From positions 124,001 through 188,000 of the forward strand of contig NZ_JAHBGB010000023.1 of NCBI RefSeq assembly GCF_018390555.1: a stretch of DNA of 64,000 nucleotides. The letters are read 5' to 3'. Below, in pieces: positions 1 to 64,000 of the stretch. Within the stretch, counting starts at the first letter, position 1. Each line of letters starts with the position of its first letter. Below the pieces are notes generated by a model. It searched no databases and was not told the DNA's origin. It saw nothing but the letters and a program-made list of their open reading frames with translations. The position numbers and the translations under genes were made by a program. The DNA comes from Ancylobacter oerskovii. GTDB lineage: Bacteria; Pseudomonadota; Alphaproteobacteria; Rhizobiales; Xanthobacteraceae.

Positions 1-363
1 GGAGCCCTCCATCTCCTCGCGCAGGTCCGGCGGCAGCACGGCGCCGATGCGGGCGAGCGCCCCGAGCGCCGCCTCGGCCAGCCGCCCGTCCGCCCGCCCG
101 GCCACCCAGCGCGAGCCGAGCACCAGCGCCTCGATCTCCTCCGGGGTGAACATCAGCGGCGGCAGCAGGAAACCCGGCCGCAGCACATAGCCGACGCCCG
201 GCTCGCCCTCGATGGTGGCGCCCTGCGCCTGCAGGCTGGCAATGTCGCGATAGAGCGTACGCAGGCTCACCCCGATCTCGCCGGCGAGCGCGCGCCCGCT
301 CACCGGCCGGCGATGGCGGCGCAGCACCTGCAGCAGGTCGAAAAGGCGCTCGGAACGGGACAT
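1..363 (-). CDS. YafY-type HTH transcriptional regulator, 3' part cut off
   Basis: Reading leftwards from an ATG at 363, 121 codons stay open to the window edge, so the C-terminal part is missing. The N-terminus (residues about 4-57) is a winged helix of the HTH_11/DeoR-like type, with the family motif SLRTLYRDIASL in the recognition helix and a GVGYVLRPG wing. A linker with PPLMFTPEEIEAL follows, which in YafY-like proteins leads into the WYL ligand-sensing domain (outside the window). These proteins are usually repressors or activators that sense small ligands. The target cannot be told here; the next gene on the other strand encodes a small secreted protein. Confidence 0.85.
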   Translation of the reverse strand, partial: MSRSERLFDLLQVLRRHRRPVSGRALAGEIGVSLRTLYRDIASLQAQGATIEGEPGVGYVLRPGFLLPPLMFTPEEIEALVLGSRWVAGRADGRLAEAALGALARIGAVLPPDLREEMEGS

Positions 364-455
364 GCCGCATTATAGCCGCGAGACTGCTGACGGATACTGG
401 CAGCAGCGTCGATGCTTCACCGCGCTTTCTTCCGCCTGCCGAACAGGAGACCCCC

Positions 456-854
456 ATGCCTCATCCCGCCGGTGCCGCCCTTCTCGCGCTCGGCCTGTCG
501 CTCGCCGCGGCGGGCGCCGCCTCGGCCGCCCAGCCGGTGGCCGCCGACCCGCTGGTCGGGCGCGTCTGGGTGGAGACGAAGCCGGCGTCCGGCCTGCCCG
601 GCCCGATGCTGGTGTTCCTGCCGGACGGCACCCTCATCATGGATTCCTGCTGGGAGACCTATGCGCTGCGCAAATGGAGCCGCACCGCGCCGGACGCCAT
701 CGCCTGGGACGAGGACGGCGCGACGATCACCGCGAAGGTGGCGTCGGTGTCGCCGGCGCAGCTGGTGCTGAAGGTCGGGGCGGGCAAGGATGTGACGGAA
801 CATCGTTACAGCCTCGCCAAGGTGCCCTATGTCTGCCCGGACATGAAGCGCTAG
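456..854 (+). CDS. Small secreted hypothetical protein
   Basis: A 132-residue protein with a clear Sec signal peptide: hydrophobic residues 5-22, then an Ala-rich cleavage region around ASAAQP. The mature part has the look of a small beta-rich domain, with VGRVWVETKP and LVFLPDGTLIMDSCWETY, and two cysteines (the CWETY region and CPDMKR at the C-terminus) that could form a disulfide. A good Shine-Dalgarno AGGAG sits about 7 nt before the ATG. I do not recognise the family; it vaguely resembles META/heat-shock HslJ-like lipocalin-type domains but the match is not secure. The TAG stop at 852-854 lies inside a 15-nt tandem repeat and the frame continues open to 959 (see findings). Confidence 0.75.
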   Translation: MPHPAGAALLALGLSLAAAGAASAAQPVAADPLVGRVWVETKPASGLPGPMLVFLPDGTLIMDSCWETYALRKWSRTAPDAIAWDEDGATITAKVASVSPAQLVLKVGAGKDVTEHRYSLAKVPYVCPDMKR

Positions 855-898
855 GACATCGTGCGCCGGGACATCGAGCGTCAGGACATTCCGGGCCG
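839..898 (+). repeat. 15-nt tandem repeat (GGACAT units) across a stop codon
   Basis: GGACAT occurs at 839, 854, 869 and 884, exactly 15 nt apart. Between the units the spacers are similar GC-rich 9-mers. In the frame of the preceding gene the units encode D-M/I-x-R-x pentapeptides, and the TAG stop of that gene occupies the fifth codon of the first unit. Confidence 0.8.
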
Positions 899-967
899 GG
901 CCGAACCGGCGACCGGACCGGACGGCAGACGCCCGGCGAAGGATCCGGCCGGGCAGTGAGGCATCAG

Positions 968-1111
968 GTGCAGACACATCTTCGCAAGACCCTTTTCATC
1001 GCCGCGCTGGTGCTGCTGGTGGTCGCGGTGGCCGGCAGCATGGTCATCGCCGTCTCCTCCAGCCGCAGCGCCGGCCCCGCCGAAACAAGCCCGGCCACGC
1101 AGGGCGGCTGA
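968..1111 (+). CDS. Predicted 47-residue single-pass membrane peptide
   Basis: An open frame starting with GTG at 968 encodes about 47 residues: a short basic N-terminus (TLRK-like region, QTHLRK), one strongly hydrophobic helix (residues about 9-29, IAALVLLVVAVAGS), and a polar Ser/Pro/Gly tail. A TGAGG sequence lies about 7 nt upstream and could serve as ribosome binding site. It begins 8 nt after the TGA at 957-959 that would end a readthrough version of the upstream gene, so translational coupling is possible. Orientation of charges suggests an N-in topology. The existence of the gene rests only on the hydrophobic pattern and the SD; function unknown. Confidence 0.4.
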   Translation: MQTHLRKTLFIAALVLLVVAVAGSMVIAVSSSRSAGPAETSPATQGG

Positions 1112-1191
1112 GCCTCCGGCAGACGCGCTGTCGCTTCCCCTTTCCCACGGGAGAGGGAAGTTCCGGTTGGACGCCATCCGGCCCATTTTCC

Positions 1192-1318
1192 GCTCCGCTT
1201 GCCGCGTCTCTTTCTTGCCCTCTCCCCGTTGGGGAGAGGTGGCCCGCGCAGCGGGTCGGTGAGGGGGAACGCGATTGGGAAGCGCAGAAGACCCCTCGCC
1301 CCCTCCCTCTCCATCCGG
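1192..1318. repeat. Dispersed hairpin repeat, family 1, copy A
   Basis: Between the small membrane peptide gene and mmsA the 345-base gap holds a repeat with two hairpins: CCTCTCCCC/GGGGAGAGG (1219-1227 with 1231-1239) and CCCGC/GCGGG (1243-1247 with 1251-1255), followed by GTCGGTGAGGGG. About 50 bases are identical in inverted orientation to copy B at 7110-7150, and the right half matches copy C near 30556-30620. No coding function is apparent. Confidence 0.8.
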
Positions 1319-1386
1319 GAATGCCCCTCCGTCCGAGGGCGTCGTCCATCCCCCCGGTCGCCGGTCCATCGGCGCTCTCAAACGAA

Positions 1387-1411
1387 AATGCCCGGCTCAT
1401 CGCCGGGCATT
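1387..1411 (-). terminator. Rho-independent terminator of mmsA
   Basis: A perfect 10-bp stem (1387-1396 with 1402-1411; arm GCCGGGCATT) with a 5-base loop. Read on the minus strand it is followed by a T-rich stretch (TTCGTTT). It lies about 45 bases past the mmsA stop. Confidence 0.8.
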
Positions 1412-1456
1412 CGCATTCGTTAGCCGGATTCGGACCGGGCTTTTCGCCGGCTCGGC

Positions 1457-2950
<1,494 letters not shown>

Positions 2951-3012
2951 GGGGTCCTCCTTGGGAGCTTGCCGCGAAAATTCAGTTGCTGGGCGAATCC
3001 CGCCTGCCTGCC

Positions 3013-3100
3013 GTCACGGCCGGGCCCGACCCGGCCATCCACGCCTTCGGCCGGGTGCTCGCTGGCGGGTGGATCCCCGGGTCAAGCCCGGGGGGATGAG
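3013..3100. repeat. Dispersed palindromic repeat, family 2, copy A
   Basis: In the 280-base mmsA/lysR gap lies a GC-rich element with the pattern GGCCGGG...CCCGGCCATCCACG, a short spacer and an inverted GGTGGATCCCCGGGTC. The same pattern (CCGGGCATCCACG ... CGTGGATGGCCGGG) recurs at 30721-30808. Elements of this look are common between genes in alphaproteobacteria and resemble REP-type sequences. Confidence 0.6.
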
Positions 3101-3148
3101 GGAAGAAGGCCTTCGCGGGATAGCCGCCCAGATATCGTGTCGCCGCCT

Positions 3149-3208
3149 GTTGTGCTTGCGAAATCAGATCAACTCAACGACCATGCTTCCGCATCCGTTG
3201 TGCGAAAT
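3149..3208. promoter_or_regulatory. Direct repeat in mmsA/lysR control region
   Basis: GTTGTGC...GCGAAAT occurs at 3149-3164 and, with three bases fewer, as GTTGTGCGAAAT at 3197-3208, 48 bases apart. The second copy is 22 bases before the LysR start. Repeats in such a divergent region are candidate sites for the LysR protein, but no classic T-N11-A dyad stands out, so this is a guess. Confidence 0.3.
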
Positions 3209-3230
3209 TTCCATAAGCCGGGCGGGAACC

Positions 3231-4169
3231 ATGGATTGGGATCATCTGCGGGTCTTCCTCGCCGTGGCGCGCGCCGGGCAGATGCTGGCGGCGGCGCGCC
3301 AGCTCGGGCTCGACCACGCCACCGTCGGCCGGCGCATCGGCGCGCTGGAGGCCGGGCTGGGGGCGAAGCTGATCGAGCGGCGCACCACCGGCAGCGCCCT
3401 CACCCCCGCCGGCGAGCGGCTGCTTGAACATGCCGAGCGGATCGAGACGGAGCTGCTGCAGGCGCAGTCGGCGCTCGGCAACGCCAATCTGGCGCTCTCC
3501 GGCACGGTCCGCATCGGCGCGCCGGACGGGTTCGGCGTCTATTTCCTCGCCCCCCGGCTGGGTGAGCTCGCCGAGCGCTATCCCGGGCTCACCATCCAGC
3601 TCGCCCCGCTGCCGAGGAGCTTCTCGCTGCCCAAGCGCGAGGTCGACATCGCGGTGACGCTCCAGAGACCGCATGAGGGGCGGCTGGTCGCGCGCAAGCT
3701 CACCGATTACAGCCTCGGCATCTACGCCTCGTCGGACTATCTCGCCCGCACTGGCCCCATCGTCCACCTCACCGGTCTCGCCGGCCGCGCTCTCGTCACC
3801 TATGTCGAGGACCTCGTCTACTCGCCGGCGCTCGATTATTTCGAGACCTTCCGCGGCATCGAGGCGCGGCGCATCGAATGCGCCAGCGTGGTCGGCCAGC
3901 TGGAGGCGGTGCGCGCCGGCGCCGGGGTCGGCATCCTCCACGATTATGCGGCGCAGCGGCACCCGGATCTGGTCAAGCTATTGCCGGAGCACAGCTTTCG
4001 CCGTTCCTACTGGCTGGTGACCCATGCCGATGTGCATGAGTTGCGCCGCATCCGCGAGGTGGAGAGCTTCATCGTCGAGGCGGTACGCGGCGCCCGGGCC
4101 GGCTTCGTCGCCGAGACGGCGGCAAGCTCTTCCAGTTCGAGTTCTTCCGGCTCAAGCCCTTCTAGCTGA
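3231..4169 (+). CDS. LysR-family transcriptional regulator
   Basis: 312 residues from the ATG at 3231 (MDWDHLRVFLAVARAG). The winged helix-turn-helix occupies residues 1-60, with AARQLGLDHATVGRRIGALE as the DNA-reading helix region and LTPAGERLL ending the domain. The periplasmic-binding-like effector domain follows (about 90-295). The typical LysR start MDWDxLRxFLxVARAG and the DHATVGRR motif match a rhizobial subgroup often found next to mmsA. It lies divergent from mmsA, so control of that gene is the natural inference. The last 16 residues are almost all serine, an unusual low-complexity tail, and its stop overlaps the end of galM by 8 bases. Confidence 0.9.
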   Translation: MDWDHLRVFLAVARAGQMLAAARQLGLDHATVGRRIGALEAGLGAKLIERRTTGSALTPAGERLLEHAERIETELLQAQSALGNANLALSGTVRIGAPDGFGVYFLAPRLGELAERYPGLTIQLAPLPRSFSLPKREVDIAVTLQRPHEGRLVARKLTDYSLGIYASSDYLARTGPIVHLTGLAGRALVTYVEDLVYSPALDYFETFRGIEARRIECASVVGQLEAVRAGAGVGILHDYAAQRHPDLVKLLPEHSFRRSYWLVTHADVHELRRIREVESFIVEAVRGARAGFVAETAASSSSSSSSGSSPSS

Positions 4170-5175
4170 AGCGATATTCCGTCACCTGCCGGTACAGCTC
4201 GCCCGGCCGCAGCCAGGGCGAGGGGAAGCCGGGGTGGTTCACCGCATCGGGGAAATTCTGTGCTTCGAGGCAAATTCCCGCGTGCTTGCCGTGGGTTAGC
4301 CCATCCAGCCCCTTGTCGGTCTCCGCCAGCATCGAGGCGTCGTAGAGCTGCAGCCCCGGCTCGGTGGTCCAGACCTCGAGCGTCCGCCCGTTGCGGGGGC
4401 AGGCCACGCGCGCGGCGAAGCGCAACTCGCCAAGTGGTTGATCCAGAACGAAATTAATGTCGTAGGTGATGCCGCTGTCGCCAAGGCGGCGGGGGCGGCG
4501 CAGATCATATCCCGTCCCCTCGACCGCGGCGATTTCCCCGGTCGGCACCTTCAGCGCGTCGAGCGGCGTGTAGCCGCTGGCGGCGATCTCCGCCGTCCAT
4601 TCATGCGAGGAGTGGCCGGGATCGAGGGTGAAATAGGAATGGTGCGCGAGGTTCACCGGTGTCGTCGCATCGGTGCGTGCCTCCATCTCCACCCGCAGCA
4701 CGCCGGGGGACAGCAGCCGGTAAGTCGATGAAAGATCGAGCTTTCCCGGATAGCCTTCCTCGCCGTCCGCCGCGGTGCGCGTGAAGGTGACGCTGTCCGC
4801 TTCCACCGCCGCGATCTTCCACGGCCGGTGCGAGAAGCCGCGCGCGCCGCCGTGCAGATGGGTGACGCCGCGCTCGTTGCGCGCCAGTTCGTAGGTCTTC
4901 CCCTCCAACGTGAAGCGCCCGCCGCCGATGCGGTTCGCCACCCGCCCGCAGGTGGCGCCGAGATAGGAAGGGTTGGCGAGGTAACTGTCGAGATCGGTGA
5001 AGCCGAGCGCCCCGCGATGCAGGCCGCCATCCGGCCCCGGCACGATCAGGTCGCGCAGCGTCGCGCCCCAGCTCAGCACGCGGGCGCGCGCGCCGGAGGC
5101 CGCGGCGAGCGTGACTTCATGGAGTTCCTCGCCCTCGAACTGGCCGATGCCGGCGACATTGTCGGGAAAATGCAT
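4162..5175 (-). CDS. galM: Aldose 1-epimerase (mutarotase)
   Basis: 337 residues, full length for the GalM family. The enzyme interconverts alpha and beta anomers of hexoses in the cytoplasm. Family marks are the N-terminal SWGATLRDLIVP, the substrate-binding CGRVANRIGGGRF (about 76-88), THLHGG (about 105-110), the catalytic-base-containing NLAHHSYFTLD (about 175-185) and the C-terminal GICLEAQNFPDAVNHP with the catalytic Glu. It converges with the LysR gene (8-base overlap) and lies 14 bases after the stop of the upstream GntR gene on the same strand, so the two may be co-transcribed. Confidence 0.92.
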   Translation of the reverse strand: MHFPDNVAGIGQFEGEELHEVTLAAASGARARVLSWGATLRDLIVPGPDGGLHRGALGFTDLDSYLANPSYLGATCGRVANRIGGGRFTLEGKTYELARNERGVTHLHGGARGFSHRPWKIAAVEADSVTFTRTAADGEEGYPGKLDLSSTYRLLSPGVLRVEMEARTDATTPVNLAHHSYFTLDPGHSSHEWTAEIAASGYTPLDALKVPTGEIAAVEGTGYDLRRPRRLGDSGITYDINFVLDQPLGELRFAARVACPRNGRTLEVWTTEPGLQLYDASMLAETDKGLDGLTHGKHAGICLEAQNFPDAVNHPGFPSPWLRPGELYRQVTEYRFS

Positions 5176-5189
5176 GGCTCGGGATTCCT

Positions 5190-5867
5190 CTAGACGTTTT
5201 CCGGTGCGCGGGTGCGGTTGAGAAAGGCGACCAGCGAATCGGCGGCGCCCAGAATGTGCTCGCAGGTGAGCTGTGCCGCCGCCTCGGCATCGCCGGCGAT
5301 GCAGGCGTCGAGAATGGCCTGATGCTCGCGCCGCGCCCGCGCCATGCCGTCGGTGAGCACCAGCTGCGCCCGCAAATAGCGGTCGACGCGGTCGAGCGCG
5401 GTCGAGATGGTCTGCAGGTAATAGGGCCGGCCGGCCGGCTCGTAGAGGCTGTAATGGAAACGCCGGTTGAGATCGCCCCAGCGCGAGGAATCCGGCTCGG
5501 TAGCGAAGCCGTGGGCGAATTGCTTGGCGCGATCAAGGGCTTCCGGGGACATGCGCGCAATGGAATGACGCAGGATCTCCGATTCCAGGAGGGCCCGGAA
5601 TTCGAACACCTCGCGGATTTCCTCGATGGACAGCGTCGTCACCACCGCGCCCCGGTAGCGCTGGGTGGAGACGAGGCCCTGTTCTTCCAGGCGCGTGAGG
5701 GCTTCCCGCACCGGGATGCGGCTGACGTTGAACATGCGGGCGATATGATCCTGGCGCAGCACCTGGCCTTCGGAGATGTCGCCCTTGGCGATCGCCTCGC
5801 GCAGGGCGTCGAAGATCACGTCGGCGGGCGACGGCATCTGGGCGATGTCGGTAGCCTTCACTTTCAC
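5190..5867 (-). CDS. GntR-family (FCD subfamily) transcriptional regulator
   Basis: 225 residues. The N-terminal winged helix (about 12-75) contains FNVSRIPVREALTRLEEQGLV, the classic GntR recognition segment, and the C-terminal all-helical FCD domain (about 85-210) has the FEFRALLES helix and the metal/ligand histidines in NRRFHYSLY and EHQAIL. FCD regulators bind organic acids or amino-acid breakdown products and are usually repressors. It lies divergent from the hydroxyproline operon at 6047-10549 with a shared 179-base control region holding a palindrome, so it most likely represses that operon in the absence of a hydroxyproline-derived inducer. Confidence 0.92.
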   Translation of the reverse strand: MKVKATDIAQMPSPADVIFDALREAIAKGDISEGQVLRQDHIARMFNVSRIPVREALTRLEEQGLVSTQRYRGAVVTTLSIEEIREVFEFRALLESEILRHSIARMSPEALDRAKQFAHGFATEPDSSRWGDLNRRFHYSLYEPAGRPYYLQTISTALDRVDRYLRAQLVLTDGMARARREHQAILDACIAGDAEAAAQLTCEHILGAADSLVAFLNRTRAPENV

Positions 5868-5979
5868 CTGTCGCCGCCTCCCGCGCTCCTGTCACCGCTC
5901 TACCCGTCCGCCGGCCGGCCGGCAATCCGGTGACTTCTGGCCGGCCTGCCCAATATCCCCGCAGAGTGGTCACAAAAAG

Positions 5980-6000
5980 CATATTGCATATTGGATCCAA
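5980..6000. promoter_or_regulatory. Putative GntR operator of the hydroxyproline operon
   Basis: A perfect 10-bp palindrome TTGGATCCAA (5991-6000) overlaps a tandem direct repeat of CATATTG (5980-5986 and 5987-5993). AT-rich palindromes of the form TTGNATNCAA are typical sites of FCD-type GntR proteins. It lies 47 bases before the first operon gene, where bound repressor would block transcription. Confidence 0.5.
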
Positions 6001-6046
6001 AAATTGGAAGCTCGCCGTCACCCTATTTCCGACCGGAGTTCCGCCC

Positions 6047-6943
6047 ATGTGGTCTGGCATCCTGCCCGCCGTCACTGCCAAGTTCACCGCCGACGACACG
6101 CTCGACATCAAGGAGATGGAGAAGAGCTTCGCCTGGCAGATCGCGTCCGGCGTCGACGGACTCATCGTCAACGGCTCGCTCGGCGAGGGCCCGATGCTCT
6201 CCCATGACGAGCGGCTCGACGTGCTGCATGTGGCCAAGAGCGTCGCCGGCGGCCGCCCGGTGCTGATGACCATCGCCGATGCCGCCACCCGCGACTGCGC
6301 CAGCCTCGCCGAGCGCGCCGCCAAGGCGGGCGCCACCGGCGTGATGGTGGTGCCGAGCCTCGTCTACCACACCAATCCGAAGGAAACGGTGGCCACCCTC
6401 TCCACCGTCGCCGCCGCCGCCGACCTGCCGGTGATGATCTATTCCAACCGCGTCGCCTACCGGGTCGACGTGACGCTGGAGATCATGGAGGCGCTCGCCG
6501 CCGACAAGCGCTTCGTGGCGATCAAGGAATCCTCCGACGACATCCGCCGCACCACCGAGATCATCAATCGCTTCGGGGATCGCTACGACGTGTTCACCGG
6601 CGTCGACAACCTCGCCTTCGAGGCGCTGGCCGCCGGCGCGGTGGGCTGGGTCGCCGGTCTCGTGGTCGCCTTCCCGGAGGAGACGGTCGCCATCTACCAG
6701 CTGATGAAGGCCAAGCGCTACGAGGAGGCGCTCGCCATCTACCGCTGGTTCCGCCCGCTGCTCGATCTCGATGTCTCGACCTATCTGGTGCAGAATCTGA
6801 AGCTGGTCGAGGCGCTGGTCACCGGCACCACCGAGCGGGTGCGCGCGCCGCGGCAGCCGCTGGAAGGCGCGCAGCGCGCCCATGTGGAGAAGCTGGTCGC
6901 CGAGGCGCTCGCCCGGCGCCCGCTGCTCGCCAAGGCGGCGTGA
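6047..6943 (+). CDS. Dihydrodipicolinate synthase-family protein, probable 1-pyrroline-4-hydroxy-2-carboxylate deaminase
   Basis: 298 residues, a (beta/alpha)8 barrel of the DapA/NAL family. The Schiff-base lysine is Lys160 in FVAIKESS, and NGSLGEGPMLS (42-52) replaces the GTTGE motif of true DapA. The usual DapA tyrosine motif is altered (IYSNRVAYRVDV), so it is not a lysine-pathway enzyme. In hydroxyproline catabolism a family member deaminates 1-pyrroline-4-hydroxy-2-carboxylate to 2-oxoglutarate semialdehyde, and the three following genes encode the other steps. The ATG at 6047 has GGAG about 9 nt upstream. It is the first gene of the GntR-controlled operon; a repeat of about 200 bases separates it from the next gene. 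Confidence 0.82.
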   Translation: MWSGILPAVTAKFTADDTLDIKEMEKSFAWQIASGVDGLIVNGSLGEGPMLSHDERLDVLHVAKSVAGGRPVLMTIADAATRDCASLAERAAKAGATGVMVVPSLVYHTNPKETVATLSTVAAAADLPVMIYSNRVAYRVDVTLEIMEALAADKRFVAIKESSDDIRRTTEIINRFGDRYDVFTGVDNLAFEALAAGAVGWVAGLVVAFPEETVAIYQLMKAKRYEEALAIYRWFRPLLDLDVSTYLVQNLKLVEALVTGTTERVRAPRQPLEGAQRAHVEKLVAEALARRPLLAKAA

Positions 6944-6959
6944 GGGCTGGCGGCTACTG

Positions 6960-7172
6960 AAGCCGAGCGACAAAGCTCCCTCTCCCCGCACCGAACTCGG
7001 CTGCTGCCGGGTTCGGCATTCCATAAGGTCAAAATCGGAGACATCCGATTTTGACGGAGAGGGATGGGGTGAGGGGTCTTCTTCGCTCCCCGATCGCCAG
7101 AGCCCCTCACCGACCCGCTGCGCGGGCCACCTCTCCCCAACGGGGAGAGGATAAGAAAGAGGCAAGGCCATC
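6960..7172. repeat. Dispersed hairpin repeat, family 1, copy B
   Basis: This long copy fills most of the 289-base gap inside the hydroxyproline operon. It has three or four hairpins: AACTCGGC/GCCGGGTT (about 6992-7012), TCAAAATCGG/CCGATTTTGA (7029-7038 with 7045-7054), CCCGC/GCGGG (about 7115-7127) and CCTCTCCCC/GGGGAGAGG (about 7130-7150). The left half matches copy C in the same direction; the right half is the inverse of copy A. It should be transcribed with the operon. Confidence 0.85.
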
Positions 7173-7232
7173 TCCTGCCGATGTCGGCAAATCCGACGCC
7201 GGACGCGCGAAACCATGAGAACACAGGGCATC

Positions 7233-8471
7233 ATGAGCGACGAGGTGGTGATCGTCGGGGCCGGCATCGTCGGCCTCGCCATCGCCTTCCATCTGCAGGG
7301 CGAGGGGCGCCGGGTGCGCCTGATCGAGCGCGGCGGGGTGGCGGAGGGGGCCAGCCGCGGCAATGCCGGCGCCTTCGCCTTCACCGACATCCTGCCGCTC
7401 GCCTCGCCGGGCATCCTGCGCAAGGCACCGAAATGGCTGCTCGATCCCCTGGGACCGCTCGCCATCCCGCCCGCCTATCTGCCCAGCATCGTGCCGTGGC
7501 TCCTCCGTTTCTGGCGGGCGAGCCGGCCGGACCGCTACCGCGGCAGCCTCGTGGTGCAGGGCGAATTGATGCGCGTCGCCGCCGCCGCGATGGAAGCGAT
7601 GGTGCGGGGGGCGGGGCTGTCGCATCGGGTCCGCGCCGACGGCAATCTCCAGCTCTATGAGAGCGAGGCCGAGCTGGCCGCCGCGCAGCACGGCTGGGAT
7701 CAGCGCGCCCGCGCCGGCATCGTCTTCGAGCATGTGCGCGGCGCCCGGCTCGCCGAGCTCCAGCCCGGCCTCGCGCCGCGCTTCGTCGCCGGCACCTTCA
7801 CCCCGCACTGGAAGACGGTCGACGATCCCTATCATTTCGCGCTCGCCCTGTTCGAGGCGGTGATGGCCCGCGGCGGCGCGATCACCCATGGCGAGGTTGC
7901 CGCGCTCGTGCCGACCGAGACCGGGGTGCGGGTGAGCCTTCGCGACGGCACCCGGCTCGATGCCGGGCAGGCGGTCATCGCCGGCGGCGCCTGGTCGCGC
8001 CCGCTGGCCGCCGGGCTCGGCGACGCCATCCCTTTGGAGACCGAGCGTGGCTACAACACCACTTTGCCCCCCGGCGCCTTCGACCTCAGGCGCCAGCTCA
8101 CTTTCGGCGGTCATGGCTTCGTGGTGACGCCGCTGGTGACCGGCATTCGCGTCGGCGGCGCGGTCGAGCTCGGCGGGCTGAAGCGGCCGCCCAATTTCAA
8201 GCGCTCCGAGGCGATGCTGGCGAAGGCGGCGGCCTTCCTGCCCGGTCTTCGGACCGGCGGCGGCACGCAATGGATGGGTTTCCGCCCCTCGCTACCGGAT
8301 TCGCTGCCGGTGATCGGCGCCTCGAAGGCGAGCGAGCGCATCGTCTACGCCTTCGGCCACGGCCATCTCGGCCTGACCCAGAGCGCCGGCACCGGGCGGA
8401 TCGTTGCCGATCTCATCATGGGGCGCCGGCCGCCGCTCGACCTCGCCCCGCTTCGGGCGGACCGCTTCTAA
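7233..8471 (+). CDS. FAD-dependent D-amino-acid (D-hydroxyproline) dehydrogenase
   Basis: About 412 residues if the second ATG (7233, giving MSDEVVIVGAG) is the start; an in-frame ATG at 7215 would add six residues and neither has a strong SD. The DAO-fold flavoprotein starts with the Rossmann motif VVIVGAGIVGLAIAFHL and ends with the second FAD contact YAFGHGHLGLTQSAGTG. Between them GFRPSLPDSLPVIG is typical of DadA/HypO-like dehydrogenases. Given the neighbours, it probably oxidises cis-4-hydroxy-D-proline to 1-pyrroline-4-hydroxy-2-carboxylate, feeding the deaminase encoded upstream. Substrate is inferred from context; a general D-amino-acid dehydrogenase is the alternative. Confidence 0.85.
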   Translation: MSDEVVIVGAGIVGLAIAFHLQGEGRRVRLIERGGVAEGASRGNAGAFAFTDILPLASPGILRKAPKWLLDPLGPLAIPPAYLPSIVPWLLRFWRASRPDRYRGSLVVQGELMRVAAAAMEAMVRGAGLSHRVRADGNLQLYESEAELAAAQHGWDQRARAGIVFEHVRGARLAELQPGLAPRFVAGTFTPHWKTVDDPYHFALALFEAVMARGGAITHGEVAALVPTETGVRVSLRDGTRLDAGQAVIAGGAWSRPLAAGLGDAIPLETERGYNTTLPPGAFDLRRQLTFGGHGFVVTPLVTGIRVGGAVELGGLKRPPNFKRSEAMLAKAAAFLPGLRTGGGTQWMGFRPSLPDSLPVIGASKASERIVYAFGHGHLGLTQSAGTGRIVADLIMGRRPPLDLAPLRADRF

Positions 8472-8490
8472 CCCTCACGAGTGCACGATC

Positions 8491-9492
8491 ATGGCGCGAC
8501 ACAGCTTCTTCTGCATAGACGGCCACACCTGCGGCAACCCGGTACGACTGGTGGCCGGCGGCGGGCCGAACCTCGTCGGCGCCAGCATGATCGAGAAGCG
8601 GGCGCATTTCCTCGCCGAATATGACTGGATCCGCAAGGGCCTGATGTTCGAGCCGCGCGGCCACGACATGATGTCCGGCTCGATCCTCTATCCGCCGACG
8701 CGGCCGGATTGCGACGTCGCCATCCTGTTCATCGAGACCTCCGGCTGCCTCGCCATGTGCGGCCACGGCACCATCGGCACGGTGACCATGGCGATCGAGC
8801 ACGGCCTCGTCACCCCGAAGACGCCCGGCGTGCTGCGCCTCGACACCCCGGCCGGCCTCGTCGTCGCCGAATACCGGCAGGAGGGGCAATATGTCGAGGA
8901 GGTCCGCCTCACCAACGTGCCCGGCTTCCTGCATTCGACGGGCCTCACCGCCGAATGCCCCGGCCTCGGCGAGATCACCGTCGACGTCGCTTATGGCGGC
9001 AATTTCTACGCCATCGTCGAGCCGCAGGCGGGCTATCGCGACATGGCGGACTTCACCGCCGGCGACCTCGTGCGCATGAGCCCCGGCCTGCGCGCCGCGC
9101 TCAACGCCAAATACGAGTTCGTGCACCCGGAAAAGCCGGAGATCCGCGGCCTCTCCCACATCTTGTGGACCGGCGCCGCGCGGGATCCCGAAGCGCATGC
9201 CCGCAACGCGGTGTTCTATGGCGACAAGGCCATCGACCGCTCGCCCTGCGGCACCGGCACCTCGGCGCGCATGGCCCAGCTCGCCGGCAAGGGGCAACTA
9301 AAGGTCGGCGACGATTTCGTGCATGAGAGCATCATCGGCTCGCTGTTCAAGGGCCGGGTCGAGGCGCGGGCCCAGGTCGGCAATTATGACGGCATCGTGC
9401 CCTCCATCGGCGGCTGGGCGCGGATGACCGGTTACAACACGATCTTCATCGACGACCGCGACCCCTTCGCGCACGGCTTCGTCGTCACCTGA
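8491..9492 (+). CDS. 4-hydroxyproline 2-epimerase
   Basis: 333 residues, the usual length. Proline racemase-fold enzyme that interconverts trans-4-hydroxy-L-proline and cis-4-hydroxy-D-proline by a two-base mechanism. Both catalytic cysteines are present: Cys90 in MCGHGTIG and Cys253 in [11 protein letters not shown]. Two cysteines mark racemases or epimerases, not dehydratases. It lies 19 bases after the FAD dehydrogenase gene and 19 bases before the dehydratase paralogue, so all are one operon. Substrate is assigned as hydroxyproline because of the deaminase and dehydrogenase genes beside it; proline racemase activity cannot be excluded from sequence alone. Confidence 0.9.
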
Positions 9493-9511
9493 TCGCTCCG
9501 GGGAGCTTCCG

Positions 9512-10549
9512 ATGCGTTCGAGCCGGATCGTGCACATCGTCGGCTGCCATGCCGAGGGGGAGGTTGGCGACGTCATCGTCGGCGGCGTCGCCCCGCCGCC
9601 CGGCGAGACGCTGTGGGCGCAATCGCGCTTCATCGCGTCCGACAACGCCCTGCGCAACTTCGTGCTGCAGGAGCCCCGAGGAGGGGTGTTCCGCCATGTG
9701 AACCTGCTGGTGCCGCCCAAGGATCCGCGCGCCGTGGCCGGCTTCATCATCATGGAGCCGGAAGACACCCCGCCAATGTCCGGTTCCAATGCGATCTGCG
9801 TCGCGACGGTGCTGGTCGATACCGGCATCGTGCCGATCACCGGCGACGAGACCCGCATGGTGCTGGAGGCGCCGGGCGGGCTGATCGAGGCCACCGCTTT
9901 TTGCCGGGACGGCAAGGCGCGGAAGATCAAGGTGGTGAACCACCCTTCCTTCGCCGACCGGCTCGGCGCGAGCCTCGAGGTGGAAGGCCTCGGCACCCTC
10001 ACGGTCGACACCGCCTATGGCGGCGACAGCTTCGTGATCGTCGACGCCCATGCGCTGGGCTTCTCGATCCGCCCGGACGAAGCCCGGGAGCTTGCCGAGA
10101 CCGGCATGAGGATCGTGAAGGCGGCCAATGCGCAGCTCGGCTTCCGCCACCCGGAAAATACCGGGTGGGACCATATTTCCTTCTGCCAGTTCGCCGCGCC
10201 GCTGACCTATGAGAACGGCGTCGCCTGCGGTGCCAGCGCGGTGGCGATCCGGCCCGGCAAGATCGACCGCTCGCCGACCGGTACCGGCTGCTCGGCCCGG
10301 CTTGCGGTGCTGCACGCGAGGGGCGTGCTGAAGCTCGGCGACCCGTTCATCGGCCGCTCCATCATCAATTCCCGCTTCGACTGCCGCATCGAGGAGGAGA
10401 CGAGGGTGGGAGGCCGCCCGGCGATCCGGCCCTCGATCATGGGGCGTGGCTTCGTCACCCATACCGCCCAGCTGATGCTGGACCCGGACGATCCCTGGCC
10501 GACCGGCTATCGCCTCACCGACACCTGGCCGCTCTGGCGGCAGGAATAG
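9512..10549 (+). CDS. trans-3-hydroxy-L-proline dehydratase
   Basis: 345 residues, paralogue of the preceding epimerase in the proline racemase superfamily. The first catalytic position is Ser90 (MSGSNAIC) and the second is Thr256 ([11 protein letters not shown]) instead of cysteines. This Ser/Thr pair is the known signature of trans-3-hydroxy-L-proline dehydratases, which remove water to give 1-pyrroline-2-carboxylate (a second enzyme then reduces this to L-proline). It is the last gene of the operon. No pyrroline-2-carboxylate reductase (ornithine cyclodeaminase-like or DpkA-like) is visible nearby. Confidence 0.88.
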
Positions 10550-10626
10550 CGGCGCATCGGCGCCGCCTCCGGGGATTGCATGCGGGCGGGTGCGTGCGGC
10601 GACCCTCGCCCAAGCTGCGCGCCGGT

Positions 10627-13443
10627 TCAGAAGTCCCTGAGCAGCCTTTCGAGATAGTCGAGCTCCAGCTGCGGGCGCTGCGGATCGCCGAAGCGGCGGC
10701 GCAGCTCCTCGAGCACCCGGCGAGCCCGCTGCACATCCATCTGGTCCGGCACCTTCACGGTGGTGTCGTCGCCATAGTCGCGCGAGCGCAGCGGCCGGCC
10801 GAGCGGGTCGGTGCGTTCCGCCTGCTGGCCGGAGGGCGAACCGGGGCCGCCATCGGGTCCCTGTTGCTGCTGCATGGCCTCGGCCATCTGCTGGGCGCCG
10901 CGGCGCAGCGATTGCAGCGCCTCGTTCTGGGCGTCCACCGCGCCGGTGCCGTCGCCATTGCCGAGGGCCTGCTCGGCCTCGCGCATCGCCTGCTCGGCCT
11001 CGGCGAGGCCGCCTTCGCCGGGCATGCCCTGCCCTTGCTGGCCCTGCCCCTGCTGGCCTTGTTGCTGACCCTGCTCGCCCTCGCCCTGCTGGCCCTGTTG
11101 GCCTTGCTGACCCTGCTGCCCGCGATTGCGCATCGCCTGCTGCATCTTCTCGCGCAGCTGCCGAAGCTGGTCGCGCAGCTGCTGCTGGTTCTGCTGCAGC
11201 TGGCTGAAATCCTCGCCGCCTTCGCCCTGCTGTCCCTGCTGTCCCTGCTGTCCCTGTTGCCCCTGCTGGCCTTGCTGCCCGTTCTGGCCCTGGCGGAAGG
11301 TCTGGTCGCGCAGGCGCTGCTGGCGGCGGATCATGTCGCCGAGCTGGTCCATGGCCTGCGACATCTGGTTCTGGCCCGGCCGGCGCTGCTGCTGGCGGCC
11401 GGCCTGCAGGCCATTGAGCATGTTCTGCAATTCGCTCAGCATCTGCCGCGCGGCATCGCGGGCGCCGTTGCGCGCCATGTTCTCGATGTCGTCGAGCATC
11501 TTCTGCAGGTCCTGCGGGCGGACCGTGCGGACATTGGGATCGGGCGGAGCGTCCGCCATGTCGCCATTGCGCTGCGCCTCCTGGGCGAGCGCCTTCATGA
11601 AGTCCTCCATCGCCTTGCGCAGTTCCTGCGCCAGCTTCTGGATCTCCTGGTCGCTGGCGCCGTTCTCCAGCGCGTCCTGCAGCGCCTGCTGGGCGTCACG
11701 CAGCTTCTTCTCGACGTCCGACATGTCGCCGTCCTCGATGCGGACCGCGACTTCCCAGAGATAATCGACCACGCCGCGCAGCTCGTCGTCGTTGCGCGCG
11801 GCCTCCAGCCGCCAATAGGCGGTGCGCAGGCCGAGATAATGCGCGGGATCGGGGGTGAAGCGCTCCGGGGCGATCGCCAGCGCCTCCAGCGCCGCGGCGA
11901 CGCGCGGGCGCTGATTGGCGTCGAAGGCGAGCACCCGCCGCTCCTCCACCAGCGCCCGGGCCAGCGGATTGTTGAAGGCGCGCGCCGGAAGGGTGAGGGT
12001 CTTGGGCGCGGTGGAGCCGAGATTGCCGGCATCGTCCTTGGCGACGAGCGTGAGCGTCACCCGTGTGCCGGCCCACGGGCTTTCGGTCAGGTCCTTGGTG
12101 GTCTGGCCGGTGCCGGATTTCGGCCGGCCGCCGGGCAGCGGCAGCGGGAAGTTCGGCGCCTCCACCAGCGGGTGCGGGGCCGGCTTCGCGGGCGCGTTCT
12201 TCAGCGCGAAGAGCGGCGCCGGCGGCGGCACGGCGGCAAAGCGGGCCTCGGCGCCGGTGACGCCGTAGTCGTCCTCCACCTTGTAGGCGAGCACGAGGCC
12301 GGTGCGGCCGGAGGCGCCCGGCTCCTTGGCGAAGGCGATGGTGGGCGGCTTGTCCGGCACCACGGTGAATTGCCAGGTCAGGCTGCGCCCGTCCGGCCCG
12401 GCGATGCGGGCGGACCCGTCCCCGGCGATGACGAAGCGCTGCTCGCCGGCCTCGGGGCGCTTGGCCTCGGGGAGCTTGGCCTCAGGGAGCTTGGCCTCAG
12501 GGCGCTTGGCTTGGGCATCCCCGGCGCCGGCTTCCTGCCGGTGGCCGGCATTGTCCTTTCCGGCCGCGGCGTCCGCTTCCCCTTCCTTCGGCGGCGGCGG
12601 GGCGATGCCGCCGGCGAGGGAGAGAGGGGAGCCGGAAAGGCCGGTCACCCGCACCACCAGTTCGCTGCCGGCCGGCACGCTCATCGCGGCGGCGGCATGG
12701 GCCGGGGTGTCGACCGTCGCGGCGGCGGCGCTGTCGCGGGCCTCCTCCGAGCGCAGGCCGGGCAGGATCACCGGCGGCCGGCCGGTATAGGCCGGCGGGT
12801 TCACCCAGGCATCGATGCGATAGGGGCTGGGCTGGATCGCCGCCGCCCAGTCGAAGGCGGCGCCGAGGCGCCGCATATGGTCGCCGGTGGCGATGAAGAA
12901 GCTGGCGATGACGCCGAGCAGCACCAGCGCGCGGAAGGCGCGCGGGTCGCGGGCGGCGAGGCGGGGCGACGGCAGGCCGGCCTTCAGGGCGCCGAGCTGG
13001 CCGGCGACGCGGCCGAGATGCGCGCGCCACAGCGCCGCCGCCACCGGGTCGTCGGGACGGGTGGCGAGATGGTCCGCCAGGGCGGTTGCCGGCCGGTGCG
13101 CCATGCCGCTGGTGCGGTCGAGCCGTGCCAGCGCCTCGTCCTCCGAGGGCCGGCGGATCCGCAGGGCGGGCAGCAGCGCCGCGGCGAGGAGCAGCGCGAA
13201 CAGCAGCAGCCCGGCAATGCGGCCCCAGCCGGGCAGCACCAGCCACAGGCCGAGCCAGGACGCGACGAGGAAGAGACCGAGGACGCCGAGCACGGTGGCG
13301 AGCGCCGGCCAGATGCGTTCCCACATCAGCGCCGCGCCGGCACGACGCAAGGCGGTCGCCAGACGCGTTTCCGCGCGTTCCACCATCGCGGCACGGCCGG
13401 TCCGGCCGGTGGGTTGCGAATGATCTTCCGGTGTCGCCGTCAC
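10627..13443 (-). CDS. TIGR02302/DUF4175 membrane protein with Gln-rich tail
   Basis: About 938 residues from a GTG at 13443 that has GGAGG some 9 nt upstream. The N-terminal part has two or three membrane helices (around WPALATVLGVLGLFLVASWLG and GLLLFALLLAAALLPAL, then FRALVLLGVIASFFIATGD), followed by a large periplasmic-looking region with PVILPGL and immunoglobulin-like stretches, and a long helical segment. The last 250 residues are dominated by Gln/Gly repeats (GQQ units). This architecture is typical of the alphaproteobacterial TIGR02302 family, found next to lysA; its function is unknown. Two alternative GTG starts lie seven and eight codons upstream but place the SD inside the gene. 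Confidence 0.85.
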   Translation of the reverse strand: MTATPEDHSQPTGRTGRAAMVERAETRLATALRRAGAALMWERIWPALATVLGVLGLFLVASWLGLWLVLPGWGRIAGLLLFALLLAAALLPALRIRRPSEDEALARLDRTSGMAHRPATALADHLATRPDDPVAAALWRAHLGRVAGQLGALKAGLPSPRLAARDPRAFRALVLLGVIASFFIATGDHMRRLGAAFDWAAAIQPSPYRIDAWVNPPAYTGRPPVILPGLRSEEARDSAAAATVDTPAHAAAAMSVPAGSELVVRVTGLSGSPLSLAGGIAPPPPKEGEADAAAGKDNAGHRQEAGAGDAQAKRPEAKLPEAKLPEAKRPEAGEQRFVIAGDGSARIAGPDGRSLTWQFTVVPDKPPTIAFAKEPGASGRTGLVLAYKVEDDYGVTGAEARFAAVPPPAPLFALKNAPAKPAPHPLVEAPNFPLPLPGGRPKSGTGQTTKDLTESPWAGTRVTLTLVAKDDAGNLGSTAPKTLTLPARAFNNPLARALVEERRVLAFDANQRPRVAAALEALAIAPERFTPDPAHYLGLRTAYWRLEAARNDDELRGVVDYLWEVAVRIEDGDMSDVEKKLRDAQQALQDALENGASDQEIQKLAQELRKAMEDFMKALAQEAQRNGDMADAPPDPNVRTVRPQDLQKMLDDIENMARNGARDAARQMLSELQNMLNGLQAGRQQQRRPGQNQMSQAMDQLGDMIRRQQRLRDQTFRQGQNGQQGQQGQQGQQGQQGQQGEGGEDFSQLQQNQQQLRDQLRQLREKMQQAMRNRGQQGQQGQQGQQGEGEQGQQQGQQGQGQQGQGMPGEGGLAEAEQAMREAEQALGNGDGTGAVDAQNEALQSLRRGAQQMAEAMQQQQGPDGGPGSPSGQQAERTDPLGRPLRSRDYGDDTTVKVPDQMDVQRARRVLEELRRRFGDPQRPQLELDYLERLLRDF
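11022..11290. repeat. 9-nt tandem repeats encoding GQQ units
   Basis: Two blocks (about 11022-11125 and 11225-11290) of imperfect 9-nt repeats (CCCTGCTGG, CCCTGCTGT and variants on the plus strand) encode Gly-Gln-Gln runs in the TIGR02302 protein. In-frame repeat number is likely to vary between strains by slippage without breaking the frame. Confidence 0.75.
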
Positions 13444-13664
13444 GCGCTCAAGCCTCCGACACACCAGCCCCGTCGGCGAAATATCTCGGTCGTCGTCGTC
13501 GTCCCGCCAATCCCCAAGGTCACCTTAGCAGCTATGAGCCCGGGCGCTACCCCCGCTGCAAAAACGGGCATGCCCATGCGTTCATCGCTGCGTGATCGGC
13601 GCGATCGGGCCATGTGGCCGGGGAATACGGCCGGGGGAATGTGGCGGAAGGAGGCGGCGGCCGC

Positions 13665-14933
13665 TCAGCCGAGCCAGCCGGGCACCTTGTCGAGCGCGAT
13701 GATCGCCTCGGCGTCGAGGCGCGGCCGCACCACCGCATGATCGGCCCCGCGCACCAGCACCTCGGGCACCAGCGGGCGGGTATTGTAGGTGTTGGCCTGC
13801 ACCGCGCCATAGGCGCCGGCGGTCATCACCGCGATGAGATCGCCGGCCTTCAGCCCCGGCAGATGTCGTCCCAAGGCCAGGAAATCGCCGGATTCGCACA
13901 CCGGCCCCACCACGTCGGCGGTCATGCCGGCGGCACCGGCGGCCGCGTCCCGCACGGGCAGGATTTCGTGATGCGCGTCGTAGAGCGTCGGGCGGATCAG
14001 GTCGTTCATCGCCGCATCGACGATGACGAAGGTCTTGCCCTCGCCTTCCTTCACATAGAGCACGCGCGCCAGCAGCACCCCGGCATTGGCGACGATCAGC
14101 CGCCCCACCTCGAAGACGAGGCCGAGGCCGAGATTGTGGGTGTGCCGCTTGATCAGCGCCGCATAGGCGGACGGCAGCGGCGGATCCGGCTCGCCGGCGA
14201 CATAGGGCACGCCGAGCCCGCCGCCGAGGTCGAGATGGGTCAGCGGGAAGCCTTCGGCCAGCAGGTCGCGCGCCAGCTCGGCCAGCACGGCGGCGGCATT
14301 GTCGAAGGGCTCGAGATCGGTGATCTGGCTGCCGATATGCATGTCGACGCCGGTGACGCGGATTCCCGGCAGCGCGGCGGCGTGGCGGTAGACGTCGCGG
14401 GCGCGCGACACCGGGATGCCGAACTTGTTCTCCGACTTGCCGGTGGAGATCTTGGCGTGGGTCTTGGCGTCGACGTCCGGGTTGACGCGGATCGACACCG
14501 GGGCGGCCACGCCGTGGCTCACCGCCACCTCGGAGAGGGTGAGCAGCTCCGGCTCGCTCTCCACATTGAAGCACATGATGTCGGCGTCGAGCGCGGCGGC
14601 CATCTCCTCGCGGGTCTTGCCGACGCCGGAGAACACGATCTTGTGCGTGGCGATACCGGCCGCCAGCGCCCGCTTCAGTTCGCCGCCGGAGACGATGTCG
14701 GCGCCGGCGCCGAGCCGGGCGAGGGTGGCGATCACCGCCTGGTTGGAATTGGCCTTCAGCGCGTAGCACACCGTCGCCTTCGTATCGGCGAAGGCCTGGG
14801 CGAAGACGTTGTAGTGCCGCTCCAGCGTCGCGGTCGAATAGACATAGGCCGGGGTTCCGACCTCGCGGGCGATATCGGCGAGGCTGACGTCCTCGGCATG
14901 GAGGACGCCGTCGCGGTAGGTGAAATGGTGCAT
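13665..14933 (-). CDS. lysA: Diaminopimelate decarboxylase
   Basis: 422 residues. Class III PLP enzyme that decarboxylates meso-diaminopimelate to L-lysine, the last step of lysine synthesis. The PLP lysine is in VCYALKANSN (about residue 58), the glycine-rich phosphate site is LDLGGGLGVPY, and the C-terminal active-site CESGDFLALGR and GAYGAVQANTYNTRP are present. It follows the lptM-like lipoprotein gene by 47 bases and is followed by the TIGR02302 gene, an arrangement common in rhizobia. In many relatives argH lies just upstream of this trio; here argH is 46 kb away. Confidence 0.95.
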   Translation of the reverse strand: MHHFTYRDGVLHAEDVSLADIAREVGTPAYVYSTATLERHYNVFAQAFADTKATVCYALKANSNQAVIATLARLGAGADIVSGGELKRALAAGIATHKIVFSGVGKTREEMAAALDADIMCFNVESEPELLTLSEVAVSHGVAAPVSIRVNPDVDAKTHAKISTGKSENKFGIPVSRARDVYRHAAALPGIRVTGVDMHIGSQITDLEPFDNAAAVLAELARDLLAEGFPLTHLDLGGGLGVPYVAGEPDPPLPSAYAALIKRHTHNLGLGLVFEVGRLIVANAGVLLARVLYVKEGEGKTFVIVDAAMNDLIRPTLYDAHHEILPVRDAAAGAAGMTADVVGPVCESGDFLALGRHLPGLKAGDLIAVMTAGAYGAVQANTYNTRPLVPEVLVRGADHAVVRPRLDAEAIIALDKVPGWLG

Positions 14934-14980
14934 GGCGAGCCCGGAGGTTGGTGAAGCCGAAGGTCAGGGAAGGCGGGACG

Positions 14981-15199
14981 TCAGAGCAGCCCGTCGAGGA
15001 TGAAGGGCTTGTCCGGTTTCACCGGGCCGGTGTCCTTCGGCATCTTGCCGTCCGGCCCGGGCGTGCCGAGTGCGGTGCCCGGCGGCGGCTCCAGCGGGCC
15101 CTTCACGCCGCAGCCGGCAAGGGCGAGCGCGCCGCCGAGCGCGAGCATGGCGGGGAGAAGGCGAAGCGCGGCGGCGGGCATACGGTTCGGGCGGGACAC
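14981..15199 (-). CDS. lptM: LptM/YifL-like small lipoprotein
   Basis: 72 residues from a GTG at 15199 with GAGG 7 nt upstream. The lipoprotein signal peptide ends in the lipobox LAGC, followed directly by GVKGPLEPPP, the hallmark of the YifL/LptM family; the rest is a Pro/Gly/Lys-rich tail. In E. coli LptM assists assembly of the LptD outer-membrane LPS translocon. The position directly before lysA is the common arrangement in the group. Because the family is short and divergent, the shared function is an inference. Confidence 0.8.
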   Translation of the reverse strand: MSRPNRMPAAALRLLPAMLALGGALALAGCGVKGPLEPPPGTALGTPGPDGKMPKDTGPVKPDKPFILDGLL

Positions 15200-15294
15200 G
15201 GATAATCCTCGGGCGGGCAGGACAGGCGAGGGCACTATAGCGGCGAATCGGCGAAAGGCGAGCCGGACCTCGCAGCGCGCAGGCCCGCTCCACC

Positions 15295-16113
15295 TCACAC
15301 GTCGAACGTTACCATCACCGGTATGTGGTCGGACGGGCGCTCCCAGCTGCGTGCGTCGCGCAGCACGGTCATGGCCTGCGCGGTCGGCGCCAGGGCCGGA
15401 CTCGCCCACACATGGTCGAGCCGCCGGCCGCGATTGGAGGCGGCCCAGTCGGCGGCGCGGTAGCTCCACCATGTGTAGAGCTTTTCCTGCGGCGGCACGA
15501 AGTTGCGCATCACGTCGACCCAATTGCCGGCCGCCTGCAATTTGCCAAGCCGTTCCACCTCGACGGGCGTGTGGCTGACCACGTCGAGCAGCTGCTTGTG
15601 GCTCCACACATCGGCCTCCAGCGGGGCGATGTTGAGGTCGCCGACCAGCACCGAGCGGGCGTCGGGCGCGGTGGGGTGCAGCGTCTCCCATTGGGTCGCC
15701 TCGTCGAGGAAGGCGAGCTTGTGCTTGAATTTCGGGTTGAGCTCGGGGTCGGGAATGTCGCCGCCGGCCGGAATGTAGAAATTGTGCACCGTCACCGGCG
15801 CGTCGAGCCCGGCTTCCTTGCCCAGCACCACCGAGATGTGGCGGGCATCGCCCATGTCGCAGAAGCCCTGCCGGCTGACGCTCTCGAAGGGGCGCTTCGA
15901 GAGGATGGCGACGCCGTGATAGCCCTTCTGGCCGTGGATCGCCGCGTGCGGATAGCCGAACTTCGCCGCGTCCTTCAGCGGGAAGCGGTCATCCGGCGTC
16001 TTGGTCTCCTGCAGGCAGATGACGTCCGGCTGCAGTTCGGCGGCGAGGCGGGCGACGAGTTCGATGCGCAGCCGCACCGAATTGATGTTCCAGGTGGCGA
16101 TGGAAAGCGGCAC
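15295..16113 (-). CDS. xth: Exodeoxyribonuclease III
   Basis: About 272 residues from GTG 16113 (MPLSIATWNINSVRLR), the usual family start; the frame stays open further upstream to 16191 and no SD decides. EEP-fold Mg-dependent AP endonuclease and 3'-5' exonuclease in base excision repair. Visible motifs: IATWNINSVRLR, the metal-binding Glu in ICLQETKT, NFYIPAGGD, the VLVGDLNIAPLEADVW active-site loop, and the terminal RLDHVWAS ... RPSDHIPVMVTF containing the catalytic His. It follows lolA on the same strand and is probably part of the ftsK-lolA-xth group. Confidence 0.93.
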   Translation of the reverse strand: MPLSIATWNINSVRLRIELVARLAAELQPDVICLQETKTPDDRFPLKDAAKFGYPHAAIHGQKGYHGVAILSKRPFESVSRQGFCDMGDARHISVVLGKEAGLDAPVTVHNFYIPAGGDIPDPELNPKFKHKLAFLDEATQWETLHPTAPDARSVLVGDLNIAPLEADVWSHKQLLDVVSHTPVEVERLGKLQAAGNWVDVMRNFVPPQEKLYTWWSYRAADWAASNRGRRLDHVWASPALAPTAQAMTVLRDARSWERPSDHIPVMVTFDV

Positions 16114-16191
16114 GGGAAAGGGCACCTCGGGATCGGTAAGGTGCGGGACCCTAGAGCAATCCTGCCGGGATTTGAATGCCTTGGGCGGCAC

Positions 16192-16890
16192 TCAATTCCG
16201 GTTGATCACGAACAGCATCGGGTCCGGCCGCTCGGAGGTGTCGAGGTTGGACACCGCCACCGTGGTGTCGAAGCCCTGCGGGTCCGTCACCGTCCACTGC
16301 TTCAGCTGCATGGTCTTGGCGTCGAACATGATCATCAGCCGGTAGGTGCCGACCATGGGCTGCTTCTCCTCCAGCACCACGGTGGCGAAGACGTCGTCCT
16401 GGTAGACGCCGGTGACGTTGGCGTTGCGGGCGAGGTCGAAATTCTCCGACAGCAGGAAGCGCAGCGGCGTCGCCGAGAGCGGGGTGATGTCCTGCGTCTT
16501 CAGCTTCTTGTCGCGCACCGCCACCGAGCGGCCATCGGCCACCAGCTCGACCCGGCTCGGCGGGTCGTATTCGAACAGCACGCGGCCGGGCTTCAGGAGG
16601 TAGAACTGCCCCTGCCGGCGGGTGCCGTCGGGGTCGACCTGCACGAAGTTGCCGGTCATGTTCTTGAAGCTGTTGAAATAGGTATTGATGCGCTGGATGG
16701 TCTGCTGCGCCGCTTTCTGGCCGGTGGCGGCGGCCATCTGCACCACCGGCTTGCCGTCGACCGCCGCCTGCACCGAGGGCGGCAGCGGCACGCCGTTCGC
16801 GGGCTGGGCGAGCGCCGGCGCCGAGATGAAGGCCGGGGCCGCCAGCAGGGCGAAGGCGGCGCAAAGGGTCGTCGGCAGGATCGGGCGCAT
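16192..16890 (-). CDS. lolA: Outer-membrane lipoprotein carrier protein LolA
   Basis: 232 residues. A signal peptide (residues 1-28, ending ALAQPA) is followed by the LolA half-barrel: QRINTYFNSFKNMTGNFVQVDPDG, GQFYLLKPGRVLFEYDPPS and VADGRSVAVRDKKLKTQD are typical. LolA ferries lipoproteins through the periplasm from the LolCDE transporter to the outer membrane. Alphaproteobacterial members are divergent and have a longer N-terminal spacer, as here. It lies 107 bases after ftsK and before xth, the expected order for the group. Confidence 0.9.
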   Translation of the reverse strand: MRPILPTTLCAAFALLAAPAFISAPALAQPANGVPLPPSVQAAVDGKPVVQMAAATGQKAAQQTIQRINTYFNSFKNMTGNFVQVDPDGTRRQGQFYLLKPGRVLFEYDPPSRVELVADGRSVAVRDKKLKTQDITPLSATPLRFLLSENFDLARNANVTGVYQDDVFATVVLEEKQPMVGTYRLMIMFDAKTMQLKQWTVTDPQGFDTTVAVSNLDTSERPDPMLFVINRN

Positions 16891-16997
16891 TGGGCACTCT
16901 CGTCGGCGCGGGCGGCGCGGGGGCGTCGGATCGTCCTGTAGGCGGTAAGCGGTCGCTGTGGCGAGGATAAGGCTGGCACGGGCCGGGCGGCGCTGCG

Positions 16998-19628
16998 TCA
17001 ACCCGCTTCCGCGTCGCGCGGTTCCACCAGGATCTCGCGCTTGCCGGCATGGTTGGCGGGCGAGACGAGGCCCTCGTTCTCCATACGCTCCATCAGCGAG
17101 GCGGCGCGGTTGTAGCCGATCTGCAGCCGGCGCTGGATGTAGCTGGTGGAGGCCTTGCGGTCGCGCATCACCACGGCGACGGCCTGCTCGTAGAGGCCGC
17201 CGCCTTCGCCGCCGAAGCCGCCCTTGTCGAACACCGCGCCGTCCTCGCCGCCTTCCTCCTCGTCCTCGTCGGTGGTGACGGCGTCGAGATAGTCGGGCTG
17301 GCCCTGCGTCTTCAGATGCTCGACGACGCGCTCGACCTCCTGGTCGGAGACGAACGGGCCGTGCACGCGCGAGATGCGCCCGCCGCCGGCCATGTAGAGC
17401 ATGTCGCCCTGGCCGAGCAGCTGCTCGGCGCCCATCTCGCCGAGGATGGTCCGACTGTCGATCTTGCTCGTCACCTGGAAGGAGATGCGGGTGGGGAAAT
17501 TGGCCTTGATGGTGCCGGTGATGACGTCGACGCTCGGGCGCTGGGTCGCCATGATCAGGTGGATGCCGGCGGCGCGGGCCATCTGGGCGAGGCGCTGGAT
17601 GGCGCCCTCGATGTCCTTGCCGGCGACCATCATCAGGTCGGCCATCTCGTCGACCACGATCACGATATAGGGCAGCGGCGTGAGGTCCATCTCCTCGCGC
17701 TCGTAGATCGCCTCGCCGGTCTCGCGGTCGAAGCCGGTCTGCACGGTGCGCACGATCTGCTCGCCCTTGGCCATCGCCTCGGCGATGCGGGCGTTGAAGC
17801 CGTCGATGTTGCGCACGCCGACCTTCGACATCTTGCGGTAGCGTTCCTCCATCTCGCGCACCGCCCATTTCAGCGCCACCACCGCCTTCTTCGGGTCGGT
17901 GACGACAGGGGAGAGCAGGTGCGGGATGCCGTCATAGACGGAGAGTTCCAGCATCTTCGGGTCGATGAGGATGAGGCGGCACTGATCGGGCCGGTGCCGG
18001 TAGAGCAGCGACATGATCATGGTGTTGATGGCGACCGACTTGCCGGAGCCGGTGGTGCCGGCGACCAGCAGATGCGGCATGCGGGCGAGGTCGACGATCA
18101 CCGGCTCGCCGCCGATGGTCTTGCCGAGCGCCAGGGCCAGCTTGTGCGCCGCCTCGCCGAAATCCTTGGCGGCGATGATCTCGCGCAGCAGCACCTTCTC
18201 GCGCTTGGGGTTGGGCAGCTCGATGCCGATGGCGTTCTTGCCGGGGATCACCGCCACGCGGGCCGACACCGCGCTCATCGATCGGGCGATGTCGTCGGCG
18301 AGGCCGATGACGCGGCTCGATTTGATGCCGGGCGCCGGCTCCAGCTCGTAGAGCGTCACCACCGGGCCGGGTCGGGCATTGACGATGGCGCCGCGCACGC
18401 CGAAATCGTCGAGCACGCTTTCGAGGTCGCGGGCGTTCTGCTCCAGCGCCTCGTCGTCGAGCGCCGGGCCGGTGCGCGCCGGCGGCGGGGTCAGCAGGTC
18501 GAGGCCGGGATTGGCATAGCGCAGCCGCTCTTCCTCGCGCGCCGTGCGTCCGCCGCGGATCGAGCGCAAGGGCGGCCGGCGGCCGGTGCGGGTCGTCTCC
18601 GGCACCGGGTGCGGCGGCGGCAGGTCGTCCGGCTCGTCGAGAAAGCCCGCTTCGTCGCGCTCGTCGTCGTCCCAGTCGCCGGCATCCGGCTCCTCGCCAC
18701 GGAAATTGGGCTCGCGGCGCGAGCCGCGCGGCAGCAGCGCGTCCTCGTCCTCGCTGCCGAACAGCGCGCCGAGGCGGGCCATCAGGCCGCGGCGGCGGCG
18801 CGGATAGGGATTGCGGCCCGGCATCAGCCAGGCTTTCAGCGTCAGCCACCAGTGGACGAGCGCGCCGATCGACAGCAGGCCGAAGCGCGCCGGCTCGTCG
18901 TCCTCGAAAGTGCCGGCGTCCTCCTCCTCCTGCGGTTCGTCGCGGCGCTTCAGGCCCACGCCGACGGCCAGCGGCAGCGTCATCACCGTGCCGAACAGGC
19001 ACAGGGCGCCGGCGACCGTGTAGTCGAAGGTGGTCAGCCAGCCGGAGCGGATCAGCGAGGGCAGGATCAGCATCGCCTCGCCGAGCACCCCGCCCAGCCC
19101 GCTCGGCAGCGGCCAGGTGCCGAAGCGCGGCAGGCAGGCGGCGAAGCCGGCCGCGAAGGCGGTGCCGGCGGCGAGGGCGACCATGCGCGCCCGCATGCGG
19201 TGCGGCGGGCGATGCGTCATCAGCCGCCACCCCCACACGCCGACCGTCAGCACCACCGCGAGGCAGGCGACGCCGAACAGCTGCATCAGCAGGTCGGCGA
19301 CCACGGCGCCGGGCAGGCCGAGCAGGTTGTGCGGCGCGGCGGCGCTGGAGCGCGACAGGCTGGGATCGTTGGCGGACCAGGTGGCCAGCGCCACCAGGAT
19401 CAGGGCGCAGAGGCCGAGCAGCGCGAGGCCGGCGATCTCGGCGACGCGCCGGTGCAGCACGTTGCGCACTTCTTCCGGCAGCAGGCGCCGCCGGGCACCG
19501 CGGCCGCGCGCGGAGACGCCGGCCTTCGCCCGCTGGGCCTGGCGCGGTGGCGCGGCGTCGGCGATGCGAGGCTGTGCCTGCCGCGTTCGCGGCGTCCGGC
19601 CCGTCGACTGTGTCTGCCCGCCCATCAT
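16998..19628 (-). CDS. ftsK: DNA translocase FtsK
   Basis: About 876 residues; the start is taken as ATG 19628 (MMGGQTQ), with ATG 19625 and 19655 as alternatives. Four N-terminal membrane helices (about 60-230) are followed by a shorter-than-E. coli acidic linker and the RecA-like motor: Walker [13 protein letters not shown], Walker [12 protein letters not shown], and [20 protein letters not shown]. The C-terminal gamma winged helix ([28 protein letters not shown]) reads KOPS/FRS sequences and activates XerCD. The protein pumps chromosome ends across the division septum. It lies 36 bases after the aminotransferase gene on the same strand. Confidence 0.95.
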
Positions 19629-19664
19629 CCCGCCTCGATTCCGCTTGCCACCCAACGGTTCGGC

Positions 19665-20936
19665 TCAGCTCAATCCGGCCACCACGCGCGGCAGCGCCGC
19701 TTGCGTGGTGGCGAGGTCCTGCACCAGCGCGAGGCGGAGGTAATCCGCACCCGGATTGCGCCCGTCCGCCTCCGTGCGGCACAGATAGCCGCCCGGCACG
19801 GTCCGCAGGCCCTCGCGCTGCCAGAGTCGTTTCGCTGCCTCCTCGCCGCCGCCGATGCCGGAGACGTCGAGCCACAGGAAGAAGCCGCCATCCGGCCGCT
19901 CATAGCCGAAGCGGCCGGCGAACAGCCGGTCGGCGATGTCGAACTTGGCGCGATAGAGCGCGCGGCTTTCCTCGACATGCGCCTCGTCGGCCAGCGCGGC
20001 GATGCCGACCTGCTGCAACGGCTCGGGCACCTGCGGCGCCGCCACGTTGCGCAATTCGGCGAAGGCGGTCATGAAGCCGGCATCGCCGGCGCAGAAGCCG
20101 CAGCGCAGGCCCGGCAGGCTGGAGCGCTTCGACAGCGAATTGAACGTCACCACCCCGGCATAGTCGGGGCCGGCGACTTCCAATATGCCGGTCGGCGGTG
20201 CCGCGCCGAGCCAGATCTCCGAATAGCACTCGTCGGCGAACACCAGGATCTCGTGCGCGCGGGCGATGGCCACCAGCTTCTCGAGATAGGCTGATGGCGC
20301 GATGGTGCCCTGCGGGTTGGCCGGCGAGGCGAAATAAAGGGCCACCGTGCGGGCGAGCAGCGCCGGATCGAGCGCGTCGAGGTCGGGCAGCCAGCCGCCG
20401 GACGCGGGAAGCGGCAACGGCACGCTCTCGCAGCCCGCCGCGTCGGCGCCGGCGCCATAGGCGGCATAGAACGGATTGGGCAGCAGGATGGCCGGCCCGG
20501 AAGAAGATTGCCGGCTTTCGGCGATCGCCTTCGCCTTGGCCGGCGAGACCAGCCGGCGGGCGAGGAGGGCGGCGAGGAACAGCCCTTCGCGTGAGCCGTT
20601 CAGCACCAGCACCTCGCGCTCGGCGTCGAGCGGACGCGGCAGGCGGTAGCGGCGCCCGCACCAATCGGCGGCGGCGGCGCGGAATTCCGGCAGCCCCTTG
20701 CCGGCGGGGTAGCGGCCGAAGCCGTCGAGATGGGCCGCCAGCACCGCGCCGACGAAGGCAGGGATGGCATGGCGCGGTTCGCCGACGGCGAGGCTCAGCG
20801 GCGGCTTGCCCGGCTCGATGCCGGCGAGCAGCTCGCCGAGGCGGATGAAGGGCGAACGCGCCGCCGGGCCCGGATCCGGCGTGGCCGGCGGGCGGTTGGC
20901 GGAGGCTTCTGGCGACGTTGCGGGCACGGAGGTCAC
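19665..20936 (-). CDS. Class I/II PLP-dependent aminotransferase
   Basis: 423 residues beginning with GTG at 20936; the first 30 residues are a Pro/Ala-rich leader. Fold-type I aminotransferase: SPANPQGTIAP (substrate carboxylate loop), VFADECYSEIW (Asp/Tyr contacts to PLP) and the Schiff-base lysine in NSLSKRSSLPGLRCGF. Such a gene upstream of ftsK is conserved in rhizobia and often named DapC-like (N-succinyl-diaminopimelate aminotransferase), which would link it to lysine and cell-wall synthesis, but the substrate cannot be fixed from the sequence. Confidence 0.88.
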   Translation of the reverse strand: MTSVPATSPEASANRPPATPDPGPAARSPFIRLGELLAGIEPGKPPLSLAVGEPRHAIPAFVGAVLAAHLDGFGRYPAGKGLPEFRAAAADWCGRRYRLPRPLDAEREVLVLNGSREGLFLAALLARRLVSPAKAKAIAESRQSSSGPAILLPNPFYAAYGAGADAAGCESVPLPLPASGGWLPDLDALDPALLARTVALYFASPANPQGTIAPSAYLEKLVAIARAHEILVFADECYSEIWLGAAPPTGILEVAGPDYAGVVTFNSLSKRSSLPGLRCGFCAGDAGFMTAFAELRNVAAPQVPEPLQQVGIAALADEAHVEESRALYRAKFDIADRLFAGRFGYERPDGGFFLWLDVSGIGGGEEAAKRLWQREGLRTVPGGYLCRTEADGRNPGADYLRLALVQDLATTQAALPRVVAGLS

Positions 20937-21175
20937 GTCTCGTCCATCGTGGTTAGCGATTCAAAATAGCGCCGGGCGGTAAAGGCGCCCTTAACCATGA
21001 CGACAGGAGGGCAAGCTCCGGCAGATCGGGCCGGCCCGTCTCCGGCGCACGATTTTGCCTTTGCGGCGCAGCGGATCCGCACGGGCGGCAAGGCCGGCTC
21101 CACGCCGAATGCCACGGAATCACGCCGGGAGCCGCCGGGCGGACACCGGCGCGGAGGAGCCGGCCCGGAAATGGA

Positions 21176-21199
21176 AAACCCCGGCCGAAGCCGGGGTTT
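21176..21199 (-). terminator. Rho-independent terminator of amtB
   Basis: A perfect 10-bp stem (21176-21185 with 21190-21199; arm GCCGGGGTTT) closed by a four-base loop lies about 65 bases past the amtB stop; on the minus strand the stem runs into TTTT. The rest of the 327-base gap between amtB and the aminotransferase gene shows no other clear feature. Confidence 0.8.
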
Positions 21200-21263
21200 G
21201 GGCAGCGCGGGGGCTGGGGACGCGGCGCGGGCAGGCGAGCCCGCGCCGGACCGGAAAGGCCGG

Positions 21264-22616
21264 TCAGCTGTGATAGGCGCGCTCGCCGTGCTCGACGATG
21301 TCGAGACCCTCGCGCTCCTTCTCCACCGACGGACGCAGGCCGACGATGACGTCGACGATCTTGTAGAGGATCGCCGAGATCACGCCGCCCCACACGATGG
21401 TGACGGCGACCGCGGTGATCTGCACCCACACCTGGTGGCCCATCGCGTAGTCGGCGATGCCGGGGCCGCCGAGGGCGGGGGCGACGACCACGCCGGTGCC
21501 GATGGCGCCGACGATGCCGCCGATGCCGTGGACGCCGAACACGTCGAGGCTGTCGTCATAGCCGAGCGCGTTCTTCACCGTGGTGCAGAAGAAGAAGCAG
21601 ATGATGGCGGCGACGAAGCCGAGCACGATGGCGCCGATCGGGCCGGAGAGGCCGGCGGCCGGGGTGATGGCGACGAGGCCGGCGACCATGCCGGAGATGG
21701 CGCCGAGCATGGAGGGCTTGCCCTTGGCCAGCCACTCGATCAGCGTCCAGCCGACGATGGCGCCGGCGGTGGCGACGAAGGTGTTCACCAGCGCCAGCGT
21801 GGTGCCGGCATTGGCTTCGAGGTTGGAGCCGGCGTTGAAGCCGAACCAGCCGACCCACAGGACGCTGGCGCCGACCATGGCGTAGGGCAGCGAGTGGGGA
21901 GGCATCAGCTCCTTGCCGAAGCCGGTGCGCTTGCCGACCAGCAGGCAGCCGACCAGGCCGGCGATGCCGGCATTGATGTGCACCACGGTGCCGCCGGCGA
22001 AGTCGAGCGCGCCCATGCCGAACAGGTAGCCTTCCGAGAACCACACCATGTGGGCGATCGGGTAGTAGACCAGCGTCACCCAGAGGATGCAGAACAGCAG
22101 GATGGCCGAGAACTTCATGCGCTCGGCGAAGGCGCCGATGATGAGGGCCGGGGTGATGGCCGAGAAGGTCATCTGGAACGCCATGAAGACGTATTCGGGA
22201 ATCTTCACGCCCTTGGAGAAGGTGTCGGCGAGGCTTTCGGTGGTGACGCCGGCCAGGAACGCCTTCTCGAAGCCGCCGATGAAGGCGTTGCCCGAGGTGA
22301 AGGCGAGCGAGTAGCCGTAGAACACCCACAGCAGCATCATCACCGCGGCGATGACCGTGACCTGCATGAGCACGGACAGCATGTTCTTGGCGCGCACCAG
22401 GCCGCCATAGAACAGCGCCAGGCCGGGCACGGTCATGAACAGCACGAGGATGGAGGAGATCATCATCCAGGTGATGTCGCCCTTGTCCACAGTCACGGCG
22501 TCGGCCACCGCGTCGGTCGCCGGGGCTGCGGCCTCCTGCGCCAGGGCGGCAACGGCGAACAGCGCCGTCGTCGCCAGCGCGGGAAGTCCCGCGCGCATCC
22601 AAGTCTTGATCGTCAT
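21264..22616 (-). CDS. amtB: Ammonium transporter AmtB
   Basis: 450 residues: a cleavable signal peptide (ends LAQEAAA), then eleven membrane helices of the Amt/Rh fold. Signature stretches include FYGGLVRAKNMLSVLMQ, the pore histidine regions (VVHINAGIAGLVG and VFGVHGIGGIVGAI), FNAGSNLEANAGTT and the C-terminal GLRPSVEKEREGLDIVEHGERAY, which contacts PII proteins. It imports ammonium under nitrogen limitation. It follows glnK by 52 bases in the classic glnK-amtB operon under a sigma-54 promoter and ends with its own terminator. Confidence 0.97.
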   Translation of the reverse strand: MTIKTWMRAGLPALATTALFAVAALAQEAAAPATDAVADAVTVDKGDITWMMISSILVLFMTVPGLALFYGGLVRAKNMLSVLMQVTVIAAVMMLLWVFYGYSLAFTSGNAFIGGFEKAFLAGVTTESLADTFSKGVKIPEYVFMAFQMTFSAITPALIIGAFAERMKFSAILLFCILWVTLVYYPIAHMVWFSEGYLFGMGALDFAGGTVVHINAGIAGLVGCLLVGKRTGFGKELMPPHSLPYAMVGASVLWVGWFGFNAGSNLEANAGTTLALVNTFVATAGAIVGWTLIEWLAKGKPSMLGAISGMVAGLVAITPAAGLSGPIGAIVLGFVAAIICFFFCTTVKNALGYDDSLDVFGVHGIGGIVGAIGTGVVVAPALGGPGIADYAMGHQVWVQITAVAVTIVWGGVISAILYKIVDVIVGLRPSVEKEREGLDIVEHGERAYHS

Positions 22617-22668
22617 GGGTTGAGTGCTCCGTCGGAAACGTGAGATGTCGGGATCAATGGCGCGGGCT

Positions 22669-23007
22669 TCAGAGGGCGTCGGCGTCGGTCTCGCCGGTGC
22701 GGATGCGCACGGCCTGGTCGATCGCGTAGACGAAGATCTTGCCGTCGCCGATCTGGCCGGTCTTTGCCGAGGTGGAGATGGCGTCGATCACCTTCGTGAC
22801 CTGGTCGCTGGCCACCGCGACCTCGATCTTGAGCTTCGGCAGGAAGCTCACCGCATATTCGGCGCCGCGGTAAATCTCGGTGTGGCCCTTCTGCCGGCCG
22901 TATCCCTTGACTTCCGTAACGGTCAGTCCGTGCACCCCGATGCCGGTGAGCGCATCCCGGACTTCCTCAAGCTTGAAAGGCTTGATGATAGCCATGACGA
23001 TCTTCAT
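22669..23007 (-). CDS. glnK: Nitrogen regulatory protein PII (GlnK)
   Basis: 112 residues, exact PII length. It has the T-loop with the uridylylation site Tyr51 (EIYRGAEY), the B-loop AKTGQIGDGKIFVYAID and the C-terminal RIRTGETDADAL. GlnK senses ATP/ADP and 2-oxoglutarate, is uridylylated by GlnD, and in the unmodified state docks on AmtB (the next gene) to shut the channel. ATG 23007 is preceded by AGGA. A sigma-54-type promoter lies about 110 bases upstream, fitting NtrC-controlled expression. Confidence 0.97.
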   Translation of the reverse strand: MKIVMAIIKPFKLEEVRDALTGIGVHGLTVTEVKGYGRQKGHTEIYRGAEYAVSFLPKLKIEVAVASDQVTKVIDAISTSAKTGQIGDGKIFVYAIDQAVRIRTGETDADAL

Positions 23008-23117
23008 GGTTCCTGTCCCCGCTTGGCCCCGGATCGCAACAGGCGAATCCCGGGCGTTTCATGTCGGACTCGGCCAAACGGGTTTCCCAACCCCACGGAC
23101 AAGCCGGCGCACACAGA

Positions 23118-23133
23118 ATCAAGTCGCGTGCCA
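23118..23133 (-). promoter_or_regulatory. Sigma-54 promoter of glnK-amtB
   Basis: On the minus strand TGGCACG-N4-TTGAT matches the -24/-12 consensus TGGCACG-N4-TTGCA, with the correct spacing; only the final C of the -12 GC is changed to A. It sits about 110 bases before glnK, a gene classically controlled by RpoN and NtrC. No convincing NtrC enhancer dyad was found by eye further upstream. Confidence 0.7.
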
Positions 23134-23252
23134 ACCGTGCAACGATGGGGGTTTGCGGCGCCTCGGGCGGCGCGGAAAGGCGCACATGATCGCCACCCGC
23201 GCGAAAAACGCCGGGCGCGTGACAGGGTTGTGCTGCTTAATTCTTGATCTTC

Positions 23253-23275
23253 GGTGCCGAAGCAGTTTCGGCGCC
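23253..23275. other. Inverted repeat between tesB and glnK
   Basis: GGTGCCGAA (23253-23261) pairs with TTCGGCGCC (23267-23275) with one G-T mismatch over a 5-base loop. It lies 38 bases past the tesB stop and upstream of the glnK promoter, so it could be a weak tesB terminator (no T-tract) or a protein site. The remaining part of the 305-base gap is ordinary non-coding sequence with the glnK promoter. Confidence 0.4.
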
Positions 23276-23312
23276 GTCGAATCCTGGGCAAATATTGCCT
23301 AAAAAATGATCT

Positions 23313-24206
23313 CTACGATGCCGCAGTAGGCGAAACCGGGCGGATGAGCCCTTCCTGCGCCACCGAGGCGACGAGCCGCCCGGCCCGGTCGTAGATCAGC
23401 CCGCGGGCGAGGCCGCGCGCGCCATGGGCGCTGGGGCTGTCCTGCACGTAGAGCAGCCAGTCGTCGGCCTTGAGCGGGCGATGCAGCCACAGCGCGTGGT
23501 CGAGGCTGGCGGCCTGGATGCGGTCGCCGAGCACGCTGGTGCCGTGCACCACCGTGGTGGTCTCCAGAAGCGTCATGTCGGAGGCGTAGGCCAGCACCGC
23601 CCGGTGGATGGCGGGGTCGTCCGGCAGGGCGCCGTCGGCGCGGAACCACACGCGCTGCACCGGCTCGGCGGGGGGCGCGTCATTGCCGGCGACCAGCCGC
23701 TGCATGAGGCCCACCGGGCGGAGCTCCACCGGCCGCGGCCGGGTCCAGTAATTGCGCACCGAGGGGGCGAGCGCGTCGAGCAGCTCGGCCGGCAGGTCGC
23801 GCGCGGAGGGCACCTCCTCCGGCGGCGGCACGCCGTCGGGCATCGCCATCTGGTGATCGAGCCCCTCCTCGGCGATGTGGAAGGACACCGACATGATGAA
23901 GATCGGCCGGCCGTGCTGCACCGCCACCACCCGGCGGGTGGCGAAGCTGCGCCCGTCGCGCACCCGCTCCACCTGGTAGACGATGGGGATCTGCGGATCG
24001 CCGGCGAGGATGAAATAGGCGTGCATGGAATGCGCGGTGGCGGTCTCCACCGTGCGCTGCGCGGCCACCAGCGCCTGCGCCAGCACCTGCCCGCCGAAAA
24101 CCCGGGTGCGGAACGGCCAGGATTCCGGCGGGTTGTGGCCGCGGAACAGGTTGACCTCGAGAATGTCGAGGTCGAGCAGCTGGACGAGTTCGGCGATGGT
24201 CGACAT
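23313..24206 (-). CDS. tesB: Acyl-CoA thioesterase II
   Basis: 297 residues, a double hot-dog thioesterase that hydrolyses medium- and long-chain acyl-CoA to fatty acid and CoA. Recognisable parts: LDLDILEVNLFRGHNPPESWPFRTRVFGGQVLAQAL at the N-terminus (written here only as landmark, residues 11-46), HSMHAYFILAGDPQIPIVYQVE, and in the second half LAYASDMTLLETTT with the catalytic Asp, then SLDHALWLHRP and RGLARGLIYDRAGRLVASVAQEGLIR. Such a gene next to glnK-amtB is the usual rhizobial arrangement. Confidence 0.93.
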   Translation of the reverse strand: MSTIAELVQLLDLDILEVNLFRGHNPPESWPFRTRVFGGQVLAQALVAAQRTVETATAHSMHAYFILAGDPQIPIVYQVERVRDGRSFATRRVVAVQHGRPIFIMSVSFHIAEEGLDHQMAMPDGVPPPEEVPSARDLPAELLDALAPSVRNYWTRPRPVELRPVGLMQRLVAGNDAPPAEPVQRVWFRADGALPDDPAIHRAVLAYASDMTLLETTTVVHGTSVLGDRIQAASLDHALWLHRPLKADDWLLYVQDSPSAHGARGLARGLIYDRAGRLVASVAQEGLIRPVSPTAAS

Positions 24207-24289
24207 GTCCGCATTCCCGCACGGTGTTCTTTGATCGGTAGCTAAGGCATAAGATGCCCCCGGTACAGTGCCATCAGGGAAGGGTCGTC

Positions 24290-25534
24290 ATGCCGCAGCA
24301 AGCCGAAGACGCCGCCGTCTTCGACGTGGTCATCGCCGGCGGCGGTCTTGCCGGCCTCTCGCTCGCGCTGGCGCTGCGCCACGGGCTGGGGGATGGCGCG
24401 CGGCTCGCCATCGCCGATCCGGCCTTCGCCGCGCCGGCGCGGCGAAACGACGACCTGCGTGCCTCCGCCTTCGCCGCCGGCGCCCGCCGGCTGCTCGATA
24501 CCGTGGGCGTGTGGGCGCGCGTCGCCGGCGAGGCCCAGCCGATGCTGGCGATGGAGATCACCGACAGCCGGCTCGGCGACGCCGCCCGGCCGGTGTTCCT
24601 GCAGTTCGACGGCGAGGTGGAGCCGGGCGAGCCCTTCGCCGATATGGTGCCCAACGCGCTCATGCAGGACGCGCTGCTCGCGGCGGCCGGGGAGGCCGGC
24701 CTCGTCCTGCTGCCGGCGGGCGTCGATGCGTATTCGGTCGACGCGGCCGGGGTCTCGGCGCGGCTGAAGGACGGCACGCGCCTGCGCGCGGCGCTGCTCG
24801 CCGCCTGCGACGGCGGGCGTTCGCGGCTGCGCAGCCTTGCCGGCATCGCCACCGTCGGCTGGTCCTACCGGCAGTCGGCGATCGTGATGACGGTCGGCCA
24901 TGAGCGCCCGCACGAGGGCAAGGCGGTGGAGCATTTCCTGCCGGCCGGCCCCTTCGCGCGGCTGCCGCTCGCCGGCAACCGCTCCTCCATCGTCTGGACC
25001 GAGGAGAGCGGTGCGGCGGAGCGGCTGCTCGCGCTGCCGCGGGTGCTGCTGCTCGACGAGCTGGAGCAGCGATTCGGCCTCGAGCTGGGGGCGCTGGAGG
25101 TTCTCGACACGCCGAAGGCCTTCCCGCTGGGCTTCCAGATGGCGCGGCGTTTCGTCGCCGACCGGTTGGCCCTGGTCGGGGACGCCGCCCACACCATCCA
25201 CCCCATCGCCGGCCAGGGCATAAATATGGGCCTGCGCGATGTTGCGGCGCTGGCGGAGGCCGTCACCGACGCCGCCCGCCTCGGCCTCGACATCGGCGGG
25301 CCGGACGTGCTGGAGCGCTACCAGCGCTGGCGTCGCTTCGACACCGTGTCGATGGGGGTGGCGACCGACGGGCTGAACCGGCTGTTCGGCCAGCGCTCGG
25401 ACGCCTTGCGGCTGATGCGCGACATCGGCATGGGCCTCGTCGACCGCCTGCCGGGACTGAAAGGCCACCTCATCCGCGGCGCCGCCGGCCTGGGCGGTCA
25501 GCCGCCGCGGCTGCTGCGGGGCGAGGCGCTCTGA
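24290..25534 (+). CDS. ubiH: UbiH/UbiF-family FAD monooxygenase (ubiquinone biosynthesis)
   Basis: About 414 residues from ATG 24290, which has AGGG 7 nt upstream (an ATG 12 codons earlier has none). Class A flavin hydroxylase: Rossmann motif VVIAGGGLAGLSLALAL, the DG motif ACDGGRSRLRSLAG, and the second FAD motif LALVGDAAHTIHPIAGQGINMGLRD, which is diagnostic for the UbiH/UbiF/Coq6 group. It hydroxylates the aromatic ring of the ubiquinone precursor. The exact ring position (UbiH, UbiF or UbiL-type) cannot be assigned from sequence. It converges on the Trm112-like gene. Confidence 0.88.
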   Translation: MPQQAEDAAVFDVVIAGGGLAGLSLALALRHGLGDGARLAIADPAFAAPARRNDDLRASAFAAGARRLLDTVGVWARVAGEAQPMLAMEITDSRLGDAARPVFLQFDGEVEPGEPFADMVPNALMQDALLAAAGEAGLVLLPAGVDAYSVDAAGVSARLKDGTRLRAALLAACDGGRSRLRSLAGIATVGWSYRQSAIVMTVGHERPHEGKAVEHFLPAGPFARLPLAGNRSSIVWTEESGAAERLLALPRVLLLDELEQRFGLELGALEVLDTPKAFPLGFQMARRFVADRLALVGDAAHTIHPIAGQGINMGLRDVAALAEAVTDAARLGLDIGGPDVLERYQRWRRFDTVSMGVATDGLNRLFGQRSDALRLMRDIGMGLVDRLPGLKGHLIRGAAGLGGQPPRLLRGEAL

Positions 25535-25576
25535 CGGCGCCCGTCGCGCTGTCCCGGAAATGCCGGGGTGGCGCGG

Positions 25577-25795
25577 TCAGCCTTTGGCGACCTCTTCCTC
25601 GGTCAGCGGGCGCGCTTCGTCGGCCAGCATGATCGGGATGCCGTCGCGGATCGGATAGGCGAGGCGCGCCGCGCGCGAGACCAGCTCATGCGCCTGCCGG
25701 TCATAGTCCAGCGGCCCCTTGGTGACGGGGCAGACCAGGATCTCCAGGAGCTTGGGGTCGAGCTCATAGCCGGTGCGGTGGGCGGTCTCGGGCAT
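25577..25795 (-). CDS. Trm112/YcaR-family small protein
   Basis: 72 residues. The motif [18 protein letters not shown] (around 12-30) and the end [18 protein letters not shown] are typical of the UPF0434/Trm112p family. Trm112 proteins are zinc-binding partners that stabilise methyltransferases; this bacterial form keeps only one cysteine (VCPVTKGPL) and lacks the second zinc ligand pair, as many alphaproteobacterial members do. It converges with ubiH, 42 bases apart. Its partner enzyme in bacteria is not known. Confidence 0.9.
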
Positions 25796-25987
25796 GTGTC
25801 GATTCCATGTCGGGTGGAGGCGTATGCGTCGCCTGCTTATAACCGATGCAACGCGATACCATAGAAGGCGATCCTGACAATCGCGCGTCAGCATGTCAGA
25901 AGAATGTGGCCGCCCCATGCGTCGACCAGGCGTTGTCCCGATGCCTCGTCTGCTCCCCTCTCCGACTTCGGGATCTGCCCCGCGCCT

Positions 25988-26662
25988 ATGGATACCGCCC
26001 CGCTTTCCCTTGCCGATGAGCCCCGCCTGACCGGGGAGACCGTGCAGCAATGGGTGTTCCGCCGGTTGCGGCGCGCGGTGATGAGCGGACGCTTCCCGCC
26101 CGGCCAGGCCGTGACGATACGCGGCCTCGCCGAGGCGCTCGGCGTCTCCGCCATGCCGGTGCGCGAGGCGCTGCGCCGCCTGGTCGCCGAGCGGGCATTG
26201 GTGCTGCTCGACAATCGCCGCGTCCGGGTGCCGGAGATGACGGCGCAGCGCTTCGACGAGCTGTTCGCCGCCCGCACGCTGCTGGAAGTCGAGGCGGCGG
26301 CGCGGGCCCTGCCCTTCGCCGATCCGGCTTTTTGCGAGCGGCTCGCCGCGCTCGACCGGCTGTCGGACGCGGCGTGGCGGCAGGGCGACATCGAGGCGAT
26401 GATCGAGACCAATCTCGCCTTCCATACCGCGCTCTATTCCACCCGCGCCGATTCGGTGCTGATGCCGCTGATCGAATCGGTGTGGCTGCAGATCGGGCCG
26501 TTCATGCGGCTCGCCCTGACCGATCTCGAGGAGCATTACCGGGTCGACCGCCACCGCGAGGCGCTCGACGCGCTGGCCGCCGGCGACGAGGCGGCGCTGC
26601 GCCGGGCGATCGAGGCCGATATCCATGACGGCATCGGCCATTTGAGGGCGCAACTCGGCTGA
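25988..26662 (+). CDS. GntR-family (FCD subfamily) transcriptional regulator
   Basis: About 224 residues from ATG 25988; the frame is open for 28 codons more upstream but homologous sequence begins at [23 protein letters not shown]. Winged helix at residues 15-80 with [21 protein letters not shown], then the FCD domain with [16 protein letters not shown] and the ligand/metal histidines in NLAFHTALY and [14 protein letters not shown]. It converges on the glutamine-amidotransferase gene 9 bases downstream, so its target may be that gene or one elsewhere. A paralogue in the window (5190-5867) shares only the family motifs. Confidence 0.9.
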
Positions 26663-26671
26663 GGAATACGG

Positions 26672-27472
26672 CTATTGCGCCGCCTTCAGCGCCCGGCCGC
26701 CACGCCGCTCGGCCCTGAGGCGGGCCGCGGCGCCGAAGGCGGCGAACACCGCGCTCGACAGCCTGTCGTCCCAGAAGCGCCATTCCGGGTGCCACTGGAT
26801 GGCGAGGGTGAAGCCCGGCGCCTCCGTCACCCGGAACGCCTCGACGAGGCCGTCCTCCGCGCGGGCTTCCACGGTGAGTCCCGGCGCCAGCTGGTTGATG
26901 CCCTGGCCGTGCAGCGAGTTCACCTTCCAGCGCGGCGCGCCGGCGAGGCCCTCGAGCAGCCCGCCCGGCTCCAGCGCCACGTCGTGCACCGGCGCGTATT
27001 GCCCGGCGATGTCGAGGCTCGCATCCTCGCGATGATCGAAATGGCCGGGCTGCTCGTACACTTTCTGGAACAGCGAGCCGCCCAGCGCGACGTTCATCTC
27101 CTGGAAGCCGCGGCAGACGCCGAACAGCGGCACGCCGCGCTCGATGGCGCCGCGGATCAGCGGGATCGACAGGTCGTCGCGATGCGGGTCGGAGGGCAGC
27201 GGCGGCTCATAGGGCGCGTCGCCATAGAGATGCGGCGCCACGTTGGAGGGGCTGCCCGGCAGGAAGATGCCGTCGACCAGCTCGAAGATCTCGTCGAGCA
27301 CCAGCCGTTCCGGCTTCATCGCGGCATCCACCGCCGAGACGGTGCCGGGCAGCAGCACCGGCAGCGCCTCCGCGCCGTTCGCCACCGCATAGATGTATTT
27401 CTCGGTCACGCCGTGCACGACATGCCCGCCGGAAGCCTTCACGTCGCAGATGACGCCGATGACAGGACGCAT
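26672..27472 (-). CDS. Class I glutamine amidotransferase-like hydrolase (PuuD/peptidase C26 family)
   Basis: 266 residues from ATG 27472 (MRPVIGVICD). The nucleophile cysteine is in PLFGVCRGFQEMNVALGG and the His-Glu pair in IQWHPEWRF, so the catalytic triad is intact. This family includes PuuD, which splits gamma-glutamyl-GABA in putrescine breakdown, and related gamma-glutamyl hydrolases. The conserved VDGIFLPGSPSNVAPHLYG and DPHRDDLSIPLIR regions are typical. No puu genes (glutamylputrescine synthetase or oxidase) are nearby, so the substrate is open. It converges with a GntR gene. Confidence 0.88.
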   Translation of the reverse strand: MRPVIGVICDVKASGGHVVHGVTEKYIYAVANGAEALPVLLPGTVSAVDAAMKPERLVLDEIFELVDGIFLPGSPSNVAPHLYGDAPYEPPLPSDPHRDDLSIPLIRGAIERGVPLFGVCRGFQEMNVALGGSLFQKVYEQPGHFDHREDASLDIAGQYAPVHDVALEPGGLLEGLAGAPRWKVNSLHGQGINQLAPGLTVEARAEDGLVEAFRVTEAPGFTLAIQWHPEWRFWDDRLSSAVFAAFGAAARLRAERRGGRALKAAQ

Positions 27473-27524
27473 TGTGATCACTTTCCCGGTTGGTTGCCCA
27501 GATGTGGGATCGCCGCCCCGCTCC

Positions 27525-27590
27525 TGTCAACGGGCAGGCTTCGACACGTTCTTGTCTCGACACGCTCGCGCCTCGCCACGCTCGGCTCAC
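27525..27590. repeat. Short imperfect tandem repeat
   Basis: Between the amidotransferase and DUF1801 genes three imperfect units (TTCGACACGTTC, CTCGACACGCTC, CTCGCCACGCTC) follow each other with 4-6 base spacers. No coding or clear regulatory role is visible. Confidence 0.5.
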
Positions 27591-28105
27591 TTGCCGGGAA
27601 CCCAGCCGGGCCGGGCGGCGGCCTGCCTCACCCAGTCCGCCATCTGCGCCTCGTCGAAGCCCCCCTCGCCGATGTCGATCCAGCGCGTCTCCCCGCTGCG
27701 CGGCGTGCCGCCGGGGGGAAGCGGCTTCAGCTCCGTGCCGCGGAAGAACGTCACCTTGACCGCGCGGGTGAAGACGTGGACCGACAGGAACCAGCCCTGC
27801 CCCGTGACGCCGTAGAGCGGCGAGTTCCATTTCACCGCCTTGGCGACGCCGGGAACGGTGGCGACGATGAGTGCGTCGAGGCGCTCGCCGATGGCGCGTT
27901 TCCAGCCCGGCATCGCGGCGATGTAGTGCTGCACCGGGGCGTCGCCCTCGGCCTTGGCGATCTGCGGATTGCCGCCGGAGAGCAGGACGGGCGCCTTCGC
28001 CTTGTCTTGCGCTTCCGCCTCTTGGCCGGTGCCCGTCGCGGGGGTGGCCTTCATGCGCGTTTTCGCCGGTCGCTTGCCGGTCGTGGTCGGCTTTTGATAC
28101 GACAC
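27587..28105 (-). CDS. DUF1801 domain protein
   Basis: 172 residues if the GTG at 28105 is used; AAGGAG stands 8 nt before it, a much better signal than for the ATG at 28054 (155 residues). A basic, low-complexity N-terminus (KPTTTGKRPAKTRMKATPATG) precedes the DUF1801 core: GWKRAIGERLDALIVATVPG, VKWNSPLYGVTGQGWFLSVHVFTRAVKVTFFRGTEL (about 80-120) and RWIDIGEGGFDEAQMADWVRQA. The fold is YdhG/frataxin-like; the biochemical role is not known. It could share a transcript with the downstream amidotransferase gene, 114 bases away. Confidence 0.85.
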   Translation of the reverse strand: MSYQKPTTTGKRPAKTRMKATPATGTGQEAEAQDKAKAPVLLSGGNPQIAKAEGDAPVQHYIAAMPGWKRAIGERLDALIVATVPGVAKAVKWNSPLYGVTGQGWFLSVHVFTRAVKVTFFRGTELKPLPPGGTPRSGETRWIDIGEGGFDEAQMADWVRQAAARPGWVPGK

Positions 28106-28159
28106 GCTGCCCGCTCCTTCCCCGCCGCGCTGGCCCGGCGGGCTGCCCAGGATGTGCCC

Positions 28160-28705
28160 ATGCCCGCTCTGACCCCCGCCGAACTGTTCGCCCGCCTCGC
28201 CGATCTCGGCATCGAGACCCGCACCGTCGAGCACCCGCCGGTATTCACCGTCGCGGAATCGCAGGCGGTGATCGAGGCGCTGCCCGGCGGCCACACCAAG
28301 AACCTGTTCCTGAAGGACAAGAAGGGCAACCTCTTCCTGGTCGTCATCGGGCAGGACGCGCCGGTCGATCTCAAGAGCCTGCACGGCCCGCTGGGTGCCG
28401 CCAGCCGCCTGTCCTTCGGCAGCGCCGAGCTCCTGGAAGAGGTGCTGGGCGTGAAGCCCGGCTCGGTCACCGCCTTCGCGCCGGTGAACGACACCGCCGG
28501 CCGGGTTAGGGTGATCATCGATGCCGAGCTGATGGATCACGCGCTCATCAACTGCCACCCGCTGGTCAACACCGCGACCACCAGCATCGCCCGCGACGAT
28601 CTCGTCCGCTTCCTGCGGGCGACCGGCCACGAGCCGCAGGTCCTCGCGGTGCCGCGCCGCCGGGAGGCGCCGGCCGATGCCGATGCGGCGTCCGGCGTCG
28701 CCTGA
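28160..28705 (+). CDS. Prolyl-tRNA editing protein (YbaK/ProX type)
   Basis: 181 residues from ATG 28160 (CAGGA 8 nt upstream). INS-like trans-editing domain that removes wrongly attached amino acids, mainly alanine, from tRNA-Pro. Seen in the sequence: ETRTVEHPPVFTVAESQ, GGHTKNLFLKDKKGNLFLVV with the key Lys of the active site, SFGSAELLEEVLGVKPGSVTAFAPVND and the tail NCHPLVNTATTSIARDDLVRFL. These stretches are typical of the PrdX/ProX branch (compare the Clostridial and Agrobacterium ProX) rather than of YbaK. It is the first of three plus-strand genes. Confidence 0.9.
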   Translation: MPALTPAELFARLADLGIETRTVEHPPVFTVAESQAVIEALPGGHTKNLFLKDKKGNLFLVVIGQDAPVDLKSLHGPLGAASRLSFGSAELLEEVLGVKPGSVTAFAPVNDTAGRVRVIIDAELMDHALINCHPLVNTATTSIARDDLVRFLRATGHEPQVLAVPRRREAPADADAASGVA

Positions 28706-28776
28706 GCGGTTGCAATCGCCGCCCGACGGACCATCTTACACACCGACCGACTACCGATCCCGCTCGAGGACACCCC

Positions 28777-29700
28777 ATGCTGCTCAACCAGTCTGCCGCC
28801 CCGGCCGATAACGGCGCTCAGGCCGGCGACGACGTCGTCATCGACACCACCACCCGCAGCTTCATGAAGGATGTGGTGGAGGAATCGAAGCGCCGGCCGG
28901 TGCTGGTCGATTTCTGGGCGCCCTGGTGCGGCCCCTGCAAGCAGCTCACCCCGGTGATCGAGAAGGTGGTGCGCGGCGCCAAGGGCAAGGTGCGGCTCGC
29001 CAAGATGAACACCGACGAGCATCCCGCCGTCGCCCAGCAGCTCGGCATCCAGTCGCTGCCCACCGTCTACGCCTTCGTCAACGGCCAGCCGGTCGACGGC
29101 TTCATGGGCGCGCAGCCGGAATCGCAGGTGCAGGCGCTGGTCGACCGCCTCGTCGCCGCCGGCGGCGGCGGGCCGGACCTCGCCGAGATCCTCGCCAGCG
29201 CCGATGCCGCCCTCGCCGAGGGCGACGCCGCCGGCGCCACCGAACTCTATGCGCATGTATTGGCCGAGGAGCCGCAGAACGCGAAGGCGCTCGCCGGCAT
29301 CGCCCGCGCGCATCTCGCGGCCGGCGACCTCGCCCAGGCCAAGGCGACGCTCGACCTGGTGCCGGAGGCCGGCGCCGGCGACGCCGCCGTCGCGGCGGTC
29401 CGCGCGGCCATCGAGCTGGAAGAGGCCGCCAGCGCGCTGGGCGACGTGAAGGAGCTGGCGGCGAAGGTCGAGGCCAACCCGTCGGACCACCAGGCCCGGT
29501 TCGACCTCGCCCTGGCGCTCAACGCCCGCGGCAAGCGCGAGGAGGCGATCGACGAGCTGCTCGCCATCGTGCGCAAGGACCGCAACTGGAACGACGACGG
29601 CGCCCGCAAGCAGCTGGTGCAGTTCTTCGAGGCCTGGGGCCCGACCGACGAGATGACGGTGCTCGGCCGCCGCCGCCTGTCCTCGATCCTGTTCGCGTGA
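28777..29700 (+). CDS. cnoX: Thioredoxin-TPR chaperedoxin (CnoX/YbbN)
   Basis: 307 residues. An N-terminal thioredoxin domain (about 25-130) with intact WCGPC (residues 49-53) and cis-Pro in SLPTVYAF is followed by a helical TPR-like region (about 140-290) with NPSDHQARFDLALALNARGKREEAIDELL. This is the architecture of CnoX, which protects substrates from oxidation under bleach stress and hands them to GroEL. E. coli CnoX lacks the first cysteine of the motif, so this alphaproteobacterial form with CxxC is probably redox-active. It lies 66 bases before a Lon N-domain gene. Confidence 0.92.
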   Translation: MLLNQSAAPADNGAQAGDDVVIDTTTRSFMKDVVEESKRRPVLVDFWAPWCGPCKQLTPVIEKVVRGAKGKVRLAKMNTDEHPAVAQQLGIQSLPTVYAFVNGQPVDGFMGAQPESQVQALVDRLVAAGGGGPDLAEILASADAALAEGDAAGATELYAHVLAEEPQNAKALAGIARAHLAAGDLAQAKATLDLVPEAGAGDAAVAAVRAAIELEEAASALGDVKELAAKVEANPSDHQARFDLALALNARGKREEAIDELLAIVRKDRNWNDDGARKQLVQFFEAWGPTDEMTVLGRRRLSSILFA

Positions 29701-29765
29701 TCGCGCGGCCCTGCCTGCCGGTGCGAGTGACGGCCGATCCGCCGGATCGGCCTTTCGGAGGGTGA

Positions 29766-30437
29766 ATGGCGATCAACCGCCCCTATGCCGGGCCCGCGGA
29801 GCTTCCCTCCACGGTGCCGCTGTTCCCGCTGGAAGGCGCGCTGCTGCTGCCGCGCTGCCAGCTGCCGCTCAACGTGTTCGAGCCGCGCTACCTCACCATG
29901 GTCGACGAGGTGCTGCGGGACGAGCGGATCATCGGCATCGTCCAGCCGGTGCCGGCGCTGGTCACCACCGCCAATCCCGCCCTGCAGGGCGTGGGCTGCC
30001 TCGGGCGCATCACCGAATTCGCCGAGAGCGGCGACGGGCGCTATCTCGTCACCCTGACCGGGGTCGCCCGTTTCCGGCTGGTCGAGGAAGTCGCGGCGAC
30101 CACGCCCTATCGGCAGGCGCGGATCGGCTTTGCCGGCTTCGAGGACGATTTCACCCCCAATATCGGCGCCGAGGCGGTGGATCGCGGGCGGCTGCTGAAG
30201 ACGCTGGCCGCCTATCTCGATGCCAACCGGCTGGAAGCCGATTGGGAAAGCATCAAGGACGCGCCGAACGAGGCGCTGGTCAATGCGCTCGCCATGATGT
30301 CGCCCTTCGGCGCGCGGGAGAAGCAGGCGCTGCTTGAGGCCTCGGATCTCGCCACCCGGGCGGAGATGCTGATCGCCGTCACCGAGATGGCGCTGGTCCG
30401 CGGGCCGGACGGCGACAACGAGACGCCGCTGCAATAG
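29766..30437 (+). CDS. Lon N-terminal substrate-binding domain protein
   Basis: 223 residues, only the LON N-domain (ASCH/PUA-like) without AAA+ or protease parts. Landmarks: TVPLFPLEGALLLPRCQLPLNVFEPRYLTMV (residues 17-47), GRITEFAESGDGRYLVTLTGVARFRL and MMSPFGAREKQALLEASDLATRAEMLIA. A GGAG ribosome binding site lies 6 nt before ATG 29766. Free-standing LON domain proteins next to cnoX are the normal rhizobial arrangement; the function is not known but substrate recognition in protein quality control is assumed. Confidence 0.9.
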   Translation: MAINRPYAGPAELPSTVPLFPLEGALLLPRCQLPLNVFEPRYLTMVDEVLRDERIIGIVQPVPALVTTANPALQGVGCLGRITEFAESGDGRYLVTLTGVARFRLVEEVAATTPYRQARIGFAGFEDDFTPNIGAEAVDRGRLLKTLAAYLDANRLEADWESIKDAPNEALVNALAMMSPFGAREKQALLEASDLATRAEMLIAVTEMALVRGPDGDNETPLQ

Positions 30438-30461
30438 GCGGGGCTCCCCGGTCTCCCCTGC

Positions 30462-30640
30462 AATCGGCTTCTTTCCCTCTCCCCGCCCGAACTCGGCTGC
30501 GGCCGAGTTTGGTTCCGGCAAGGTCGAAACCGGAAACATCCGGTTTCGACGGAGAGGCGGCGGCCCGCGCAGCGGGTCGGTGAGGGAGACGGCATCGGGA
30601 AGCGAAGAAGAGCCTTCTCCCCGAAAGGGAAGCCGGGTGT
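30462..30640. repeat. Dispersed hairpin repeat, family 1, copy C
   Basis: First part of the 423-base gap after the Lon-domain gene. It has hairpins AACTCGGC/GCCGAGTT (about 30490-30509) and TCGAAACCGG/CCGGTTTCGA (30524-30533 with 30540-30549), then CCCGC/GCGGG and GTCGGTGAGGG. Relative to copy B the second hairpin differs by two compensatory base-pair changes. No open frame that looks real lies here. Confidence 0.85.
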
Positions 30641-30720
30641 TCCTGCGTCAACCGTTCCTGCGTCTATGCACGACCGATAGAGCTACGGCCGAGCGGACGC
30701 CGCCAACCCCCACATCGTCT

Positions 30721-30808
30721 TGCCCGGGCTCGTCCCGGGCATCCACGTCTTCGGCCCGGTGCATTTGTGAGACGGCGTGGATGGCCGGGACAAACCCGGC
30801 CATGACGT
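30721..30808. repeat. Dispersed palindromic repeat, family 2, copy B
   Basis: Second part of the same gap: CCGGGCTCGTCCCGGGCATCC at the left and GGATGGCCGGGACAAACCCGG at the right, separated by about 30 bases, form a long imperfect inverted repeat. It matches copy A at 3013-3100 in its conserved CCGGGCATCCACG core. Confidence 0.65.
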
Positions 30809-30860
30809 CGTTCTCGGGGAGCGGAGAGCCGTCCGGGAGCGGGCGTTCCCGCACCCGCCG

Positions 30861-33800
30861 TCACTCCGCCGCCAGAGGCGGTTTCGGCATGGTGTGCAGC
30901 GTCGCGGCCGGGGCGCCCGGTTCCTCCGGCTCGTCGCGCTCGCCGACAAAGCGGCCGAAGATGCGGGCGAGCAGGCGCCCGAGATCGTCCATCACCGTGA
31001 ACACCGCCGGCACGAAGACCAGCGACAGCAGCGTCGAGGCCAGCAGCCCGCCGATCACCGCGATCGCCATCGGCGCGCGGAAATCCGAGCCCTCGCCGAG
31101 GCCCATGGCCGAGGGCACCATGCCCGCCGCCATGGCGATGGTGGTCATGATGATCGGCTGCGCGCGCTTGCGCCCGGCCTCCACCAGCGCGGTGGTGCGG
31201 TCATGCCCGGCCTTGACGGAATCGATGGCGAAGTCGACCAGCAGGATGGCGTTCTTGGTGACGATGCCCATCAGCATCAGGAAGCCGATCACCACCGGCA
31301 GCGTCATGGCGTTGTTGGTGAGCAGGAGCGCCACGAAGGCGCCGCCCACCGACAGCGGCAGCGCCACCAGGATGGTGATGGGCTGCAGGAGGTTGGCGAA
31401 CAGCAGCACCAGCACCGCCAGCACCATCATGACGCCGGCGGACATGGCGGTGGCGAAGCCGCCGAACACCTCGGCCATGATCTCGGCGTCGCCGCTTTCC
31501 TTCAGCGTCACGCCAGCCGGCAGGTTCCTGGCGCCGGGCAGGGCGTAGACCTCGGCCAGCGCCTCGCCCAGCTCGGTGCCGGTGGAGAGGTCGGCCTCGA
31601 TGGCGACGCGCCGGGCGCGGTCGTAGCGGTCGAGGCTGGTGGGGCCGGTGGCGAAGGAGATGTCGGCCACCGCGTCGAGCGGCACCGCGGCGCCGGCGGC
31701 GGTCCGCACCTTCAGCGTGCGGAAGGTGGCAAGGTCGGCGCGGGCGTTCTGGTCGAGCTGCACGCGGATCGGCACCTGCCGGTCGCCGGCGGAGAACTTG
31801 GCGAGGTTCTGCGAGATGTCGCCGATGGTGGCGATGCGCACCGTCTGGGCGATGTCGGCGACGGAGACGCCGAGCTGCGCCGCCTCCGCGAGGCGCGGCA
31901 TCACCCGCAGCTCCGGCCGCTCCAGCGCCGCCGAGGTGACGACGTTGGTCAGGCCCTTCACGTCGGCGCGGATCTCGCGCTCCAGCTCCAGCGCCGCCTT
32001 CTCCACCACCGCCCCGTCGGAGCCGGAGAGGATGATGGTGAATTCGCGCCCGCCGGGGCCGGCGCCGCCGGAGGCACCGAAATTGAAGCGCAGGTCGGGA
32101 ATGCGGGCGATCTCCCGCTGCATCCGCGCCTCGAACTGCTTCTGGGTGTCGCTCCGCTCGGCGCGGGGCTTGAGGTTGACGATCATCGTCGCCTTGCGCA
32201 CCTCGCCGGCGGCGCTCACCGGGCCGACCGCCACGCCGCCGCCGCCGGTGGCGAACACGCTCGCCACTTCCGGCTGCTTCTCGAGCAGCGCGGTCACCTC
32301 GTTCACCACCCGGCGGGTGGAATCCAGCGTCGATCCCGGCGGCAGCTCCAGCGCCAGCACCGAGCGCGAGACGTCGGCATTGGGAATGAAGCCGGAGGGC
32401 AGCAGCGTCGAGAGCCACATCGAGCCGATGAACAGGAGGATGCCGGCCGCCACGGTGACGAAGCGGTGGCGCACGCTGGCGCGCAGCAGGTGCACATAGC
32501 CCCGCATCAGCGCGCTGTCGGGCGTCTCGCGATGGCCGTGGTCCTTCAGGAAATAGGCGGCCAGCATCGGGGTGAGCAGGCGGGCCACCAGCAGCGAGAA
32601 CAGCACCGCCACCGCGACGGTGATGCCGAACTGGCGGAAATACTGCCCGGCGATGCCGCCCATGAAGCTCACCGGCGCGAACACCGCGACGATGGTCAGC
32701 GTGGTCGCCACCACGGCGAGGCCGATCTCGTCGGCGGCGTCGATGGCGGCGCGGTAGGCGGATTTGCCCATGCGCATGTGGCGCACGATGTTCTCGATCT
32801 CGACGATGGCGTCGTCGACCAGGATGCCGGTCACCAGCGTCACCGCCAGCAGGCTCACGCCGTTGAGCGAGAAGCCCAGCATGTCCATCACCCAGAAGGT
32901 GGGCAGGATGGAGAGCGGGATGGCGGTGGCGGAGATGATGGTTGCCCGCCAGTCGCGCAGGAACAGCAGCACCACGATGATGGCGAGCACCGCACCCTCG
33001 ATCAGCGTGTGCATCGCCGATTCGTAGTCGGCCTGGGTGTAGCGCACCATCGAATCGATGAGGGTGATCCGCGCCTCGGGATGTGCCGCCTCCAGCTGGC
33101 GCAGCGCCTCCTCCACCCGGTCGGCGACGTCGACATCCGAGAAGCCCTTGGCGCGGTAGATGCCGAAGGCGACCACCGGCTTGCCGTCGAGCTGGGCGAA
33201 GATGCGCGGCTCGGCGGCGCCGTCGGTGACGGTGGCGAGGTCGGCGAGCCGGACCTGCCGGCCGCCCGGAAGCGCAATGCGGGTCTCGGCGAGGTCGGCG
33301 ACGGTCAGCGCGCCGCCCAGCGTGCGGACGGACTGCTCCTGCGTGCCGATCTCGCCGCGGCCGCCGGCGAGGTCGACATTGGTGGCGACCAGCTGGCGGT
33401 TGACGTCGGCGGCGGTCACGCCGAGCGCGGCCAGCCGGTCGGGATTCATCGAGATGCGGATCTCGCGGTCGACGCCACCCTCGCGCTTCACCTGAGCCAC
33501 GCCGCGCACGCCCTGCAAGGCGCGGATCACCGTGTCGTCGACGAACCAGGACAGCTCGTCCGGCGTCATCTGCGGCGCCGAGGCGGCATAGGTGACGATC
33601 GCCATGCCCTCGACGTCGACCCGGCGGATCAGCGGCTCCTCGATGTCCTGCGGCAGCTCGGAGCGGATGCCGGTCACCGCGTCGCGCACGTCGTTCACCG
33701 CGCGGTCGACCTGGGTCTCCAGCTGGAACTCCACCGTCGTCACCGAGGTGCCCTCGGTGATGGAGGAGGTGATGTGCTTCACCCCCTGGGTGCCGGCGAT

Positions 33801-34016
33801 GGCGGTCTCGACGCGCTTGGTCACCTGGGTTTCGAGCTCGCTCGGCGCGGCGCCCGGCTGGGTGACGGTGACGGTGACGATCGGCACGTCGATGTTCGGC
33901 ATGCGCGTCACCGGCAGCCGGTCGAAGGTGTAGAGGCCGAGCGCGGTCAGCACCACGAACAGCACGATCGAGGGGATCGGCGTGCGGATCGACCAGGCGG
34001 AGACGTTGAGCGCCAT
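30861..34016 (-). CDS. RND efflux pump inner-membrane permease
   Basis: 1051 residues, full length for the HAE1/AcrB-type family. The protein has twelve membrane helices and two large periplasmic loops; visible marks are the N-terminal WSIRTPIPSIVLFVVLTALGLYTFDRLPV, the pore-domain start PNIDVPIVTVTVTQPGA, the TM4 proton-relay motif GILVDDAIVEIENIVRHM with two Asp, and the second-half AGMVPSAMGLGEGSDFRAPMAIAVIGG. It pumps hydrophobic compounds or drugs out with an adaptor and an outer-membrane channel. Its ATG overlaps the stop of the adaptor gene. No outer-membrane factor gene follows, so it must use a TolC-like channel encoded elsewhere. Confidence 0.93.
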   Translation of the reverse strand: MALNVSAWSIRTPIPSIVLFVVLTALGLYTFDRLPVTRMPNIDVPIVTVTVTQPGAAPSELETQVTKRVETAIAGTQGVKHITSSITEGTSVTTVEFQLETQVDRAVNDVRDAVTGIRSELPQDIEEPLIRRVDVEGMAIVTYAASAPQMTPDELSWFVDDTVIRALQGVRGVAQVKREGGVDREIRISMNPDRLAALGVTAADVNRQLVATNVDLAGGRGEIGTQEQSVRTLGGALTVADLAETRIALPGGRQVRLADLATVTDGAAEPRIFAQLDGKPVVAFGIYRAKGFSDVDVADRVEEALRQLEAAHPEARITLIDSMVRYTQADYESAMHTLIEGAVLAIIVVLLFLRDWRATIISATAIPLSILPTFWVMDMLGFSLNGVSLLAVTLVTGILVDDAIVEIENIVRHMRMGKSAYRAAIDAADEIGLAVVATTLTIVAVFAPVSFMGGIAGQYFRQFGITVAVAVLFSLLVARLLTPMLAAYFLKDHGHRETPDSALMRGYVHLLRASVRHRFVTVAAGILLFIGSMWLSTLLPSGFIPNADVSRSVLALELPPGSTLDSTRRVVNEVTALLEKQPEVASVFATGGGGVAVGPVSAAGEVRKATMIVNLKPRAERSDTQKQFEARMQREIARIPDLRFNFGASGGAGPGGREFTIILSGSDGAVVEKAALELEREIRADVKGLTNVVTSAALERPELRVMPRLAEAAQLGVSVADIAQTVRIATIGDISQNLAKFSAGDRQVPIRVQLDQNARADLATFRTLKVRTAAGAAVPLDAVADISFATGPTSLDRYDRARRVAIEADLSTGTELGEALAEVYALPGARNLPAGVTLKESGDAEIMAEVFGGFATAMSAGVMMVLAVLVLLFANLLQPITILVALPLSVGGAFVALLLTNNAMTLPVVIGFLMLMGIVTKNAILLVDFAIDSVKAGHDRTTALVEAGRKRAQPIIMTTIAMAAGMVPSAMGLGEGSDFRAPMAIAVIGGLLASTLLSLVFVPAVFTVMDDLGRLLARIFGRFVGERDEPEEPGAPAATLHTMPKPPLAAE

Positions 34017-35287
34017 CAGACACCACCCTTGGCGGCGTTGGGGTTCCCTTGCAGCGGCACCGGGCTCACCCGGTCGCCGTCGCGCAGGAAGCCGGCGGCG
34101 CGGGCGACCACGCTGTCGCCCTCCTTCACGCCCTCGGCGATCTCGACGTAGCCCTCGCCCATCAGCCCGGTCTTCACCTCGCGCCGGCGCACCGTGTCGC
34201 CGTCGACCGCCAGCACGAAGGCGCCGTCCTTGTCGAACTGCACCGCGGAGAGCGGCAAGGCGAGGCCGGTGTGGCGGGCGAGCTCGATGTCGCCGCGCGC
34301 ATAGGCGCCGGGGCGCAGCCGCGGGTCGTCCGGCAGCGCCACGGCGACGCGGGCGAGGCGGGTGGCCGGGTCGACATTGGCGCCGACGAGCCGCACCGTC
34401 GCGGCGAGCGGCGCGGTGAAGCCGGCCGGCGTCACCGCGACGGGCAGGCCGGGCTTCATGCGCGGCAGGGCGGATTCCGGCACCTCGGCGTCGAGGTCGA
34501 TGGCGCCGTCCTTGACGATGCGGAACAGCGGCTCGGTATTGGCGGAGAGCACGATGGCGCCGATGCGCGCGGCGCGCGCCGAGACGATGCCGGCTTCCGG
34601 CGCCTTGATCTCGGTGCGGGCCAGCCGCACCTCGAGCTCGTCGCGATTGGCCTTGATCTGGGCGGCGTCGGCCTCGGCGGCGGTGACGGTCTCCTCGGCG
34701 GCGGTGACCTGCGCCGAGGCGACCCGCACCGCGCGCTCGCGCTGGTCGAGCACCTCCTGCGAGGTGGCGCCGGTCTTGATCAGGGTGCGGGCGCGCTCCA
34801 CCGCGGCCTGCGCTTCGATATGCTGGGCGTTGGCCTGTTCCAGCGCCGCCTTCTGCTGGGCGATGGCGGCCTGCGCCTTGGCGGCGTTGGCGGTGTTCTG
34901 GGCGAGCAGCGCCTCCAGCGTGTCGCGCGACAGCCGGGCGAGCACCGCGCCCTTGGCCACGCGGTCGCCTTCCTCGACCAGGATCTCGGTGATGCGGTAG
35001 CCGTCGATCTCCGGCCCGACCATGATCTCCTCGCGGGCGGCCAGCGTGCCGGTCACCGGCAGGCGCTCCACCACCTCGCGCGGGGCCGCCGCCACCACGC
35101 TCACCGTGACGCCGCGGGCCTTTTCCGGCTCGGGAACGGTGGTCGCCTGCGCCGGCTCGGCGACGCCGAGCCGGAGGCCGAAGGGAATGCGGTCGCGCAG
35201 CGCATAGCCGCCGACCCCCACCACGAGGACGGTCATCGCGACGGCAAGCAGGATGCGCCGGCGGAAGGGGGAGGGAGGGAGCGTCAT
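34016..35287 (-). CDS. RND efflux periplasmic adaptor (membrane-fusion protein)
   Basis: 423 residues. One N-terminal membrane anchor (about 12-28), a biotinyl-lipoyl half motif ITEILVEEGDRVAKGAVLARL, a long coiled-coil hairpin (about 125-215, rich in Ala/Gln/Glu), the second lipoyl half VRLARTEIKAPEAGIVSARAARIGAIV, then the beta-barrel and membrane-proximal domains. It bridges the permease encoded downstream to an outer-membrane channel. It starts inside the end of the TetR gene (4-base ATGA overlap) and ends in a one-base overlap with the permease, so all three are one tightly coupled transcript. Confidence 0.92.
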   Translation of the reverse strand: MTLPPSPFRRRILLAVAMTVLVVGVGGYALRDRIPFGLRLGVAEPAQATTVPEPEKARGVTVSVVAAAPREVVERLPVTGTLAAREEIMVGPEIDGYRITEILVEEGDRVAKGAVLARLSRDTLEALLAQNTANAAKAQAAIAQQKAALEQANAQHIEAQAAVERARTLIKTGATSQEVLDQRERAVRVASAQVTAAEETVTAAEADAAQIKANRDELEVRLARTEIKAPEAGIVSARAARIGAIVLSANTEPLFRIVKDGAIDLDAEVPESALPRMKPGLPVAVTPAGFTAPLAATVRLVGANVDPATRLARVAVALPDDPRLRPGAYARGDIELARHTGLALPLSAVQFDKDGAFVLAVDGDTVRRREVKTGLMGEGYVEIAEGVKEGDSVVARAAGFLRDGDRVSPVPLQGNPNAAKGGV

Positions 35288-35958
35288 GTCGGGTCGACCG
35301 TGGCGGAAACGAAGGGGGCGGATCGGGCGGGGGCCAGCATGCGGGCGATGAGATCGCCGAAGCCGGGCATCATGGCGGCGAGCGGCAGCTCCGGCTGCAG
35401 GCGCCGGCGCAGCAGCAGCCCGTCGCCTATGGCGTCGATCAGCGTCATGGCGACGTCGGGATCGATGCCGGGGTCGATCTCGCCACGGGCCTGCCCGGCG
35501 AGGAAGGCGTCGCGGATGGCGAGGCTCATCTCCTCGTCCACCTCGTCGAACTTGACCTTGAGCTTGGGGTTGCGCGCGGCCTCGGCGGCGATTTCCGGCC
35601 CGAGATCGGCGCAGACCATCGGCATCTCGCCGGAGAACAGCGCCCGCCCCATGGCGGTGAGGCCGGCGGCGAAGCTCGGCGCGCCGTGCAGCATTTCCAG
35701 CATCTTCATGCGGGCGCTGCGCTCCTCCTCGACGATGGCGATGATGATCGCCTCCTTGGAGGGAAAGTAGCGATAGAGCCCGCCGGGGCTCATCCCCGCC
35801 TCGGCGCAGATCTCCTGCATCGAGGCGGCATGGAAGCCGGTGCGGGTGAAGCAGGCGATGGCGGCGTCGAGCACCCGCCGGCGCGGATCCGGCTTGCGGG
35901 CGCGGCCGACCGGCTTGGGTGCCGCTGGGCGATGTTCGGCTTCGGTGACGGCGACCAT
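35284..35958 (-). CDS. TetR-family transcriptional regulator of the RND operon
   Basis: 224 residues. The N-terminal HTH (residues about 26-72) has RRRVLDAAIACFTRTGFHAASMQEICAEAGMSPGGLYRYFPSKEAII, shown here as the standard TetR pattern at those positions, with a ligand-binding helical C-terminus (TetR_C_6-like). It is the first gene of the efflux operon and is preceded by two strong palindromes that fit TetR operators, so it most likely represses its own operon until a pump substrate is bound. Confidence 0.9.
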   Translation of the reverse strand: MVAVTEAEHRPAAPKPVGRARKPDPRRRVLDAAIACFTRTGFHAASMQEICAEAGMSPGGLYRYFPSKEAIIIAIVEEERSARMKMLEMLHGAPSFAAGLTAMGRALFSGEMPMVCADLGPEIAAEAARNPKLKVKFDEVDEEMSLAIRDAFLAGQARGEIDPGIDPDVAMTLIDAIGDGLLLRRRLQPELPLAAMMPGFGDLIARMLAPARSAPFVSATVDPT

Positions 35959-36001
35959 GGGCGATCCGTTGGAGGGCCGGCGACGAGTCGGCCTCGATGT
36001 A

Positions 36002-36019
36002 AGAGCGAACGTTCGTTCT
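36002..36019. promoter_or_regulatory. TetR operator 1
   Basis: An 18-bp near-perfect palindrome AGAGCGAACGTTCGTTCT (one mismatched pair) lies 43 bases before the TetR gene. Its core CGAACGTTCG is shared with operator 2, 47 bases away centre to centre (about four and a half helical turns). Confidence 0.75.
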
Positions 36020-36049
36020 CACGCTTGCCCAAGGACGGGAGAGAGTCAA

Positions 36050-36065
36050 GAACGAACGTTCGTTC
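36050..36065. promoter_or_regulatory. TetR operator 2
   Basis: A perfect 16-bp palindrome GAACGAACGTTCGTTC. It lies between the TetR operon and the 3' end of rppH; together with operator 1 it brackets the likely promoter of the efflux operon. GAACGNNCGTTC-like sites are typical for AcrR/TetR repressors of efflux genes. Confidence 0.75.
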
Positions 36066-36114
36066 GCATTTATTACCTTGCGTAAATTCGTGGCGGAAAC
36101 GTGTCCGCCGCCGT

Positions 36115-36630
36115 CTAGCGCGTCGCCGCCAGCACCGGCTCGAAGGCCGCGACCACCTTCTCGTAGACCGGGCGCTTGAAGGGGATGATCAGCCCGGGCG
36201 TGCGGCCGAGGCGTTCCCAGCGCCAGTCGCCGAATTCCGGCTTGTGCTTGCCGCCGCCGGGGCGGTGCACGTCGATCTCGCTGTCCGGCCCGGTGAAGCG
36301 CAGCGCCACCCATTTCTGCATCTGGCCGCGATAGCGCCCCTTCCAGGCCTTGCGGGCGATCGGCTCCGGCAGGTCATAGGCGAACCAGTCGGGCGCGACG
36401 GCCAGCGGCTCCACCGAGCGGACATTGGTCTCCTCGTAGAGCTCGCGCAGCGCCGCCTCTTCCGGGCTCTCGCCCTCGTCGATGCCGCCCTGCGGCATCT
36501 GCCAGGCATGGGTGGCGTCGACCGGTTCGTTGCGGTCCTCGGCGCGGCGGCCGATGAACACCAGCCCGTCGCGATTGACGAGCACGACGCCGACGCAGGG
36601 GCGGTAGGGAAGCTGTTCGAACGGGGTCAT
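36115..36630 (-). CDS. rppH: RNA pyrophosphohydrolase
   Basis: 171 residues from ATG 36630. The Nudix box is complete: [23 protein letters not shown], positions about 50-72, with the RELxEE catalytic core. N-terminal [21 protein letters not shown] and the [16 protein letters not shown] stretch are typical of RppH/IalA. The enzyme removes pyrophosphate from the 5' end of mRNA and starts its decay; the ortholog IalA is known as an invasion-associated protein in Bartonella. In relatives it usually follows ctpA directly; here two genes lie between. Confidence 0.93.
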
Positions 36631-36856
36631 CGCTGAAGCCGGGTCGGAGAAACGGGCGCGGCACCCTCGCCGCCCGCCCATCATAGGCCGGGGCGATGAC
36701 GGAACGTAGGAGCGGATGGATTTATGCTTACCGGGCCGGAACGCCCCGCCGCCCCCGCCGGCCTCCGTGCCGCCCGCGCCGGGCATCGCGCCGCCGGCAT
36801 TGACAGCCGCCGGTCGTCCGCCTTCCCTGCCGGGTGGGCAGGAGCGGAGACGGGCA

Positions 36857-37891
36857 ATGGCTGCGGCGCTCAGTGGGGATTTTCCCGTGGGATTCGCGGA
36901 GGGGATGTTCACCGATCCTTCCCGCCCTCACTGGTCCGGCGAGGGTTCCCGGCCGGTCCGCTGGTCCGCCTGGTATCCGGCCGACGCCGGCCGGGTGGCG
37001 GCCGCCGATGACGGCCCGGCGTCCTCCGGCTTTCGCCGGTCGCCGCGCTATCGCGATGCCCCGCTGGCGGCGGGCGCGGCCCCGCTTCCGCTGGTGCTGC
37101 TCTCCCACGGCACCGGCGGCACGGTCGCCGGTCTCGAATGGCTGGCGCATCGGCTGGCGGCGCGGGGCTTCCTCGTCGCCGGGGTCGATCATCACGGCAA
37201 CACCGCCCGCGAGGCCTATCGGCCGGAAGGTTTCCTGTGCTGGTGGGAGCGTGCCGGCGACCTCTCGCGGCTGGCCGACCATCTTCTGGCCGCCCCGCGC
37301 TTTGCGGGCCGCATCGACCCGGCCCGGCTTCACGCCGCCGGCTTCTCGCTCGGCGGCCATGCCGTGCTGGCGTTGCTCGGAGCGATCACCGAGGTGCCGC
37401 GCTTCCTCGCCTGGGCGGCGGGCGGGCCTTTCGAACGCGGCCCGCGCGAATTTCCCGATCTCGGCGGTCGCATCGCGCCGCTTCTGGCGGAAAGTGCGGT
37501 CTTTCGGGAGTCCTGGGAGCGCCAGTCGCGGGACTATCGCGATGCGCGCCTGCGCACGGCGCTGCTGATGGCGCCGGCGCCGACCGTGCGCGCCTTCACG
37601 CCGGAAAGCCTCGCCGCCATCCGCCTCCCGGTGGTCCTCGCCGTCGGCGGCGCGGATCGGGAGGCGCCGGCCGCGGAGTGCGCCGGCTGGCTGCACGAGG
37701 TGCTGCCGGCGAGCCGGCTGGTGTCGCTCGGCGCCGATGCCGGCCATTACGTGTTTCTCGGCGAATGCACGCCGCAGGCCCGTCGCGCCGAGCCGGACAT
37801 TTGTCGCGATGCGCCCGGCGTCGACCGCGCGGGCGTCCATGCCGCCATGGCGGCGCTGGCGCTCGATCTGTTCGCAGAGGCAGGCGATTGA
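36857..37891 (+). CDS. Dienelactone-hydrolase-like alpha/beta hydrolase
   Basis: 344 residues from ATG 36857 (GGAG 8 nt upstream). Alpha/beta hydrolase fold: oxyanion strand [13 protein letters not shown], nucleophile elbow GFSLGGHAV (Ser around residue 165), acid region [14 protein letters not shown] and catalytic His in [13 protein letters not shown]. It resembles the predicted dienelactone hydrolases (COG4188) that act on small esters or lactones. No signal peptide is visible, so it is probably cytoplasmic. It stands alone on the plus strand between rppH and a small membrane protein gene. The substrate is unknown. Confidence 0.82.
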
Positions 37892-37909
37892 CGGAGAGGG
37901 CCGGGCCGT

Positions 37910-38311
37910 TCAGCGCGCCACGGTCGGCGCGCCGCCGGGCGGCAGCACTTCCACCACCTCGCGCAGGCCGGTCGCCGCGTCCATCAGGGTGAAGGCGCCG
38001 GGGCCGGGGCCGTCATCGGCCGGCCAGCTCTGGCGGAGCGTCGGCATGTCGCCGGCGGCATTGCCCGGCTCGATGCCGCCGCTCAGCAGCGGCCCATCGA
38101 CCCGCACCGTCGCTGGCGCCTCGCCGCGCAGCATCAGCCAGGCGGAGGTGACGGCGAGGATGCCCAGCCCCGCCAGGCCGAAGATCGTCACCGCGGCACG
38201 ATTGAGGTCGCTGTCGCGGCCGAGGTCGCGGCCGAGCGGCTCCTCGACCTCGGTCAGGGTCTTCGGGGAAAAGGCCGGCGCGGCGGCCGGCGGCTGGCGA
38301 AGCGTCGTCAT
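37910..38311 (-). CDS. Hypothetical single-pass membrane protein
   Basis: 133 residues from ATG 38311 (longer in-frame start at 38344). A 45-residue polar N-terminus (PPAAAPAFSPKTLTEVEEPLGRDLGRDSDLNRA) is followed by one membrane helix (AAVTIFGLAGLGILAVTSAWLML, about 40-62) and a periplasmic tail with acidic and Pro/Gly-rich stretches. The RDSDLNRA segment before the helix is reminiscent of proteins of the divergent polysaccharide deacetylase neighbourhood, but the homology is not secure. It lies upstream of nothing obvious on its strand; the ctpA gene ends 261 bases to the right. Function unknown. Confidence 0.6.
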   Translation of the reverse strand: MTTLRQPPAAAPAFSPKTLTEVEEPLGRDLGRDSDLNRAAVTIFGLAGLGILAVTSAWLMLRGEAPATVRVDGPLLSGGIEPGNAAGDMPTLRQSWPADDGPGPGAFTLMDAATGLREVVEVLPPGGAPTVAR

Positions 38312-38488
38312 GCGGATTCTTGTCGAACCGGACCAAGGCAGCATCGCGGCAGCCCGATCGCCGCCAAGCGGAAAAAACGCTGCCCGATGCGATGTTTCAC
38401 ACCTGTTGCACAGAAGTCGCGCTGTCCCCCGCCGGCCTTTCCCGGCGTGGACGCGGCGGCCCTGCGAAACCGGGTACCCCGAATCGGA

Positions 38489-38508
38489 ACCCCGCCTCGC
38501 GGCGGGGT
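38489..38508 (-). terminator. Probable terminator of ctpA
   Basis: An 8-bp stem ACCCCGCC/GGCGGGGT with a TCGC tetraloop lies about 65 bases past the ctpA stop. Only two T residues follow on the minus strand, so it may be weak or act in a Rho-assisted way. Confidence 0.5.
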
Positions 38509-38572
38509 CCGGTCGTGACGTTCAGTCCTGTCGCAGGACCAGAGGCTCGCAGGACCTCCTGCGGTAGAAGGC

Positions 38573-39922
38573 TCAGTTCGGCACCGCCGCCTTGGGATCG
38601 GCCGGATAGGCGGCGTTCTTCTGCACGCCGTGCATCAGGTCGACCGCCAGCTTCAGCTGGGTGTCGTCCTTCGGATCCGGCGGCACATAGGCCGGCGAGC
38701 CGGTCTTCTCATCGTCGCCGTTCTTCAGGTGGCCCTTCAGCGAAGCTTCGCCGCGGGTGGTCTCCACCCCGGCCGCTTCGGCCTTTTCCTTCACTTCCTG
38801 CGGCACGTCCTGGACGAGCTCGATGTCGGGCGAGATGCCCTTGGCCTGGATCGAGCGGCCGGACGGCGTGTAGTAGCGCGCGGTGGTCAGCTTGATCGCG
38901 GCGTTGCCGGAGACCGGGATCACCGTCTGCACCGAGCCCTTGCCGAAGGACAGCGAGCCGAGGATGGTGGCGCGCTTGTGGTCCTGCAGCGCGCCGGCGA
39001 CGATCTCCGAGGCCGAGGCCGAGCCGCCGTTCACCAGCACGATCACCGGCTTGTTCTTGGCGAGGTCGCCGGGCCGCGCGTTGCGGCGCTCGATCTCGTC
39101 GGCGTTGCGGCCGCGGGTGGAGACGATCTCGCCGCGGTCGAGGAAGGTGTCGGACACCTCGATCGCCTGGTCGAGCAGACCGCCCGGGTTGTTGCGCAGG
39201 TCGATGATGAAGCCCTTGAGCTTGTCCTCGCCGATCTGCTTGGTCAGATCCTCCATCGCCTTCTTCAGGCCCTCGGCGGTGTTCTCGCTGAAGGAGGTGA
39301 CGCGGATATAGGCGATGTCGTCGCCCTCGACGCGCGACCGCACCGACTTGATGTTGATGATGTCGCGGGTCAGCGTCAGCTCGAGCGGCTTGTCCTGGCC
39401 CTTGCGGATGATGGTCAGCTTGATCGGGGTGGCGACCGCGCCGCGCATCTTCTCGACCGCCTGGCTGAGCGTCATGCCCTTGACGTCTTCGTCGTCCAGC
39501 TTGGCGATCAGATCGCCGGCCTGCACGCCGGCCTTGGCGGCGGGGGTGTCGTCGATGGGCGCGACCACCTTCACCAGGCCGTCTTCCATCGTTACCTCGA
39601 TGCCGAGCCCGCCGAACTGGCCGCGGGTCTGCACCTGCATGTCGCGGAAGTCCTTGGCGTCCATGTAGGTCGAGTGCGGGTCGAGCGAGGCGAGCATGCC
39701 GTTGATCGCCGCCTCGACCAGCTTGGCGTCGTCGGGCTTCTCGACATAATCGGCGCGCACGCGCTCGAACACGTCGCCGAACAGGTTCAGCTGGCGGTAG
39801 GTGTCGGAGGCCGCCGCCATCGCCGCGGCCGGTTCGAGCAGCAGGCGCGGCTGCGAAGCGCCCACGGCGACGATGGCGCCGACCGCCGCGCCCATCAGAA
39901 ATACAGACGTCCTACGCATCAT
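38573..39922 (-). CDS. ctpA: C-terminal processing serine protease (S41)
   Basis: About 449 residues from ATG 39922, with AAGG about 8 nt upstream. Signal-anchor segment (residues 5-27) followed by the S41 N-domain, a PDZ domain (GGLGIEVTMEDGLVKVVAPIDDTPAAKAGVQAGDLI, about 100-135), and the protease core with the serine in VLVNGGSASASEIVAGAL and the lysine in GSLSFGKGSVQTV; the Ser/Lys dyad is intact. CtpA cleaves periplasmic proteins near their C-termini, often cell-wall enzymes. Its start overlaps the envC stop by four bases (ATGA), so expression is coupled with that amidase activator. Confidence 0.94.
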   Translation of the reverse strand: MMRRTSVFLMGAAVGAIVAVGASQPRLLLEPAAAMAAASDTYRQLNLFGDVFERVRADYVEKPDDAKLVEAAINGMLASLDPHSTYMDAKDFRDMQVQTRGQFGGLGIEVTMEDGLVKVVAPIDDTPAAKAGVQAGDLIAKLDDEDVKGMTLSQAVEKMRGAVATPIKLTIIRKGQDKPLELTLTRDIINIKSVRSRVEGDDIAYIRVTSFSENTAEGLKKAMEDLTKQIGEDKLKGFIIDLRNNPGGLLDQAIEVSDTFLDRGEIVSTRGRNADEIERRNARPGDLAKNKPVIVLVNGGSASASEIVAGALQDHKRATILGSLSFGKGSVQTVIPVSGNAAIKLTTARYYTPSGRSIQAKGISPDIELVQDVPQEVKEKAEAAGVETTRGEASLKGHLKNGDDEKTGSPAYVPPDPKDDTQLKLAVDLMHGVQKNAAYPADPKAAVPN

Positions 39923-41478
39923 CCGCGTGCCTTCTCGCTCTCGCTCGTCACCCACCAGGGGGTCGGGTCAATCGACGTTCCGTCCTTGCGGAACTCGACA
40001 TAGAGAATGGGTTGGGCGGTTCCAAGGCCGACCGAAGAGACCAGCTGGGGGCCGTCGCCCATCACCCCGACCGGTTCGCCGGACAATACGAACTGTCCCA
40101 ACTCGACCGTTATCTTATCCATACCGGCCAGAAGAATATGGTATCCGCCGCCGGCATTGATGATCAATAGTTGTCCATAGGAGCGGAACGGGCCGGCATA
40201 GACCACCCAGCCGTCGCTCGGCGCCGCCACCTGCGCCTGCCGGCGGGTGCCGAAGGACATGCCCTTCTCGGCGCCGCCATAGCCGTCCTCGGTCCCGAAA
40301 TTCTTCAGCACGCTGCCGCTCACCGGCAGCGGCAGCAGGCCCTTCGCCTCGGAAAACGCCACGCCCGGCGTCATCCGCCCGGGGTTGGAGAGCGCCGCCA
40401 GCCGCTGCGCCGATGTCTGATCCGGCTTGTTCGCCAAGGCCTTGGCCGCTTCCGCCGCCTTGCGGGCGGCGGCGATCTCGGTCTCCATGCGCTTGAGGAG
40501 ATCGCGCACATTGCTCGCCTCGGCGGCGAAGGCGGCGGCGCGCTCGCGCTCGGCGGCCAGCGCGGTCTCGCCGGCCTCCTGCGAGCGCTGGCGCTCCTCG
40601 ATCAGCGCGCTCGTGCGGCGGCGCTGCTCGCCCAGCGTCGCTTTCAATTCTGCGAGAGCGTCGCGTTCGGCGGCCACATCCTTGCGCACCCGCTCCTGGG
40701 CGGCGAGCTCGCTGGCGAGCAGCTCGGTCTCCGCCTTGAGCTCCGGCAGCACCGCGCCGAGCAGCATCGCCGAGCGCACCGATTGCAGCGCGTCGTCCGG
40801 GCGCACCAGCAGCGCCGGCGGCGGGTGGCTGCCGAGCCGGGCGAGGCCGCCCAGCACCTCGGCCATCTCGTCCCGGCGCGAATCGAGCGATTCGCGGATG
40901 TCCGCCTCCTCGCGCTCCAGCGAAACCAGCCGCTGCTCGCTGGCGTCGAGCTTGTCCTCCACCGCGCGCACCCTTGTGGCGGTGTCGATCAGCGCGGCGT
41001 TCAGCTTGGCGCGGTCGCCCTTGATCGCCTCGATCTCGTCGGCGAGCCGCGCCTGCTCGGCGGCGCTGCCCTTCATGTCGGTCTCGATCTGCTGCATGCG
41101 CTGCTTCTGCGCCTGCGCCCGGGCGGCAGGATCGCCGGCGGGCGGAGAGGCCGCGGGCGGTGCGGCTGCCGCCGGTGTCCGGGCGGGCGGGCCGGCGGCC
41201 GGGGCAGGCTCGGAGGCGGCGGGCTCCGAGGCGGCGGGCGCCGGCGGGGAGTCCCGGTCCGGCTGGCCGGCGCCGGTCGGCGTCGGCGCTTCCTGCGAAG
41301 TCTCGGCATCCTGCGCCGTCTCGACGGGAGCGAAGGAGCGCATCTGGCCGTCGAGGCCCTGTCCCTCCGCCCATGCCGGCCCGGGCGGTGTGCCGGCGGC
41401 GAGCGCAAGCGCCAGCGCCGCCGCCACGGAGGGACGGGCGCGCAGGCGCGGGGAGCGGGCGTGGACGGGTGCAGGCAT
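39919..41478 (-). CDS. envC: Murein hydrolase activator EnvC-like, degenerate LytM
   Basis: 519 residues. Signal peptide (ends PAWAEG), a Pro/Ala-rich linker, a long coiled coil (about 110-370) and a C-terminal LytM/M23 domain. The domain lacks the zinc ligands of active M23 endopeptidases: the HxxxD region reads GMSFGTRRQAQVAAPSDG, and the HxH region reads IINAGGGYHILLAGM. This fits EnvC, which binds and activates periplasmic amidases during septum splitting. It lies in the conserved rlmH-envC-ctpA order. Confidence 0.9.
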   Translation of the reverse strand: MPAPVHARSPRLRARPSVAAALALALAAGTPPGPAWAEGQGLDGQMRSFAPVETAQDAETSQEAPTPTGAGQPDRDSPPAPAASEPAASEPAPAAGPPARTPAAAAPPAASPPAGDPAARAQAQKQRMQQIETDMKGSAAEQARLADEIEAIKGDRAKLNAALIDTATRVRAVEDKLDASEQRLVSLEREEADIRESLDSRRDEMAEVLGGLARLGSHPPPALLVRPDDALQSVRSAMLLGAVLPELKAETELLASELAAQERVRKDVAAERDALAELKATLGEQRRRTSALIEERQRSQEAGETALAAERERAAAFAAEASNVRDLLKRMETEIAAARKAAEAAKALANKPDQTSAQRLAALSNPGRMTPGVAFSEAKGLLPLPVSGSVLKNFGTEDGYGGAEKGMSFGTRRQAQVAAPSDGWVVYAGPFRSYGQLLIINAGGGYHILLAGMDKITVELGQFVLSGEPVGVMGDGPQLVSSVGLGTAQPILYVEFRKDGTSIDPTPWWVTSESEKARG

Positions 41479-41548
41479 CGGACGAGCAGAGCGGCAAGCT
41501 GGTTAACGCGCGCTTAACCGGGGGCGACCCTCTCCCCCCAATCCCCGT

Positions 41549-42031
41549 TCATCCCTTGTGATAGGGATGGCCGGCGAGGATGGTGGTCGCCCGGTAGAGC
41601 TGTTCGGCCAGCATCACACGAACCAGCTGATGCGGAAAGGTGGCACGGCCATAGGCGATCAGCTTCTCGGCGCGGGCCCGCACCGGCGGGCTCAGCCCGT
41701 CGGCCCCGCCGATCAGCAGGGCGAGCGTGCGGGTGCCGCGGTCGCGGCGGGCGGCCATGTCGTCCGCCAGTTCCTCGCTGGAAAGCTGCGTGCCGCGCGG
41801 GTCGAGGGCGATCATCTGCGCCCCCTCGGGCAAGGCGGCGAGCAGGGCGGCGCCCTCCTCCGCCATGCGGTCGTCCGGCCGGCGCGCGGCGCTCTCGCCG
41901 ATCTCGACGATGTCGGGGCCGGAGAGGCCCAGCGCCCGCGCGCCCTTGAGGGTGCGGTCGACGTAGCGGGCGCAAAGTTCCCGCTCGGGCCCGGTCTTCA
42001 GCCGGCCCACCGCGACGATCAGAAGGCGCAC
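41549..42031 (-). CDS. rlmH: 23S rRNA (pseudouridine-1915-N3)-methyltransferase
   Basis: 160 residues, a SPOUT methyltransferase. The knot signature is clear: [45 protein letters not shown], residues about 105-150, and the end [12 protein letters not shown] is the family hallmark. It methylates pseudouridine 1915 in helix 69 of 23S rRNA in assembled 70S ribosomes with S-adenosylmethionine. It begins 4 bases after the rsfS stop, so the two are one operon with nadD, proA and downstream genes. Confidence 0.96.
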
Positions 42032-42035
42032 CCGC

Positions 42036-42449
42036 TCAGCCGCGCGGGGCTTTGGTGGCGTCCGGGCGTCCGCCCGACCACATCTTCTCGATGTTGTAGA
42101 AGGACCTCACCTCGGGTTGGAAGAGGTGGACGATCACGTCGCTCGCATCGATCAGCACCCAGTCGGCGGCCGGCAGGCCTTCGATGCGGATGCCTTTCAC
42201 GCCGAACGCCTTGAGCGCCTCGACGAGGTGCTCGGCGATCGCGCCGACGTGGCGCTGCGAACGGCCGGACGCCACCACCATGTGGTCGGCGATGGTGGTC
42301 TTGCCGCGCAGGTCGATGGAGGTGACGTCCTCCGCCTTGTCGTCGTCGAGACGGGCGAGAACGAGGGCCAGGATCTCGTCGGCGTCGTAACGCGCTTCGG
42401 AGACCGGAGCAGCGGCCGGGCTGGTGGGGGCGGCTGCGGAAAGCGCCAT
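42036..42449 (-). CDS. rsfS: Ribosomal silencing factor
   Basis: About 137 residues from ATG 42449; an in-frame ATG at 42476 would add nine residues and neither has a good SD. The RsfS/DUF143 fold shows [42 protein letters not shown] in residues 32-73, [28 protein letters not shown] at the end. The factor binds L14 on the large subunit and blocks joining of the subunits in stationary phase. Its place between nadD and rlmH is conserved. Confidence 0.93.
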
Positions 42450-42629
42450 GCTGGACAGGGGGCCGGATCCTCTCATGTTGCACGTCGCGGGGGGAATTTT
42501 CCCACCGTCAATGCGTGCCTAGGATATCGTGAAACCACCCGTCTTTTCAAGCTTTGCCGCTCTTTTCGCCACGCGGCGCCGCAAAGCTGCGCAGCCGGAG
42601 CCTCACGCCGCGCCGCCCGAGGGGGTGGG

Positions 42630-43283
42630 TCAGGCCTCCGCCGCGGCGCCCGGGCGGGTTTCCGGCGGCGCGGCGCGCGAGCGCAGGGCGGTGGAGGACA
42701 GCGGCGATTTCAGCCCGTGCAGGAACACCCAGGCCGGCGGCGGCAGCCCGGCCAGCCGGCCCGCCCACCGCTCGTCGAGCCGCCAGCGCTCCAGCGCCCG
42801 CGCCGCCGGGGCGGCGGTGGCGTTGAGGCTCAGGCCCGGCCGGTCGATCACCGCGATGGGCACGAGGGCGGCGATGTCGCGCCAGCGCTGCCAGCGGTGG
42901 AAGCTGGCGAGGTTGTCGGCGCCCATCAGCCAGACGAAGCGCACGCCGGGGCGGCGGCGGACCAGCTCGGCCACGGTGTCGTGGCTGTAGCGGGTGCCGA
43001 GCCCGGCCTCCAGCCCGGTCGGCACCAGCGCCGGATGGTCGGCGACCCGGCGGGCGAGGGCCAGCCGCTCGGCGAGCGGCGGCAGGCCGTTATTGTCCTT
43101 CAGCGGGTTGCCGGGCGTCACCAGCCACCAGACCCGGTCGAGGCCGAGCTTCTTCAGTGCCAGCAGGCTGGCGGCGCGATGGGCGGCATGCGGCGGGTTG
43201 AACGAGCCGCCATAGAGGCCGATCCGCATGCCCGGCGCCGAGGGCGGGATGCGGAGCTCGGCGGGTGGAAGGCCCGGCGTCAC
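42630..43283 (-). CDS. nadD: Nicotinate-nucleotide adenylyltransferase
   Basis: 199 residues from the ATG at 43229 (MRIGLYGG), or 217 from the GTG at 43283 used here; relatives usually carry about 20 extra residues of the form PPxxxGMRIGL, as found here, which favours the longer start. The nucleotidyltransferase motif [11 protein letters not shown] and [24 protein letters not shown] are clear, and [19 protein letters not shown] is the family core. It joins ATP and nicotinate mononucleotide in NAD synthesis. The last 35 residues are low-complexity; the expected ISSTxIR ending is LSSTALRSR. Confidence 0.92.
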
Positions 43284-43291
43284 GGCCGGCG

Positions 43292-44620
43292 TCACGGCCT
43301 GGTCTGGCCGGTGCCGCGCACCCGGTACTTGAAGGAGGTCAGCTGCTCCGCCCCCACGGGGCCCCGTGCATGCATGCGCCCGGTGGCGATGCCGATCTCG
43401 CCGCCGAAGCCGAATTCGCCGCCATCGGCGAACTGGGTGGAGGCATTGTGCACCACGATCGCCGAATCCACCTCGGCGAGGAAGCGCTCGGCCGCCGCCG
43501 CGTCCTCGGTAAGGATGGCGTCGGTGTGGTGCGAGCCATGCGTCTCGATATGGTCGATGGCGGCGTCGAGCCCGTCCACCACCCTGACCGAGATCACCGC
43601 GTCGAGATACTCGGTGTCCCAGTCCGCCTCGGCGGCCGGCTTCACCCGCGTATCCACCTTCCGGGTGGCCTCGTCGCCGCGCACCTCGCAGCCGGCATCC
43701 AGCAGCATGGTGACGAGCGGGGCCAGGAAACGCTCGGCTCCGGCGCGGTCCACCAGCAGCGTCTCGGCGGCGCCGCAGACGCTGGTGCGCCGCAGCTTGG
43801 CGTTCCGCACCACGGTGAGCGCCTTGTCGAGATCGGCGGCCTTGTCGACATAGACGTGCACGATGCCTTCCAGATGCGCGAACACCGGCACCCGCGCCTC
43901 GCTCTGCACGCGGGCGACCAGGCTCTTGCCGCCGCGCGGCACGATGACGTCGATATTGCCGTCGAGCCCGGCCAGCATCTCGCCCACCGCCGCGCGGTCG
44001 CGGGTGGGCACCAGCTGGATGGCGTCGGCGGGCAGGCCGGCCGAGACGAGGCCCTTCACCATCGCCGCATGGATGGCGCGGCTGGAATGGAAGCTGTCGG
44101 AGCCGCCGCGCAGGATCACCGCATTGCCGGCCTTCAGGCACAGGCTGCCGGCATCGGCGGTGACGTTGGGCCGGCTCTCATAGATGACGCCGACCACGCC
44201 GAGCGGCGTGCGCACGCGCTCGAGGCGCAGCCCGTTCGGCCGCTCCCAGCTTTCCGTCACCTTGCCGACCGGATCGGGCAGGGTGGCGATCTCGGCAACG
44301 CCGGCGGCGGTGGCCTCCAGCCGCGCCGGGGTCAGGGTCAGCCGGTCGATCAGCGCTTCCGTGAGCCCGGCGGTGCGGGCGCGCGCGACATCCTCGGCGT
44401 TGGCGGCGAGAATGGCCGCCGCATCGGCGCGGATCGTCTCGGCCGCCGCCTTCAGCGCCGCTTCCTTGGTCGCCGCCGGGGCGAGGGCGAGCCTGCGGGC
44501 GCCGGCGCGGGCGCGCTGGCCGATCTCGCGCATCAGCGCCGCCACCTCCGCCGGGGCCGGCGCGCCGCGGGACGTGTCGTCGGCGGTGGCGGCGGGAAGA
44601 GGGGAGAGGGCGGCGGACAT
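43292..44620 (-). CDS. proA: Gamma-glutamyl phosphate reductase
   Basis: 442 residues. The aldehyde-dehydrogenase-fold enzyme reduces gamma-glutamyl phosphate to glutamate semialdehyde, the second step of proline synthesis. Typical stretches: [35 protein letters not shown] (about 130-165), catalytic Cys in [48 protein letters not shown] near the end. Its usual partner proB (and obgE) is not upstream; the YihY gene begins on the other strand with an overlapping start codon instead. It leads the nadD-rsfS-rlmH-envC-ctpA run. Confidence 0.95.
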
Positions 44621-45659
44621 GGCGTTACTCGTCGGAGCCGAAGGGGTGGCGGGGGAAACAGGGCGGCTCTTCTATCACATTCCGTCGCCGGCATGCCAAA
44701 TCTCTCCCGCATTCTGGCGTCGCTTAACCCTGTGGCGGCGAATCGGCGCGCCGAGGCTTGCCATTTGCGTCCGGGCATCCGATGTCGTTGCCACCCGCCG
44801 CGCCATACCGGGAGACACGAGCATTATCCTGCGTGCCTACGATATCGCCTGGGATGCGTTCTGGCGCTTCGTCGAGGATGACGGCTGGGCGATCGCCAGC
44901 CACATCGCGCTGTCGGCGCTGATGTCGCTGTTCCCCTTCCTCATCTTCGTCACCGCGCTGGCCGCCTTCTTCGATTTCAAGGACCTCGCCAGCGAGACGG
45001 TGCAGCTGATGCTGGAGGCCTGGCCGGCGCAGGTGGCCGCTCCCATCGGGCGGGAGATCTCCTCGGTGCTCACCCATGTGCGCACCGACGCGCTCACCGT
45101 GGGCGTGGTGCTGGCCATCTACTTCTCCTCCAACGGCATCGAGAGCCTGCGCATCGGCCTCAACCGCGCCTATGGCGTGAAGGAGATGCGCTCCTGGTAC
45201 TGGCTGCGGCTGGAATCCATCGGCTATGTGCTGGTCGGCGCCGCCGGGCTGCTGGCGCTGTCCTTCCTGGTGGTGCTCGGGCCGGTGCTGTGGCTCGGCG
45301 TGGTGCACTGGGTGCCGGCGCTGGAGCCGTTCGGCTGGGTCGTCACCTTCCTGCGCTATGCCGCCACCTCGGTGATCCTCATCGTGGCACTGGTGGTGGC
45401 GCATATGTGGCTGCCGGCCGGGCGGCGGCGGCTGTCGGACGTGGCGCCGGGCATCCTCGTCACGCTGGCGCTGTGGCTCGGCGCCGGCGCCGCCTTCGGG
45501 CGCTACCTCGCCGCCTTCGCCGGCAACTACGTCACCACCTATGCCGGCCTCGCCTCGGTGATGATCGCGCTGGTGTTCCTCTACACCACCGCCTCGATCT
45601 TCGTTTACGGCGGCGAATTGAACGCCTCGATCCGCCGCGCGCGGGAAGCCGCCTATTAG
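44619..45659 (+). CDS. YihY/BrkB-family inner-membrane protein
   Basis: The recognisable family sequence begins around 44830 ([41 protein letters not shown]) and has six membrane helices: the first after DDGW, then [88 protein letters not shown] and [22 protein letters not shown]. The only in-frame ATG is at 44619 (346 residues), overlapping the proA start; its SD GAGAGGG is good but the extra 68 residues look unlike family members. No ATG/GTG/TTG lies between; an ATT at 44823 behind GGAG would give 278 residues. Function unknown; once thought to be RNase BN. Confidence 0.82.
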
Positions 45660-45768
45660 GCGCGGCGAGCGAGGGGGAACTTTCGCCGCCCCTCGCGCCT
45701 TGACCCGGGCCGGGCCGCCTCCTGCCTTGCCGGACGGCGGCGCCGGCGAGCGTGAGGAGCCCCGGCAC

Positions 45769-46224
45769 ATGACCCATCCTGACAAGATCCGCCTTCCGGC
45801 CGGCGTCCTCGTCGCGGTCTGCGACGGGCGCCGGGCGCTGATCCTGCGCAACGAGGGCGACGCGGCCGCCCCCAATCTGCGCACCCGCGAGGTGCATGAG
45901 CAGGACAATCCGCCGACCGCCGCCCAGGGCACCGATGCTCCCGGCCGCGTGCACCAGTCGGTGGGAACGGCCCGCTCGGCGGTGGAGACCACCGATTTCC
46001 ACGAAGAGGCCGAGGCCGCCTTCCTGCGTCAGGTCGCCGGACGGCTGGAGACGCTCCTCGCCGCCGGCGAAGCCGATTCGCTGGTGATGGTGGCGGCGCC
46101 GCGGGCCCTGGGCATCCTGCGGCCGCTCTATGGGCGGGCGGTGCAGCAGGCGCTGATCGGCGAGGTCCGCCGCGACATGGTGCATCTGCCGGTGGAGGAG
46201 ATCGAACGGCACCTCGCCGCCTGA
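45769..46224 (+). CDS. Host-attachment family protein
   Basis: 151 residues from ATG 45769 with GAGGAG about 9 nt upstream. It matches the family described as protein required for attachment to host cells (AtsE-like, related to the baeRF/eRF1 fold): WVLVCDGRRALILRNEG-like start (LVAVCDGRRALILRNEGD), a Gly/His-rich middle DFHEEAEAAFLRQVAGRLETLL and the end VMVAAPRALGILRPLYGRAVQQALIGEVRRDMVHLPVEEIERHL. These proteins are widespread in alphaproteobacteria, including free-living ones, and their molecular role is unclear. Confidence 0.85.
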   Translation: MTHPDKIRLPAGVLVAVCDGRRALILRNEGDAAAPNLRTREVHEQDNPPTAAQGTDAPGRVHQSVGTARSAVETTDFHEEAEAAFLRQVAGRLETLLAAGEADSLVMVAAPRALGILRPLYGRAVQQALIGEVRRDMVHLPVEEIERHLAA

Positions 46225-46366
46225 CGGGCGCTCCCGCCGGGCCCGTCTGTGGGATGTCGGGCGCGGCTCTCAATCCCCGGCGCGCAGGGACGGCTTGATC
46301 CTGGCCCGCCCCTCCTTCGTAATGGGCGCGTGCCGGCGACGGGTGCCGCACCCCGGAGGACCGCCC

Positions 46367-46843
46367 TTGAAGACGCTTTCCTTCTTCCGCCTCGTGGTCA
46401 GCGTCGGCCTGTGCCTGGCGGTGGGTGCCATCGGCTCGCTCGCCACCACGCCGAAGATCCCGACCTGGTATGCGGCGCTGGCCAAGCCCGGCTGGACCCC
46501 GCCCGGCGAGGTGTTTCCCGTCGTCTGGACGGTGCTCTACGTGCTGATGGCGGTGGCGCTGTGGCGGCTGTGGCAGCTGCATGGGCCCTCGCCCGCCCGG
46601 CGGCTGGCGGTGGGGCTGTTCTTCGTGCAGCTGGCGCTCAATGCGCTGTGGTCGCCGGTCTTCTTCGGCCTCGAGGCGCCGGCGGCGGCGCTGGCGGTCA
46701 TCGTGCTGCTGGTCGGCGCGGTCGTCGCCGCCATCGCCGCCTCCGCCCGTCTCGACACCACCGCGGCGTGGCTGCTGGCGCCCTATCTCCTCTGGCTGTG
46801 CTATGCGACAGCGCTGAACGCTGCCATTGTGGCGATGAACTGA
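46367..46843 (+). CDS. tspO: TspO/MBR-family membrane protein
   Basis: 158 residues from a TTG at 46367 that has a perfect GGAGG seven bases upstream (46355-46359); the ATG alternatives at 46295 and 46322 lie before polar, unrelated sequence. Five membrane helices, and the Trp-rich motif WYAALAKPGWTPPGEVFPVVWTVLYVLMAVALWRLW near residues 33-70 identify TspO. The protein binds porphyrins and related tetrapyrroles and is linked to oxidative stress and redox control in Rhodobacter. It lies 55 bases before the HIG1-like gene. Confidence 0.93.
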   Translation: MKTLSFFRLVVSVGLCLAVGAIGSLATTPKIPTWYAALAKPGWTPPGEVFPVVWTVLYVLMAVALWRLWQLHGPSPARRLAVGLFFVQLALNALWSPVFFGLEAPAAALAVIVLLVGAVVAAIAASARLDTTAAWLLAPYLLWLCYATALNAAIVAMN

Positions 46844-46897
46844 GCGGACGCCTCTCTGCGGCGCGCCGCCGCCGCGGGAGGCCAGACGAGGCCGGAT

Positions 46898-47101
46898 ATG
46901 GACATCCTCTTCATCGCCAAATTCGTGGTGCTGCCCATCGCCCTCGGGGCGGTGGCGGTGGTGCTGATCCTCGGGCTCGCCAACATGGTGCGGGGCGGCT
47001 CGCCGCTGCGCTCGCAGCAGCTGATGCAGTGGCGCGTGCTGCTGCAGGCGGTGGCGCTGTGCTTCGTGCTCGCCACCATCATCCTGATGCACCAGGGCTG
47101 A
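46898..47101 (+). CDS. Twin-TM HIG1-domain protein
   Basis: 67 residues with two membrane helices (about 4-30 and 45-64) and a short loop GSPLRSQQLMQWRVLLQ, the typical motif of HIG1-type proteins. In mitochondria and some alphaproteobacteria HIG1-type proteins associate with cytochrome c oxidase or respiratory supercomplexes. It ends ten bases before the cobalamin adenosyltransferase gene, the same arrangement seen in other rhizobia. Confidence 0.85.
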   Translation: MDILFIAKFVVLPIALGAVAVVLILGLANMVRGGSPLRSQQLMQWRVLLQAVALCFVLATIILMHQG

Positions 47102-47110
47102 GGCCCGGCC

Positions 47111-47692
47111 ATGGTCGTGCTCAACCGCATCTACACCCGCACCGGCGACGACGGCACCACCGCGCTCGGCTCCGGCGAGCGCCGGCCGAAGCACGATCTG
47201 CGCATCGCCGCCTATGGCACGGTGGACGAGACCAATGCGCTGATCGGCGTCGCCCGGCTGCACCTCGCCGCCCATCCCGACATGGACGCCATGCTGGCGC
47301 GCATCCAGAACGACCTGTTCGATCTCGGCGCCGATCTGTCCACCCCCGACGACGGCGTCGACCGGGGCTGGGAGCCGTTGCGCATCGTCGCCTCGCAGGT
47401 CGACCGGCTGGAGCGCGACATCGACGCGCTGAACGCCGGGCTGAAGCCGCTGCGCTCCTTCGTGCTGCCGGCCGGCACGCCGGCGGCGGCGCATCTGCAC
47501 GTCGCCCGCACCGTGTGCCGGCGCGCCGAGCGGCTGATGGTGGAGCTCGCCGGCCGCGAAAGCGAGGTCGTCTCGTCGGCGGCGATCAGATACGCCAACC
47601 GCCTGTCCGACCTGCTGTTCGTCATGAGCCGCGCCGCCAATGCGGCCGCCGGCGGCGACGTGCTGTGGGTGCCGGCGGCGGGGCGTGACTAG
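47111..47692 (+). CDS. Corrinoid adenosyltransferase, PduO type
   Basis: 193 residues. It transfers the adenosyl group of ATP to cob(I)alamin to make adenosylcobalamin. PduO signatures: the N-terminal ATP loop YTRTGDDGTTALGSGERRPKHDLRI (residues 8-32), AYGTVDETNALIG, FVLPAGTPAAAHLHVARTVCRRAERLMVELA (the R-x-x-E region contacts ATP and cobalamin) and YANRLSDLLFVMSR. Adenosylcobalamin is the cofactor of methylmalonyl-CoA mutase, so the enzyme links with propionyl-CoA producing pathways such as mmsA. Confidence 0.95.
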   Translation: MVVLNRIYTRTGDDGTTALGSGERRPKHDLRIAAYGTVDETNALIGVARLHLAAHPDMDAMLARIQNDLFDLGADLSTPDDGVDRGWEPLRIVASQVDRLERDIDALNAGLKPLRSFVLPAGTPAAAHLHVARTVCRRAERLMVELAGRESEVVSSAAIRYANRLSDLLFVMSRAANAAAGGDVLWVPAAGRD

Positions 47693-47702
47693 CCGGTCCG
47701 CC

Positions 47703-48338
47703 ATGACCGACCTGCCGCGGCTGTTCGGCGCCGACTACAGCGTCTATGTGCGCATCGTCCGGCTGGTGCTGGCCGAGAAGGGTGTCGCCTGCGAGCGCGT
47801 GCCGGTCGACGTCTTCGCGGAGGAAGGCCTGCCGCCCGGCTATCTGGCGCGCCATCCCTTCGGGCGCATCCCGGCCTTCGAGCATGACGGCTTCCGCCTC
47901 TACGAGACCGGCGCCATCACCCGCTATGTCGACGAGGCCTTTGACGGGCCGGCGCTGCAGCCGGTCGATCCGCGCCGCCGGGCGCGGATGAACCAGCTCA
48001 TCGGCATTGCCGACGCCTATGCCTATCCGGCCCTCGTCTGGGGCGTCTATGTCGAGCGAGTGGAGAAGCCCGCGCGCGGCGGCATCGCCGACGAGGCGGC
48101 CGTCGACGCCGCGTTGGCGACGGCGCGCCTGTGCATCGGGGCGTTGGCGGAAGTGATGGGCGACGGGCCCTGGCTCGCCGGGGCGGCCCTGTCGCTGGCG
48201 GATCTGCATGTGGCGCCGATGATCGATTATTTCGTCAAGGCCCCGGAGGGCGCGGCCCTGCTCGGCGACGTCCCCGCCCTCGCCGACTGGTGGTCCCGCC
48301 TCGCCGGCCGCCCTTCCATGACGCTGCGTGCCGGCTGA
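47703..48338 (+). CDS. Glutathione S-transferase family protein
   Basis: 211 residues. Thioredoxin-like N-domain (residues 1-80, PRLFGADYSVYVRIVRLVLAEKGVACERVPVDVF) with the cis-Pro motif GRIPAFEHDGFRLYETGAITRYVDEAF, and the all-helical C-domain with SLADLHVAPMIDYF. The usual N-terminal catalytic Ser/Cys/Tyr region reads ADYSVYVR, so a Ser or Tyr could serve. It conjugates glutathione to electrophiles or acts as an isomerase; the substrate cannot be told. It starts 10 bases after the PduO stop. Confidence 0.88.
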   Translation: MTDLPRLFGADYSVYVRIVRLVLAEKGVACERVPVDVFAEEGLPPGYLARHPFGRIPAFEHDGFRLYETGAITRYVDEAFDGPALQPVDPRRRARMNQLIGIADAYAYPALVWGVYVERVEKPARGGIADEAAVDAALATARLCIGALAEVMGDGPWLAGAALSLADLHVAPMIDYFVKAPEGAALLGDVPALADWWSRLAGRPSMTLRAG

Positions 48339-48403
48339 GCCGTCGCGACGAGTTTTGTGGCGCCCGGCGTCGCGACGCGGCATTCTGCCCTCGCGGAGCG
48401 CCG

Positions 48404-49150
48404 GTGCCCGCGCCCGAATCGCCCGATCCCATGCTGCTGCCGATCAACGACGACAACCCGCTCGAAGGCATCACCCACGCCTATGTCACCTGGGCGCTGA
48501 TCGCGGTGAACATCGCCATCTTCGTGCTGGTGCAGCATGGCTACAAGGCGGAGATCGACGTCGCCTCGGTGTTCGGCTACGGCGCCATCCCGGCGGTGGT
48601 GACGCATGCGGCGGTGCTGCCGGCCGAATATGAGCGGCTGCCGGCCGAGCTGACGCTCATCTCCTACATGTTCCTGCATGGCGGCTGGCTGCATCTGGCC
48701 GGCAACATGGCCTTCCTCTGGGTGTTCGGCGACAATGTCGAGGATGCGCTCGGCCATGCCCGCTATTTCGTCTTCTATATCGCCTGCGGGGTCGCCGGCG
48801 GCCTCGCCCACGCCCTGGCGGTGCCGGATTCGTCCTCGCCGCTGGTGGGGGCGTCGGCGGCGATCTCCGGCCTGGTCGGCGCCTATCTGATGCTGCATCC
48901 CAATGTACGCATCTGGGTGCTGATGTTCATGCGCATCCCGATCCGGGTGCCGGCGATCTGGCCGCTCGGCGCCTGGATCGCCTTCCAGATGTGGAACGCC
49001 CTGCGCGCCGGCGAGGCCGATACCGCCTGGTGGGCGCATGTCGGCGGGCTCGCCGCCGGCGCGGTGCTGGTGGTGTTCCTGCGCCGGCCCGGCGTGCCGC
49101 TCTGGGTGACGACCCGCGACGGCACCCCGGACGGCCATCCGCCCATCTGA
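48404..49150 (+). CDS. Rhomboid-family intramembrane serine protease
   Basis: 248 residues from GTG 48404, which has GGAG 5 nt upstream; ATG 48431 would give 239. Six membrane helices. Rhomboid signs: the loop 1 / L1 region ... HGGWLHLAGNMAFLWVFGDNVEDALGHARY, catalytic Ser in LVGASAAISGLVGAYL (about residue 150) and catalytic His in WWAHVGGLAAGAVL. The enzyme cleaves transmembrane segments of other proteins. In rhizobia this gene commonly lies between the PduO region and etfBA. Confidence 0.93.
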   Translation: MPAPESPDPMLLPINDDNPLEGITHAYVTWALIAVNIAIFVLVQHGYKAEIDVASVFGYGAIPAVVTHAAVLPAEYERLPAELTLISYMFLHGGWLHLAGNMAFLWVFGDNVEDALGHARYFVFYIACGVAGGLAHALAVPDSSSPLVGASAAISGLVGAYLMLHPNVRIWVLMFMRIPIRVPAIWPLGAWIAFQMWNALRAGEADTAWWAHVGGLAAGAVLVVFLRRPGVPLWVTTRDGTPDGHPPI

Positions 49151-49259
49151 TCGCCGCCCGCGCCGGGAGGGCGCGCGGGCCCGCGGCTGTTTTGGAAATT
49201 TCAGAATTCCATAAGCGGCAAAAGGGTTCGCGCGGGTTCCCTTTCGTCGAATCGTTACG

Positions 49260-49288
49260 TTGACAGGCCGGGGGGCTGTCCATAGTTT
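49260..49288 (+). promoter_or_regulatory. Predicted sigma-70-type promoter of etfBA-hbd
   Basis: TTGACA (49260-49265) is followed after 17 bases by TAGTTT, a fair -10 box for alphaproteobacteria. It lies about 100 bases before etfB in an otherwise gene-free 237-base stretch. Confidence 0.45.
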
Positions 49289-49387
49289 CCCCGGCGCCTC
49301 GCGGGGTCGCGCCTGTCGCGCGCGGCGCCATTCCTCACGTTCGAGACTGCCGATCCCGCCGGTCGCGGGCGGCGGGAGATCCGGCTG

Positions 49388-50140
49388 ATGAAGATCCTCG
49401 TGCCCGTGAAGCGGGTCGTCGACTACAACGTCAAGATTCGCGTCAAGCCGGACGGCTCCGGCGTCGAGCTCGCCAACATCAAGATGGCGATGAACCCGTT
49501 CGACGAGATCGCCGTCGAGGAAGCGCTCCGCCTCAAGGAAGCCGGCAAGGCGACCGAGGTGATCGCGGTGTCGGTCGGCCCGGCGAAGACCGAGGAGACC
49601 ATCCGCACCGCGCTGGCCATGGGCGCGGATCGCGGCATCTGGGTGAAGACCGAGGACGCCGCCGTCGAGCCGCTCGCCGTCGCCAAGCTGCTGAAGGCCA
49701 TCGTTGTTCAGGAAGGCCCCGGCCTCGTCATCCTCGGCAAGCAGGCCATCGACGACGACTGCAACCAAACCGGCCAGATGCTGGCGGCGCTGCTCGCCTG
49801 GCCGCAGGCGACCTTCGCCTCCAAGGTGACGATCGAGGGCGAGACCGCCACCGTGATCCGCGAGATCGACGGCGGCCTGCAGACGCTCGCGCTCGCCCTG
49901 CCGGCGATCCTCACCACCGATCTGCGCCTCAACGAGCCGCGCTACGCCTCGCTGCCCAACATCATGAAGGCGAAGAAGAAGCCGATCGCCGAAACCACCG
50001 CCGCCGATCTCGGCGTCGACATCGCTCCCAGGCTCGAAGTGCTCAAGACCGTCGAGCCCGGCGGGCGTTCGGCCGGCGTCAAGGTCGCCTCGGTGGCCGA
50101 GCTGGTCGACAAGCTGAAGAACGAAGCGGGAGTGATCTGA
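49388..50140 (+). CDS. etfB: Electron transfer flavoprotein beta subunit
   Basis: 250 residues, family length. Start [23 protein letters not shown] is typical; [19 protein letters not shown]-like ([23 protein letters not shown]) and the AMP-binding [19 protein letters not shown] are present, and the ETF signature [44 protein letters not shown] is complete (residues 155-200). With EtfA it carries electrons from acyl-CoA dehydrogenases to ETF-ubiquinone oxidoreductase. The etfA start follows the stop after one base. Confidence 0.97.
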
Positions 50141-50141
50141 G

Positions 50142-51089
50142 ATGGCGACGCTGCTGTTTGCCGAACATGACGACGCGCATCTGAACCCGGTCACCGCTCG
50201 CGCGCTCACCGCCGCCCTCGCGCTCGGCGCCCCCGTCACCGTCGCGGTGGTGGGCGCGAACGCCCGCCCTGCCGCCGAGGCCGCCGCCCGGCTCGAGGGC
50301 GTCGCCGAGGTGCTGCTGATCGACGCCCCCGCCTATGCCCATCGCCTGGCCGAGCCGGTGGCCGCGCTCGGCGTGGCGCTGGCCGCCGACTATGACGCGC
50401 TGGTCGCGCCCTCCACCGCGGTGTGGAAGAGCGTGCTGCCGCGCATCGCCGCGCTGATCGACGTGATGCAGGTCTCCGACGTCACCGCCGTGGTGGCGCC
50501 CGACACGTTCGAGCGGCCGATCTATGCCGGCAACGCCATCCAGACCGTGCGCGCATCCGGCAAGAAGGTGCTGACCATCCGCACCGCCGGCTTCGCCGCG
50601 GCGGGCGAGGGCGGCGCGGCGCCGATCCGCGAGGCCGCTGCCGCCGGCGAGGCGAAGGGCGCGACCTTCGTGTCGGAGGAGATCGCCCAGATGGCGCGTC
50701 CCGAGCTCACCGCGGCGCGGGTCATCGTTTCCGGCGGCCGGGCGCTCGGCTCGGCGGAGAACTTCCACAGCGTCGTCGAGCCGCTGGCCGACGTGCTGGG
50801 CGCCGCCGTCGGCGCCTCGCGCGCGGCGGTGGATGCCGGCTACGCGCCGAACGACTGGCAGGTCGGCCAGACCGGCAAGGTGGTGGCCCCCGAGCTCTAT
50901 GTGGCGCTCGGCATTTCCGGCGCCATCCAGCATCTCGCCGGCATGAAGGACAGTAAGGTCATCGTCGCGGTGAACAAGGACGAGGAGGCGCCGATCTTCC
51001 AGGTCGCCGATTACGGCCTGGTCGGCGACCTGTTCCAGGTGGTGCCGGAACTGACGGCGGAAATCGCCAAGGTAAAGTCAAACAGCTGA
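50142..51089 (+). CDS. etfA: Electron transfer flavoprotein alpha subunit
   Basis: 315 residues. Binds FAD through the C-terminal domain: [66 protein letters not shown] (residues 200-265 in parts) is the diagnostic ETF-alpha region. The N-terminal part [24 protein letters not shown] pairs with EtfB. It is translated directly after etfB and followed by hbd after 73 bases. Confidence 0.97.
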
Positions 51090-51162
51090 GGCAAAAGACG
51101 GGGAGCGGGCTATAGTGGGTATCCCGCCCCCCCATGGACGGCGGCGGCAACGGGCGAAGGTG

Positions 51163-52044
51163 ATGGGTTTCGAGATCAAGCGCGTCGGCATCATCGGTGC
51201 CGGACAGATGGGCAACGGCATCGCGCATGTGTGCGCGCTCGCCGGCTACGAGGTCATCATCAACGATCTGGAAGCCGACCGCATCAAGTCCGGCCTTGCC
51301 ACCATCAACGGCAACATGACCCGGCAGGTGTCGAAGGGGCTGTATTCCGACGCCGAGAAGCAGGCGGCGCTCGCCCGCATCGGCGGCTCGGACAATGTCG
51401 GCGACCTCTCCGACGCCGACCTCGTCATCGAGGCGGCGGTGGAGAAGGAGGAGATCAAGCGCAAGATCTTCGCCACCGTCTGCCCCTATCTGAAGCCGGA
51501 GGCGATCCTCGCCACCAACACCTCCTCGATCTCGATCACCCGGCTGGCCGCCACCACCGACCGGCCGGAGCGCTTCATCGGCATCCACTTCATGAACCCG
51601 GTGCCGATCATGCAGCTCGTCGAGCTGGTGCGCGGCATCGCCACCGAGGACGAGACCTTCGAGCTGTCCAAGGGCTTCGTCACCCGGCTGAACAAGACCT
51701 ATGCGGTGTCGGAGGATTTCCCGGCCTTCATGGTCAACCGCATCCTGCTGCCGATGATCAACGAGGCGATCTACACCCTCTATGAGGGCGTCGGCTCGGT
51801 GGACGCCATCGACACCGCCATGCGGCTCGGCGCCAACCACCCGATGGGGCCGTTGCAGCTGGCCGATTTCATCGGCCTCGATACCTGCCTGTCGATCATG
51901 CAGGTGCTGCATGAGGGGCTGGCGGATTCCAAGTACCGCCCCTGCCCGCTGCTGGTGAAATATGTCGAGGCCGGCTGGCTGGGCCGCAAGACCCAGCGCG
52001 GTTTCTACGACTATCGCGGCGAGAAGCCGGTCCCGACCCGCTGA
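51163..52044 (+). CDS. hbd: 3-hydroxybutyryl-CoA dehydrogenase
   Basis: 293 residues. NAD(P)-dependent enzyme that interconverts acetoacetyl-CoA and 3-hydroxybutyryl-CoA. Rossmann motif RVGIIGAGQMGNGIAHVCALAGY, active-site RFIGIHFMNPVPIMQLVELVRG with the catalytic His, and the C-terminal dimer domain GANHPMGPLQLADFIGLDTCLSIM and KYRPCPLLVKYVEAGWLGRKTQRGFYDY are typical. Its electrons and substrates connect with the etfBA proteins just upstream (fatty-acid and butanoate breakdown). The start ATG at 51163 has AAGG only three bases before it; an upstream ATG at 51115 is less likely. Confidence 0.93.
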   Translation: MGFEIKRVGIIGAGQMGNGIAHVCALAGYEVIINDLEADRIKSGLATINGNMTRQVSKGLYSDAEKQAALARIGGSDNVGDLSDADLVIEAAVEKEEIKRKIFATVCPYLKPEAILATNTSSISITRLAATTDRPERFIGIHFMNPVPIMQLVELVRGIATEDETFELSKGFVTRLNKTYAVSEDFPAFMVNRILLPMINEAIYTLYEGVGSVDAIDTAMRLGANHPMGPLQLADFIGLDTCLSIMQVLHEGLADSKYRPCPLLVKYVEAGWLGRKTQRGFYDYRGEKPVPTR

Positions 52045-52071
52045 AGGCGGCCGGATCGGCCCTGACGCGGC

Positions 52072-52093
52072 CCTCCCGGTTTCAGCCGGGAGG
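52072..52093. terminator. Hairpin after hbd
   Basis: CCTCCCGG/CCGGGAGG, an 8-bp perfect stem with a TTTCAG loop, 28 bases past the hbd stop. There is no T-tract, so it may need Rho or only protect the mRNA end. Confidence 0.5.
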
Positions 52094-52216
52094 CGGCCTC
52101 GTGCCGTGGTAGAACAGCTCGGCGCAGGCCCGCGCCAGCTCCCGGCGCCGCTCGGCATCCGCCTCCAGGCGCCCGAACGGCTCGAGCATGCCGACCAGCC
52201 TCTCGCGGCCCCGCAT
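52082..52216 (-). CDS. Possible small protein, unsure
   Basis: In the 316-base space between hbd and the first osmC gene one minus-strand frame encodes, from an ATG at 52216, 44 residues including RERLVGMLEPFGRLEADAER and ending FYHGTRPPPG, with the look of an amphipathic basic/acidic helix. The frame stays open further upstream for about 45 codons without an ATG. Its stop lies in the loop of the hbd hairpin. No SD is convincing and I do not know a family; a chance frame in GC-rich DNA is quite possible. Confidence 0.22.
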   Translation of the reverse strand: MRGRERLVGMLEPFGRLEADAERRRELARACAELFYHGTRPPPG

Positions 52217-52360
52217 ATAGCGGGGCTGTTCGCCCGGCTGCCGGAGCCTATCGAAAGCTCGCAGGTGATCGCGCTGCGGCCGCTCGCCGGCGTCGTCGTC
52301 CCGGTGTGACGTCGCCGCCTTGCCGATCGGGCCCGGGAGCGGGGGCGCGCGCCCGCCCCC

Positions 52361-52768
52361 TTACCCGCCGGCCAGTTCCACCGGCACGCCGCGCCGCAGC
52401 GAGTTCGACACCGTCGACATCTCCCAGGCGCGGCGCAGCACCAGGCCGGCATCGGCGTCTTCCGGCTGCACCGCGATCCGCGCCTTCACCCGCGCCGCCG
52501 TCGCCAGCAGCGGCGTGCCCTCGAAGTCGATCTCCACGCTCACCGCCGCTTCCGTCACCTCGATGCCGAGCTGCGCGGCGGCGTAGTGCAGGTCGTTGCA
52601 GAGGCAGCCGCCAATGGCGAGTCCCAGCAGCTGGCCGCCATTGAAGCCGAGCCCGTTGCCGCCGGCGACGCCTTCGGCGCGATCCACCGTCACCGTGTGG
52701 CCGCCGGCCCAGCCCATCGCGGCCCGGGTGTCGGGAACGCTGCGCAGTTCTACCGTCATCGTCGCCAT
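52361..52768 (-). CDS. OsmC-family protein, copy 1
   Basis: 135 residues from ATG 52768, GGAGG 9 nt upstream. OsmC/Ohr fold: GGHTVTVDRAEGVAGGNGLGFNG, then the N-terminal cysteine region GGCLCNDL with Cys55 and Cys57. The usual second conserved cysteine in the C-terminal helix is absent: the segment reads STVSNSLRRGVPVEL. Classic OsmC/Ohr proteins use two cysteines to reduce organic hydroperoxides; this subfamily carries a CxC instead, so peroxidase activity is uncertain. It shares about 63% identity by eye with copy 2 at 53181. Confidence 0.85.
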   Translation of the reverse strand: MATMTVELRSVPDTRAAMGWAGGHTVTVDRAEGVAGGNGLGFNGGQLLGLAIGGCLCNDLHYAAAQLGIEVTEAAVSVEIDFEGTPLLATAARVKARIAVQPEDADAGLVLRRAWEMSTVSNSLRRGVPVELAGG

Positions 52769-52920
52769 GGGCTCGATCCTCCGTTGCCGTCCGGTGCGCC
52801 AGCGCAGTCCTCGGCCTGCCGCCGCGGGGCGCCGGGCGGTCATCGTAGCGGCCGTCGGCCGGGGAACAACCGGCGGACAGGCGATGAGGCGACACGCCCC
52901 GACCGCAGGTGGCGCGATGC

Positions 52921-53043
52921 GCGCACGCTCCCGGGATGGCCGGCGCGGCTACCGGCCTGCCGGTCGGATCTCCCGCGGATGCGCGACGACACCATGTGCC
53001 CCGATGTGCCGGCGCACGCGCTCCCGGGATGGCCGGCGCGGCT
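52921..53043. repeat. Direct repeat between the two osmC genes
   Basis: GCGCACG..CTCCCGGGATGG and the following GCCGGCGCGGCT occur at 52921-52950 and, with a 2-base insertion, at 53012-53043. The two copies are 91 bases apart in the 412-base gap between the paralogues; the rest of the gap holds no recognisable feature. Confidence 0.75.
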
Positions 53044-53180
53044 GGCTCCGCGCTTCCCCGGGAGCTTGTGCGGTCGGGACGGCGGCGGTCTTGCCGGCCG
53101 AACGGATCCCCGGCGGGTCGGTCATTCCCTCCCGTCCGGCCGGGCGTCGGCCGGCCGGACAGCGGCACCGGCCGCCGCCG

Positions 53181-53588
53181 TCAGGCGGCCGCGAGTTCCA
53201 CCCGCACGCCGCGGCGGAGCGAATTGCCGACCGCCGAGGCCGCGAAGGCCCGGTCGATCAGTTGCTGCATGTCGACGTCCCGCGGCAGGGCGCTCGCCTG
53301 CGCGGTGAGGCGCGCGCCGACGGCCATGGGCGGCTCGCCGGCGAAATCCACTTCCACGCTCACCGCCACCTCGGTGAGGATGACCCCCATCGCATGGGCG
53401 GTGGTATGCAGATCGTTGCAGAAGCAGCCGCCGATGGCGAGCGCCAGCAGCTGGTTGCCGTTGAAGCCGAGGCCCGCGCCTCCGGCTACCCCCTCCGCCC
53501 GGTCCACCGTCACCGTATGGCCGCCGACCCATCCGGTGGCGGCCTGGGTGCCCGGCATGCTCCTCAGCTCGACATGCGTCGTCGCCAT
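53181..53588 (-). CDS. OsmC-family protein, copy 2
   Basis: 135 residues from ATG 53588 with GGAGG upstream. Same architecture as copy 1: GGHTVTVDRAEGVAGGAGLGFNG, GGCFCNDL with Cys55 and Cys57, and a C-terminal SAVGNSLRRGVRVEL without cysteine. The two proteins have equal length and about 85 identical residues of 135, so they arose by tandem duplication. The C-terminal third is most variable, apart from NSLRRGV. Copy 2 is the upstream gene on this strand and could share a promoter region with copy 1 through the repeat-containing gap. Confidence 0.85.
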   Translation of the reverse strand: MATTHVELRSMPGTQAATGWVGGHTVTVDRAEGVAGGAGLGFNGNQLLALAIGGCFCNDLHTTAHAMGVILTEVAVSVEVDFAGEPPMAVGARLTAQASALPRDVDMQQLIDRAFAASAVGNSLRRGVRVELAAA

Positions 53589-53712
53589 GGTCGCCTCCCG
53601 GTTCGCGTCCTCGCCGGCGGTATTCATGGACCGGCGAAAGACGCGCCATGCTCCTCCGCCGCGGCCGATCCCGCAAGTCCCTTTGCCGTGACCGCCGCCG
53701 GGCCTGCCGCCG

Positions 53713-55161
53713 TCAGCTTCCCCAGCGTCCGGGCGCGTAGAAGCTCTCCGCCCGGTCGCGCTCGTTCATGGTGAAATGGTGGTCGGCCGGCGGGTGCGCC
53801 CGCTGCTCGCAATCGAGGCGCGGGCAGATGCGGCAGCCCACCCCGATCGGCACGGTCTGGCCAGGGTCGGCGAGGTCCATGCCGTCCGAATAGACCAGGC
53901 TGCCGGCATGGGCGATGTGGCAGCCCAGCCCGATCGACAAATGCCGGCGCGGCGCCTGGTAGCCGTGCCCGCCGCGGGCATAGGAGCGGGCGATGCAGAA
54001 ATAGCGCTGCCCCTCCGGCATCTGGCTGATCTGCACGTTGATCCGCTCCGGGTGCAGGAAGGCGGAATAGACGTTCCAGCGCGGGCAGGCGCCGGAATGG
54101 CGGGAGATATGGATGCCGGAGAGCGAGAAGCGCTTGGATATGTTGCCGGCTATATCGGTGCGCACCAGATGCAGCGGCACCCCCATCTGCCCCGGCCGCT
54201 GCAGGCAGGTCATGCGGTGGCACACCTGCTCGAAGCTGGCGCGAAACCGGCGCTGGATGCGTTCTATGTCGTAGCGCGTCTCGCGGCAGGCCTTGAGGAA
54301 CGGCTCGTAGGGCATGATCAATGCGCCGGCAAAATAGGAGGCGAGGGCGTTGCGCGCCACCACCGGTGCGTCGGCCGGCAGGTCGCTGTCCTCGATCAGC
54401 CGCTCGATTTCCGCCCCGGCGGCAAACAGGCCGATCTGGTGCGCCACCGCGAAGGCGGCCGAGGCCGGCTCCAGCACCTCGGCGGTGAGGATCTCGCGCC
54501 GCTCGGGGTCGTAGCGCCGGGCGATGCCGGCCGGCAGGTTGGCGGTACGCCAGTTCAGCCCGAACACGTTGAACAGGTAGTTGCGCAGCCCGTAATCCAG
54601 CGAATCCGGTTCGGCGTCGATGTCGTTGCGGACCCGCTCGGCGGCGGCCTCCAGCGTCGGGAAATGGTTGGCGTTGGCCTGGACGAAGTCGGAAACCGCG
54701 TCGGTGGCCGGGTGGCCGCCGGAGCCCTGCCCGCCCCTCGTCGCCGGCTCCGCTTCCGCCGGCCCGGCCGCTCCGGCGCTGCCGGCCCGCACGCCGCGCA
54801 GGGCGCGGTAGCGGTCGTAGAGCCGCACCACCGCGCGGCCGACCGCCGGGTTGGAATTGGCGAGGTCGCGCACATCCTGGTTGGTCAGCGTCGAATCGGC
54901 GAACACGTCGTCGCCGAACAGCTCCATCAGGTCGCCGAGCAGCCGGGTCTCGTCATTCTCCACCAGCTCGCCGGGCTCGATGCCGAAGAAGGAGGCGAGC
55001 TTGAGCAGCAGCGGCACGGTGATGCGCCGGCGATTGTGCTCGATCAGGTTGAGATAGCTGGCGGAGATGCCGAGCGCGCTCGCCAGCTCGGCCTGGGAGA
55101 CGCCGCGCTGGCGCCTCAGCCTCTGTATGCGCCCGCCGACCTGGGGATCGTCCGCCGCCAT
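53713..55161 (-). CDS. RamB/ScfR-type short-chain fatty acyl-CoA regulator
   Basis: 482 residues. An N-terminal Xre-type HTH (about 10-66, QRGVSQAELASALGISASYLNLIEHNRRRITVPLLLKLASFFG) is followed by the ImmA/IrrE-like (DUF955) domain and DUF2083. The zinc motif HExxH of IrrE proteins is changed to HQIGL, so it is not a protease, and the C-terminal region with CPRWNVYSAF, GYQAPRRHLSIGLGCH and CRICPRLDCEQRAHPP has cysteines that might bind metal or ligand. RamB, PccR and ScfR proteins of this type control glyoxylate and propionate/acyl-CoA genes. It lies divergent from aceA, as expected. Confidence 0.9.
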   Translation of the reverse strand: MAADDPQVGGRIQRLRRQRGVSQAELASALGISASYLNLIEHNRRRITVPLLLKLASFFGIEPGELVENDETRLLGDLMELFGDDVFADSTLTNQDVRDLANSNPAVGRAVVRLYDRYRALRGVRAGSAGAAGPAEAEPATRGGQGSGGHPATDAVSDFVQANANHFPTLEAAAERVRNDIDAEPDSLDYGLRNYLFNVFGLNWRTANLPAGIARRYDPERREILTAEVLEPASAAFAVAHQIGLFAAGAEIERLIEDSDLPADAPVVARNALASYFAGALIMPYEPFLKACRETRYDIERIQRRFRASFEQVCHRMTCLQRPGQMGVPLHLVRTDIAGNISKRFSLSGIHISRHSGACPRWNVYSAFLHPERINVQISQMPEGQRYFCIARSYARGGHGYQAPRRHLSIGLGCHIAHAGSLVYSDGMDLADPGQTVPIGVGCRICPRLDCEQRAHPPADHHFTMNERDRAESFYAPGRWGS

Positions 55162-55174
55162 CGCGCTTTGCTCG

Positions 55175-55275
55175 CTTTACAATCCGCTGAAGAGAACTTT
55201 ACAGGCATTTTCAGCTTAACACCATGATTTTCTTATATATCTTGCTTTGCGATGTCGAGTGGTCAAATCTTTACA
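55175..55275. promoter_or_regulatory. Three CTTTACA repeats in the regulator/aceA control region
   Basis: CTTTACA occurs at 55175-55181, 55197-55203 and 55269-55275 in the AT-richer region between the regulator gene and the small ORF. The first two copies are 22 bases apart (two helical turns) and overlap the 5' end of the regulator gene transcript. They are candidate binding sites of the regulator itself and fit autoregulation plus control of aceA. Confidence 0.55.
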
Positions 55276-55297
55276 TCAGCAAACACGGAGCGCGACC

Positions 55298-55558
55298 ATG
55301 TCGACCCACGATCACCGCACCCACCGTCATCGCAACGACAGCGACGAGTTCATCACCATCATCGGCCAGGATGCCGAGGAAGTCGGGCGCGTCTATGCCA
55401 AGGACGGCCTCGCCGCCAAGGGCTTCTCCATCCTGCACCGCATGGGGCGCCACAGCTTCCGCCTGCCGGAGGGCTCGCCGCTCGCCGCGCATCTCGGCGA
55501 GGAGATGGGCATGCGGCCGATGGTGGCCGCCACCTATATGCGCCGCGCCGGCCGCTAG
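55298..55558 (+). CDS. Uncharacterised 86-residue protein upstream of aceA
   Basis: 86 residues from ATG 55298, with GGAG about 7 nt upstream. The N-terminus is rich in His and Arg ([11 protein letters not shown]), the rest is a mixed alpha/beta pattern: [45 protein letters not shown], residues 18-62, then a helix with Met-rich [17 protein letters not shown]. It has no signal peptide, membrane helix or cysteine. I do not recognise a family. Its place between the acyl-CoA regulator and isocitrate lyase suggests a helper or regulator of the glyoxylate shunt. The codon use and SD support a real gene. Confidence 0.65.
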
Positions 55559-55684
55559 GGCGCGGGCGAGAGAACAGCCGGGCGGCACGCTTAAACGGCG
55601 CCGCCGGCGCCAGCGGTACGGCCGATGTCCGTGCCGCCGCCCGCCCGGCTCATCCTCGCCCTCCCCATCTTCCGCCCCCGTTCT

Positions 55685-55697
55685 GTAAAGGCTTTAC
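55685..55697. promoter_or_regulatory. CTTTAC palindrome in front of aceA
   Basis: GTAAAGGCTTTAC is a perfect inverted repeat with a central G, ending 10 bases before the aceA ATG and touching its SD (GAGG). It is built from the same CTTTAC unit as the three copies at 55175-55275 and thus looks like an operator of the divergent RamB/ScfR-type regulator. Confidence 0.6.
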
Positions 55698-55707
55698 CGA
55701 GGCTCTC

Positions 55708-57006
55708 ATGCTCGACACCGCCCGTCCCGATCCCAACCAGCCCTTCCCCGCGCCGCACTGGGCGCCCGACCGCTGGCGCGGCATCTCCCGCACCTATGCG
55801 CCGGCCGATGTGGAAAAGCTCGCGGGCTCGCTCCGCATCGAGCACACCCTGGCCCAGCACGGCGCCCGCCGGCTGTGGGAGCTGCTGCACGACCGCGATT
55901 TCCTGCCCACCTTCGGCGCCTATACCGGCAATCAGGCGGTGCAGCAGGTGAAGGGCGGGCTGGAGGCGATCTATCTCTCCGGCTGGCAGGTCGCCGCCGA
56001 CGGCAATTCGTCCGGCGACATGTACCCGGACCAGAGCCTCTACCCGGTCGACAGCGTCCCGGCGGTGGTCCGCCGCATCAACAAGGCGCTGCTGCGCGCC
56101 GACCAGATCCAGACGCTGGAGCGCTGCGAGGGCAAGGCGGACGGCAATACCGACTATCTCGTGCCGATCATCGCCGATGCCGAGGCCGGCTTCGGCGGCC
56201 AGCTCAACGCCTATGAGCTCACCAAGGCGCTGATCGAGGCCGGTGCGGCGGCGGTGCATTTCGAGGACCAGCTGGCCTCGGAGAAGAAGTGCGGCCATCT
56301 CGGCGGCAAGGTGCTGGTGCCCACCCGCCAGTTCATCCGCACGCTGAACGCCGCCCGCCTCGCCGCCGACGTGCTCGGCGTGCCCACGGTGATCATGGCG
56401 CGCACCGATGCCGAGGCGGCGCGGCTCATCACCTCGGACATCGATGAGACCGATGCGCCCTTCATCACCGGCGAGCGCACGGCGGAAGGCTTCTACCGGC
56501 TGAAAGGCGGCTTCGAGGCCGGCATCGCCCGCGCGGTGGCCTATGCGCCTTACGCCGACCTGCTCTGGTGCGAGACCTCGACCCCGAGCCTCGACGATGC
56601 CCGCCGCTTCGCCGAGGGGGTGCACGAGCACCATCCCGGCAAGATGCTGGCCTATAATTGCTCGCCCTCGTTCAACTGGGCGAAATACATGGACCGGGCG
56701 GCGATGAAGCGCTTCCAGGCCGAGCTCGGCGCGATGGGCTATAAGTACCAGTTCATCACCCTGGCCGGCTTCCACTCGGTGAGCTTCACCACCTTCGACC
56801 TCGCCCGCCGCTACAAGCAGGACGGCATGGCCGCCTATTCCGAGCTGCAGGAGGCGGAGTTCGCCGCCGAGGCGGAGGGCTTCACCGCCACGCGCCACCA
56901 GCGCGAGGTCGGCACCTCCTATTTCGACGCCATCGCCACCACGCTCACCAACGGCATGAGCGCCACCACGGCGATGCAGGACTCGACCGAGACGGCGCAG
57001 TTCTGA
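55708..57006 (+). CDS. aceA: Isocitrate lyase
   Basis: 432 residues, normal length. It splits isocitrate into glyoxylate and succinate, the first step of the glyoxylate shunt for growth on acetate or fatty acids. The catalytic motif KKCGHLGGK (about residues 193-201, with the active-site Cys) and the family regions [39 protein letters not shown] and [15 protein letters not shown] are all present. ATG 55708 is preceded by GAGG. It follows the small ORF after 149 bases, and its 5' UTR contains the GTAAAGGCTTTAC palindrome. Malate synthase is not adjacent. Confidence 0.97.
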
Positions 57007-57055
57007 GGCGATCCCTTTGGGGAGGCGGCCGGCTTCCGAGACGACCGTCTCACTT

Positions 57056-57091
57056 GCCCTCCCCGGCGCCCCACCGCTGGGGAGGGCTTTT
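57056..57091 (+). terminator. Rho-independent terminator of aceA
   Basis: GCCCTCCCC (57056-57064) pairs with GGGGAGGGC (57079-57087) and is followed by TTTT (57088-57091). It lies 50 bases past the aceA stop. Confidence 0.85.
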
Positions 57092-57135
57092 CATCGGCGG
57101 GTGTCCGCTTCCATGGGCGCGCCGCGTCCGGCGGC

Positions 57136-58062
57136 TCAGCCGCGCCGCGGCGAGCTCGGCCGGGCGCGGGCCGCCTCGATCTGCGCCCGGGTGAAGGCGA
57201 TGGCCTGCCGGGCCAGCGCTTCGCCATCGGCCCACAGGTTGCGCCAGATGGCGAGGTCGCCGGAGAGCTGCTCGGCCACCACGGCGGAGGAGAAGCTCTC
57301 GAAGGTGATCGGCCCGGCATAGGAGATGTCGTCGAGCGCGTGGAAGAAGCCGGTGAAGTCGATATGGCCGGAGCCGAGCGGCCCGCGATGGTTCTCGCCG
57401 ATATGCACATAGCCCAGCCGGTCGCCGACCAGGTGCAGCGGGCGGACGAAATCGTCCTCCTCGATGTTCATGTGGTAGGTGTCGAGATGAACCATCACAT
57501 TGTCGGCGCCGATCTCGTCGGCCAGCACCAGCGCCTGCGCGGCGGTGTTGATCACATGGGTCTCGTAGCGGTTGACGACTTCGAGGCCGAGGGTGACGCC
57601 GAGCGCCGCCGCGTCCTTGGACAGGTCCTTCAGCACCGCCACCGCATTGGCGCGCCCGCGCGGGCTCACCGGCCTCGCATATTTGCAGAAGGCGGAGAAC
57701 AGCCCGCCGGTCAGCACCGTGCCGCCCATGGCGGCGGTCTTCTCAATGGAGGATTTCAGCAGTTTCGCGCCGCGCTCCACCACGGCGGGGTCTTCATGCG
57801 AGACGTCGGCATCGAGGGAGAGGCCGCGCGAGCAGGCGACCTTCAGCCCGGCCGCCTCGATGGTCGAGCGGGCATGGGCGGTGTCGAGCCCGTCGAGCCC
57901 GTGCAGCGAGAGCTCCAGCAGGTCGTAGCCGGTCTCGGCGGTGCGCGTCACGGCGAATTCGATGCCCTCGCGCGAGGTGTCGCCGACCCAGACGAGAGCG
58001 TGGACACCGAGCAGGTTGCGGGACGGCGGGTTGGGGGCGGGCTGGGGCGTGGCATGGGTCAA
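57136..58062 (-). CDS. Sugar phosphate isomerase/epimerase family protein (ketose 3-epimerase-like)
   Basis: 308 residues from a TTG at 58062 with a perfect AAGGAGG eight bases upstream; earlier in-frame starts give a Cys-rich, unrelated extension. TIM-barrel AP-endonuclease-2 family: VTRTAETGYDLLELSL, GLEVVNRYETHVINTAAQALVLADEIG, and the metal-binding region VMVHLDTYHMNIEEDDF and GYVHIGENHRGPLGSGHIDFTGFFHAL are typical of D-tagatose/D-allulose 3-epimerase and relatives. It likely epimerises a free ketose at C-3; L-ribulose or another ketose is possible. No sugar genes lie beside it. Confidence 0.85.
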   Translation of the reverse strand: MTHATPQPAPNPPSRNLLGVHALVWVGDTSREGIEFAVTRTAETGYDLLELSLHGLDGLDTAHARSTIEAAGLKVACSRGLSLDADVSHEDPAVVERGAKLLKSSIEKTAAMGGTVLTGGLFSAFCKYARPVSPRGRANAVAVLKDLSKDAAALGVTLGLEVVNRYETHVINTAAQALVLADEIGADNVMVHLDTYHMNIEEDDFVRPLHLVGDRLGYVHIGENHRGPLGSGHIDFTGFFHALDDISYAGPITFESFSSAVVAEQLSGDLAIWRNLWADGEALARQAIAFTRAQIEAARARPSSPRRG

Positions 58063-58189
58063 GGCAGGATCCTCCTTGGGCACTGGCTTGCGGCACATGC
58101 TTTGGGCGCATGCGCGGAGCGCTGGCGTGCAGCATTGGGCCGAATCGGCCATCTCCTGAATAGCGCCGATCCCCCGCCGGCCGGAAGCC

Positions 58190-58285
58190 GACCTCTCCCC
58201 CGCGAGGTCCGTCGCTGCCGGAAAGGGCAGCTCCCTCTCCCCGTGGGGGAGAGGGCTGGGGTGAGGGGGGCTTCGCGCGGTGGTT
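58190..58285. repeat. Dispersed hairpin repeat, family 1, copy D
   Basis: A short copy in the 247-base space between the epimerase and EamA genes. A 10-bp perfect stem CCCTCTCCCC/GGGGAGAGGG with a GTG loop lies at 58233-58255, followed by TGGGGTGAGGGG as in copy B. It might also act as a terminator-like structure for the EamA transporter gene, which ends at 58310. Confidence 0.75.
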
Positions 58286-58309
58286 CTGTGTCCCGCGCCT
58301 CCTCCGCCG

Positions 58310-59257
58310 CTATCCCCGCCGTCCGAACAGCATCTTTGCCGGCCGGCCGTCGATCGCCGCCAGCCCGACCGCGATCAGCGCGAAGCCGATGAATTCGCGC
58401 GGTTCCAGCGCCTCGCCCAGCACCAGCGCCCCGAGCAGCACCGCGCTCACCGGCACCAGGAACGTCACCAGCGAGATATTGGTGGCCCCGTTCCGGCCGA
58501 GGATGCGGAAGAAGATGATGTAGGCGATGCCGGTCGACAGCACGCCGAGCCCGATCAGCGCGCCGAGGACATGCGCCGAGGGCACCGGCAGCCGCCAGGG
58601 CGCATCGAGAATCATGACCGCCGGCAGCAGCATCAGGCTGGACAAGGTGAGCTGCAGCGCCGCCACGCCGAGCGGCGGCAGGCCGCGGAAGCGCCGGCCA
58701 TAGACGGCGCTGAGGCCGTAGGAGATCGTGGCGCCGATGGCGGCGAGCTGCGCCGGCAATTCGTGCCCGCCCAGCCGGCCGAGCAGCGCCGGGCCCATCA
58801 TCACCGCCACCCCGGCAAAGCCGAGCAGCACGCCGGCGAGCCGGCCGGGGGTCAGCTTCTCGTCGCGGGTGAAGGCCTGCGCCACCAGCACGGTGAACAG
58901 CGGCGTCGCGGCATTGAGGATGGCGGAGAGCCCGCTCGGCAGATGCTGCTGCGACCAGGCGATGAGCGAGAACGGCACCACATTGTTCAACAGCGCCATC
59001 ACCACCATGGCGGCGACGAGCCCGGCGTCGAGCGGCATGGAAATGCCGCGCAGCCGGGCGATCAGCCACACCACCGTGGCGCCGATGGCGACGCGGGCGA
59101 GCACCATGGTCAGCGGCGGGATCTCGGCGATGGCGATCTTGCCGAAGAAGAACGACCCGCCCCAGATCGCCGAGAGCAATACCAAGAGGCCCCAATCGAG
59201 CGGTCCCATCGGCGCGACGCCGGGCGGCGGACCGGGGCGGACGGATGGGCTGGACAT
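58310..59257 (-). CDS. EamA/DMT-family transporter
   Basis: 315 residues from ATG 59257 with GGAG 6 nt upstream. Ten membrane helices in two EamA repeats (about 20-150 and 165-300): LSAIWGGSFFFGKIAIAEIPPLTMVLARV starts the first, LAAIGATISYGLSAVYGRRFRGL the second, and FFRILGRNGATNISLVTFLVPVSAVLLGALVLGEAL ends the fold. DMT proteins export amino acids, purines or other metabolites; the substrate is unknown. It lies upstream of the repeat copy D and downstream of a secreted esterase gene on the same strand. Confidence 0.9.
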   Translation of the reverse strand: MSSPSVRPGPPPGVAPMGPLDWGLLVLLSAIWGGSFFFGKIAIAEIPPLTMVLARVAIGATVVWLIARLRGISMPLDAGLVAAMVVMALLNNVVPFSLIAWSQQHLPSGLSAILNAATPLFTVLVAQAFTRDEKLTPGRLAGVLLGFAGVAVMMGPALLGRLGGHELPAQLAAIGATISYGLSAVYGRRFRGLPPLGVAALQLTLSSLMLLPAVMILDAPWRLPVPSAHVLGALIGLGVLSTGIAYIIFFRILGRNGATNISLVTFLVPVSAVLLGALVLGEALEPREFIGFALIAVGLAAIDGRPAKMLFGRRG

Positions 59258-59442
59258 GGAATTCTCCGGGCAGGCCACGCGGTCGGCGGTATCGGCACGG
59301 CGTCGGCGGGCGGGGCGCGCGGGCCGTTGCCGCCGCATCCCCGCCGGAGATACCAGCCGGCCGGCGGCGGCGCCACACGTTTCAGCGGGGGCGTTCGGCC
59401 GGCGCTGCCTTTCGGTGGGGGGATCGTCTTGCTCGCCGGCCG

Positions 59443-60399
59443 TCAGCGCGGCAGCCCGGCGATGAAGGCGGCGAGCCAGCCCGCCCATTGCGCGGCGTCC
59501 GTGCCGGGTTCGCCCATGCCGAAGCCGTGGCCGCCGCTCGCCAGCACATGCAGTTCCGCCGGCACCCCGGCCCGCGCGCAGGCCTGCGCCATGAGCGGTG
59601 CCTGACGCGGGTCGCTCACCGGGTCGTCGGCGGCCTGGACGAGGAAGGTCGGCGGGTAGCGGGCATCGACATAGGTCGTGGCCGACCACGCCGCCGCCCG
59701 CTCCGGCGGCGGATGCCGGCCGACCATCCGGCGCTGCGCCGAGGTCGGGCGCATGCCGTCGCCGAGATCGAGCACCGGATAGATCAGCGCCGCGAAATCC
59801 GCCCGCGCCGGCGTCGTGTCGGCGGCATCGACGGCGGGATAGGCGCCCATCGGGACCGCTCCGGCGGCGAGCGCCATCAGATGCGCCCCGGAGGAGAAGC
59901 CGAGCACGCCGATCCGGCGGATATCCGGCCCCGCGGCGCCGGCATGCAGCAGGCCGAGCGCCCGTCGCGCATCCTGCAGCGGCGCCGCCGGCCCGGCGCC
60001 CCAGCCTTCGCCGGGCAGGCGATAGTCGAGCACGGCGGCGGCGTGGCCCCGTGCGGCGAGCCAGCGCGCCGCCGGCAGCGCCTCCTTGCCGTCCTCGATC
60101 CGCCGATAGCCGCCGCCGGAGGCGATCAGCACCGCCGTCCCGGACGGGCGGTCGGGGCGGAACAGCGTCAGCGTCGGCCGCGCGAGCTGCCGCACCGCGC
60201 CGCGGCGATCGCGCCGGGCCTCGCCCCGCGGCCCTCCGCCGCCCGGCGGCTCGTCGGGCCATAGCGGCAGCACCCGCTGCGGCGACACGACCCGCTGCGG
60301 CGACGGGGCCGGCTCCGCAGGCCCCGCTTCGGCGGCGGCGGCGTGGAAGCCGCTGCCCGCCAGCAGGCCGAGAAAGGCGAGGAACCCGCGCCGGTCCAT
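59443..60399 (-). CDS. Secreted alpha/beta hydrolase (esterase)
   Basis: 318 residues. Signal peptide with twin arginine ([25 protein letters not shown]), so Sec or Tat export is possible. The HSL/BD-FAE-like core follows: the usual HGGG oxyanion motif reads ASGGGYRRI, the nucleophile is in [12 protein letters not shown], the acid in [10 protein letters not shown] and the His in [10 protein letters not shown]. It probably hydrolyses esters, for example acetylated sugars, in the periplasm. It ends 15 bases... upstream neighbour tlpA lies on the same strand 15 bases before it, so the two may be co-transcribed, though the functions seem unrelated. Confidence 0.85.
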
Positions 60400-60414
60400 C
60401 GCGGCGGGGCCGCG

Positions 60415-61203
60415 TCAGCGGGTCGCGTAGGCGGCCTTGGCGGTGTCGATGAGCGCCAGCGCCTCCGGGCTCGCCCATTCCGCCGGCCCGGCAATATGGC
60501 CGATCTCGCAGCCCTCGGCGTCGATCAGCATGGTGGTCGGCAGGCCGAAGCCGCGCCCCACCGCCCGCAGGTCCTGGAAGGCCTTCGCCTTGGGGTCGGT
60601 GTAGAGGGCGAGGTTGCGGATCCCCGTCTCCTCGTAGAAGCGCTTCGGCTTCTCGCCGTCGCGGGTGTCGATGTTGATGGCGACCACCTCGAAGCCGTTG
60701 CCGCCGCGTTCCGCCTGCAACGTGTCGAGCGCCGGCATCTCGGTGCGGCACGGCACGCACCAGGTCGCCCAGATGTTCACCAGCCGCAGCCCGTCGCCGC
60801 CGATCCCGCCGAGCCGGGTGGCGGTGCCGTCGGGGGCGATCACGGCGAGGTCGGGAATGCGGGTCGGCTTCAGCGTCGGGGCGAAGGCGGCGAGCTCCCC
60901 CTTGGCGAGGTCGGAGAGCTTGCGGGCGACCTCGCCCGCCCGGCTGCACTGACCGGCCTCCCCGGCCGCCGGGCTGGCCTGATCGTCCACCCCACCGGCC
61001 TCTCCGGCGGCCACGCGGACAGGACCGGCGGCGCCGGCCGGCGCGTCGGCGTTGCGCAGCCCCCCTCCGATCCCGTATACGCCAGCAAACCCGGCGGCGC
61101 CGCCCAGGACGAGGGCGAGCGCGGCATAAAGGGCAAGCCGTCCCCCGCGCCCGCGCCGGTTCCCGGAAGGTGCCGGATCGATGGGGTCGGGTCGTTCGGT
61201 CAT
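60415..61203 (-). CDS. tlpA: Thiol:disulfide interchange protein TlpA-like
   Basis: 262 residues from ATG 61203 with AGGA 6 nt upstream. One membrane anchor (about 26-50, [22 protein letters not shown]), an Ala/Gly-rich linker with an extra cysteine ([16 protein letters not shown], as in Bradyrhizobium TlpA), then the periplasmic thioredoxin fold with the WCVPC active site in [19 protein letters not shown], cis-Pro in GLPTTMLID. TlpA reduces ScoI and CoxB for copper insertion in cytochrome oxidase. It is divergent from argH with only 27 bases between the starts. Confidence 0.92.
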
Positions 61204-61230
61204 GGCCGTCCTCGCGGAGAAAAAGTCAGC

Positions 61231-62616
61231 ATGAGCAACAAGATGTGGGGTGGCCGGTTCGAGACCGGGCCGGACGCGATCATGGAGGAGATCAACGCCT
61301 CCATCGGCTTCGACCAGCGTCTCTACGCACAGGATATCGCCGGTTCCAAGGCACATGCCTCCATGCTGGCCGCGCAGGGGATCATCACGGCCTCTGATGC
61401 CGAAAAGATCGCCGAGGGTCTAGACACGATCCTGTCAGAGATCGAGGCGGGCAATTTCACCTTCCAGCGCTCGCTGGAAGACATTCATATGAATGTGGAA
61501 TCCCGGCTGGCGACCCTGCTGGGCGCCCCCGCCGGCCGCCTGCACACCGCCCGTTCGCGCAACGACCAGGTCGCGACCGATTTCCGCCTCTATGTCCGCG
61601 ACACCATCGATACGCTGGATACGCAGATTACGGATCTGCAGCAGGCACTTAGCGAGAAGGCGCTTGAGCATGCCGGCACGGTGATGCCCGGCTTCACCCA
61701 TCTGCAGACCGCCCAGCCGGTGACCTTCGGCCACCATCTGCTGGCCTATGTCGAGATGCTCGGCCGCGACCGGGGCCGCCTGCGCGACGCCCGCGCCCGC
61801 CTCAACGAATGCCCGCTCGGCGCCGCCGCGCTGGCCGGCACCTCCTTCCCGATCGATCGTTTCGCCACCGCTTCAAGCCTCGGCTTCGACCGGCCGACCG
61901 CCAATTCGCTCGATTCCGTCTCCGACCGCGATTTCGTGCTGGAGGCGCTGGCGGCCGCGTCGATCTGCGCCATGCATCTCACGCGTTTTGCTGAGGAAAT
62001 CGTCATCTGGACCTCGCCGCTGGTGGGTCTGCTCAAGCTGTCCGATCGCTTCACCACCGGCTCGTCGATCATGCCGCAGAAGCGAAACCCGGACGCCGCC
62101 GAACTGGTGCGCGCCAAGATCGGCCGCATCGCCGGCGCCTTCTCGGGCCTGCTGATGGTGATGAAGGGCCTGCCGCTCGCCTATGCCAAGGACATGCAGG
62201 AAGACAAGGAAGGCGCCTTCGACGCGCTCGGCACCCTGTCGCTGATGGTCGCGGCGACCGCCGGCATGGTGCGCGACATGGTGCCGGACGAGGCGAAGAT
62301 GAAGTCCGCCGCCGGCTCCGGCTATTCCACCGCCACCGATCTCGCCGACTGGCTGGTGCGGGTACTCGGCCTGCCGTTCCGCGAGGCCCACCACGTCACC
62401 GGCCGCATCGTCGCGCTGGCGAGCGGGAAAAGCCTGCCCTTGCATCGGCTTAGCCTTGCCGAGATGCAGTCGGTCGAGCCGCGGATCACCCAGGAGGTGT
62501 TCGGGGTGCTGTCGGTGTCCAAGTCGGTGGCGAGCCGCGTCTCCTATGGCGGCACCGCGCCGAAGAATGTCCGCGCCCAGGCGAAGCGCTGGCTGAAGCT
62601 GCTGGCGAAGGGGTGA
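61231..62616 (+). CDS. argH: Argininosuccinate lyase
   Basis: 461 residues from ATG 61231. Fumarase/aspartase-fold enzyme that splits argininosuccinate into arginine and fumarate. [28 protein letters not shown] is the typical start; the active-site loop [20 protein letters not shown] carries the catalytic Ser; [20 protein letters not shown] and [21 protein letters not shown] are diagnostic. In rhizobia argH is usually divergent to tlpA (as here) and followed by lptM and lysA; here it is followed by a repeat element and a metal ATPase. Its stretch 61380-61680 has more A/T-ending codons than the neighbours. Confidence 0.97.
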
Positions 62617-62633
62617 GACGGCACCGTTCTGCG

Positions 62634-62748
62634 TCCTTCGAGGCCCGGCCTTTGGCCGGGCACCTCAGGATGAGGACGGCTCCGCCACCCCCCAACCCAC
62701 CTTCCTCATGCTGAGGTGCGAGCGAAGCGAGCCTCGAAGCACGCAGAC
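62634..62748. repeat. Dispersed repeat, family 3 (paired inverted units)
   Basis: Two inverted units: GCGTCCTTCGAGGCCCGGCC, a hairpin CCCGGCC/GGCCGGG, CACCTCAGGATGAGG, then about 35 bases and CCTCATGCTGAGGTGCGAGC followed by AGCGAGCCTCGAAGCACGC. The pattern CCTCAT-CTGAGGTG...CCTCGAAG-ACGC is widespread between genes in many rhizobial genomes as a REP-like pair. It lies between argH and the metal ATPase. Confidence 0.8.
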
Positions 62749-62757
62749 GGCCAACGG

Positions 62758-64000
<1,243 letters not shown>

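Follow-up and report, generated by a model that had tools for sequence, protein, structure and literature searches.

Compensatory base changes usually count as strong evidence of RNA function. In the window, by which we mean the whole stretch of 64,000 nucleotides of Ancylobacter DNA analysed here (from contig C16 of a draft genome of 5.48 Mb with 99.8% completeness), two copies of a repeat hairpin differ in just this manner, and the locus raises the question whether the pairing is held in a transcript or by the way in which the DNA is copied. The initial annotation had reported two arm differences between the copies B and C, both of them compensated. The letters and coordinates of these arms proved right, and a 37-nt pattern of the hairpin matched twice in the window and not once in 100 shuffles.

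The hairpin was found as it had been described, yet the feature to which it belongs is larger and comprises a two-hairpin unit, a host stem and a core (Table 1). Copies B and C share a unit of 86 alignment columns, in which a host stem, CCCTCTCC/GGAGAGGG, is placed around a first hairpin (H1), a linker and a second hairpin (H2); H2 is the covarying hairpin and contains the two compensated pair differences. The consensus sequences of H1 (AACTCGG-nTGTTn-CCGAGTT) and H2 (AAGTCGG-nAACAn-CCGACTT) are inverted relatives of each other. A palindromic repeat of about 95 bp, the core, bears the two-hairpin unit in its terminal hairpin loop; in copy B the core adjoins the unit, has another hairpin at its far end and ends near 7150. 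The covariance model R1 recognised copies B (E 2e-27) and C (E 1e-23), with E 0.009 for the best other place in the window. At least four copies of one element had been counted in the 64 kb; of the four, only B and C carry the covarying hairpin, whereas A is a core truncated at one end and D is half a core.

Table 1. Positions of the repeat copies A to D and of their parts in the window.
Feature	Position	Strand	Remarks
Copy A, core without two-hairpin unit	1218-1312	-	one short-loop terminal hairpin, 1218-1240
Copy A, other end	1305-1312		truncated; single arm CCCTCTCC
Copy B, two-hairpin unit with enclosing host stem CCCTCTCC ... GGAGAGGG	6978-7063	+	R1 104.8 bits, E 2.2e-27; alignment A1
Copy B, host stem, left arm	6978-6985	+	partner 7056-7063
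Copy B, hairpin H1	6991-7016	+	11 pairs; tetraloop TGCT (TGTT in 80/134 copies)
Copy B, H1-H2 linker	7017-7027	+	strongly variable
Copy B, hairpin H2	7028-7055	+	12 pairs, covarying
Copy B, arms of H2	7029-7038 and 7045-7054		TCAAAATCGG with CCGATTTTGA
Copy B, core	7056-7150	+	starts with the right arm of the host stem
Copy B, facing arms within core	7069-7076 and 7103-7110		GTGAGGGG faces CCCCTCAC
Copy B, core hairpin	about 7112-7128		
Copy B, right terminal hairpin of core	7130-7150		short loop
Copy C, two-hairpin unit in host stem	30475-30558	+	at the core end adjoining the CGCGCAGCGGG hairpin; R1 92 bits, E 9.7e-24
Copy C, arms of H2	30524-30533 and 30540-30549		TCGAAACCGG with CCGGTTTCGA
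Copy C, core	30551-30632	+	
Copy D, half core	58233-58270	+	terminal hairpin CCCTCTCCCCGTGGGGGAGAGGG + CTGGGGTGAGGGG

The covariation postulated from copies B and C was borne out by further copies. In the first 18 copies 11 pairs were changed on both sides, compared with 4.3 in shuffles (0/500) and at most one in slid registers. Because these copies had been chosen by a hairpin rule, covariation was recounted on a set found with a sequence-only profile. In 458 kb of loci of 11 Ancylobacter genomes this profile recognised 156 separate copies, of which 134 are nearly complete and 56 come from the own genome; as the loci were fetched around earlier matches, this number does not amount to a full count for the other genomes. 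Columns 54-75 of this set read GC in 71 copies, AT in 48, CG in 2 and TA in 2, with a possible residual bias towards paired copies since the profile was built from the 18 copies and the loci were first found by similarity or model. A cross-genus alignment gave the same picture: 47 cells were changed on both sides compared with 10.1 in shuffles, H1 being nearly invariant there because it was searched exactly. The covariation in the stems of H1 and H2 is strong and general.

The explanation that we consider likely is that copy B is a composite, nested palindromic repeat containing a REP-dimer, REPIN-like unit that spreads as DNA and whose pairing is kept at the DNA level. A core of about 95 bp, ending in hairpins, can hold the H1/H2 unit of about 65 bp (the REP dimer) in a hairpin loop. 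The unit would spread as DNA by a copying process that needs the hairpins, probably in single strands, so that hairpin-competent copies would be the ones that multiply. Local DNA processes, namely arm-to-arm template switching and conversion between copies, may moreover restore the pairing in place.

The unit and the core are both repeated in high number. In the own genome (G000) the core motif has 79 matches at up to two mismatches compared with 8 for the reversed control, and it was found in 27 of 30 Ancylobacter genomes. Model R1 gave 110 matches in the own genome at E <=10, 150 of 5295 candidates being scored and one place often being counted on both strands. Most unit matches were found in one clade, G000, G004, G024 and G027, whose members have the highest numbers among 61 genomes (71, 65, 73 and 48, both strands counted). 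Five Ancylobacter genomes contain core matches and zero unit matches, whereas G035 contains 33 unit matches and zero core matches; unit and core are therefore separate parts.

Outside the genus the unit was followed by means of its hairpins. Exact matches to the 22-nt H1 number 73 and come from 69 stretches of public genomes, the hosts being Ancylobacter, Xanthobacter, Aquabacter, Chelatococcus, a Rhizobiaceae strain and several metagenome bins. By a simple hairpin rule 63 of the 73 are followed by a second hairpin, although in at least four of the 63 this is another hairpin; among the ten H1 sequences lacking a rule-found partner, several show on visual inspection an H2 that is imperfect or cut. 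A model of H1, linker and H2 that omits the host stem matched in 39 of 297 genomes of the order, belonging to 23 of 117 genera, no more than 18 candidates being scored in each genome. The sequences flanking the unit vary (CCCTCTCC, CCCTCTCCCGC, ACCTTCTCCC, CATGCA, ATGCCCC, GTCCTCCG and others), many of them being variants of CCCTCTCC. The order-level set consisted of 21 loci, two of which were not cut out correctly. In 13 of the 19 readable loci the unit is enclosed by a complementary word of six or more bases, compared with 4.2 expected from shuffled flanks, and six loci had no outer stem. In other genera the unit occurs without the core, often within other palindromes, and the family is an example, spread over many genera, of one repeat nested in the loops of other repeats.

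Several other arrangements were seen. On the reverse strand of L124 at about 2037 and in G024 (contig C22, near 357930-357980) a terminal hairpin holds H1 alone in its loop, so that a single long stem, perfectly paired, extends from CCTCTCCCCAT through CCGAACTCGGC around the loop TGTT. Tandem arrays were found in A. sonchi (L127, from 272), consisting of fused pieces of H1, linker and H2, and in Chelatococcus asaccharovorans (L182, about 4400), consisting of H1/H2 blocks. The complete genome G022 has 53 core matches, which lie mostly in one direction at about 2.3-5.0 Mb and mostly in the opposite direction elsewhere; the strand bias of the best arc has p 0.04 by permutation, and GC skew from 20 samples was too noisy to place the origin.

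The copy B site could be read in 29 of 30 species, G023 giving no orthologous site. Core and unit are present in G000, G004 and G024, and G027 has the core with the short loop GTCG; these four species form one group in the tree. In the 25 other species the sequence is different, often with other palindromes by eye, and G020 has a core-like palindrome. Filled and empty sites, as looked for in a mobile element, are thus both found at the copy B site, and further orthologous elements also differ by presence or absence of the unit in the terminal loop. The difference between the filled state and the short loop of G027 may reflect a gain or a loss (branch support 0.64). From these sequence comparisons the unit is probably mobile. 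The orthologues of copy B in G004 and G024 share a linker and an H2 stem unlike those of copy B, whereas a copy on another contig of the own genome matches copy B at 98% identity over 176 bp, suggesting that conversion or a second insertion at this site is likely.

In many of the 29 species the gap orthologous to positions 6944-7236 of the window contains a different palindromic repeat, and hence it looks like a hot spot of turnover for such repeats.

We considered three alternatives to the explanation given above. The first is that the unit is immobile and is shaped by mutational homogenisation alone, quasipalindrome correction keeping the arms and spread taking place only by conversion between existing cores. 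Template switching can create and maintain paired hairpins (PMC8794818, Monttinen and Loytynoja 2022, available text), and the orthologous copies do change in place. We compared 31 copy pairs with homologous flanks on both sides; ten of 41 aligned pairs had been dropped by eye, being further pairs of the same sites or not aligning as one unit, and the 31 are partly non-independent. Their 706 stem pairs comprise 564 that are the same, 90 with a one-sided change, 43 compensated and 9 changed on both sides and unpaired. The 43 compensated pairs, of which 16 are of the transversion type, compare with 4.4 expected from independent change, although some of the copy pairs taken as orthologous may reflect conversion by other copies or repeated insertion into the same loop. 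Compensation accumulates with distance: in the nine copy pairs that are at least 90% identical, 13 changes are one-sided and 2 compensated, which is how neutral decay would look. Uncompensated arm changes had been named beforehand as the observation that would argue against selection on the structure, and with 90 one-sided to 43 compensated changes this observation was in part made.

The excess of compensated changes in place, the closer likeness of copy B to distant copies of its own genome than to its orthologues and the lack of a transposase match in the Y1/RAYT searches (see below) would all suit homogenisation. It leaves unexplained, however, why, in many families, the unit lies inside host palindromes that differ in sequence and why the consensus loops keep a fixed orientation. 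Compensated changes produced by DNA processes are a likeness to the hairpins of PMC8794818, as far as its available text describes them; here, in contrast, the compensated pairs are unclustered (4 adjacent compared with 3.3 expected, p 0.43), so that template switching over several pairs has left no positive footprint, and the consensus loops are not inverted. We therefore consider homogenisation alone to be unlikely. Loop inversion was likewise rejected as a footprint of template switching: inverted consensus loops were found in 0 of 134 copies for H1 and in 0 of 134 for H2. One weak hint is the H2 loop variant TACA, whose reverse complement TGTA occurs in 4 copies compared with 1.7 expected, suggesting that the loop orientation is not strict.

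The second alternative, which we judge quite unlikely, is a structured RNA (a 3' UTR stabiliser, an attenuator or a source of small RNA) with pairing selected in the transcript. In RNA the G.U pair is tolerated, the A.C pair much less so. Leaving aside the 22 of 156 copies with more than eight gaps, the mispairs in H1 and H2 of 134 copies were 90 GT, 83 AC and 78 others (GT against AC, p 0.65). As a control, 32 distinct tRNAs in the loci of the own genome gave 33 GT and 0 AC among 669 pairs, the zero being somewhat favoured by ARAGORN, with which the tRNAs were found and which selects for pairing; GT:AC in H1 and H2 differs from that of the tRNAs with 6e-9 (Fisher). Over all 156 copies GT:AC was 65:46 in H1 (p 0.09) and 47:51 in H2, and the one-sided changes at the orthologous copies were 38 GT, 27 AC and 24 others (p 0.21). 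With GT about equal to AC, unlike in tRNA, the pairing of H1 and H2 looks held at the DNA level, and we regard this as well supported, although H1 over all 156 copies and the short host stem (see below) lean towards GT. On the ratio of 90:83, RNA selection on H1 and H2 was rejected. The initial annotation had attributed the covariation either to selection or to a copying mechanism that keeps the structure; a copying mechanism fits, whereas RNA selection on these two hairpins is not supported. Measured against tRNA, the covariation is strong and yet not RNA-like, which calls for caution in the covariation-based discovery of bacterial RNAs.

A structured RNA would be in line with the strong covariation, with the outer host stem, which leans towards GT (23 compared with 11 AC, p 0.06), and with the sites themselves. 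Of 126 element sites in the fetched loci one was at a locus edge and 19 overlapped open reading frames according to a crude caller; the annotation of the copies as intergenic fits B and C, the copies checked. The remaining 106 sites lie in 59 tandem, 40 convergent and 7 divergent gene gaps, i.e. mostly after genes, whereas the other intergenic gaps of the same loci are 46 tandem, 7 convergent and 9 divergent (p 0.0007). The elements are enriched between convergent genes. Copy B itself lies between co-directional genes (5930-6943 and 7215-8471), a DapA-like gene and one like FAD-dependent amino-acid dehydrogenases, the matches being below curated cut-offs; copy C has as neighbours an unassigned gene and a convergent RND transporter-like gene (match below the curated cut-off). 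An RNA is argued against not only by the mispairs but also by the changed pairs at orthologous copies, which are mostly uncompensated, by the five congeners with core and without unit match, and by Rfam, which had 0 matches at gathering score in the window and in the locus a best score of 22.6 bits, with 35 needed.

Two further candidates were rejected. The sole match in copy B that resembles an intrinsic terminator, 7161-7179, is outside the hairpins. Kissing of the loops of H1 (TGTT) and H2 (AACA) was considered as well: some copies show a joint change of both loops (CTATTG/CAATAG, CTGATG/CATCAG), but the H1 loop TGCT is present in 15 of 134 copies while the matching H2 loop AGCA occurs in 3 copies, compared with 8.6 expected, and on account of this deficit the kissing-loop reading was not adopted.

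A RAYT/TnpA-REP-like partner had been suggested for the repeats, and the search for a transposase covered the Y1/RAYT family. No match to Y1_Tnp (PF01797) was found in the own genome, with 10 of 14 control genomes positive, nor in any of 30 Ancylobacter genomes (mostly drafts, 91-100% complete) at a stricter setting with 5 of 14 controls positive. The search covered the own genome, 60 relatives and 297 genomes of the order, and over these 297 there was no association (7 of 39 unit-bearing compared with 35 of 258 other genomes, p 0.46), so that the suggested partner was rejected. Next to the hairpins no unpaired tag of the GTAG/CGTC type was present; pairing of the two flanking columns holds in 25 of 25, with CG, UA and GC as variants, and in Ancylobacter the GAC beside H2 is for the most part paired, with covariation. 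Ordinary RAYT-mobilised REPINs are thus very improbable, for all their inverted small hairpins, high copy number, intergenic sites, patchiness between species and common compensatory changes (PMC3116915, available text), given hairpins lacking a GTAG-type tag and the Y1_Tnp results in the genus and the order.

Returning to a nested repeat that spreads as DNA, a more specific version of it is tentative: the unit could be a miniature mobile element found throughout the Hyphomicrobiales which targets the loops of pre-existing DNA hairpins and is moved by a hitherto undescribed, non-Y1 enzyme that recognises the TGTT/AACA loops by their orientation on single strands folded into hairpins.

Such a repeat resembles several known ones. 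REPINs are inverted pairs of REPs, linked to RAYT (PMC3116915, Bertels and Rainey 2011, available text). H1 and H2 as inverted relatives likewise form a pair of REP-like hairpins, apparently the unit of spread, and show compensatory changes; REPINs, however, go with RAYT, and none was found with the Ancylobacter unit. The unit is REPIN-like in its working, but as neither RAYT nor the tag was found we class it as a variant and not as a member of the REPINs or REPs.

The CGTC-tagged REPs are, according to the available text of PMC3733652 (Di Nocera et al. 2013), small palindromes, mostly of alpha-proteobacteria, with predominant head-to-head dimers and no dedicated transposase; their stems of 8-9 bp start with two A-T pairs and their loops have 4-5 nucleotides. 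The unit shares the alpha-proteobacterial palindrome dimer, the A-T-led stems, the tetraloops and the lack of a transposase match. In A2, columns 3-4 with 21-22 are AU in 25 of 25, columns 41-60 AU in 25 of 25 and columns 42-59 AU in 22 of 25, and pairing often extends past these stems. As far as PMC3733652 describes those REPs, two differences are evident: the unit has no unpaired CGTC, the bases beside its stems being paired and covarying, and throughout one order it occupies the loops of palindromes that vary in sequence. A further likeness is that the same text has three REP families of other species within larger palindromes, two of them as dimers. G-T pairs are interpreted there as pointing to RNA function; for the Ancylobacter family the GT:AC count does not support this. 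The same text states the spread of alpha-proteobacterial REPs without RAYT as an open question, for which the Ancylobacter family provides a testable case.

Insertion sequences that specifically target REPs (PMC1525189, Tobes and Pareja 2006, available text) are also mobile sequences inside another palindromic repeat; those bear a transposase, whereas the insert described here is a non-coding unit of about 65 bp. Br-REP1 of Bradyrhizobium, as given in the available text of PMC5082802, is a REP hairpin with flanking palindromes, located in 3' UTRs and with fast turnover between related species. The hairpin with flanking palindromes and the fast turnover between relatives are similar, but the printed consensus CCGGAATCTCGAGATTCCGG differs in sequence. 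The literature searched did not contain the letter strings of H1 and H2, nor anything on the Xanthobacter palindromes. The RIME elements of rhizobia, mosaic intergenic palindromes with hairpin ends of the CTCCCC type, are presumably similar.

Some further observations concern the window and its relatives. Positions 3012-3048 and 30771-30807 are inverted copies of a CGTCA[TC]GGCCGGG...CCCGGCCAT-CCA palindrome; in form it corresponds to the CGTC-tagged REPs as described in the available text of PMC3733652. A similar palindrome occurs in Xanthobacter sp. YC-JY1 (L128) and there contains the two-hairpin unit in its loop. In X. autotrophicus AM3 and AM5 and in X. aminoxidans many short-read contigs (L121, L123, L143, L154, L157, L158, L166, L171, L173 and others) break off no more than about 100 bases away from the H1 hairpin, which looks as though it halted assembly. 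The window also contains a 194-nt direct repeat (52577-52770 and 53397-53590) with a spacing of 820 and 78% identity between its copies.
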